Virus record (IMG/VR): IMGVR_UViG_3300020200_000174
Location: 1 to 24,312 of that record
From: a virus
DNA length: 24,312 nucleotides
Strand: one strand, 5' to 3'
The position numbers were made by a program, and so were the translations under genes. This document shows positions 1 to 24,312 of the stretch, in pieces. Each line of letters opens with the position of its first letter. Positions within the stretch are counted from its first letter, which is position 1. A model generated the notes under the pieces. That model worked only from the letters and a program-made list of their open reading frames with translations, searched no databases and had not been told where the DNA came from.

Positions 1-91
1 CGTGACCCTCCAGATGGACAACGGCCAGACCATCTCCTTTGACATAGCCCCGGACGAGTACCAGCCATTCCTGGAAAAGCTGGGTGCCTAA
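1..91 (+). CDS. C-terminal end of an unidentified phage gene (partial)
   Basis: An open frame enters from the left edge. From base 2 it reads 29 codons to a TAA at 89-91, ending VTLQMDNGQTISFDIAPDEY and nine more residues. Only the tail of the protein is visible, so no function can be given. It runs in the same direction as the structural genes that follow and is separated from them by a hairpin, so it probably belongs to the same late (virion) transcription unit. Confidence 0.6.
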   Translation, partial: VTLQMDNGQTISFDIAPDEYQPFLEKLGA

Positions 92-108
92 GAGAGTGGG
101 TGACAATT

Positions 109-143
109 CCCGCTCGTGGTGAGCTTGTCCAACCATGAGCGGG
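109..143 (+). other. 12-bp hairpin between the first two + strand genes
   Basis: CCCGCTCGTGGT (109-120) can pair with ACCATGAGCGGG (132-143) around an 11-nt loop. The only non-Watson-Crick pair is G116 with T136. This is a G-U wobble in + strand RNA but an A-C mismatch in - strand RNA, so the structure probably acts in the rightward transcript. There is no T tract after it, so a classical intrinsic terminator is unlikely. An mRNA-processing or stability element between late genes is a guess. Confidence 0.5.
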
Positions 144-183
144 CTGGGTAGACGGCATTTCCCACACACGCTATGAGGTAAAC

Positions 184-2271
184 GTGGTAAAAGCGGGCGT
201 AACGCACGACATCACCCTAGAAGATGTGGACGGCTCAAACCGGACCGGGCTCATGCTCGCGCGCGCCAAGGGGCGCCGCGGCTGGACGATTGGCGACCGC
301 AACGTCGTCGCTGAGCGGACGCTGACCCGCGGCGCGATGCTGTTCTCCGAGTTCCCGCCCGACGTCGAGATGAACATCGTCCAGCACAGCTGGTTCGGCG
401 GCGTTGGCGGGTTGACCGAGACGCGCGCGGTCGAGGACTTGAGCGAAATCCACTTCCTCGCCGACGCGAACAAGGTCGACGCGACGCTGGATGGGCGGTT
501 GCGGCCGGCGCAGGAGTTGCGCATAACGACCGTCGATGGGGCGGCGGATGCGGTGCGGCCGTCCGGGTTCGCCCGGGTCGGCACCGAGTTGTGGGCGTTC
601 ATTGGCCGCGACGTGTATACGTGGGACTTCACCAACGCGAATTGGGACATCGGGACGGAGCCGGTCGCCGCCGCGAACATTTACCGGAACGGAGTCGAAT
701 ACGATGGGCGGACGTATGTACCTTCCTGGGTTCAGTCGTCGCACAACCCCACCCGCTACATCTATAAGGCCGACGCCGACGCCAACTGGACGCGGATTGG
801 TGCGGGCACTGGCACGCAGATTCGCGGGGCCAAGTTCTTCGCGAAGCTGCGGAGTGCTGGCGGCTCTGACGTCCTGTATGCTGCACATGTGGAACGCGCT
901 GATAGCACCATTGGCACGCACATCATTGTTTCGTCGACAAACCCCACGAGCACCTCGGCGTGGTCGACCGAGGTGGAGATTGGGGAGAGCGACTCCGTCA
1001 TCACGAACATGCTGACGGCCGACGACAACGAGCTGCTCATCTTCAAGACCAACGGCATCTACACGTATGACTCGGCGGGCGTGGTGGTGAACCGCACGCC
1101 GATGTTCGAGACCACACCGCACGATGACAACTTCAAGGTGGCGTTCAACTGGAACGGTCGCATCCTGACGACCGTGAATGGCAACCGGCTGATGGAGTTG
1201 GTGCTGACGGAGGATGCCGCCCGCTACACGTACCGGAACATCTCGCTGTCGAACGCGCTGCCGCGGTTGACCAACTACCACGGGCAGATTGTCGCGATTG
1301 GCGGCAACACCGACTTCGTGTTCGTCGTCGTCCACGACAGCACCAACCTCAACTACTACGTGCTGAAGGGCGACCTCCAGCCGGTGGGCGGGGTGACGGA
1401 TTACCGGTGGCACATCGTCGCGAAGATTGCGTATACGACCAGCACCGACGAGGACGAGGCCGCGGTGTTCCTGGATGGCATGACCGGCGCCAGTGAGATA
1501 CACGACCGGCTGTGGATTGGCGTCCTCAACGGCGGCGCGTCTACCTACCCCTACTTCTACCCGCTGTCGCGCATTGACACGTCGTGGGGCTACACCAACG
1601 ACACCGACTGCATCGCGTACTCGGTCAAGTATGACGCGGGGATGCCGCTCATCGAGAAGCGGTGGGAGGCCATCGATTGGGAGACCGCCAACCTCGGCAG
1701 TGGTGGCCGGCAGTTCGCGGTCGCGTACCGGCTGGACAATGAGACGGCGTGGACAACGTGGACGTCGGTGACGGCGAGCCCCTATGTGACGACGGCGTTC
1801 CCGCTGGGGACGTCGGCCAAGATTCTCGAGGTGCGCATCACGTTTGAGTTGAGTTTGGTGGGCACGACGGCGCCGGAGATTATCACGTTCAGGGTGAAGT
1901 CGCAGTTGCGGCCCGACCCGACCAAGCTGATACCGTGCGAGGTCTACCTGGCCGAGCATGTGCGGCTGTTGAACGGCACGTTCGGGGGCGGGACGCGGAC
2001 GCCGTTGGTGCAGTTGCGGACGTGGGATGCCCAAGCGGCGGAGTTGGTGCTGCGGACGCCCGACTACTTCAGCCCGCGGCGGGTGGTGTTCATGCCCGGG
2101 ACGTACAAAGAGATGCAGACGAAGCGCCTGTTCGGGCGCCAGCCGGAGTACCACGTTACGTTCGCGCTGCTCGACGTCGGGGTGTACCAGGACGAGGTAG
2201 GGGGTCTCGTGGGTGACGGTGTAGGGGTCTTGTGGGACGAGTCGACGTGGGATGACTTTGTTTGGAGTTAG
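184..2271 (+). CDS. Large virion structural protein, probably tail-associated
   Basis: This 695-aa protein starts at GTG 184, chosen because GAGGT lies at 175-179 and no in-frame ATG is better placed. There is no signal peptide or membrane segment. The body is rich in Gly, Thr, Trp and Tyr with short alternating hydrophobic stretches and recurring YTYDSAG/YTWDF-like strands, as in beta-propeller or beta-sandwich virion proteins. The C-terminus is Trp-rich (WDESTWDDFVWS), a pattern common at the ends of tail proteins. It lies four bases before a tail-fibre gene. I do not recognise a named family, and the tail role is inferred from context and composition. Residues 671-681 are encoded by a 34-nt sequence repeated exactly inside a - strand gene 5.2 kb away. 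Confidence 0.65.
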   Translation: MVKAGVTHDITLEDVDGSNRTGLMLARAKGRRGWTIGDRNVVAERTLTRGAMLFSEFPPDVEMNIVQHSWFGGVGGLTETRAVEDLSEIHFLADANKVDATLDGRLRPAQELRITTVDGAADAVRPSGFARVGTELWAFIGRDVYTWDFTNANWDIGTEPVAAANIYRNGVEYDGRTYVPSWVQSSHNPTRYIYKADADANWTRIGAGTGTQIRGAKFFAKLRSAGGSDVLYAAHVERADSTIGTHIIVSSTNPTSTSAWSTEVEIGESDSVITNMLTADDNELLIFKTNGIYTYDSAGVVVNRTPMFETTPHDDNFKVAFNWNGRILTTVNGNRLMELVLTEDAARYTYRNISLSNALPRLTNYHGQIVAIGGNTDFVFVVVHDSTNLNYYVLKGDLQPVGGVTDYRWHIVAKIAYTTSTDEDEAAVFLDGMTGASEIHDRLWIGVLNGGASTYPYFYPLSRIDTSWGYTNDTDCIAYSVKYDAGMPLIEKRWEAIDWETANLGSGGRQFAVAYRLDNETAWTTWTSVTASPYVTTAFPLGTSAKILEVRITFELSLVGTTAPEIITFRVKSQLRPDPTKLIPCEVYLAEHVRLLNGTFGGGTRTPLVQLRTWDAQAAELVLRTPDYFSPRRVVFMPGTYKEMQTKRLFGRQPEYHVTFALLDVGVYQDEVGGLVGDGVGVLWDESTWDDFVWS
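2194..2227 (+). repeat. 34-nt exact direct repeat, copy 1
   Basis: The 34 bases beginning GAGGTAGGGGGTCTCG recur exactly at 7377-7410 on the same strand. Here they encode EVGGLVGDGVG near the end of the virion protein. GTA and GGG codons are dense here compared with the rest of this gene. Flanking bases differ between copies. Confidence 0.9.
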
Positions 2272-2274
2272 TGT

Positions 2275-2859
2275 ATGGCAAACTCGGCGGATGTAACCGC
2301 ACATGTAGATACGGCGACGGCCACGCAGTACAACAACCTTCGGGCGGACGTCCTCCACACGTCCAGCGGGCACTTGCACGACGGCTCGAACGGGCGGCAG
2401 CACACCAGCGTGCCGACCAACAACGTCCTGTTCCCCGCGACGCAGTCGGCCTCATCGGATGCGAACGCGCTCGACGACTACGAGGAGGGTTCCTATACCG
2501 TCGGGCTCACGTTTGGCGGTTCCGCGACCGGTATCAGCTACTCCGACCAGACAGGGCGCTACGTCAAGATTGGGCGGCAGGTGTTCTTCAACGCGCGCAT
2601 CACGTTGACGAGCAAGGGGTCCTCGACCGGCGGGGCGGTGCTGACTGGCAACCCCTTCACTTGCGCCTACGCGGCGGCAGCGAGTGTCAAGTTCAATAAC
2701 CTCTCGTATGATGGGCAGGTGACACCACAGGTGAACCCGTCCGCGACGACCATCCGGTTGATGGAGGTTAACCAGACAACCGGCTCTGATACGGACATAG
2801 ACGACACGAACTTTGCGTACAACACCACCATCATCGTAACCGGGCACTACGAGGTTTAA
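2275..2859 (+). CDS. Tail-fibre-like protein
   Basis: This 194-aa protein starts at ATG 2275 with GGAG at 2264-2267. Residues 1-40 carry TATQYNNLRADVLHTSSGHL followed by HDGSNG, a head region seen in many environmental phage fibre proteins. Residues 66-120 carry LDDYEEGSYTVGLTFGG...YSDQTGRYVKIGRQVFF, close to the widespread LDDYEEGTWTP...G.Y.KIG..V.F domain at the receptor-facing end of fibres. The protein is therefore likely an exposed fibre or adhesin component that contacts the host. It is short for a whole fibre, so it may trimerise on another protein or serve as a tip. The next gene starts on the base after its stop. Confidence 0.8.
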   Translation: MANSADVTAHVDTATATQYNNLRADVLHTSSGHLHDGSNGRQHTSVPTNNVLFPATQSASSDANALDDYEEGSYTVGLTFGGSATGISYSDQTGRYVKIGRQVFFNARITLTSKGSSTGGAVLTGNPFTCAYAAAASVKFNNLSYDGQVTPQVNPSATTIRLMEVNQTTGSDTDIDDTNFAYNTTIIVTGHYEV

Positions 2860-3186
2860 ATGGCTAAGACACTCCTTTTGGAACGAGCGGAGACCAACGC
2901 GGACGGGGTTGTCTCGTTGCGGTTCATCAAGCAGGAGACGACCGACACCCCCGGCGGGCAGGTAGTCACGAAGAGTTACCACCGTGTCACTATCGAGCCG
3001 GGGCAGGACATTGACATCGTATTGCGGGATGTCGAGAATGACAAGTCGCTGCAGGGATTTGGCGGTGTGCGTGTTCCCGATGAGGCCATCGTGAGGGCGC
3101 GGGTGGCGCACGCCCATACACCGCAGACTGTGGCGGACTTCGAACAGAAGATGGTAGACCTGGGACAGCGGGTCGCGAGGCGGTAA
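2860..3186 (+). CDS. Hypothetical phage protein, 108 aa
   Basis: It starts at ATG 2860, immediately after the stop of the fibre-like gene, with GAGG at 2850-2853. The first half is probably beta-strand (TLLLERAETNADGVVSLRFI). A segment reading RVTIEPGQDIDIVLRDVEND follows, and the C-terminus is helical and charged. There are no membrane segments and no cysteines. The family is not recognised. Its position between the fibre gene and small membrane ORFs suggests a late function such as a fibre-associated or lysis-adjacent protein, but this is only context. Confidence 0.7.
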   Translation: MAKTLLLERAETNADGVVSLRFIKQETTDTPGGQVVTKSYHRVTIEPGQDIDIVLRDVENDKSLQGFGGVRVPDEAIVRARVAHAHTPQTVADFEQKMVDLGQRVARR

Positions 3187-3187
3187 T

Positions 3188-3277
3188 ATGTGTCAGTTTA
3201 AGGTGGAGAAGTGGAAGCCGTGCAGTTGCTGGTTACGGTGGCTTGACTACTATCTAGGCTTGTGGCCGCATAAGTAA
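3188..3277 (+). CDS. Possible 29-aa small protein
   Basis: ATG 3188 follows the previous stop by one base, with GAGG at 3177-3180 (7-nt spacing). It encodes MCQFKVEKWKPCSCWLRWLD plus nine residues, with three cysteines and four tryptophans. The tight packing (next ATG two bases after its stop) and good ribosome site favour a real gene. Length alone would not. Function unknown. Confidence 0.45.
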   Translation: MCQFKVEKWKPCSCWLRWLDYYLGLWPHK

Positions 3278-3278
3278 G

Positions 3279-3455
3279 ATGTATTGGCGCAGGTTGTTCA
3301 ACCAGGTGCTCCATTCCTTGCTATTTGCGTTGGTAGTGGGGCTGCCCCAGCTGGCGTTTGAGCGTGAGGGGTTCGACTGGAGGCCCACCGTTGTTTCGAT
3401 GGGCCTCGCCTTCGTCGTGCGCCTTGCCAGTTACCGCAACGTAAGCATTAAATGA
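3279..3455 (+). CDS. Small membrane protein, holin candidate
   Basis: This 58-aa protein starts at ATG 3279 directly after the 29-aa ORF. Two hydrophobic stretches are visible, about residues 12-28 (HSLLFALVVGLPQLAF) and 37-50 (TVVSMGLAFVVRLA), separated by a short charged turn (EREGFDWR). It is the last gene of the tail transcription unit, the usual place for lysis genes, and small two-segment membrane proteins there are often holins. No lysin is visible beside it, so holin is a hypothesis. Its stop is followed at once by a terminator-like hairpin. Confidence 0.55.
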   Translation: MYWRRLFNQVLHSLLFALVVGLPQLAFEREGFDWRPTVVSMGLAFVVRLASYRNVSIK

Positions 3456-3509
3456 CATGACACGACATAGACTATATATGGGCTTTGTCGGATGTCGTGT
3501 CGTGCTTTT
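3456..3509 (+). terminator. Hairpin with T tract between convergent operons (element E1)
   Basis: Bases 3456-3468 pair with 3492-3504: 13 bp including one T-G wobble that holds only in + strand RNA. The loop is 23 nt and is followed by C and five T residues (3506-3510). It sits exactly between the end of the rightward tail genes and the end of the leftward block, so it fits an intrinsic terminator for the + strand operon. The loop is longer than usual. The arms and inner sequence TCGGATGTCGT recur in a second hairpin at 19112-19166. Confidence 0.65.
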
Positions 3510-3743
3510 TCAGTAGACCAGACCGTAGAGTTCCTCGAACAGCTTACGGGGTATGGTGAGCGTGGGCGTCAGTTTGACGTTCGCGGGTAGGGGGAGCGGA
3601 ACCATCACGGTCGCGGGGAAGGGGTTCGTAACGAGCTGGTAGGCGCGTTTCTCGTGGACGACCGCTTCGATGTGTGGCGCCCCCTCGCGCTCTGCGCGGG
3701 AGAGGGCGTCGTTTGCTTCCATCATGTGCTTGACGCAGGACAT
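3510..3743 (-). CDS. Hypothetical protein, 77 aa
   Basis: This is the last gene of the leftward block. The start ATG at 3743 is chosen because GAGGAGGG lies six bases upstream, and a longer reading would overlap the neighbour. The N-terminus is a charged helix (ANDALSRAEREGAPHIE). The middle reads AYQLVTNPFPATVMVPLPLP and the C-terminus TIPRKLFEELYGLVY. No cysteine cluster or membrane segment. Family not recognised. Confidence 0.65.
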   Translation of the reverse strand: MSCVKHMMEANDALSRAEREGAPHIEAVVHEKRAYQLVTNPFPATVMVPLPLPANVKLTPTLTIPRKLFEELYGLVY

Positions 3744-3744
3744 G

Positions 3745-3996
3745 TTATCCCTCCTCGTTTGTCCAGTGTGTTTGATACCATTGGCACCACAGCGCCGCAA
3801 CGTGGCCGGCCGTGCTCATCCCCAAGTAGTGGCCCTGGGTAGACACCCAGCGGCCCGTCGCATCGAAGACCAGCCAGTAGCACCGCTGCCCGAATTGTGG
3901 CCAGTCATCCACTTTCAGGTCGAAGCTGCCGGTGAGGCAGTCTATGGGGCGCACAGCCCAGTCTGGGGGCAACTCGTATCCAGCGTAGGGGTTCAT
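3745..3996 (-). CDS. Hypothetical protein, 83 aa
   Basis: It starts at ATG 3996, 13 bases after the polymerase stop, with GAGG about seven bases upstream. It is aromatic-rich (nine Trp/Tyr in the last 45 residues), with a core FDLKVDDWPQFGQRCYWLVF followed by DATGRWVSTQGHYLGMSTAG. This looks like a small beta-sheet fold. No recognised family. It is co-transcribed with the polymerase. Confidence 0.65.
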   Translation of the reverse strand: MNPYAGYELPPDWAVRPIDCLTGSFDLKVDDWPQFGQRCYWLVFDATGRWVSTQGHYLGMSTAGHVAALWCQWYQTHWTNEEG

Positions 3997-4009
3997 TCCG
4001 TGACCTCGG

Positions 4010-6571
4010 TCATGGGTGCCACTCCTTTTGGGCGGCCCAGTTGGGGCCAGTCGTGATTTCGGCGGTGAGTTGGACGGGGAGCAGGCCGTCGAGCATGTGC
4101 GAGAGGATACTGCCGCAGACTTGGTCGACGTAGTCGGCGCGCACGATGAGGTTTATCTCGTCGTGGACGAGGGAGATGATGTGCGCCCGGGCGGGGTCGA
4201 GTTGGCGGTGGACGCGCTTGGTGGCGAGCTTGATGATGTCGCCGGCGGTGCCCTGGATGACCAGGGGTACGCACTCGCGTTCGGCCTCCAGTTGCTCGTC
4301 GCTCGCATCGACCGAGGACCAGGGAATGTCAACGCGCATCCGGGTGTCCTGGTGGTCGCGGTGCAAGCCGTGCCAAATCTTGGTCAGGGTGCAGCGACGG
4401 CCGAACCAGGTGTTGACGTAGCCGTGCTCGTAGGCGAAGGGGATGAGCTCGTTGGCGTGCCATTGGGTGAAGCGGGGGTAGTTGCTGTCCATGTTCCGGC
4501 ACCACCCGAGAGCCGCTTCGGGGTCGAGCCAGAACGCGCTCTTGCGGATGCCGCCGGAGCGGGCGCGGTTGAGCCACGCCATCGCCATGCGCTTGCCGAT
4601 TTGCCGCTGCTCGCGGTCGACGGTGGGAACGGGGATGTTGTAGGCGAAGGAGGCGGCGGTCTTGTAGACGTCGCCCCCACCGAGCAGGTCGCGGCCCCAG
4701 GCCTCGTCACCGGAGACGATGTAGCCGATGATGGGCTCTTCCTTGCTGACGTCCGCCTTCACCCACGTCCATCCGGGCGGGGCGCAGAAGGCGCTTCGGA
4801 TTTGGTGGGCCCACTCCATGATATAGGGTCGTTCCGTGTCTCCGTGGTGAGTGATGTTCTGAACATTTGGTCCACGAGAAGCCAATCTGCCAGTCTCTGG
4901 AGCCTCGGCCCCCGCCGCCGGCGTTTCTTCGAAGGCACCCGCTTGGATGAATGACGGGTGGATTTTCCCGTCCTCTTGTACCAGCTCAGGCAGGCGTCGA
5001 ACGTTATTGCGCAGAGCCTGTTGAATGGATGAGCGATACTCCAGCAAGGGGAGGAGTGGCGTCTCGACCGAAGGAAGGCGTGCCAGGGCGCGAAGTGCAG
5101 CCAGCGAAGTCGAGGGCGCTTTGTTGCCGGGGACGTACTGCAAGGGCAGCGACAGCCCGGGCGGGATGAAAGCGAGTTTCGATGAGGCGCCAAAGCGAAT
5201 ACCAGGAGCACAGCCGCAAGTATCCACAGGAACACGAGGGCGCCGAGTACAGTTAGCATCGTGAATCGACCGTCCTTTCCGTTCTCCGACCCGCTTCAAT
5301 CGCATCCGCGGCGGGCCGTACAGAACATTGCTTATGCCATGGGGTGAATCCCAGTTGACCTCGTAGGGGTACACGTCGACGAGCTTTGCAGTGACCTCGG
5401 CCAGCTCCGCGGTCAGTTCGACGTCGAGTTTCTGGAGCGGCGCAACGTCGAGGGGGATGCCGGCCATGTGCATTTCGGCGAGGATGGGGATGAGCGGCCG
5501 CTCGATTTCCGTGTAGACGGGGGTCAGCTTCTCGACGCGCAACTCTTCGCTAAGGTGGTCGAACAGCCGCAGCGTCATGTCGGAGTCCGCACAGCCGTAC
5601 TGGACGACGTTGTTGATGTCAGACCAGTCGACGTCCTCGAAGTGCGTCTGGCTTATCTGGAGGCACGCGAGGGAGAGGTCCTTTAGGTGGGTCGACGGCT
5701 TACGCAGGACGTAGGCCATCGTCTTCGTGCACTCGCCGTTCTCCAAGTGGATGCCCTGCATCGCGCACATGACGTACTCGTATTGGAGGTTGTGCGCCAC
5801 CTTGATGACGGTCGGGTCTTCAAGGACGTGCTTGATGCAGGTGATGGGGTCGGTGGTGTAGCGCGCCTCGCCGCGGCAACGCGACACGGAGAAGCCGATG
5901 GGCCGGCCGCGCATCATGGAGAAGGTGCGCGCCCACTGGTGGGAGGCGGCGTCGGCTTCAAAGTCGAAGGCGATGCACGGGGCACCGCACACGTAATCGG
6001 CCATTTCCTTCCCGGTCACACGGCGGTAGTCGGTGGGATTTGGACGAGGGGTGAAGTCGCCGCGGGCGTACTCGTCGGTGAACCGGTTGGCGTCGAGCTC
6101 CATCTCGGCGAGGATTTTCGGGTTGCGCAGCCCGTAGGCGGGGTGGAACCACGGTACGACCCAACCGCTCCAGGTACCAAGGGTGCCGCGGAAGGGTGCG
6201 CCGTGTACGCTGGTGATTTTCACCTTCGACGCGAAGACGTGCAAGGGGGTAGCGCCTAGCGTGATGATGACGGCGGGTTGCGCGCGCTCAACCTCATCGG
6301 TGAGCAGCGGGAGGAAGGGCTCGATTTCGGCGTTGGTCGGGGTGCGGTTGCCCGGGGGCCGGTACTTCACGACGTTGGTGACGTAGTAGCGGCTGGTGCC
6401 GGTGTACTCCACGATTTGGCGCAGCAGCCGACCGGAGCGGCCGACGAACGGGCGTCCCTTCAGGTCCTCGAATTCGCCCGGCGCTTCGCCGATGAGCATG
6501 ATGTTCACCGGCGTCGGCCCCTCCCCCGGCACATACCGCGCGTTGGGGTATGGCGACGGTGGGATGTTCAT
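4010..6571 (-). CDS. Uracil-DNA glycosylase / family A DNA polymerase fusion
   Basis: An 853-aa replicative polymerase with an N-terminal family-4-like uracil-DNA glycosylase domain. Start ATG 6571 overlaps the dNMP kinase stop as ATGA; longer readings run into that gene. Glycosylase: GEAPG at 28-32, PFVG at 41-44, RPPGNR at 71-76, HPAY at 143-146. The 3'-5' exonuclease follows with DFE at 203-205, then a YGCADSD motif. The polymerase has ASRGPNVQNI, motif A ADVSKEE and motif C HDE near 803-805, and ends GPNW...KEW. The family-4 Fe-S cluster cysteines are absent (KY where KC is usual). Motif B reads RQIGKRMAMAWLNRARSGG, so the usual Phe and Tyr of the O-helix appear to be Met and Asn. A similar fusion is known in SPO1-type phages. 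It would replicate the phage genome and may act on uracil. Confidence 0.95.
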   Translation of the reverse strand: MNIPPSPYPNARYVPGEGPTPVNIMLIGEAPGEFEDLKGRPFVGRSGRLLRQIVEYTGTSRYYVTNVVKYRPPGNRTPTNAEIEPFLPLLTDEVERAQPAVIITLGATPLHVFASKVKITSVHGAPFRGTLGTWSGWVVPWFHPAYGLRNPKILAEMELDANRFTDEYARGDFTPRPNPTDYRRVTGKEMADYVCGAPCIAFDFEADAASHQWARTFSMMRGRPIGFSVSRCRGEARYTTDPITCIKHVLEDPTVIKVAHNLQYEYVMCAMQGIHLENGECTKTMAYVLRKPSTHLKDLSLACLQISQTHFEDVDWSDINNVVQYGCADSDMTLRLFDHLSEELRVEKLTPVYTEIERPLIPILAEMHMAGIPLDVAPLQKLDVELTAELAEVTAKLVDVYPYEVNWDSPHGISNVLYGPPRMRLKRVGERKGRSIHDANCTRRPRVPVDTCGCAPGIRFGASSKLAFIPPGLSLPLQYVPGNKAPSTSLAALRALARLPSVETPLLPLLEYRSSIQQALRNNVRRLPELVQEDGKIHPSFIQAGAFEETPAAGAEAPETGRLASRGPNVQNITHHGDTERPYIMEWAHQIRSAFCAPPGWTWVKADVSKEEPIIGYIVSGDEAWGRDLLGGGDVYKTAASFAYNIPVPTVDREQRQIGKRMAMAWLNRARSGGIRKSAFWLDPEAALGWCRNMDSNYPRFTQWHANELIPFAYEHGYVNTWFGRRCTLTKIWHGLHRDHQDTRMRVDIPWSSVDASDEQLEAERECVPLVIQGTAGDIIKLATKRVHRQLDPARAHIISLVHDEINLIVRADYVDQVCGSILSHMLDGLLPVQLTAEITTGPNWAAQKEWHP

Positions 6572-7137
6572 GGTAGCCACCCTTCCTCCTTCAACTCGCT
6601 GGCGCACTGGAGCAGCTCGGGCGGCGTCAACATGGAACCTACCATGGTGAAGCACTTATCGATAGCGTGCGGGCGCCGTGTGCTCAATGGGATTTCTGAT
6701 TCGTGGCCGGTTGGCTGGGTGTTAGGTGTGCGGGGATAGAGTTCGAGTATGCGGCCGCCCATGCCTTGTAGGAAGTCCGCCTCGTTCGGGAAGCGGACGT
6801 CGTCGACGACGAAGCGCATTTCCTGTGGTGCCTGTTTGATGGCGTTGACGAGCTTTAAGGCCCACACGGCGGGGTGGATGGAGCGGACGCCCTCGGTGCC
6901 GAGCTTCTGGAGCATCTCGCGGTGCGTCCTGCCCCACTGTGGGCATAGCTGTTCAATCCAGGGGTAATGGAAGTGTGCGGCCGGGCACCCGTAGATGTAG
7001 ATAGCAGCGGTACGGATGGGGTGCGCAAACGAGACGCGCTTGTAGTCGTGCTGCACTTCTAGCAGCTTGGCTAAGGTGGTCTTGCCGCAGCCAGATGGGC
7101 CGTGGATGCCGATTATTCGGACTGCTTCGGTTCCCAT
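6568..7137 (-). CDS. Deoxynucleoside monophosphate kinase
   Basis: A 189-aa P-loop kinase that would phosphorylate dNMPs to dNDPs for phage DNA synthesis in the cytoplasm. Walker A is GPSGCGKT at residues 13-20. GRTHREMLQKLGTEGVR and later FVVDDVRFPNEADF are the signatures I associate with phage dNMP kinases. The start ATG at 7137 has AGGAG eight bases upstream. Longer readings only cover the overlapping peptidase gene in another frame. It overlaps the upstream metallopeptidase gene by 25 bases and the downstream polymerase start by four, consistent with translational coupling within a nucleotide-supply and replication unit. Confidence 0.9.
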   Translation of the reverse strand: MGTEAVRIIGIHGPSGCGKTTLAKLLEVQHDYKRVSFAHPIRTAAIYIYGCPAAHFHYPWIEQLCPQWGRTHREMLQKLGTEGVRSIHPAVWALKLVNAIKQAPQEMRFVVDDVRFPNEADFLQGMGGRILELYPRTPNTQPTGHESEIPLSTRRPHAIDKCFTMVGSMLTPPELLQCASELKEEGWLP

Positions 7138-7454
7138 GTGCTGAACTCCTGTAGCAAGGTGAGGATGTCCGGGTTGTGGACAATCAGGTCGAGGATACCG
7201 TTCGCCATGCCCTCGATGAAGCCCTCGGACGGCTCCTCGTAGGGCGCGTAGATGTGCTGGATGACGTGGAGCAGTTCGTGTATGAGGCACTGGACTTGTT
7301 CGATGTCGTCGACGTCGTCGCGCAGCTTGATGTTGTGCTGGAGGAAGTCGGCCTCCGCCAACAGGTTCATCCGTTGGAGGTAGGGGGTCTCGTGGGTGAC
7401 GGTGTAGGGGAACGCGCTGACGTAAATCACGGGGAGTAACTCGGGGATTGACAT
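7113..7454 (-). CDS. Small HExxH metallopeptidase-like protein
   Basis: A 113-aa protein with LIHELLHVIQHIY, giving the zinc-binding and catalytic HELLH at residues 59-63, and SEGFIEGMANGI downstream, where Glu-81 could be the third zinc ligand. This is the arrangement of small phage and ImmA-like zincins. The start ATG at 7454 has GGAGG six bases upstream. No signal peptide, so cytoplasmic. Substrate unknown; it could process a phage or host protein. Its 3' end overlaps the dNMP kinase by 25 bases. Residues 16-25 (PYTVTHETPY) are encoded by a 34-nt sequence repeated exactly at 2194-2227. A structured non-coding leader lies directly upstream. Confidence 0.8.
   Translation of the reverse strand: MSIPELLPVIYVSAFPYTVTHETPYLQRMNLLAEADFLQHNIKLRDDVDDIEQVQCLIHELLHVIQHIYAPYEEPSEGFIEGMANGILDLIVHNPDILTLLQEFSTWEPKQSE
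7377..7410 (+). repeat. 34-nt exact direct repeat, copy 2
   Basis: Identical on the + strand to 2194-2227. Here it lies inside the - strand metallopeptidase gene, where it is read in reverse as PYTVTHETPYL with ordinary GC-rich codons for this genome. Copy 1 has atypical codons, which suggests that this copy is the older one. Confidence 0.9.
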
Positions 7455-7640
7455 GCAAAACCTCCGTTCAAAATGGGGTGCCGCCCCAGGCGCTGGCTAC
7501 TTTGCTCCGTCGTGACCGCGGCTATTCGCAGCACTGCCACGGTTCGCCAGCGCCCATTTCTTCGAGGCGGCTAATTTAGCTGGCCCAGGGCGTTTCACCC
7601 TGGGAAATCTGAGTCCCTTCCAGGTAGGCTCAGTCGGGGG
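7455..7640 (-). ncRNA. Structured non-coding leader or small RNA, unknown class
   Basis: These 186 bases hold no convincing gene but several helices. 7489-7497 (GGCGCTGGC) pairs with 7546-7554 (GCCAGCGCC) as a 9-bp closing stem. 7584-7590 pairs with 7598-7604 (CCCAGGG/CCCTGGG) and lengthens to 9 bp with an AAA loop only in - strand RNA, because of a U-G wobble. 7609-7613 pairs with 7629-7633 (CTGAG/CTCAG). 7570-7580 is a short palindrome. GGGG 475-478 and CCCC 484-487 (+7000) form a small hairpin just before the ribosome site of the metallopeptidase gene. The strand-specific wobble supports a leftward RNA. It could be a regulatory 5' leader or a processed RNA. No tRNA features and no riboswitch class recognised. 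Confidence 0.45.
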
Positions 7641-7796
7641 CTAGCTCCCTAGCGGCTGCTCTTCCGCCACCAGCTTCCGTTTGTGTTGTTTGCGATGCCG
7701 CACGAGGGCGACGCCGAACCAGGGCGTGACCATCCACGGCAGGATGTGCATGACGACCGGGGGATGGGTTATAGTTCGCACGACCAGCCACTTCAT
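7641..7796 (-). CDS. Small membrane-associated protein, 51 aa
   Basis: The frame starts at ATG 7796 and overlaps the upstream gene stop as ATGA. It encodes MKWLVVRTITHPPVVMHILP, then WMVTPWFGVALVR and a basic tail (RHRKQHKRK) ending EEQPLGS. One hydrophobic segment (about residues 12-32) followed by positive charges suggests an inner-membrane peptide with a cytoplasmic C-terminus. It pairs with the neighbouring two-segment membrane protein. Function unknown; a role in membrane disturbance or host interference is possible. Confidence 0.65.
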   Translation of the reverse strand: MKWLVVRTITHPPVVMHILPWMVTPWFGVALVRHRKQHKRKLVAEEQPLGS

Positions 7797-7984
7797 AGCG
7801 CGCCCTCACGCCAAGCGGCGACGGCCAACGTGCTGATTAAGCCGAGGACGCCGAGGACGAAGGCTACGAGCGCAACGGCGACGAATAATGGGGCGCGGGA
7901 AACGACAGCAATCATGAGTGCGGACAGTGCCGCAAGGCCGACGAGGCAGATTAGGGTTGTCGAGAGTCGCAAGAGTAGTAGCAT
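7793..7984 (-). CDS. Small two-segment membrane protein
   Basis: Starting at ATG 7984, this is 63 aa, almost entirely hydrophobic: segments at about 8-30 (STTLICLVGLAALSALMIAV) and 33-57 (PLFVAVALVAFVLGVLGLIS), with a turn SRAP and a short tail AAWREGAL. A GTG at 7990 would add two residues. AGGT lies upstream. It overlaps the next gene as ATGA. A holin- or antiholin-like protein is possible, but it lies in the replication block, so this is only an option. Confidence 0.7.
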   Translation of the reverse strand: MLLLLRLSTTLICLVGLAALSALMIAVVSRAPLFVAVALVAFVLGVLGLISTLAVAAWREGAL

Positions 7985-7990
7985 ATGCAC

Positions 7991-8092
7991 CTACCTGTGT
8001 GGGTCGGAGCAGTCGCGGGTGGACCCGCAGCGCAGGCAGATGATTTTGCACTTGCGCTGCACCACGGGTCCGCCGCAGAACTCGCACCGGAT
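7991..8092 (-). CDS. Zinc-ribbon microprotein with apparent ATC start
   Basis: A 33-codon frame encodes RCEFCGGPVVQRKCKIICLR followed by CGSTRDCSDPHR, with CxxC, a single Cys, CxxC and a further Cys: a clear small zinc ribbon. No ATG, GTG or TTG opens it. The stop of the upstream gene reads TAATC exactly where TAATG would give a coupled start, and GGAG lies eight bases before. Either ATC is the start or an ATG has changed by one base (mutation or sequencing error). The protein pattern itself is too regular to be a shadow. It ends one base before the GTG of the membrane protein. It could bind nucleic acid or a protein partner. Confidence 0.6.
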   Translation of the reverse strand: MRCEFCGGPVVQRKCKIICLRCGSTRDCSDPHR

Positions 8093-8634
8093 TAGACGTT
8101 CTCCAGGTTGAACGCCGCCTGCTTGGGGGCGGTCTTGCTGGACTTGCTCAGCGCCTCGGGGGCGTCGAGGGCGGTGATACCGTCACGGCCGACACGCATG
8201 TAGCCCTTGTCGTCGATGTAGGCGTTCACCCGGAAGTTGGCCTTCACCAACTGCTTCGCGACCTGGCGCAAGGTGTCGCTGTCCTCGGCGTCGACGTCGA
8301 TGACCGGCGGCTTGCCGTTGAGCATGGCCGTGGTCGTGCGGAAGAACTCGGCGCCGGCCTCGTCGTCGGTCACGGTCTTGGCGGGCCGGTCGCCCTTCGC
8401 TGCAATGGTGTAACCGCCGATGGACAGGGTGATGCGGGGGCCGAACTTGCCCTGGTGGGGGCCGTCCATGATGATGGTGCTGATGTCCAGCTTGAGCTGG
8501 GGCTTGGCACCGTCCTTCGCAGGCCACTCACCAACCTCGGTGCTGGCGACACGGACCAGGTACTTGCCCTTGGGGGCCTTGGGGTTGAGCTCGTCTTCGG
8601 TGTACTGGTAGAAACGCTTCAGTGTCGAGGGCAT
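8092..8634 (-). CDS. Probable phage single-stranded DNA-binding protein
   Basis: This 180-aa protein starts at ATG 8634 with AAGGAG seven bases upstream. The N-terminal two thirds suggest an OB-like beta barrel (GKYLVRVASTEVGEW, KPQLKLDISTIIMDGPHQGK, GPRITLSIGGYTI), followed by a helical part and a Lys/Ser/Gln-rich C-terminal tail. The organisation resembles phage proteins of the DUF669/SSB-like type that lie next to Sak-type recombinases. Here the gene lies between a Sak4-like ATPase and a zinc ribbon. It would coat ssDNA during replication and recombination. The call rests on architecture and context, not on a diagnostic motif. Confidence 0.6.
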   Translation of the reverse strand: MPSTLKRFYQYTEDELNPKAPKGKYLVRVASTEVGEWPAKDGAKPQLKLDISTIIMDGPHQGKFGPRITLSIGGYTIAAKGDRPAKTVTDDEAGAEFFRTTTAMLNGKPPVIDVDAEDSDTLRQVAKQLVKANFRVNAYIDDKGYMRVGRDGITALDAPEALSKSSKTAPKQAAFNLENV

Positions 8635-8635
8635 A

Positions 8636-9457
8636 CTATTTCTCCTTATTCTTCTTGTTGGTGGTCGATTTGGTGTCCGTGGTTGCCTGGGTCAAGAGCG
8701 CCCACATTTCCGGGAACGTGGGGTTGACCAGTTTGTCGGGCAGGTCGGCGGCGAGCCAACCGTGCTCGAACTGGTTCTTCACGTACTCTGTGCCGGTGCG
8801 CAACATGCGCACGGTGTGGATGGGGTGCGGCCGGTTTCCCTCCCGGGAGAGCTCGGTCTTGCAATAGAGTACGAAGTTGAAGTAGTGTGCGACGTGCAAC
8901 CGGAACGCACCGCGCACAGAGGGTGACACGGTGTAGTCGAGGAAGCTGGGGTCGTCATCCTTCCTGTCCGTCACACGAGCGGTCATGATGACCGGGCACT
9001 GGAGTGCGTTGGGCGTGGCAATCATCATGATGCGGAAGAACTGGTTGAGCAGGTCCATCCACTGGGCGTAAGTGCTGCCGCCCGTATCCTGGTGTGTGGC
9101 GATGAACAGCAGGTCGAACTCGCTCAGGCCGTCAATGACCAGGGCGTCGAGAGGGTTGCCCTCATTGGCGTCCTGGATGAAGCGGCGCATAACCAGGTCG
9201 AACTTGGTGATGAAGTCGTTGCCGTCGAGGAGCGGCGAGGTCAGCCGCAGGGACGTGCCCTTGTCGGTCTGCCGCATCTCCTCGGGGACGCCGAGCGCGG
9301 GGAAGTCTTCGGCGCCGAACGTGATGACCTTGGTGCGCGGCGCCACCACCTGCTTCATGCGCCAGTCCCATCCGGCGCTGACGGCGAGCGGCGACTTACC
9401 GGCGCCGGCCTCACCGTATAGCAGGAATGACATGGGGGGAACGTAAATGTGTGGCAT
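8636..9457 (-). CDS. Sak4-like RecA-fold ATPase (recombination)
   Basis: A 273-aa P-loop ATPase with Walker A GEAGAGKS at 15-22 and a Walker B strand DALVIDG near 104-110. The compact RecA-fold layout matches phage Sak4-type proteins (AAA_24), which anneal or exchange single strands together with an SSB. The ATG at 9457 is chosen because GGAGG lies six bases upstream, and a promoter at 9486-9514 would start the RNA inside any longer reading. A Cas4/RecB-like nuclease lies upstream and the probable SSB two bases downstream, a typical recombination set. Confidence 0.8.
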   Translation of the reverse strand: MPHIYVPPMSFLLYGEAGAGKSPLAVSAGWDWRMKQVVAPRTKVITFGAEDFPALGVPEEMRQTDKGTSLRLTSPLLDGNDFITKFDLVMRRFIQDANEGNPLDALVIDGLSEFDLLFIATHQDTGGSTYAQWMDLLNQFFRIMMIATPNALQCPVIMTARVTDRKDDDPSFLDYTVSPSVRGAFRLHVAHYFNFVLYCKTELSREGNRPHPIHTVRMLRTGTEYVKNQFEHGWLAADLPDKLVNPTFPEMWALLTQATTDTKSTTNKKNKEK

Positions 9458-9485
9458 TGGTGCCTCCTTCTCTGTGGTGTCAACC

Positions 9486-9514
9486 ACTTTATCAGACTGA
9501 GGGGTCGGTGTCAA
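9486..9514 (-). promoter_or_regulatory. sigma70-like promoter for the recombination/replication half
   Basis: On the - strand TTGACA (9514-9509) is followed after 17 nt by TAAAGT (9491-9486), four of six matches to the -10 consensus. Transcription would begin near 9479, giving a leader of about 20 nt before the Sak4-like gene at 9457. It lies in the 3' end of the nuclease gene, so it would be an internal promoter of the leftward operon. Confidence 0.6.
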
Positions 9515-10361
9515 CTGTCTCCTTCCGTTGCGCGTCGTCTACTGACACGGTGAAGAAGGTGCGCGCGGCGGCGTCAACGTTGCCGCCCATGATGCGCGTC
9601 ATGCACAGCTCCTTGTACGTGCACCACTGGCAGCGGCGGGCGTAGCGGGGCTTCACCGGGGCGTCGAGGGTGCGGGCGTAGGTCAGAACCTCCTGGTAGG
9701 TGGCGGCGAGCATGTCGGGCGTGAAGATGACCTCGGGGCCAGTCTTGCCCACTGAGGTCTTGCCGGTCGGGACGCACACGTACTGGTAGGAGACGAGCCG
9801 GTCGGGGTACATTTGGGAGAGGCACAGTGCGTACATGCGTAGTTGGGGCGTCCAGAGGACGTACTCCATGGGGTTGTGGTCGGTCGTCTTGACGTCGACG
9901 AGGCGGATCGTGTGCAGGTCCTCAACGGGGTCGTCGATGAAGAGGACTTGGTCAGCGCGCCCGTGCAGCTCGACCTGGATTTCGTCGTCCTCGACAACGC
10001 CCTGCACGTCAAACTCGACGTGCCAGTTGCCGGCTACGAGCCAGTCCGGAACGCGCGTGAGCGCCCGCAGGACACCTGGCAGGTACTTGGCAACCTCCAC
10101 TTCGTCGTTACCGGACAACGCGTGAAGGGTGATGGCGGCGGTCGCGCGGACTTCTTCGGGGGAGATGACGGTGCCCCGCTGCTCCCACAGCAGGGTTTCC
10201 AAAACTTGGGCCACGGCACTACCGGAGAGGACTGGCCCACCAACCTTGCGGGTCAGTGGGCGCAGGTGCTCCACGTAGCGGTAGTAGTGGGCCAGGGTGC
10301 AATCGTCGGCCAGGATTAACTCCGACGGCGACGCGCTATATGACCGTTTCCAATTCGTCAT
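9492..10361 (-). CDS. Cas4/RecB-like PD-(D/E)XK exonuclease with Fe-S cysteines
   Basis: This 289-aa protein has HGRADQVLF (Asp-137) and IRLVDVKTT (Asp-156, Lys-158), the PD-(D/E)XK core, then QLRMYAL (Gln-173), the RecB-family helix motif. One Cys at 21 and three near the end (C244, C247, C253 in RRCQWCTYKELC) match the four-cysteine Fe-S staple of Cas4/AddB-type nucleases. It would resect DNA ends for the neighbouring Sak4-like ATPase. The start ATG at 10361 has GGAGG seven bases upstream and lies 11 bases after the previous stop. Confidence 0.85.
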   Translation of the reverse strand: MTNWKRSYSASPSELILADDCTLAHYYRYVEHLRPLTRKVGGPVLSGSAVAQVLETLLWEQRGTVISPEEVRATAAITLHALSGNDEVEVAKYLPGVLRALTRVPDWLVAGNWHVEFDVQGVVEDDEIQVELHGRADQVLFIDDPVEDLHTIRLVDVKTTDHNPMEYVLWTPQLRMYALCLSQMYPDRLVSYQYVCVPTGKTSVGKTGPEVIFTPDMLAATYQEVLTYARTLDAPVKPRYARRCQWCTYKELCMTRIMGGNVDAAARTFFTVSVDDAQRKETVDTDPSV

Positions 10362-10372
10362 TCTCGTACCTC

Positions 10373-10549
10373 CTATTGCGCGGATAAGATGTTGATGATG
10401 CGGTCGCGTAGGACGTCTTCCTCCAGGTAGAACGGGTCAAGGCCGTCGGCCAGCCAGCCGAGTAGTTGCGTGAGGCGCAGGTCAGGGTACTGCTCCCAGA
10501 TTTGCCCGACGAGCGCGAGTGTCGGCCAGATTCGTGCACGATCCCTCAT
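10373..10549 (-). CDS. Hypothetical helical protein, 58 aa
   Basis: The frame starts at ATG 10549 with GGAGGG directly upstream and ends 11 bases before the nuclease start. It encodes MRDRARIWPTLALVGQIWEQ, then YPDLRLTQLLGWLADGLDPF and YLEEDVLRDRIINILSAQ: several amphipathic helices, no cysteine, no membrane segment. Its composition is typical of a small soluble DNA- or protein-binding helical bundle. Family not recognised. Confidence 0.7.
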   Translation of the reverse strand: MRDRARIWPTLALVGQIWEQYPDLRLTQLLGWLADGLDPFYLEEDVLRDRIINILSAQ

Positions 10550-10618
10550 AGTGTTCCCTCCTTCTCTGCCAGCATCTGCTCAGTTCCATTGGATTGGTGC
10601 TGCACTTGTCCGACAGAC

Positions 10619-11329
10619 TCACCTTGGTAAGCCCAGGAGGGTGCGCAGGTGGTTGGACTGCCACGCATGTTCCGCCGTCAGCGCCGCGTCGTTTAGCGTG
10701 TTATCGCTAATCTTGAACCCGAAAGAGCCCGCAGCGTAACGGGCAGCGTAGGCGGCGTCCGTGGCAAATGCTGCCCAAGCGCCTGTGTTAAAGTGTTCCA
10801 GACCAACGGCGGTCACACAGCGGTAGGCAGCGTTGGCACCGATGTTGATGTAGGAGTTTGACCGTGTCTTCCAGGCAAACGTACCCCACAGTTCGGTGAA
10901 TGTGAGTAATGGGAGGGTGCCAGCAGGGAGGGCTTGTCGGGCGGTCGCAATCTTCTCGTGGGCGAGGGGGGCATCAGTCGCGTCCCAAAGGGTGAGGACG
11001 TGCTCAATGCAATCCAGGGCGAAGGTCGCGATGAGCTGTGGGGTGTAGGTGCCAACCTTTTCGAGCAAGCGCGCTCGTTGGAAGACGGCCTTCCCTAGCG
11101 AGTCGAGATGGCGGAGTGGGACGCCGTCACCTTCGACCGTATAGAGGGCGGGGCCAAGCCAGGCGATTAGGTGGTCCACGTCACAAACGTGGTAGCCACG
11201 AACACACAGTTCAATGTTGCGGATAAGGCGCATCCACTTGGCGGGCTGGCCGTCTTTCGGTAGGTGCCAACGGCCGCTGCCGCCGTGACAGGGGGTGCCG
11301 TCGACGTGGAGAAACTTGTAGTAGGTCAT
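10619..11329 (-). CDS. Phage/actinobacterial-type hypothetical protein, 236 aa
   Basis: It starts at ATG 11329 with GGAGG upstream and overlaps the ERCC4-nuclease stop as ATGA. The first 75 residues, YYKFLHVDGTPCHGGSGRW...PAKWMRL...CVRGYHVCDVDHLIAWLGPALYTVEGDG, match a pattern I have seen in uncharacterised phage and actinobacterial proteins (YKFL...DG...W.LP....C..G.H.C....L..WL...L..VE). The rest is alanine-rich and helical (AAYAARYAAGSFGFKISDNT). Function unknown. Its place after the phosphatase and nuclease suggests co-expression with that accessory group. Confidence 0.75.
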   Translation of the reverse strand: MTYYKFLHVDGTPCHGGSGRWHLPKDGQPAKWMRLIRNIELCVRGYHVCDVDHLIAWLGPALYTVEGDGVPLRHLDSLGKAVFQRARLLEKVGTYTPQLIATFALDCIEHVLTLWDATDAPLAHEKIATARQALPAGTLPLLTFTELWGTFAWKTRSNSYINIGANAAYRCVTAVGLEHFNTGAWAAFATDAAYAARYAAGSFGFKISDNTLNDAALTAEHAWQSNHLRTLLGLPR

Positions 11330-11979
11330 AGCGCCTCCTTTATGCGAGTGAGTACCGATTCGGGAACCTTGCAGTCACGTAACTGCTCGTCGGTGGGGCG
11401 TAGGAGTAGGATGCCGTCGGGCCAACGGGCGTAAAGGCGCTGCAACATGGCGGGGCCGACGCCCCGAACGGATGCAACCATACGCTGTTTGGTCTTGCGG
11501 CTGTCTGAGCCGGCGATGGCTTGGAACGGGGCGCGCGAATCCTCGGCCATGAGCAGCTTGTAGGCGCCCAGTTGGCCCATAACTTCGCTGTCGTCGGTCG
11601 AGAGTGGCAGTAGCAGGATGCCCAACAGTTGCAGGGAAACGAGGTATGCCATCACGTTCGTGTGGAAGTGGTGGGGGACGCCACCCCGCAGCGCCAGACA
11701 GACGATGCCGTCCGGCCCCACTTCGTCACGACACGCCCGCAGTTGGCGGGCGAGGCGGCGGGTTGAGATGGATTGCAGGAGGTCGGGTTGCCGCTTCGCC
11801 TCGACGGCGACCAGGCGGTTGCCAATGGCGAAGGCCCAATCAAGCTCCTGCGGCATCTTGACGTGGACAACGCCATCGGATTCGGTTAGGGCGCGCAACT
11901 CGCCCTTCCCGCAGAGCAGCGCACCCTGGGGTCCAAGGAAGCGGGCGCCATCGTAAATACCATCCGGCTGTAGGTTCAT
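11326..11979 (-). CDS. ERCC4/XPF-type nuclease with helix-hairpin-helix end
   Basis: A 217-aa protein. Residues 51-80 read AIGNRLVAVEAKRQPDLLQS and continue ISTRRLARQL, the ERCC4 nuclease core in which GDx(n)ERKx3D appears as G53-N54...E60-A-K62...D66, so two motif positions are altered. The last 55 residues (VASVRGVGPAMLQRLYARWP...KVPESVLTRIKEAL) form a helix-hairpin-helix DNA-binding region. Nucleases of this family cut branched or flapped DNA; here it could resolve replication or recombination intermediates. Start ATG 11979 overlaps the phosphatase stop as ATGA, with only a weak ribosome site, so translation is probably coupled. Confidence 0.85.
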   Translation of the reverse strand: MNLQPDGIYDGARFLGPQGALLCGKGELRALTESDGVVHVKMPQELDWAFAIGNRLVAVEAKRQPDLLQSISTRRLARQLRACRDEVGPDGIVCLALRGGVPHHFHTNVMAYLVSLQLLGILLLPLSTDDSEVMGQLGAYKLLMAEDSRAPFQAIAGSDSRKTKQRMVASVRGVGPAMLQRLYARWPDGILLLRPTDEQLRDCKVPESVLTRIKEAL

Positions 11980-12626
11980 CCGCGATTCACCACCTGTTCA
12001 TATTCGTCCAGCAATTTCAACTGCTCGAGCGTCTCCACGGCGTACTTGCAGTATTGGGTGTGGATGTTGTCCAGAGCGGCCGTGGCGGTGCTGCCTTGCG
12101 CGATGAGCAGGGCGGCTAGCACGGTGCCGGTGCGGCCATGCCCGCCAGCACAGCCAATCTCCACCCGCTCTCCGTTTTCCACCAGGCGAAGGATGGTGGA
12201 GACTAACGTACCAAGGTGGTTAACATGGACAACCCCATAGTCCTGCCAGGGCAGGTAGATGACGGGGAAGGCGAGGTTATACTTGTCGGTGGGTGGGGTA
12301 TGAAACCCAAGTGCGGGGCTGTTGTAAAGGATGCCGGGGCGGTCGAGCCACTGCGAGGCGAGGTAGACGCCGATAGTGGGCCATTCGGCTTGCGCGGGGG
12401 TGCTTGCCGAGCGGTAGGCCGATGCGTAGATAAGCCTGCCGTTGCGGAGGGTGACGGGCGTGACGTGGTGCTCGCATGGGGCTTCCGTGACGGTGGTAAC
12501 GGTGGGTTCCTGGAGCCATAAGAAGCAGGGCTTGCAGATGCGCTTGATGTCGATGCCAAACATGGTCATTCCTCCTTCAAGTTCGGATTCGGGGTAAAGC
12601 TCTTCGCAAACGTCGCACGTTAGCAT
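11976..12626 (-). CDS. Zinc-ribbon / dual-specificity Cys-phosphatase
   Basis: A 216-aa protein. Residues 1-40 hold CDVC (4, 7) and CKPC (31, 34), an N-terminal zinc ribbon. The rest is a tyrosine/dual-specificity phosphatase. It carries the signature GCAGGHGRTG, with catalytic Cys-159 and phosphate-binding Arg-165 (CX5R), and YLPWQDYG, where Asp-129 is a likely general acid. Such enzymes remove phosphate from proteins, nucleotides or RNA through a phospho-cysteine. Start ATG 12626 overlaps the PEP-synthase-like gene by seven bases with no strong ribosome site, so coupling is likely. Being coupled to a phosphotransferase suggests that both act on the same target. Confidence 0.85.
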   Translation of the reverse strand: MLTCDVCEELYPESELEGGMTMFGIDIKRICKPCFLWLQEPTVTTVTEAPCEHHVTPVTLRNGRLIYASAYRSASTPAQAEWPTIGVYLASQWLDRPGILYNSPALGFHTPPTDKYNLAFPVIYLPWQDYGVVHVNHLGTLVSTILRLVENGERVEIGCAGGHGRTGTVLAALLIAQGSTATAALDNIHTQYCKYAVETLEQLKLLDEYEQVVNRG

Positions 12627-13675
12627 CGGGTCACACTTCCGTTGCGACCGTCCACGGTGACAACCTCACCATTGGCCAGGATGTTGGCGAGGGGTTGGCC
12701 GACCACGCACGGCTTGTTGAACTCGCGGCAGACGATGGCGGCGTGGCAGGTGCGCCCGCCAACGCTGGTGACGACGGCCACGGAGGCGCGGATAGCCTGT
12801 ATCATGTCGGGCTTGGTCATTTGCGTGACGAGGACGCTGCCCGGGCGGAATGGTTCCTCGCTCGGTTGGCGGTGGACGGGGCCAGTGCCGACCAGTTTGG
12901 TGATGCCCAAACCTGGCTTGCCTGCGAAGTTGGCGAGGATGCGGTGCGAAATGGGTCGCACTTGGAGTATCCAAAGCAGGTCGTCGCTGTCCGAGTAGGC
13001 CCATTCAACGTCGATGGGGTGGTTAAACTCCTTCGTCAAGCTGATTAGGGCGGACATAAGCATGGAGAACCAGCGGGGGTTCCCGGGTAGTGACATCTCC
13101 TGCAAGGAGGCGGAGAGGGAACCGGCGGGTGCGACTTCGCCCGAGACCAGGCCGCTCCCATCTTGGCGTTCCACCCAATCGAGGCAACCTTTGTACATGT
13201 TGCCGCTGTGGATGTCGACGCTCAGGTAGGTGCCCGCCATGGCGATGCCCTCAACCATTGGCTGTACGAGGACAGGGAGGGTATCGGGCAGCATGACGTC
13301 GAAGGCTTCGGCGTAGAGGCGCGCTGAGTCGGTCGTCCGCCGCACTTGCTCAATGGCGGCAGTCAAGGCGGCGGCTTCGGCGGGGACATTGAGCAGCGTC
13401 TTGAATTGACCGGCGAATGAAAGCTCACCGGTGTCCTCGACCGGCGCTGACGACCGCACGGCCAAGAGTGCAGTCGGCTTGATGGCGTAACCCATTACGT
13501 TAAGGTCGGCAGCGATATCTCCCCGATTGGGCGTTGTGTGTGGCTGGGCAACCCAAGTTACCGGCACGTTGTAACGGCCGATGAGCTTCTGGAGGCCGAC
13601 GCCCTTGCCCCCGATAAGGGCAAGCCGTTCTTTGAGTGAACCAGTAGGTGCGTTTGCAATCAGTCTAAAGAGCAT
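12620..13675 (-). CDS. PEP-synthase/PPDK-like phosphotransferase lacking the substrate domain
   Basis: A 351-aa protein. Residues 1-245 are a PPDK_N/ATP-grasp nucleotide domain: GGKGVGLQKL at 22-31, AVRSSAPVEDTGELSFAGQF at 72-91, VLVQPMVEG near 135-143, SGLVSGEVAP at 174-183, DVEWAY at 222-227 and WILQVRPI at 235-242. Residues 279-350 are the swivelling phosphohistidine domain, GSVLVTQMTKPD...SVGGRTCHAAIVCREFNKP, with His-311. The PEP/pyruvate barrel of PEP synthase, and the extra domain of rifampicin phosphotransferases, are missing. It should move phosphate from ATP to His-311 and then to an unknown acceptor. ATG 13675 is preferred to an upstream in-frame start because GGAGG lies eight bases before. 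Overlaps the Cys-repeat gene by 11 bases. Confidence 0.9.
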   Translation of the reverse strand: MLFRLIANAPTGSLKERLALIGGKGVGLQKLIGRYNVPVTWVAQPHTTPNRGDIAADLNVMGYAIKPTALLAVRSSAPVEDTGELSFAGQFKTLLNVPAEAAALTAAIEQVRRTTDSARLYAEAFDVMLPDTLPVLVQPMVEGIAMAGTYLSVDIHSGNMYKGCLDWVERQDGSGLVSGEVAPAGSLSASLQEMSLPGNPRWFSMLMSALISLTKEFNHPIDVEWAYSDSDDLLWILQVRPISHRILANFAGKPGLGITKLVGTGPVHRQPSEEPFRPGSVLVTQMTKPDMIQAIRASVAVVTSVGGRTCHAAIVCREFNKPCVVGQPLANILANGEVVTVDGRNGSVTRC

Positions 13676-14654
13676 GGTGCTTCCTCCACATAGCCGCATA
13701 CTGGCGGTCGCAGATAGATACTAGGTACGCCACGTTGCCACTTTGGTTTTCCGAGAGGATGGGAAATAGGTGGCGGCTGGACGACCACACCTTATCGAAC
13801 AGCGAACCGCCGTTGTGCTGAATGCCGAAGAGGGAATCCACGAATAGGGTTGGGGTGATTTCGTCCTGCAAGTAGGAGTAAAGGAGACCGGCGACACGCG
13901 CCCAAGCCTCACCCCCGTAGACGGTGCCAGGGCACAGCTCGAAGATTCTGATGGCGGTCCGCAAGGCCTCAATACCGTAGTATTGCCGGATGCGGAACCA
14001 AGTGAGCCACGCTTCGGACCGCCCACCGTGAAGGTTTTGCATGACTTCTTCGACGGGGGAAGCGACCTGGCTAGCGATTTCGCGGACGCTGTGGCGCACC
14101 TCACCGCCGACGGCCATGTCGACATAGCGGGCGAAGCGTTCGGCCAGATCCTTTGCGTAGGGCTTGAACAGCCCCTCGTCGAGGCCGTCCAAGGCGAGGT
14201 CGTACAGGACGTAGAAGTTGGCGGCGTTATCGGGGAGGGCGAAGTCCGGGTCGATGTCCCACAGCTTTAACGCGCGGTGCCGCTTGCTGCCACAAAGGCA
14301 GTCAAGCTCGTCGCACTCGGGGCAGCGTGTGCAGTGGCAGTCTTGGAAGCGCTCCCCGCAGCGGGCGCACTGGTCACATTGGCACTGCTCAAGCAAGTAG
14401 TTGCAATACTCGCAACGGTCGCAGGAGCAGTCGACATCGAGTTGGGTGCAGTTGTCACAACGGTAACATTCGCAAAGGTAGACGAGTTCGTCACATCGTT
14501 CACACCGAGGGCAAATGCACTCGTCGCTGATGGCGTCGCACTCGGGGCAGCGCACGCAGGTGCAATCCGGTATACACTCATCGCACGCGGAACACCGTTC
14601 GCAGGTGCAGTCAGGGGTGCGGTTGATACAGTAGGCACAGAGTACGAGTGGCAT
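13665..14654 (-). CDS. Eight-repeat cysteine array protein with C-terminal phage domain
   Basis: A 329-aa protein. Residues 6-121 are eight tandem modules C-x2-C-x6-C-x-C-x2. They start at Cys 6, 21, 36, 51, 66, 81, 96 and 111, an exact 15-residue period; only the last is two residues short. With one extra Cys at 27 this makes 33 cysteines, probably binding zinc (or Fe-S) once per module. Residues 125-329 are a helical domain with VYGGEAWARVAG and LFVDSLFGIQHNGGSLFDKV, which resembles uncharacterised phage domains (YGG..W, HN.GS...KV). GGAGGTTAA precedes ATG 14654, so the helicase stop and this start abut. It is followed with overlap by the phosphotransferase. A scaffold or nucleic-acid-binding partner is inferred; I cannot name the family. 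Confidence 0.85.
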   Translation of the reverse strand: MPLVLCAYCINRTPDCTCERCSACDECIPDCTCVRCPECDAISDECICPRCERCDELVYLCECYRCDNCTQLDVDCSCDRCEYCNYLLEQCQCDQCARCGERFQDCHCTRCPECDELDCLCGSKRHRALKLWDIDPDFALPDNAANFYVLYDLALDGLDEGLFKPYAKDLAERFARYVDMAVGGEVRHSVREIASQVASPVEEVMQNLHGGRSEAWLTWFRIRQYYGIEALRTAIRIFELCPGTVYGGEAWARVAGLLYSYLQDEITPTLFVDSLFGIQHNGGSLFDKVWSSSRHLFPILSENQSGNVAYLVSICDRQYAAMWRKHHAL

Positions 14655-15626
14655 TTAACCTCCATTCAGACCGATTAGTTTGCGGGAGAGATGGAGCGGG
14701 TCGGGCCAGCGGCAGATGAGACCCTCTCGTTCTGCGTCGGCGACCCACCGTTCGACCTCCCGCACGGACACGCCGCAAGTGTTGGACAGCTCTTGCTTGA
14801 GGTTGGCCCACAACTGGGGGCCGGCGGCGAGTGCGTTGCGGAGGACGGTGAGGTATTCGGCGCCTGCACCCTCGACCAGCTCGAACAGGCCGGTCGTGTA
14901 GTTGACGCTTAGTTGTTGGGTGGGCGGGTGCTTGGTGCGGGCGCGCGTCTTGTGGTACTGGAGCGTCCAGACTGTTTGCGGGTTGTTGCAGGTTAGCCCG
15001 AGGACGGTCGAGGGGCGGTCAGTCCAGACGCTGTTGCCACGGGCGGCGTACTTGCCGTCGTCGTGGAATTCCAGGGACGGTTTCCTTACGTGGTGGATGC
15101 CGATGAAGGTAAGGGGGTTGGGCGCTGCCATCGAGAGGCCGTCGATGGCCGAGTAGAACTCGTCGCCCACGTTCGAGTCGTTCTCGTCACCGCGGAAGAA
15201 GGCACGGAGGGGGTCGATGACGAGTACGTGCGGCGCAACGGCGGTGATGGCTTCACTGAGCCGCTGGAAGCCGGATTGCGTGTTGACCTTCAGGTCAGCC
15301 ACGGTCGTGATGGCGAGGTGGTGGGCGGGCAAGTCCTTGTACGAGGAGAGCAACTTGCGAAGCCGCTCCTGATATTCGCCCTCGGCCACCTCGGCCTGGA
15401 CGATGAGAACCTTGAATGAACGGGGGACACGACGGGTGAAGAAGTCCCCCGCACTGGCTAGTTCGAGGGCCATTTGCAGGCCCAGGTAGGACTTGCCGGC
15501 CTCACTCGGCCCGACGATGAGCAGCTTCTCGCCCAAGGCGAGGATGCGGTCTTCGATGACCGGCTCGTAGGGGAAGTCTTGCTGAACGAAGTCCTCCGCC
15601 CACCAGACCTTCGCCTCAGTGCTCAT
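14655..15626 (-). CDS. RepA-type hexameric replicative helicase (RecA fold)
   Basis: A 323-aa ATPase with Walker A GPSEAGKS at 39-46, Walker B VLVIDPL at 134-140, a sensor-like FIGIHHVRK, and AARGNSVWTDRPSTVLGL. This is the order found in RSF1010 RepA-like AAA_25 helicases of plasmids and phages. The last 75 residues (YLTVLRNALAAGPQLWANLK...SVREVERWVADAEREGLI) form a winged-helix DNA-binding region. It would unwind DNA for the family A polymerase; no primase or DnaB is visible in the window. Start ATG 15626 overlaps the upstream stop as ATGA. Confidence 0.85.
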   Translation of the reverse strand: MSTEAKVWWAEDFVQQDFPYEPVIEDRILALGEKLLIVGPSEAGKSYLGLQMALELASAGDFFTRRVPRSFKVLIVQAEVAEGEYQERLRKLLSSYKDLPAHHLAITTVADLKVNTQSGFQRLSEAITAVAPHVLVIDPLRAFFRGDENDSNVGDEFYSAIDGLSMAAPNPLTFIGIHHVRKPSLEFHDDGKYAARGNSVWTDRPSTVLGLTCNNPQTVWTLQYHKTRARTKHPPTQQLSVNYTTGLFELVEGAGAEYLTVLRNALAAGPQLWANLKQELSNTCGVSVREVERWVADAEREGLICRWPDPLHLSRKLIGLNGG

Positions 15627-16066
15627 AGGCCGTCTCCTACCTGACTGGATGTGGATGAGGGCGGGCCGATGTCATCAATTGGGACTCCATCGATGCGCCC
15701 CGTCCGGGCAGGGTAGACTTGGTTGCGTTCGGCAGCGCAGACTGTGCAGTTGCAGGTGATGCGCCGCCGGTTGGGGGTGGCATTGTCCGTGAGCCGGTTG
15801 TACTCGTCGTAGGCCGCATAGATGCGGTTGAAGCGGGTCTCGAGGGAGGCGACATCGAAGCCGGTCATGATGGTCTCCTGCTCGAGAACGTCGGATTCAC
15901 GGGCCATCCAGCTTTCCGAGGCGGTGTCGCACCAGACGTTGCCGCCCCGCAGGCTGACGCCGATGAGGTATACGGGCGGTGCACGTTGGCCATTACGTAC
16001 CAGCGTGACACGGTGGCCCACGAAGGGGAGCAGCCGGTTCAGGAGCGTGATGGTCGGGTCAGTCAT
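15623..16066 (-). CDS. Hypothetical protein, 147 aa, with a CxC..C cluster
   Basis: Start ATG 16066 (MTDPTITLLN) is chosen because it overlaps the end of the previous gene by eight bases; a longer reading would only repeat that gene in another frame. Residues 1-60 look like a small beta barrel (HRVTLVRNGQ, PVYLIGVSLRGGNVWCD), followed by a helix and ITCNCTVCAAERN, a three-cysteine cluster that may bind metal. It sits directly upstream of the helicase and may be a helicase accessory or loader, but nothing in the sequence proves that. Confidence 0.7.
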   Translation of the reverse strand: MTDPTITLLNRLLPFVGHRVTLVRNGQRAPPVYLIGVSLRGGNVWCDTASESWMARESDVLEQETIMTGFDVASLETRFNRIYAAYDEYNRLTDNATPNRRRITCNCTVCAAERNQVYPARTGRIDGVPIDDIGPPSSTSSQVGDGL

Positions 16067-16277
16067 TGTCGTCGTCCTCGAAGTCGTCGGCTGGTGAAAG
16101 GATGTTGTTAACGATGTCGACCAAGTCTCGGATGCCCGTTGAGAGGGCGTCCATCTGGTCGTAGAGAACCTCGACTTCACTGTCGGGAATGGTGGCGTTA
16201 TCCAGGAAGGTGCTCAAGCGCCAGTAGGCGTCATCGAGTGCTTGGGTTAACCGTGCTAGCTCGTCGTAGGCGGGCAT
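16059..16277 (-). CDS. Acidic coiled-coil protein, 72 aa
   Basis: Starts at ATG 16277 with GGAGG eight bases upstream. It is helical throughout (YDELARLTQALDDAYWRLST, VEVLYDQMDALSTGIRDLVD), with a very acidic end DDFEDDDND. No cysteine or membrane segment. The acidic tail is like those that recruit partners to SSB or helicase complexes, but the family is unknown. One base separates it from the previous stop. Confidence 0.7.
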   Translation of the reverse strand: MPAYDELARLTQALDDAYWRLSTFLDNATIPDSEVEVLYDQMDALSTGIRDLVDIVNNILSPADDFEDDDND

Positions 16278-16278
16278 G

Positions 16279-16668
16279 TTACCAGCCTCCTTGTTCGAGG
16301 TCGGTCTCGCCATTGAGCCGCGGGGCGCGGTACTTGCGCTCCTCCGCGGGTTCGACCCGAGCGAAGAAGGCGGCGAAGAGCTGGTCGGCCAGCGTCTGCA
16401 TGGCGACCGCCCGCTGCTCGGTTGGCAGTTTGGTGAGGGGTTCGTCGACGTCGCAACGGCAACCGGTGCCGTATTTGCAGACGCCATCGATGAGCTCGGT
16501 GCTGCGGGCAATGATGCCGCAATTGGCACAGATTGCGCCTCGTTGGCGGAAGTCCTTGACGAGGTAGTCGCGGGCTGCAGGGGTGAACATGAGGCGTTGG
16601 GCCTCATCGGGCATGAGACTCATGCCCACGATGGCACCGTCACGCCGGAATACGATGTGCAGGTTCAT
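16279..16668 (-). CDS. Putative zinc-binding protein, 129 aa
   Basis: Starts at ATG 16668 with GTGAGG five bases upstream. Cysteines at 47 and 50 (CANCG) and at 64, 70 and 72 (VCKYGTGCRC) could hold one zinc. The N-terminus (MNLHIVFRRDGAIVGMSLMP) looks like beta strands, and the C-terminal third is a long helix (VAMQTLADQLFAAFFARVEP). No recognised family. A hairpin lies in its leader. Confidence 0.7.
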   Translation of the reverse strand: MNLHIVFRRDGAIVGMSLMPDEAQRLMFTPAARDYLVKDFRQRGAICANCGIIARSTELIDGVCKYGTGCRCDVDEPLTKLPTEQRAVAMQTLADQLFAAFFARVEPAEERKYRAPRLNGETDLEQGGW

Positions 16669-16691
16669 GTTGCCTCACTTGCGATAGGATT

Positions 16692-16723
16692 GCCCCGCAG
16701 GGTGCGTTAACACCCCACGGGGC
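16692..16723 (-). other. Two-part hairpin in an intergenic leader
   Basis: GCCCCG (16692-16697) pairs with CGGGGC (16718-16723) and, inside a 2x2 internal loop, GGGTG (16700-16704) pairs with CACCC (16711-16715) around a 6-nt loop. It lies between two - strand genes (stop at 16752, start at 16668). No T tract follows on the - strand, so it is not a standard terminator. It may limit read-through or protect mRNA. Confidence 0.5.
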
Positions 16724-16751
16724 GGGGGAACCGGACGACACGAAGGAACTA

Positions 16752-17225
16752 CTATTCGGCGTGTCCCTTGCGGAACGCATCTGACGGGACCATCAGGAGA
16801 CCACGCCCGTGCTCATCCGGTAGCTTGATGATGGCTAAGCCCTCGATGGTAAAGGTGGCGATAAAGCCGTTGCGCTCGTCCCGATGAACACCAAACGGGT
16901 GGAGGGAGGAGAGGCGGATGCGCACGTTGTCGCCAATTTCGACGGGCACCCCGTCGGCGTCGAGGTACTTCGCAACGGGCGGCGGCTCGGGCATCACCAA
17001 TTCAAAGTCGTGCCTGGATGCAATGATGAAGCGGCTGTTATCCTTGTTCATTTCCGCAAGATACACCTCCCAAAACGTGGCGGTGGGGTCGCTGAACGTG
17101 AGCTCCCCGGAACGGGCGTCGTACTTGGTGATGCCGTACTTCTGCATCTTGTCGGAGACGATGCGAACCTTTGAGCCTGGGCCGACTGGAACGCCGTTGG
17201 TATCGGTGGGTATGGGCTTGTACAT
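16752..17225 (-). CDS. Protein with an internally duplicated KOW/SH3-like domain
   Basis: A 157-aa protein made of two related halves. Residues 8-22 (DTNGVPVGPGSKVRI) and 89-103 (DADGVPVEIGDNVRI) align, and each is followed by a further similar stretch (KYGITKYDARSGELTF and HPFGVHRDERNGFIATF), with an 81-residue period. The small beta-barrel look suggests KOW/SH3-type domains that bind nucleic acid or peptides. Start ATG 17225 has GAAGGAG upstream. Function unknown. Confidence 0.7.
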   Translation of the reverse strand: MYKPIPTDTNGVPVGPGSKVRIVSDKMQKYGITKYDARSGELTFSDPTATFWEVYLAEMNKDNSRFIIASRHDFELVMPEPPPVAKYLDADGVPVEIGDNVRIRLSSLHPFGVHRDERNGFIATFTIEGLAIIKLPDEHGRGLLMVPSDAFRKGHAE

Positions 17226-17282
17226 GGGGACTCCTTCTTCACAATTTCACTGGGATGGGTACGTTTGCGGGGGAAGGGGCGG

Positions 17283-17384
17283 TTACATGGCGGCACCTCC
17301 GAGGACTTGGGCCAAGACCCAAAGCCAGTTTGCGACGTGCCAGGTTATGTAGGCGGTCACGAGGACCGCGATAACTTTCGACAT
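17283..17384 (-). CDS. Possible 33-aa membrane peptide
   Basis: ATG 17384 opens MSKVIAVLVTAYITWHVANW followed by LWVLAQVLGGAAM, a single continuous hydrophobic helix with one Lys near the start. It overlaps the end of the upstream gene by 28 bases, and its ribosome site is weak. The high hydrophobicity and fit between neighbours favour a small membrane peptide, but it could be chance. Confidence 0.4.
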   Translation of the reverse strand: MSKVIAVLVTAYITWHVANWLWVLAQVLGGAAM

Positions 17385-17767
17385 AGCTGGGCGAGCCTGG
17401 CGGTGTGCTGCTCCGTGAACAGCCCGAGAAAGGCTGGCTTCGGGGCGGCGTCCCGGAGCGTGATTGGACGTAAGAGGGCGATAAGGCGGGTAAGCTCCGC
17501 CTCGACCTCGTCCCAACCGTCGGCGGCGAATCGCTTCGTGTCGATGCGGCCGGTCGGGTTGTCCTCGGTGATGGCTTGCTTGTCGTAGAGGACAATCTTC
17601 GCCGTGCCGGGGACAAGTTTGAGGTCGTGGTTCCGGGGGCCACAGCTGGACGAAACCTCTATGCGCCACCGCCCGCCCACCCAACGGGTGACTGCGTGCC
17701 GAACGACACGCTTGCGGAAGGCGGGCATCTCATCGTCCCGCTCGCTGAAGTATTGCGCCAGGCTCAT
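17357..17767 (-). CDS. Hypothetical protein, 136 aa
   Basis: Start ATG 17767 is chosen because it overlaps the previous stop as ATGA; upstream codons in this frame belong to that gene. Residues 20-80 suggest a beta-sheet (VTRWVGGRWRIEVSSSCG, LKLVPGTAKIVLYDKQ). The rest is helical and basic at the end (HTARLAQLCRKLSRSS). No known motif. In the early small-gene cluster. Confidence 0.65.
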   Translation of the reverse strand: MSLAQYFSERDDEMPAFRKRVVRHAVTRWVGGRWRIEVSSSCGPRNHDLKLVPGTAKIVLYDKQAITEDNPTGRIDTKRFAADGWDEVEAELTRLIALLRPITLRDAAPKPAFLGLFTEQHTARLAQLCRKLSRSS

Positions 17768-17982
17768 GCCTGCCCTCGGAGGGAGTGGACGGTCGTGACG
17801 GCGAAGGGGGCGAGGCCGTGGATGCCGGCATCCAGTGCTTGGCCGCAAAGGACGCAGGCTTGGGTGCCCGACGGGCGGATGTCGCCCACGAACCGGTGCT
17901 GGCCGGTTGTGTGTGGGCGCAGGACGTTCAGCGGGTTGTCCCGCAGGTTGAGTTCCTTGCGTGGGAAGCGAAGCTGAGGCAT
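17764..17982 (-). CDS. Small protein with a single CxxC, 72 aa
   Basis: Starts at ATG 17982 with AAGGAG upstream. It contains GTQACVLCGQALDAGIHGLA (Cys-43 and Cys-46, His-55), which looks like one half of a zinc site with histidines completing it (His-66 also available). The N-terminus is basic (MPQLRFPRKELNLRDN). The family is unknown; it is one of several Cys/His microproteins in this stretch. Confidence 0.65.
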   Translation of the reverse strand: MPQLRFPRKELNLRDNPLNVLRPHTTGQHRFVGDIRPSGTQACVLCGQALDAGIHGLAPFAVTTVHSLRGQA

Positions 17983-17995
17983 TGTTGTCCTCTCC

Positions 17996-18208
17996 TTATG
18001 CCCTGAAGGGCAACTGAACGTTGAAGTCGAATGGCTTTCGCCGCAAGGTGTGACCCTTGCGGTCGGCGTGGTGTTGCGCCTTCTCGAGTGCGAAGCACCA
18101 GAAGGCGCATGATTCACACGCAAGGTATGAATCGTGGGTACGGGGTTGCCCAAGGATAGCCTTGGGCACGGGGTACATGGGTTCCTTCGGCTCACGGATT
18201 TGGTGCAT
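17996..18208 (-). CDS. C2H2 zinc-finger microprotein, 70 aa
   Basis: Starts at ATG 18208 with GAGGTG four bases upstream, inside the end of the preceding gene. CESCAFWCFALEKAQHHADR then KGH gives C31-x2-C34-x12-H47-x5-H53, a C2H2-type finger ending in the KGH also seen in two other microproteins here. A basic C-terminus follows. Comparable small fingers occur in actinobacteriophages. It may bind DNA or a host protein. Confidence 0.7.
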   Translation of the reverse strand: MHQIREPKEPMYPVPKAILGQPRTHDSYLACESCAFWCFALEKAQHHADRKGHTLRRKPFDFNVQLPFRA

Positions 18209-18365
18209 CGTTCACCTCACCGGCGCAGTTCTCGCAGAGGCCATAGTCGGTGATTTCGCTGCGCATCACGAAGGCTTCACAGCGCAGGCAGGGATACCAG
18301 GTGCCCCTGTGCTGGTTGAGGAACCGGAGGAACTCCCGAGCGACCGTGATTTCCGTCTTGTCCAT
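18192..18365 (-). CDS. Zinc-ribbon microprotein, 57 aa
   Basis: ATG 18365, with AGGGGG six bases upstream, opens MDKTEITVAREFLRFLNQHR followed by GTWYPCLRCEAFVMRSEITD and YGLCENCAGEVNDAPNP. Cys 26, 29, 44 and 47 form a standard CxxC...CxxC ribbon after a short helix. It overlaps the next gene by 17 bases. A nucleic-acid or protein-binding adaptor is likely; the target is unknown. Confidence 0.7.
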   Translation of the reverse strand: MDKTEITVAREFLRFLNQHRGTWYPCLRCEAFVMRSEITDYGLCENCAGEVNDAPNP

Positions 18366-18397
18366 AAGCACCCCCTAGCTGAATTTGGCCCGCTGCT

Positions 18398-18427
18398 AGC
18401 TTAACCTGCCACCGGCAGGCTTGTCAA
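18398..18427 (-). promoter_or_regulatory. Candidate promoter with hairpin in the spacer
   Basis: On the - strand TTGACA (18427-18422) precedes a weak -10 (TAAGCT, 18403-18398) by 18 nt. The spacer holds a perfect 6-bp hairpin CCTGCC/GGCAGG (18405-18419) with a 3-nt loop, which could be an operator or the end of the upstream RNA. A start near 18391 would leave a 26-nt leader for the 57-aa gene. The -10 is poor, so this is tentative. Confidence 0.35.
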
Positions 18428-18636
18428 CCCTTGGCTTCCAACGGGGGCTGGCGCCGGTGCGCTGCATCCCAGGCGTTGCTGGTCACGTAGCGGCGGCGGG
18501 ACGGCTGGGCTGGCTCGGTGCGGTGGCCCTTCTTCCGTTCGTGGGACACGTACTCGAGTGGGCGGGTGTCCCGGCTCGCCCAGTCGCAATCGAGACAGAT
18601 GCGCTGGGTGTAGGCGGTTACAGGACACCCACCCAC
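18424..18636 (-). CDS. C2H2 zinc-finger microprotein, 70 aa
   Basis: Read from GTG 18636, which overlaps the upstream gene by 19 bases with no good ribosome site, so translation is probably coupled. RICLDCDWASRDTRPLEYVS then HERKKGH gives C14-x2-C17-x14-H32-x5-H38, a C2H2-type finger of the same KGH-ending kind as at 17996-18208. A basic tail follows (RRRYVTSNAWDAAHRRQ). The exact start is uncertain. Confidence 0.6.
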   Translation of the reverse strand: MGGCPVTAYTQRICLDCDWASRDTRPLEYVSHERKKGHRTEPAQPSRRRYVTSNAWDAAHRRQPPLEAKG

Positions 18637-18797
18637 TCAGGGAGGGGGCAGAGGATGTTGCCCCGCTCCACGGAGAAGGCCCAGCGGTGGGCCATGGCCT
18701 CCACCTCGAAGGTTTGCGTGTGTAGAACCGTGTGTCCGAGTAGGACGAGTACGGTGGGGTAGCCCCGCCCCAGGTGGACGATTGTGCGTAGTGGCAT
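18618..18797 (-). CDS. Hypothetical protein, 59 aa
   Basis: ATG 18797 has GGAGG five bases upstream and follows a promoter at 18847-18876. The product, MPLRTIVHLGRGYPTVLVLL then GHTVLHTQTFEVEAMAHRWA, reads like small beta strands ending WVGVL. No motif is recognised. It leads the leftward operon. Confidence 0.7.
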   Translation of the reverse strand: MPLRTIVHLGRGYPTVLVLLGHTVLHTQTFEVEAMAHRWAFSVERGNILCPLPEWVGVL

Positions 18798-18846
18798 GAA
18801 AACCTCCAGAGCCTCTGCCGCTCAAGTCGGCTGAAAGGCTGGGACA

Positions 18847-18876
18847 ATTCTAAGCCAAATGGGGCGGCGTTGTCAA
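18847..18876 (-). promoter_or_regulatory. Leftward sigma70 promoter
   Basis: On the - strand TTGACA (18876-18871) and TAGAAT (18852-18847) are 18 nt apart: all six -35 and five of six -10 positions match. Transcription would start near 18840, about 43 nt before the 59-aa gene. It is the best-matched promoter for the leftward block. Confidence 0.75.
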
Positions 18877-19022
18877 CCTTGCCGTTCCATTAGGCGGATG
18901 AGGGAGCGGCCAGGGCCGTGCTTGCAGGAGCAGACACGAAATCCGGCCATGCGCCCGAAGGCGTGTTGGTAGGGGTATACGTACATGTGTCCACAGGGGA
19001 GGGCTTTCACCAGGTAAATCAT
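18873..19022 (-). CDS. Cys/His-rich microprotein, 49 aa
   Basis: ATG 19022 (MIYLVKALPCGHMYVYPYQH) has GGAGG eight bases upstream and a promoter at 19056-19084. Cys-10, His-12, Cys-31, Cys-33 and His-35 (CGHMY...VCSCKHG) could bind zinc. The end is basic (GRSLIRLMERQG). It is the first gene leftward from the divergent control region, so it is probably expressed earliest. Family unknown. Confidence 0.65.
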   Translation of the reverse strand: MIYLVKALPCGHMYVYPYQHAFGRMAGFRVCSCKHGPGRSLIRLMERQG

Positions 19023-19055
19023 GGCTTGAACCTCCAGCAGAACGTTGCCGATGGC

Positions 19056-19084
19056 AGTATAGCACAGTTGGCGGCGTTTGGCAC
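19056..19084 (-). promoter_or_regulatory. Leftward extended -10 promoter
   Basis: On the - strand GTGCCA (19084-19079; four of six) precedes TATACT (19061-19056; five of six) by 17 nt, and TGC lies directly before the -10, making an extended -10. The start would be near 19050, upstream of the 49-aa gene at 19022. Confidence 0.65.
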
Positions 19085-19332
19085 GCTGGCCGTTTGGTCG
19101 GGAAAACGAATGACACGACACGACATATGTATTGGTGCGGGGAAAGTCGGATGTCGTATGTCGTGTAATTTCGTATCTGGCGGGGGCAAATACACGACAA
19201 AACATGCGACACGTTTGCAAGGCGGGTCGTCCCTCTGCTGGGTGGCGTCTGCTGGCACACGCACGCACATGTGGGCACACGCACGGGGACATGCGGAAGA
19301 AATGAGGCACACGGAAATCACACAAATGGGAC
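19085..19332. promoter_or_regulatory. Divergent control region, possible operator array or origin
   Basis: About 250 bases between leftward and rightward promoters with no supported gene. It holds the E2 hairpin (19112-19166), a further CACGACA at 19193-19199 and GCGACACG at 19206-19213, and GGCACACGCACG at 19254-19265 and again at 19274-19285, a 20-nt period (about two helical turns). Such clustered short repeats between opposed promoters are typical of regulator-binding arrays or replication origins. No initiator gene is identified, so the role is open. Confidence 0.45.
19112..19166. repeat. Hairpin element E2, related to the terminator at 3456
   Basis: ACACGACA (19113-19120) pairs with TGTCGTGT (19159-19166), and CGACAT (19121-19126) with ATGTCG (19151-19156), with a 2-nt TA bulge. 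The loop is 24 nt. The left arm (TGACACGACA) and the inner right sequence (GTCGGATGTCGT) are the same as in E1 at 3456-3504. No T tract follows. The two elements lie at opposite ends of the leftward gene block. Confidence 0.7.
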
Positions 19333-19415
19333 TTGACGCGGCGTCAAGGTAGGTGTATTGTGGTGTTGCTGGACTTGACGATAGGACAGGCCAGCAGGGA
19401 GTATAGAACGGATGA
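19304..19415 (+). repeat. Duplicated promoter-leader block, copy A
   Basis: Of these 112 bases, 34 (19304-19337) and 65 (19351-19415) are identical to copy B at 19772-19883, offset by 468. Only 13 bases in between differ. The block ends with the ATG and first base of codon two of the following gene. Confidence 0.95.
19332..19361 (+). promoter_or_regulatory. Rightward promoter A with palindromic operator
   Basis: TTGACG (19333-19338) and TATTGT (19356-19361) are 17 nt apart. The -35 is embedded in a perfect 17-nt palindrome CTTGACGCGGCGTCAAG (19332-19348), as expected for a dimeric regulator. GGACTTGACG occurs here (19329) and again at 19371, 42 bp downstream (four helical turns). This drives the 130-aa gene. 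Confidence 0.7.
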
Positions 19416-19804
19416 CGACCACTCAAGAGCAGGCAATAGCAATTTTGGAGGCGATGCTGGAGAAACAGAACACGATCCTGGCAAAACTGGACGCTATGAC
19501 GGCCAGTCAGCTGGCAAGCCAGGACGTGGTCACTCCCAAACGTCAACAGGGTAGGAAGGCCAAGTTGGCTACGCCAACGACGGCCACCAATGCCGCAGAG
19601 CCTATCCCTGGGAAACTGGTACAGGCGAGTAGCCAAAAGTTTACCGCGACGCGTCATCAGCGTGCCGCCGGTAATGCGGCCGCTTACATCTGTTTGGGAT
19701 GTAAGGGCTGGGGCTTTCACCAGGGCTTCGCGGACACACACCGCGCCAAGGGCCACGACGTGCTAACCAGGGAGGCACACGGAAATCACACAAATGGGAC
19801 TTGA
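19412..19804 (+). CDS. Coiled-coil / C2H2 zinc-finger protein, 130 aa
   Basis: Starts at ATG 19412 with AGGGAG about ten bases upstream, in a leader identical to that of the next gene. Residues 3-36 form a coiled coil (QEQAIAILEAMLEKQNTILA), probably for oligomerisation. A basic Thr/Ala linker follows (TPKRQQGRKAKLATP). The C-terminus is a C2H2 finger, C94-x2-C97-x12-H110-x4-H115, in CLGCKGWGFHQGFADTHRAK and GH. A DNA-binding regulator is plausible given its position in the control region. The last ten residues (EAHGNHTNGT) are encoded by the start of repeat copy B, so that end of the gene was shaped by the duplication. Confidence 0.7.
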   Translation: MTTTQEQAIAILEAMLEKQNTILAKLDAMTASQLASQDVVTPKRQQGRKAKLATPTTATNAAEPIPGKLVQASSQKFTATRHQRAAGNAAAYICLGCKGWGFHQGFADTHRAKGHDVLTREAHGNHTNGT

Positions 19805-19883
19805 CAGGGCGGCGCTGGAGGTGTATTGTGGTGTTGCTGGACTTGACGATAGGACAGGCCAGCAGGGAGTATAGAACGGATGA
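19772..19883 (+). repeat. Duplicated promoter-leader block, copy B
   Basis: Identical to copy A except for 13 bases (19806-19818) in the promoter spacer. It overlaps the 3' end of the 130-aa gene and ends in the start codon of the 75-aa gene. Confidence 0.95.
19801..19829 (+). promoter_or_regulatory. Rightward promoter B, palindrome absent
   Basis: TTGACA (19801-19806, full consensus) and TATTGT (19824-19829) are 17 nt apart. Unlike copy A, the spacer (AGGGCGGCGCTGG) does not form the 17-nt palindrome, so this copy may escape the same regulator and may be stronger. It serves the 75-aa gene. Confidence 0.7.
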
Positions 19884-20107
19884 TGGGGACGACGGAATTG
19901 CAACCAGACACCCATGAGGACAGGCTCTGGGAACGGCTCAAGCTTAAGGGTGAGTCGTTCACGCCTGAACACATCCTTGGAAAACCCACGTGCAATGGTG
20001 TCGCGTGGGAAATGCGCTGCTCGTGCGGCGCGAACTGGTTCCTACCGCGCCTCTCGCTCGTGGCAACGGTTGCCACGGCGCATGGTGGCCAGGTGCCAAC
20101 GCCTTGA
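19880..20107 (+). CDS. Small Cys-containing protein, 75 aa
   Basis: Starts at ATG 19880 (a second ATG follows at once) in the leader shared with the 130-aa gene. The N-terminal half is helical and charged (TELQPDTHEDRLWERLKLKG). The C-terminal half has WEMRCSCGANWFLPRLSL...AHGG, with Cys-47, Cys-49 and His-68, perhaps a partial zinc site with Cys-38. No family recognised. Shared promoter and leader suggest joint or switchable regulation with the preceding zinc-finger gene. Confidence 0.6.
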   Translation: MMGTTELQPDTHEDRLWERLKLKGESFTPEHILGKPTCNGVAWEMRCSCGANWFLPRLSLVATVATAHGGQVPTP

Positions 20108-20320
20108 TAGCCTAGCCGAGCCGGGCGCAACATTCGCATGGGCCGCCTTCACTGGTGGCCCCTTTCTTTGCCTTGCGACGGCGCATATCCGATGCGGCGA
20201 TCGCCGCGCCGGTGCGGGTCGGCAACCCAAAAGGGTGGTCGGGGCTGCCCCCTTAATGATAGACCCACACAAAATTTCCCCGGATTTTCCCTTTCCGCCA
20301 TCGCCCCGTACGTGCCGCGC
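20108..20320. other. Intergenic region before the packaging operon
   Basis: I see no supported gene in these 213 bases. They contain a perfect 14-bp palindrome GCGGCGATCGCCGC (20194-20207) and a G-run/C-run (GGGGCTGCCCCC) at about 20248-20260 that could end the upstream transcript, though there is no good T tract. The palindrome may be an operator or a packaging-related site, but there is no direct sign of either. Confidence 0.3.
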
Positions 20321-20350
20321 TTGACACCCCACGGCGCGACATGGTATAAT
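20321..20350 (+). promoter_or_regulatory. Strong sigma70 promoter of the terminase-portal operon
   Basis: TTGACA (20321-20326) and TATAAT (20345-20350) are both perfect, with an 18-nt spacer. Transcription would start near 20357 and reach ATG 20379 after about 22 nt. It fixes the small-terminase start, because an in-frame ATG at 20349 lies within the -10 box. Confidence 0.85.
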
Positions 20351-20378
20351 GCGGGCACGACTCTCAGGGGAGTACAAC

Positions 20379-20753
20379 ATGGCCGAAAATCCCTGGGCAC
20401 AGACAACCCACGGCGGCTACCGCGAAGGGGCCGGCCGCAAAAAGCGCCCGGTCAGCATCGTCGAGGCCGTCGCCAAGCTCTCCCACGGCGCCCAAGACTA
20501 CCTCGACCTGCTCGACGGCGTCGCGCGCGGTGAGTCACCCGGCGACGGTAAAGTGCGCGTCGTGGACCAACTGGACGCCATAAAGCTCCTCCTGGGCTAC
20601 ATGTATGGCAAGCCGGTCACGCCCACCCAATCCGACAACAAGCATGACGTTACCCACCGCCTGGCACCCGGCGCCACACTAGAGGAATTGGAGGCTGCAC
20701 TTGAGTCAGCGCCCGATAGCCGCCCTGAAGACACTGACGAAGTACGAGATTAA
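20379..20753 (+). CDS. Terminase small subunit (probable)
   Basis: A 124-aa protein from ATG 20379, with AGGGGAG six bases upstream. The N-terminus MAENPWAQTTHGGYREGAGR then KK carries the GG.R.GAGRKK signature common at the start of phage small terminases. The middle is helical (IVEAVAKLSHGAQDYLDLLD, VVDQLDAIKLLLGYMYGKPV), and the end is acidic (LEELEAALESAP). Small terminases bind the packaging site and load the large subunit. The large-subunit gene starts inside its last 53 bases, as expected for a coupled pair. Confidence 0.8.
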   Translation: MAENPWAQTTHGGYREGAGRKKRPVSIVEAVAKLSHGAQDYLDLLDGVARGESPGDGKVRVVDQLDAIKLLLGYMYGKPVTPTQSDNKHDVTHRLAPGATLEELEAALESAPDSRPEDTDEVRD

Positions 20754-22188
20754 GTGCGAACTCGCCAAGCGTTCCTTCCTGCATTTCCTCGACTTCGTCT
20801 ACATCACGCAGCCCTCGCTCGACAGTAAGGGCGGCGAGCGCATCAAGTTCGAGAAGTGGCCGCACCTCGTCGACGCCGCCGCGCACCTCGAATCCGACCG
20901 CCTGCTCGTCGTCCCCAAGCCGCGCCAAATTGGTTGGTCGTGGGTGCTCGCCGCGTGGGCCGCCTTCTGCACCCTGTTCAACCCGAACTTCAAGACGCTG
21001 CTCTTCTCCCAAGGCAAGGACGAGGCCTACGACCTCCTGAGCAAGTGCACCTACATCTGGGCGAACCTGCCGCCCGAACTGCAAACGCCGCGGACCAACG
21101 ACGGCCGGCAAGCCCTCGAGTTCGGCCCCGAGTGGTGGATTCGCGCGTTTCCCTCGACCATCAAAGCCGGCCACGGCAACACCGCCGGTCTCGTCATCTT
21201 CGACGAGGCAGACTTCCACGAGTACCTCGAAGAAGCCTACGCCGCCGTCAAGCCGACCGTCGACGACCTAGGGGGCCAGCTCATCATGGTCTCCAAGTGT
21301 AACGGCATGACCCCGATGTCCTTCTTCAAAGAGAAAGCGCGCGGCGCGCCGGACAACGGCTTCACCTGCCTGTTCTACCCCTACAACGTGCGCCCGAACC
21401 GCGACGAGCAGTGGTACAATGAAACCCTCGCGACCTACAAGGACATCTACGACTTCCGGAAGAACTACCCGCGCACGCTCGAGGAGGCTCTTGAGCCGCC
21501 CCAGGAGATGCAGGTCATCACCAAGGAACTCATCAAAGCCTACCGCGGTGAAGCGCGCGACCCCGTACTCGCCGACGGCATCACCAAAGTCTGGCAGCAC
21601 TACGTCCCGGGCCGCAAGTACATTGCGGGCACCGACGTCTCCCACGGTGTCGGTCTCGACAAGTCCGTCACCGCCATCATCGACCTCGCGACCGGCGCGG
21701 TCATCGCCGACGTCGTCTCCCGCTCCGTCGAGCCGCTGCAATTCACCGTCGAGTCGCTCGCCCTCCTGCGCAAGTACGGCCAGCCCGTTTGGGTCATCGA
21801 GGACAACGACTGGGGCCGACGCGTCATCGACCGGGCGCTCGCGCTAGACTACCCGCGCGTGTTCTACCGCTCCAAGCTCGACGCGGGCTACCGCACCAAC
21901 GACGCCACGCGCCCCATCGTGTGGGGTAACCTGGTCGACTCGCTCCTGCACCGCACCCTCATCATCCCGAACATGGAAGCGGTCGACGAGATGGCGTCCC
22001 TCGTCCGCAATCCCGCCCGGCGCGGCCGCATCGAAGCCGCCCAGGGTTCGACCGACGACTACCTTACCGCCCTCGGCCTTGCCCTCACCTGCAAGGACCA
22101 CGCAGTGAAGGGCGACATGCCCTACGACCCCAGCAAGCTGCACGGCCACGAAACTAGCACATACAAGTGGGGGAGGCGCCGCCGATAA
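20701..22188 (+). CDS. Terminase large subunit (packaging ATPase-nuclease)
   Basis: A 495-aa DNA-packaging motor. Residues 72-81 (PKPRQIGWSW) are the variant Walker A of terminases, VIFDEAD at 165-171 is Walker B with the catalytic Glu, and SKCNGM near 198 is a coupling-type segment. The C-terminal RNase H-like nuclease has Asp-312 (IAGTDVSHG), Glu-367/Asp-368 (WVIEDNDWG) and Asp-452/453 (TDDYLTALGLAL). It starts at TTG 20701, supported by GGAGG six bases upstream, and overlaps the small subunit by 53 bases. Its stop and the portal start share TAATG. Confidence 0.95.
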   Translation: MSQRPIAALKTLTKYEIKCELAKRSFLHFLDFVYITQPSLDSKGGERIKFEKWPHLVDAAAHLESDRLLVVPKPRQIGWSWVLAAWAAFCTLFNPNFKTLLFSQGKDEAYDLLSKCTYIWANLPPELQTPRTNDGRQALEFGPEWWIRAFPSTIKAGHGNTAGLVIFDEADFHEYLEEAYAAVKPTVDDLGGQLIMVSKCNGMTPMSFFKEKARGAPDNGFTCLFYPYNVRPNRDEQWYNETLATYKDIYDFRKNYPRTLEEALEPPQEMQVITKELIKAYRGEARDPVLADGITKVWQHYVPGRKYIAGTDVSHGVGLDKSVTAIIDLATGAVIADVVSRSVEPLQFTVESLALLRKYGQPVWVIEDNDWGRRVIDRALALDYPRVFYRSKLDAGYRTNDATRPIVWGNLVDSLLHRTLIIPNMEAVDEMASLVRNPARRGRIEAAQGSTDDYLTALGLALTCKDHAVKGDMPYDPSKLHGHETSTYKWGRRRR

Positions 22189-23969
22189 TGCCATACGAAT
22201 ACGACTACGACGAGGAGCGGCCGGACGCCCAGTACATCGAGACGTGCGTGGCGCACCTTGAGGACATCTGGCAGGAAACGCACCGTAATTGGGAGCGTGT
22301 CGACCTCTACTACCACCGCGAAGTCGCGTTGTGGAGCGACGATGAACGCGATGCGCGCGGGGACATGCCCGAATACCACCCTGCCCGCGCAACCGCCACC
22401 ATCGACCACGCCGTCGACTCCCAGCTTGCCTACGAGCCGCGCGTCGAACGCTTCCCGACCTCGTCCACGGAGAAGGATAAGCGCGACGCCGACCACGTCG
22501 AGCCCTTCGTCCAGGCCGTCTTCCAGGAAGCCGCGCTCCTCGAGCCCGTCTTGACCTGGAAGCAGGTCGGCAAGCACCTCCTCATGTACGGTTACTCCGT
22601 CGTGGAGGGCCCCGTCCTCGCGACCGGCGGCCGGCCCGATAAGCCCAAGCGTAAGCGCAGCGAGTCCGACGAGGCCTTCGAGCACCGCATGACGCTGTGG
22701 CAGAACGCGTACAAGACGTGGATGCCCTTCCGCATCCGCGCGCCGCACCCGGCGCACGTCCTACTCGAACCCACCAACAAGCGCCCACGCGAAGGCGTCA
22801 AGGTCGTCGACCGCTACGCCATCGACGTTGAGCGCCTCAGCAAAGAGCGCATGAAGCGCAAGCAGAAGGACGCCTTCGTCAAAGAGTTCGAGGCCGACGA
22901 CGACCCCTACCGCCTGGTCCACTGCTACGAGTACTGGTCCTACGAGTGGCACGCGCTCATGGCCGACAATGACCTAATCTTCGTGGAGCCCAACACCTGG
23001 GGTTACCTGCCCTTCAAGCACGCCTTCGCAGGTTTCGGCCAGTTGCGCACCAACTCCCGCAGCGTCGAGGTCAAGTACCTCGCGGTCGGCCTGATCGACC
23101 CCATCATGGACTCCCTCAAGCTCCAGGCGCAAGCCCTGAGCGGCATCCACAACACGCTCATCGATGCCTCCTTCCCCGACCGCTACGTGCGCGGCAACGC
23201 GGAAGACATCCGCAACCAGAAAGCGCGCGGTGCCCGCTATATCCAGCTCGGGCCCAACGACGCCGTCGACTTCGAGGCCCCGCCCGCAATCACCCGGTGG
23301 ATGTTCGAGGCTGAGAAGCTGGTCGACTTCGACATCGAGTACGGCACGTTCTCGCGCAACCTCGCCGGCCTGCGCCAAATCGGCACCTACACCGTCGGGC
23401 AGACCGCCATTCAGATGAACGCCGCCGAGAAGAAGTTCATCGCGACCGGCCAACAGATGGAGCACCTCGCCACCGCCGTCGGCCAGGACATCCTCCGTTG
23501 CGTCGAGCTCCTCGACGAGCCACTCACCGTGCGCGGCCATACCATCCGGCCGTCCGACATCTCGCACGACTACTCCCTCGAGGTCAAGTTCGAGATTATC
23601 GACCCCGTCCTCGAGCTCCAGCGTCGCCAGGTCCTCGCCGGCGAAGTCCAGTCCGGCCTTGCCTCCCGCACGAAGTTCTGGCGCGAGACTAAGGAACCAA
23701 ACGCGAGTGAAGAGAAGCTGAACATCCTCTACGACGAACTCTTCCGCGACCCCACCATCCGCCAGGCCTTCGTCCAGGAAATGGCGCGCAAGTTCGGCCT
23801 CATCCCACTGCTTGAGCAAGCGCAGAAGCAGAGGCAGGAGCCCAGCGGCCTCGTCAGCCCGAACGGCGAACCGCTCGGTCCATCCGGCCTTACCCCCAGC
23901 GTGCCAAACCCGACCCTCCGCTCCCAACCCGGTGCCGGGGCACCGCCGAGCGACGTAGGAGGCTACTAA
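22188..23969 (+). CDS. Portal protein
   Basis: A 593-aa protein directly after the large terminase. ATG 22188 overlaps the terminase stop as TAATG with GGGGGAGG upstream; a GTG at 22167 would add seven residues and is less likely. Features fit a portal: an alpha-helical, charged N-terminal third with YYHREVALW and DHAVDSQLAYEPRVERF, a central region QTAIQMNAAEKKFIATGQQM near 409-430, and ELQRRQVLAGEVQSGLASRT in the C-terminal stem/wing. The tail is Pro/Gly-rich and disordered. It would form the dodecameric entry vertex. The call rests on position, length and pattern. Confidence 0.8.
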   Translation: MPYEYDYDEERPDAQYIETCVAHLEDIWQETHRNWERVDLYYHREVALWSDDERDARGDMPEYHPARATATIDHAVDSQLAYEPRVERFPTSSTEKDKRDADHVEPFVQAVFQEAALLEPVLTWKQVGKHLLMYGYSVVEGPVLATGGRPDKPKRKRSESDEAFEHRMTLWQNAYKTWMPFRIRAPHPAHVLLEPTNKRPREGVKVVDRYAIDVERLSKERMKRKQKDAFVKEFEADDDPYRLVHCYEYWSYEWHALMADNDLIFVEPNTWGYLPFKHAFAGFGQLRTNSRSVEVKYLAVGLIDPIMDSLKLQAQALSGIHNTLIDASFPDRYVRGNAEDIRNQKARGARYIQLGPNDAVDFEAPPAITRWMFEAEKLVDFDIEYGTFSRNLAGLRQIGTYTVGQTAIQMNAAEKKFIATGQQMEHLATAVGQDILRCVELLDEPLTVRGHTIRPSDISHDYSLEVKFEIIDPVLELQRRQVLAGEVQSGLASRTKFWRETKEPNASEEKLNILYDELFRDPTIRQAFVQEMARKFGLIPLLEQAQKQRQEPSGLVSPNGEPLGPSGLTPSVPNPTLRSQPGAGAPPSDVGGY

Positions 23970-23970
23970 C

Positions 23971-24198
23971 ATGTGGCTGAAGAACGAGTTCCAGGTCGTC
24001 TTCGACCGCCTGCTCGATGACTTTAGGCAAGTCTACGCCGACGCGAGCAAGAGCGACGCCGTCCCATTCGGCCAAGAGCGCATCCCGCCGCGCCAACTGC
24101 GCGCGTACCTCGGCCGCATGACCACCGAGCAGCGCCGTGCCATGATCGATAACCCGGACAGCCGCGCCGCACTCCTCAACGCACTGAAGAAGGGGTAA
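23971..24198 (+). CDS. Hypothetical protein after portal, 75 aa
   Basis: Starts at ATG 23971 with TAGGAGG at 23956-23962, one base after the portal stop. It is helical and charged (FQVVFDRLLDDFRQVYADAS, RAYLGRMTTEQRRAMIDNPD) with no cysteine. Its position between the portal and the next head gene suggests a small head-assembly or accessory protein. Family unknown. Confidence 0.7.
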   Translation: MWLKNEFQVVFDRLLDDFRQVYADASKSDAVPFGQERIPPRQLRAYLGRMTTEQRRAMIDNPDSRAALLNALKKG

Positions 24199-24202
24199 TA
24201 CA

Positions 24203-24312
24203 ATGCCGCAGAAAGCAGAACCTAAGAAAGCAGAACATCCGCCCTTTGAACTCCGACAAGTCGGCAATAAGTGGCAGTTTAATGCTAACCTTGGTAGGGG
24301 GTGGCAGGACTT
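24203..24312 (+). CDS. Start of an unidentified gene (partial)
   Basis: ATG 24203, four bases after the previous stop, with GGGG at 24192-24195 upstream. It opens MPQKAEPKKAEHPPFELRQV, then GNKWQFNANLGRGWQD, and runs off the right edge. The Lys/Pro/Glu-rich head repeats KAE. In the portal-to-capsid interval of the packaging operon, but the function cannot be read from 36 codons. Confidence 0.6.
   Translation, partial: MPQKAEPKKAEHPPFELRQVGNKWQFNANLGRGWQD

Follow-up and report, generated by a model that had tools for sequence, protein, structure and literature searches.

PEP synthase and pyruvate phosphate dikinase (PPDK) share an ATP-grasp domain, a swivelling His domain and catalytic residues with the phage kinase described here. 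Rifampin phosphotransferase (RPH) has a PEP-synthase-type core that acts on a substrate other than pyruvate, with a helical domain handling the acceptor; the use of such a core to phosphorylate something other than pyruvate is what we propose for the present cassette as well. In the PTS (enzyme I, HPr), a His relay runs across separate proteins, as it would in those cassettes whose kinase gene is split. Bacterial and archaeal DSP/PTP enzymes such as SsoPTP have the CX5R P-loop, the Asp general acid and the Gln loop that are also found in the cassette phosphatases. Literature searches on the three-gene combination, on Tc-R-P and on PTP-SAK yielded no account of the trio as a system, in keeping with the initial annotation, which knew of no named phage system of this kind. 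A survey of NAD-ADPr in viruses makes no reference to enzymes acting on pyruvate or PEP (PMC9503650).

The window, i.e., the whole 24,312-nt stretch of IMG/VR record IMGVR_UViG_3300020200_000174 that we analysed, carries on its minus strand three overlapping genes coding for a protein that we call X (a Cys array and a helical domain), a 351-residue PEP-synthase core and an intact Cys-phosphatase (Table 1). The three ORFs were verified at the positions and with the overlaps initially annotated. The X gene ends at 13665 and the kinase gene starts at 13675, an overlap of 11 bases, and the ribosome-binding site of the kinase (GGAGGAAG) sits within the last X codons. Seven bases (ATGCTAA) are shared by the kinase stop and the phosphatase start, and four (ATGA) by the phosphatase and the following gene. 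That following, ERCC4-like gene recurs close to the cassette in L093, L178 and L197, and a dNMP-kinase-like gene is present in the window.

TABLE 1 Positions of the cassette genes, their domains and their neighbours in the window
Feature	Position	Strand	Basis
X gene, 329 aa: Cys array at the N terminus, then conserved helical X domain	13665..14654	-	ORF; phrog_20946 match; family alignment (n=102)
Cys array of X	14289..14654	-	15-residue repeats, 33 Cys; low model confidence; optional in family
X domain	13674..14288	-	Invariant residues in family alignment; AlphaFold2 model all-helical, high confidence
Barrel-less PEP-synthase-type kinase, 351 aa	12620..13675	-	PF01326 and PF00391 above cut-off; PEP synthase is best model; ATG with GGAGGAAG site
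Swivelling His domain of kinase (PEP-utilizers, residues 276-346)	12638..12850	-	Catalytic H311 in GGRTCHAAI
Cys-phosphatase (DSP/PTP fold), 216 aa, N-terminal CxxC..CxxC knuckle	11976..12626	-	PF22784 and PF22785 above cut-off; resembles solved PTPs
Phosphatase P-loop C159-AGGHG-R165	12132..12152	-	C in 195/196, R in 196/196 relatives
Upstream neighbour, AAA_25 ATPase; starts same gene block, outside trio	14655..15626	-	
Downstream neighbour, weak ERCC4-nuclease-like match, outside trio	11326..11979	-	ATGA overlap with phosphatase

The window kinase matched two Pfam families above their curated cut-offs, PEP-utilizers (E=1e-22) and PPDK_N (E=1.4e-21). These were its only domains: the protein stops after the His domain and no pyruvate/PEP barrel was found in its 351 residues, which bears out its initial description as devoid of an acceptor domain. 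K24, R74, E224, Q238, R240 and H311 are invariant in the kinase alignment. The window kinase matches PEP synthases in the PDB, and its scores did not reach the cut-offs of the models for PEP synthase (TIGR01418, 124.7 bits against 739.75), RPH (NF041857, 68.1 against 999) or PTS enzyme I (TIGR01417, 25.7 against 341.7). Among relatives of the cassette, the kinase slot is filled by either of two types. The three large-type kinases tested and that of phage G are PPDK-like (TIGR01828, 362-566 bits), and those of the compact lineage are PEP-synthase-like. In the large type no conserved C-terminal acceptor domain was found, and the pyruvate/PEP barrel is not recognisable. Certain phages have, in place of a single kinase gene, an ATP-grasp gene and a His-domain gene placed around X and the phosphatase; a kinase-X fusion was looked for and none was found. 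The kinase tree was used for the two groups only, as finer placement is unsafe because of long branches.

The window phosphatase was likewise recognised above cut-off, with E=1.8e-9 for PTP-SAK and E=4e-8 for Tc-R-P, and it has the features of the Cys-based DSP/PTP superfamily, namely a CX5R P-loop, an Asp general acid and a Gln. The catalytic set is kept across relatives (D129 in 191 of 196, C159 in 195, R165 and Q202 in all 196). Four cysteines read from the sequence (C4, C7, C31 and C34) form the CxxC..CxxC motif in front of this domain, so that a Cys-phosphatase with a zinc-type knuckle is indeed present. The phosphatases of M. jannaschii and of a Paenarthrobacter plasmid lie in records without an X or PEP-utilizers match.

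X begins with seven CxxC-x6-CxC blocks spaced by exactly 15 residues, with 33 Cys in 121 residues (residues 6-121), an array that presumably binds metal. The initial annotation had suggested this metal-binding protein as target or adaptor. An essential role of the array as such was not supported, as most X homologues have few cysteines. The part that travels with the kinase and the phosphatase is the separate domain at residues about 123-327 (phrog_20946 match at residues 238-313, E=3e-8), which the initial annotation had overlooked. In the alignment of this domain (n=102), E185, R187, G247, G248, W251, D273, H280, N281 and K288 are invariant. AlphaFold2 modelled it as all-helical with high confidence, and the Cys array with low confidence. 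Searches with X returned nothing over cut-off in Pfam, no sequence match in the PDB, and four phage proteins in the viral library at E 1e-3 to 9e-3 followed by noise; comparisons of two X models gave best E values of 3.9 and 1.6 with Foldseek against the PDB and best Z scores of 3.4 and 3.1 with VIA. The likenesses to RNase III (Z 3.3) and to the RIF-binding domain of RPH (Z 3.1 over 72 residues of the window X, and absent from the rows of the cleaner model) are too weak to build on. A metal site formed by E185 and H188 was dropped because H188 is a tyrosine in several compact members.

IMG/VR scans with single window proteins returned no relatives; these were recovered only with alignments as queries. 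Roughly 100 further viral contigs have the X, kinase and phosphatase families grouped on a single strand, as do sequenced phages that infect Vibrio, Stenotrophomonas, Rhizobium and Rhodobacter. We examined 80 kinase loci. X and the phosphatase accompanied 44 of the 49 kinases shorter than 760 aa in the stretch examined, and neither was found near any of the 31 full-length kinases. Conversely, the kinase is present at 59 of the 61 X loci with enough flank, and in L061 it lies just outside. In each of the 129 loci where X is joined by two or more further core matches, a count in which overlapping stretches of one contig were entered separately, all lie on one strand. This association exceeds chance and the co-occurrence is near total. 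The initial annotation would have been refuted had the genes been apart in most relatives, and this was not the case: the trio is a module of wide occurrence, strictly co-conserved in two or more phage groups. Three 'phage' matches (MT835602, MT838023 and CAKLQF02) were discarded as ordinary full-length ppsA genes near a PpsR-like gene.

At the level of sequence, then, the families are linked, the catalytic residues intact, the barrel missing, the kinase type exchangeable and the domains separable. We propose, with a probability of about one half, that the cassette is a dedicated phage phosphoryl-transfer module, in which an ATP-to-His relay serves a non-pyruvate acceptor through X and the phosphatase reverses the transfer. 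The kinase would use ATP to phosphorylate H311 of its swivelling His domain, as PEP synthase does. Since it has no pyruvate/PEP barrel, it would then pass the phosphate to some acceptor that is not pyruvate. X, placed on the acceptor side by a guess from its co-conservation, might bind the acceptor and complete the transfer or might itself be phosphorylated. The Cys-phosphatase would then remove the phosphate, so that the product is reset or trimmed, and the Cys array and zinc knuckles may be optional targeting modules. We infer both the direction of flow and the role of the phosphatase as the reverse step. Reversible modification of one putative target by the kinase and phosphatase, as initially suggested, is a reasonable inference. 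Points for such a module are the co-conservation, the two kinase types, the split genes, the kept catalytic residues, the invariant X residues, the lack of a conserved C-terminal acceptor domain in large-type kinases and the co-directed overlaps. Points against it are the seven contigs in which X and the phosphatase come with no kinase domain found, phage G, in which a kinase is present with no X match, and the negative search for a kinase-X fusion.

It may be that X and the phosphatase are the real system, for instance a counter-defence altering a phosphate-bearing signal molecule or a host protein, to which the kinase contributes accessory charging. We regard this as possible, if unlikely. 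The seven contigs that have X and the phosphatase with no kinase domain found suggest either that some cassettes can do without the kinase or that the host provides it; X and the phosphatase are also adjacent in an Actinomycetota MAG and a Nanoarchaeota MAG, and an X-phosphatase-X arrangement occurs in L203, L204 and L208. However, the kinase is found in nearly all large-type loci and comes in two exchangeable types, and the kinase-free contigs may be incomplete or may harbour distant kinase versions that were missed.

The cassette lies in a replication gene block in both lineages, which weakly points to a nucleic-acid-linked target. Hypermodification is a special case of the phosphoryl-transfer module, with the target named: phage DNA would be phosphorylated or phospho-activated at a base or nucleotide, X would handle the nucleic acid and the phosphatase would trim. 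We consider it rather doubtful. Besides the location of the cassette and the dNMP-kinase-like gene of the window, the heavily modified DNA of carriers favours it, as DLP3, which has the whole cassette, resists 15/15 restriction enzymes (PMC7326821), and DNA of DLP5, which has kinase and phosphatase matches, is cut by only 4/36 (PMC5834331). Two known routes also gave no match in the seven complete carrier genomes, DLP3 and six others: none matched a QueC-type gene of the 7-deazaguanine pathway (PF06508; positive in 12/14 controls) or a thymidylate-synthase-type hydroxymethylase for thymidine hypermodification (PF00303; positive in 9/14). The 5-hmdU DNA kinase domain HMUDK_hel (PF18723) was matched neither in carriers nor in controls, and X did not match it in Pfam. 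Nevertheless, DLP3 and DLP5 are close relatives, the glycosyltransferase and sugar genes of DLP3 could explain its DNA modification, no restriction data were found in papers on the Vibrio, Rhodobacter and Summit carriers, and the cassette has no known base-modifying family. Similarly tentative is a new modification machine in which a relay detached from metabolism charges a DNA or RNA base or sugar via X, with phosphatases trimming or reversing. If true, the modification reading would help explain the chemically uncharacterised, heavily modified DNA of DLP3 and DLP5.

Hitch-hiking of three unrelated early genes, linked only through inherited gene order, would fit the large lineage, whose surroundings (DNA polymerase, portal) are syntenic too. 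It appears improbable, as the compact lineage repeats the same families in a different order (X-kinase-phosphatase), with another kinase type and other neighbours. An auxiliary metabolic role, with pyruvate-PEP conversion feeding host glycolysis, follows from family resemblance and from Vibrio phage papers that annotate the kinase as a metabolic gene (PMC12038007, PMC9229204, PMC10141217), but we set it aside as very improbable, since the barrel is gone from the window and compact kinases and unrecognisable in the large type, scores fall far under the PEP synthase cut-offs and mostly under those of PPDK (the exception being L005, PRK05878, 467.6 against 456), and no full-length PEP synthase of the metabolic kind has X or the phosphatase nearby on a viral contig.

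The dedicated module that we propose differs from each of its closest counterparts. Unlike PEP synthase and PPDK, the cassette kinase has no barrel, lies beside X and a Cys-phosphatase, and is sometimes split between genes. RPH carries its acceptor domain on the same single chain, whereas in the cassette the acceptor side would fall to another protein, X. The PTS draws on PEP, and the cassette uses an ATP-grasp domain instead. Compared with other DSP/PTP enzymes, the cassette phosphatases have extra zinc knuckles or Cys-rich parts and always adjoin X. If the acceptor is found, it would define either a new form of phage control over proteins of the host or a modification of nucleic acids that is new. 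The question can be put to the test with two isolates whose laboratory hosts are non-pathogenic, Rhodobacter capsulatus phage RcZahn and Vibrio natriegens phage VH2_2019. The 'PPDK' and 'tyrosine phosphatase' genes of Vibrio and Stenotrophomonas phages are the same cassette, of the large type. They have been treated one by one, as metabolic or signalling genes, with their link to X and the phosphatases left uninterpreted, and a carbon-metabolism reading of such barrel-less PPDK or PEP-synthase genes looks wrong. Taken together, these stray 'metabolic' genes become one conserved phage module centred on X, a protein family maintained in very different phages.

ORF calls on the window, a 24.3-kb virus record, bore out the layout proposed in the initial annotation, with the three genes on the minus strand in a single co-directed block (table). 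The ribosome-binding site of the kinase falls within the 3' end of the X gene, ATGCTAA is common to the kinase end and the phosphatase start, and a four-base overlap, ATGA, joins the phosphatase to the next gene. The block extends on both sides of the trio into replication and recombination genes. A PF21448 match in the window is a possible hint of special nucleotides.

Genes of the window block and related features of other records
Feature	Record	Coordinates	Strand	Remark
X protein	window	13665-14654	-	329 aa
Kinase	window	12620-13675	-	351 aa
Cys-phosphatase	window	11976-12626	-	216 aa
AAA_25 ATPase	window			upstream of trio
ERCC4 match, weak	window			downstream of trio
PD-(D/E)XK nuclease	window			downstream of trio
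Sak4-like protein	window			downstream of trio
DNA polymerase A, 3'-5' exonuclease and N-terminal uracil-DNA-glycosylase domain, one protein	window	4010-6655	-	downstream of trio
Deoxynucleotide monophosphate kinase-like match	window	6568-7200	-	PF21448, 31.5 bits, cut-off 27.1
CsrA-like gene	L008 (Vibrio phage cassette)	5752-6234		PF02599, 28.2 bits, cut-off 27
Phosphatase, same group	L173 (M. jannaschii plasmid pDSM2661_1)	5854-6294		E=8e-11
Family F4	L179	6117-6788		SprT-like
Family F4	L183	3292-4017		SprT-like
Long ORF with X domain	L214	3307-9030
Long ORF with X domain	L215	4751-8380
Long ORF with X domain	L216	3285-7838

A gene-neighbourhood check found the three families together in sequenced phages and in IMG/VR loci, as near-constant partners. 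Profile scans of IMG/VR yielded 101 relatives of X, from which 80 loci were kept, and 185 of the kinase, from which 80 were also kept, many contigs being in both sets. Among the X loci whose upstream flank reaches 3.9 kb or more, 59 of 61 contain the kinase; at L061 it lies just beyond the stretch analysed. A phosphatase followed X in 76/80 loci, and of the four without such a call, three end at a contig edge and L090 has an overlapping call. For kinases shorter than 760 aa, both X and the phosphatase were present in 44 of 49 loci, the exceptions being L093, L140 and L171, which lie at the edge of a contig or close to it (L093 with the phosphatase), L097, a 755-aa PEP-synthase-like protein, and L164, phage G. 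The main control was provided by kinases of at least 760 aa, with X or the phosphatase nearby in 0/31 loci, indicating that ordinary PEP synthases of viral contigs come without these neighbours. Three records filed as phage (MT835602.1, MT838023.1 and CAKLQF020000002.1) look like contaminating bacterial sequence; their ppsA is of the ordinary bacterial kind, with a PpsR-like gene close by.

The cassette is carried by Vibrio phages SIO-2, VH2_2019, PG28 and KarBoss, Stenotrophomonas phage Summit, Rhizobium phage RHph_Y1_11 and Rhodobacter phage RcZahn. It begins with the kinase (645-735 aa, the large type), followed by small genes, first phosphatase, X, second phosphatase, more genes and DNA polymerase; only the first phosphatase was seen in SIO-2. 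The CsrA-like gene of L008 lies between the kinase and the first phosphatase.

A scan with window-like X sequences returned 39 loci, mostly of the compact, window-like type. The window order X-kinase-phosphatase recurs in L178 and L197 (L093 is cut). In other loci (L179, L181, L183, L189, L191, L193-L196 and L199) the kinase is split around X and the phosphatase, one gene encoding the ATP-grasp domain (236-284 aa) and another the His domain (103-146 aa); L198 is also split, its phosphatase side being cut. The His domain alone was found in the L118, L123 and L200 contigs, and neither kinase domain in seven contigs (L184, L201, L203, L204, L205, L206 and L091). X adjoins the phosphatase in an Actinomycetota MAG and a Nanoarchaeota MAG as well. 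The SprT-like proteins of family F4 (L179, L183 and relatives), encoded just upstream of X, have the metalloprotease motif HExxH altered to HNxxH and are thus probably inactive.

The window kinase matched PPDK_N and PEP-utilizers, both above curated cut-offs, and ends directly after the His domain. K24, R74, E224, Q238, R240 and H311, which we equate with catalytic positions known from PEP synthase and PPDK, are invariant in an alignment of nine kinases. The protein is closest to PEP synthase (135.9 bits versus 40.4 for the PPDK model TIGR01828), scoring far under the equivalog cut-offs. The L094 and L095 kinases are likewise PEP-synthase-like (185-209 versus 56-58), and three large-type kinases tested, with phage G gp139, reached PPDK scores of 362-566 bits versus 97-155 for two PEP-synthase models. 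A tree, with long branches flagged, united the large-type kinases with that of phage G in a single clade (100/100), with the compact kinases apart. The presence of two different kinase cores in the slot beside X and the phosphatase speaks for a common function and against simple inheritance of a block of genes. The C-terminal part of large-type kinases is hardly conserved, and a Pfam scan of that part of the L008 kinase gave no PEP-binding match.

Among 196 relatives of the window phosphatase, which has the P-loop CAGGHGRT, the Asp, Cys, Arg, Glu and Gln positions are retained in 191-196. Cassette phosphatases are labelled 'thymidylate synthase' in phrog_17568, DLP3 gp141 and several Vibrio phage records, apparently by transfer from one record; the DLP3 gene occupies the second-phosphatase position. 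On the archaeal plasmid pDSM2661_1, which has a same-group phosphatase, no X or PEP-utilizers match was found.

The third protein consists of a 33-cysteine array of 15-residue repeats followed, from about residue 123, by the helical domain X, whose sole Pfam or PHROG match was phrog_20946, of no known function. The Cys repeats of the initial annotation are present in the window but optional in the family, most X proteins having few cysteines. Cys-rich X proteins recur at L118/L202 (26 Cys), L184-L188 (38), L200 (31) and L201 (37), alongside phosphatases that are themselves Cys-rich (20-29 Cys), and these arrays look like interchangeable metal-binding adaptors. Twelve columns of X are invariant among 102 sequences, including E185, R187, G247, G248, W251, D273, H280, N281 and K288. 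AlphaFold2 predicted an all-helical domain (window block means of 84-98 pLDDT; L181 X, mean pLDDT 91, pTM 0.85). Neither sequence nor fold searches turned up a relative in the PDB, which is not proof of a new fold, and a viral structure library returned four phage proteins (E 1e-3 to 9e-3, probability 1.00). X also lies inside ORFs of 1210-1908 aa; by eye, the L214 ORF opens with a HAD-like stretch, and weak matches to nucleotidyltransferases were obtained for L214 and L216.

A lead to the cassette target comes from phage DNA that resists restriction: DLP3 DNA was uncut by 15/15 enzymes (PMC7326821) and DLP5 DNA was cut by only 4/36 (PMC5834331). DLP3 carries the cassette (gp135-gp141, X confirmed by profile), and DLP5 has kinase and phosphatase matches. 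Because DLP3 and DLP5 are closely related, and DLP3 additionally encodes a glycosyltransferase and sugar genes, this link is a lead rather than evidence of function. Profile searches of DLP3 and six other carriers found no thymidylate-synthase or QueC match. Published phage papers treat the kinase as an isolated auxiliary metabolic or signalling gene, and some do so for the phosphatase as well; in keeping with the initial annotation, which knew of no named phage system of this kind, no description of the trio as one system was found in the open-access literature searched.

PEP synthase and PPDK use their ATP-grasp domain to phosphorylate the His domain; the latter then swivels to an acceptor site on the barrel. 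Co-conservation, intact catalytic residues, an absent barrel and separable domains are what was observed for the trio. With the pyruvate barrel missing and the large-type C-terminal part so variable, the natural interpretation would place the acceptor side on X and have the phosphatase take the phosphate off. By curated models the window kinase belongs to none of PEP synthase, RPH or enzyme I, and the phosphatase is a member of the DSP/PTP superfamily; by analogy, the cassette may function as a His phosphorelay similar to RPH or the PTS.

Follow-up and report, generated by a model that had tools for sequence, protein, structure and literature searches.

A phage cassette of a helical HNGG domain, a phosphatase and a PPDK-type dikinase with no detectable barrel: a candidate phosphotransfer system bearing a long four-cysteine array

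In the pyruvate phosphate dikinase (PPDK) family, ATP phosphorylates a histidine on a swivelling domain, and this domain then rotates towards a second one that accepts the phosphoryl group: in PPDK the PEP/pyruvate barrel, and in rifampin phosphotransferase a helical domain that binds the drug. PPDK, PEP synthase and rifampin phosphotransferase share the ATP-binding (PF01326) and phosphohistidine swivel (PF00391) domains and are modular, a separate domain receiving the phosphoryl group. The phage locus described here has the same two domains in a partner gene and is likewise modular. In contrast to the described enzymes, its acceptor position would be filled by a domain (HNGG) that is absent from the libraries and has no fold match in the PDB; the phage parts are often split over two or three genes, and a PTP-type phosphatase always adjoins them.

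The HNGG protein of this locus also carries an N-terminal cysteine array, for which two kinds of metal-binding protein offer comparisons. Like the CCHC zinc knuckle (PF00098) and other short Cys4/CysHis units, the array is built of short, repeatable units with four ligands in 13-15 residues. Unlike the knuckle (C-x2-C-x4-H-x4-C), its unit is C-x2-C-x6-C-x-C, so that the spacing is 2-6-1, all ligands are cysteines, the segment is acidic and Pfam gives no match. Metallothioneins share its cysteine density and CxC/CxxC motifs; the array differs from them in its exact 15-residue period, its single four-cysteine set per unit and the fusion of the module to enzymes and virion-type proteins.

The locus and the partner enzymes

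The window, that is, the whole stretch analyzed, comprises 24,312 nucleotides of the IMG/VR virus record IMGVR_UViG_3300020200_000174. The relevant features are as follows.

11976..12626, minus strand: PTP/DSP-type phosphatase (CAGGHGRTG, C-x5-R, and Pfam)
12620..13675, minus strand: dikinase subunit with PPDK_N (ATP-binding) and PEP-utilizers swivel domains (Pfam)
13665..14654, minus strand: complete gene (329 aa) with the four-Cys array at the N-terminus and the helical HNGG domain at the C-terminus (ORF and SD-like GGAGG)
13668..14273, minus strand: HNGG helical domain, residues ~128-329, candidate dikinase acceptor module (AF2 and phage relatives)
13791..13916, minus strand: signature G247-G248-x2-W251 ... 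D273 ... H280-N281 ... F286-x-K288, used as search pattern
14091..14102, minus strand: E185-x-R187-H188 motif, conserved among relatives
14292..14639, minus strand: Cys array, residues 6-121 (Cys positions and charge)
14655..15626, minus strand: AAA_25/RepA-like ATPase, immediately upstream, a neighbor outside the claimed system (domain match)

The array ORF looks like a real gene because an SD-like GGAGG lies 5' of it at 14663-14659, its start codon directly follows the stop of the AAA_25 gene, and its gene order is shared with relatives. The dikinase gene has its own GGAGG; its probable start is ATG 13675, and 13699 is also open. If the SD-preceded ATG 13675 is used, the two genes overlap by 11 nt, in agreement with the phosphotransferase overlap reported in a preliminary description of this DNA. 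Elsewhere in the window, a small ORF (7113-7454) contains an HELLH motif and is a possible metallopeptidase; its match to DUF6782 is weak (E 0.049).

The window dikinase matches PPDK_N (PF01326, E 1.5e-21) and the PEP-utilizers swivel (PF00391, E 1.1e-22), the latter with a catalytic-type histidine in GGRTCHAAIVCRE. Pfam searches gave no match to the PEP/pyruvate barrel PF02896 in the dikinase proteins of the window and of three cultured phages (Vibrio, Stenotrophomonas and Rhodobacter), nor in the fused relatives described below. For this reason, we did not file the window dikinase as a PPDK. The PPDK and PTP of the Vibrio phage vB_VneS_J26 have been called auxiliary metabolic genes, the PPDK being read as an enzyme that interconverts PEP and pyruvate (PMC12038007); as the tested proteins have no detectable barrel, such a reaction is doubtful for the phage proteins.

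The window phosphatase has a CAGGHGRTG loop that fits C-x5-R and matches PF22784 (E 1.8e-9). A CxxC...CxxC zinc-ribbon-like N-terminus is present on this protein and on the phosphatases of L297, L325, and L410. The gene at the PTP position in DLP3, gp141, is labeled "thymidylate synthase," while the CD-Search in the same paper says phosphatase (PMC7326821). The equivalent gene of Summit matches PTP profiles and, together with the CD-Search result, this makes the label look like a misannotation. The same label is attached to phrog_17568, also a PTP-position gene.

The HNGG family and its conserved neighborhood

AF2 modeled the HNGG domain as all-helical with high scores (pLDDT 90.8, pTM 0.88), which supports the earlier proposal that the array is joined to a helical domain. 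Foldseek, one of the checks suggested for this part, found no PDB match at E<=0.001 and four phage protein models in BFVD (E<1e-3, probability 1.0). PDB sequence searches with the array and with the HNGG domain returned nothing significant. As Foldseek gave no PDB counterpart of the fold, an active site cannot be carried over to the domain from a solved structure.

Weak relatives of the HNGG domain were found by tblastn in ~80 kb Vibrio phages, all without the array. Residues 238-313 of the window protein match phrog_20946, a family of unknown function (E 3e-8 to 1e-8), which forms the branch of the HNGG family that occurs in Vibrio phages; it shares the HNGG domain with the window protein and differs from it in having no Cys array. 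Further rounds of searching brought in Stenotrophomonas and Rhodobacter phages and at least about 120 IMG/VR stretches. The GG-x2-W...D...HN...F-x-K signature occurs in at least 141 ORFs (at least 111 non-redundant), revealing a large phage family, and E-x-R-[H/Y] is kept in 103 of 106 relatives even though it lies outside the search pattern. All of these elements (E-x-R-[H/Y], GG-x2-W, D, HN, and F-x-K) are present in the window protein. A search of viral contigs for close relatives, run with the whole window protein and with the partner dikinase, gave nothing, and a profile search of 398 Vibrio-phylum genomes, weak for lack of a positive-control genome, found no HNGG domain. Identity with DUF7222 was rejected: one relative matched, only below the cut-off, and the other tested records had no match. 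A tree of 106 HNGG domains, with low support and long branches, does not separate a single from multiple origins of the Cys-rich extensions. One contig (L362) has two HNGG genes; the second lacks the E-x-R-H motif and, close to where it would lie, has an insert with 15-20 cysteines.

We then counted partner genes at the non-redundant loci flanked by 3 kb of sequence on either side, using HMMs built from the PTP and swivel sequences found there. Among the matches listed, a PTP lay within 3 kb of HNGG at 41/41 loci and a phosphohistidine swivel match at 35/41, as opposed to 0/156 control viral loci (1.35 Mb in all) for either HMM. The PTP gene (11976-12626) neighbors HNGG in the window too. In the cultured Vibrio, Stenotrophomonas, and Rhodobacter phages, PPDK comes first, followed by small genes, a PTP and HNGG, in many cases another PTP, and, further on, DNA polymerase. 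In L325 and L410, the closest syntenic relatives among the matches listed, the order is HNGG-PPDK-PTP as in the window; identity between the window and L325 is 32% for PPDK, 40% for HNGG, and 34% for PTP. HNGG and PTP are present on the L246 and L281 contigs (possibly fragments), in which PPDK_N and swivel were not found. HNGG is linked more tightly to the phosphatase than to the dikinase.

Among the matches listed there are five fusions of HNGG to a swivel domain. Three are complete PPDK_N-swivel-HNGG polypeptides (L337, 796 aa; L360, 813 aa; L374, 780 aa), and two are swivel-HNGG fusions in ORFs cut at the 5' side by the contig end (L343 and L427). Pfam recognized PPDK_N and PEP-utilizers in the three complete proteins and the swivel in L343, and left the HNGG part unmatched. 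In these fusions HNGG follows the swivel, at the position that the PEP/pyruvate barrel has in PPDK, so HNGG is most simply explained as the acceptor module. The dikinase can also be split, as in L277-L279, where swivel and PPDK_N are separate genes. Between the swivel and HNGG genes of these contigs lies a SprT-like metalloprotease gene (L277:3292-4020 and similar genes in L278 and L279); the L277 match is just below the Pfam cut-off (E 1.4e-4).

The four-cysteine array

The array contains 33 cysteines, at residues 6, 9, 16, 18, 21, 24, 27, 31, 33, 36, 39, 46, 48, 51, 54, 61, 63, 66, 69, 76, 78, 81, 84, 91, 93, 96, 99, 106, 108, 111, 114, 119, and 121. The preliminary description had read them as eight exact 15-residue repeats in perfect period. 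The count of 33 in the first 121 residues stands, and seven units are exact C-x2-C-x6-C-x-C at period 15 (starting at 6, 21, 36, 51, 66, 81, and 96); the eighth (111/114/119/121) is shortened to C-x2-C-x4-C-x-C, and Cys27 is an extra residue outside the pattern. The window protein has 27 Cys-Cys pairs at a lag of 15, compared with a mean of 7.5 and a maximum of 15 in 5000 same-composition shuffles.

Between units, identity at non-Cys positions is 16%, compared with 7.6% expected from composition, and the DNA identity of non-Cys codons is 37.5%. The cysteine codons are mixed (TGC 23/TGT 10), and a search for a tandem DNA repeat over the array region found none. The low between-unit identities and the mixed codons indicate that the units are old and not the product of recent DNA duplication; the cysteine register is what has been kept while other positions diverged.

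With 28% cysteine in CxC and CxxC motifs, the array has a net charge of -16 before metal (26 D/E, 10 K/R). Its AF2 model shows beta-bridges recurring every 15 residues, though with low confidence (pLDDT 66, pTM 0.27). None of the Pfam, NCBIfam, and PHROGs families or PDB sequences covers it. This agrees with the preliminary description, which could assign the array to no named zinc or Fe-S family; the match to a characterized family that would have told against it did not appear. The proposed regular four-Cys, metal-type scaffold is supported; the metal is probably zinc, in Zn(Cys)4 sites, as assumed from the cysteine pattern. A disulfide-rich secreted protein was judged unlikely, given the operon shared with intracellular enzymes.

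Among the matches listed, a comparable array on the HNGG domain is confined to L246 and L375, where it is shorter and irregular. In L325 and L410, an acidic, Cys-poor stretch takes its place. The conservation of period and cysteines across relatives, on which the preliminary description had staked its proposal, is therefore not seen. Other members of the family have unrelated N-terminal Cys-rich segments (L332/L408, L333, and L364) or Cys-rich inserts near the E-x-R-H helix (L310, the second copy in L362, and L351), and the fused L337 protein has at its C-terminal end a CCHC zinc knuckle that scores above the Pfam cut-off. The Cys-rich N-terminus of the L332/L408 proteins contains an exact tandem repeat of another kind, about 27 residues long (ASWCGDCGTCTDCCHSCRRCGECTSS). 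Most HNGG family members have no array, so the core reaction cannot depend on it, and we regard it as a removable accessory.

We also looked for the unit in other proteins. An unfiltered two-unit pattern scan gave mainly antisense low-complexity matches, and a filtered pattern was used instead. Across 2.9 million viral contigs, this filtered DNA pattern, which demands two units side by side, matched 39 stretches in all; translation and filtering, applied to all loci collected, left plausible arrays in 33 proteins (26 non-redundant, window included). The unit recurs in about 25 other proteins, nearly all on phage contigs and mostly with two to four units; these carriers are mostly unrelated. 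The window array is the longest exact array found by the two-unit search. Sixty six-gap units gave the consensus R-C-[E]-[E/D]-C-G-E-L-x-D-[D/E]-C-E-C-D-R, in which the dominance of the six-residue gap is biased because the search pattern required it. Most of the other arrays are acidic, like that of the window. They start with CxxC and finish with CxC, and L271 has a lone unit after a linker, which argues that the four-Cys unit is a natural module.

The carriers include an amidoligase-like protein (L265, just below the Pfam cut-off), a weakly prohead-protease-like protein (L245), and L256, which is similar to L245; several array-bearing proteins have no Pfam match at all. The unit is a portable, recurrent phage module that family libraries do not name. 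The Amidoligase_2-like protein, L265:6751-8427, has its two-unit array at the C-terminus. Array proteins of L012, L244, L261, L263, and L273 contain an HPH-x(n)-CFG segment that by eye resembles an E2/UBC-type active-site region; Pfam scans of L012, L244, L261, and L263 gave no support for this likeness. Genome contigs scanned with the pattern yielded mostly low-complexity noise and, among the matches listed, left one acidic array-like match, on L221, where a large bacterial protein, lectin-like and apparently secreted, carries three exact units towards its C-terminus.

A proposed phosphotransfer system and its alternatives

We propose, with a probability of roughly 0.55, that the window protein serves as acceptor subunit in a phage phosphotransfer system of three components and that its array is an acidic Zn(Cys)4 docking scaffold. 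The overlapping gene would encode two domains of a PPDK-type dikinase: PPDK_N, which binds ATP, and the swivelling domain that carries the phosphohistidine. HNGG would replace the missing PEP/pyruvate barrel and either bind the phosphoryl acceptor or be the acceptor itself. The constant PTP suggests that the phosphorylated product is later dephosphorylated, and the neighboring phosphatase would act on this same product; we infer that phosphate flows in this direction. The N-terminal array would most likely fold into eight small Zn(Cys)4 units in a row and, as an acidic scaffold, dock a partner or substrate beside the acceptor domain. The preliminary description had suggested, as one possibility, that the metal centers are presented to the phosphotransferase. 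Fusions and the conserved neighborhood support a functional tie between the two proteins, which runs through the helical domain; no sign of a part for the metal sites was seen.

The published naming of the vB_VneS_J26 genes, together with the intact PPDK_N and swivel domains, would fit an auxiliary metabolic set, in which a true PPDK shifts pyruvate/PEP, the PTP rewires host signaling and the Cys/HNGG protein is a passenger. We consider this very unlikely: the PF02896 barrel was not detected in any group of proteins tested, HNGG is fused in its place, and linkage to PTP at all 41 loci (among the matches listed) is not that of a random passenger. The difference between PTP and swivel counts (41/41 versus 35/41 among the matches listed) and the L246 and L281 contigs could instead mean that HNGG is an adaptor or substrate of the phosphatase, its link to PPDK arising from co-inheritance. 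Against this, the five fusions join HNGG to a swivel-bearing protein, whereas no HNGG-PTP fusion was seen among the matches listed, and we hold such a partnership to be improbable.

Two further alternatives concern the array. It might be a nucleic-acid-binding string of zinc fingers in a system that modifies, for example phosphorylates, DNA or RNA ends, with the PTP being of the RNA 5'-phosphatase type. CCHC zinc knuckles are known mainly for binding single-stranded nucleic acid, and one ends the fused L337 protein; some PTP-superfamily enzymes are RNA 5'-phosphatases, and the cassette lies near replication genes. However, the negative charge of the window array and of most other arrays, and the acidic, Cys-poor stretch in its place in the closest relatives listed, run contrary to the requirements of nucleic acid binding. 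This makes such a function unlikely and tells against the earlier suggestion of binding along DNA or RNA. A reading as DNA hypermodification was dropped, as no domain in support of it was found. The cysteine density and the low AF2 confidence would also suit a metallothionein-like zinc store, sink or buffer, or redox protection, with no docking role. We give this little credence, as a cluster protein would have no need of so strict a four-Cys register, and the occurrence of the same unit, mostly in two to four copies, on unrelated phage proteins speaks more for a fold unit than for a bulk store. The reading that suits the array best is an acidic zinc scaffold for docking a partner.

The larger finding appears to be a previously unrecognized dikinase-acceptor-phosphatase cassette, a putative PPDK-type phosphotransferase with a new acceptor domain. 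The "pyruvate phosphate dikinase" and "tyrosine phosphatase" genes of many Vibrio, Stenotrophomonas, and environmental phages have been cast as helpers in metabolism (PMC12038007). A dedicated phosphotransfer system is suggested by the missing barrel, by the new domain fused in its place and by the near-universal PTP linkage. The array contributes a four-Cys module of simple design that can be repeated and that phages reuse on many proteins. Tentatively, and with somewhat less than even confidence, we suggest that these genes represent a widespread phage phosphotransferase in which ATP-dependent phosphorylation of the swivel histidine would feed a new acceptor domain or a macromolecule that it holds, a dedicated PTP would reverse the reaction, and zinc modules, here a record-length eight-site array, may steer the system to its target.
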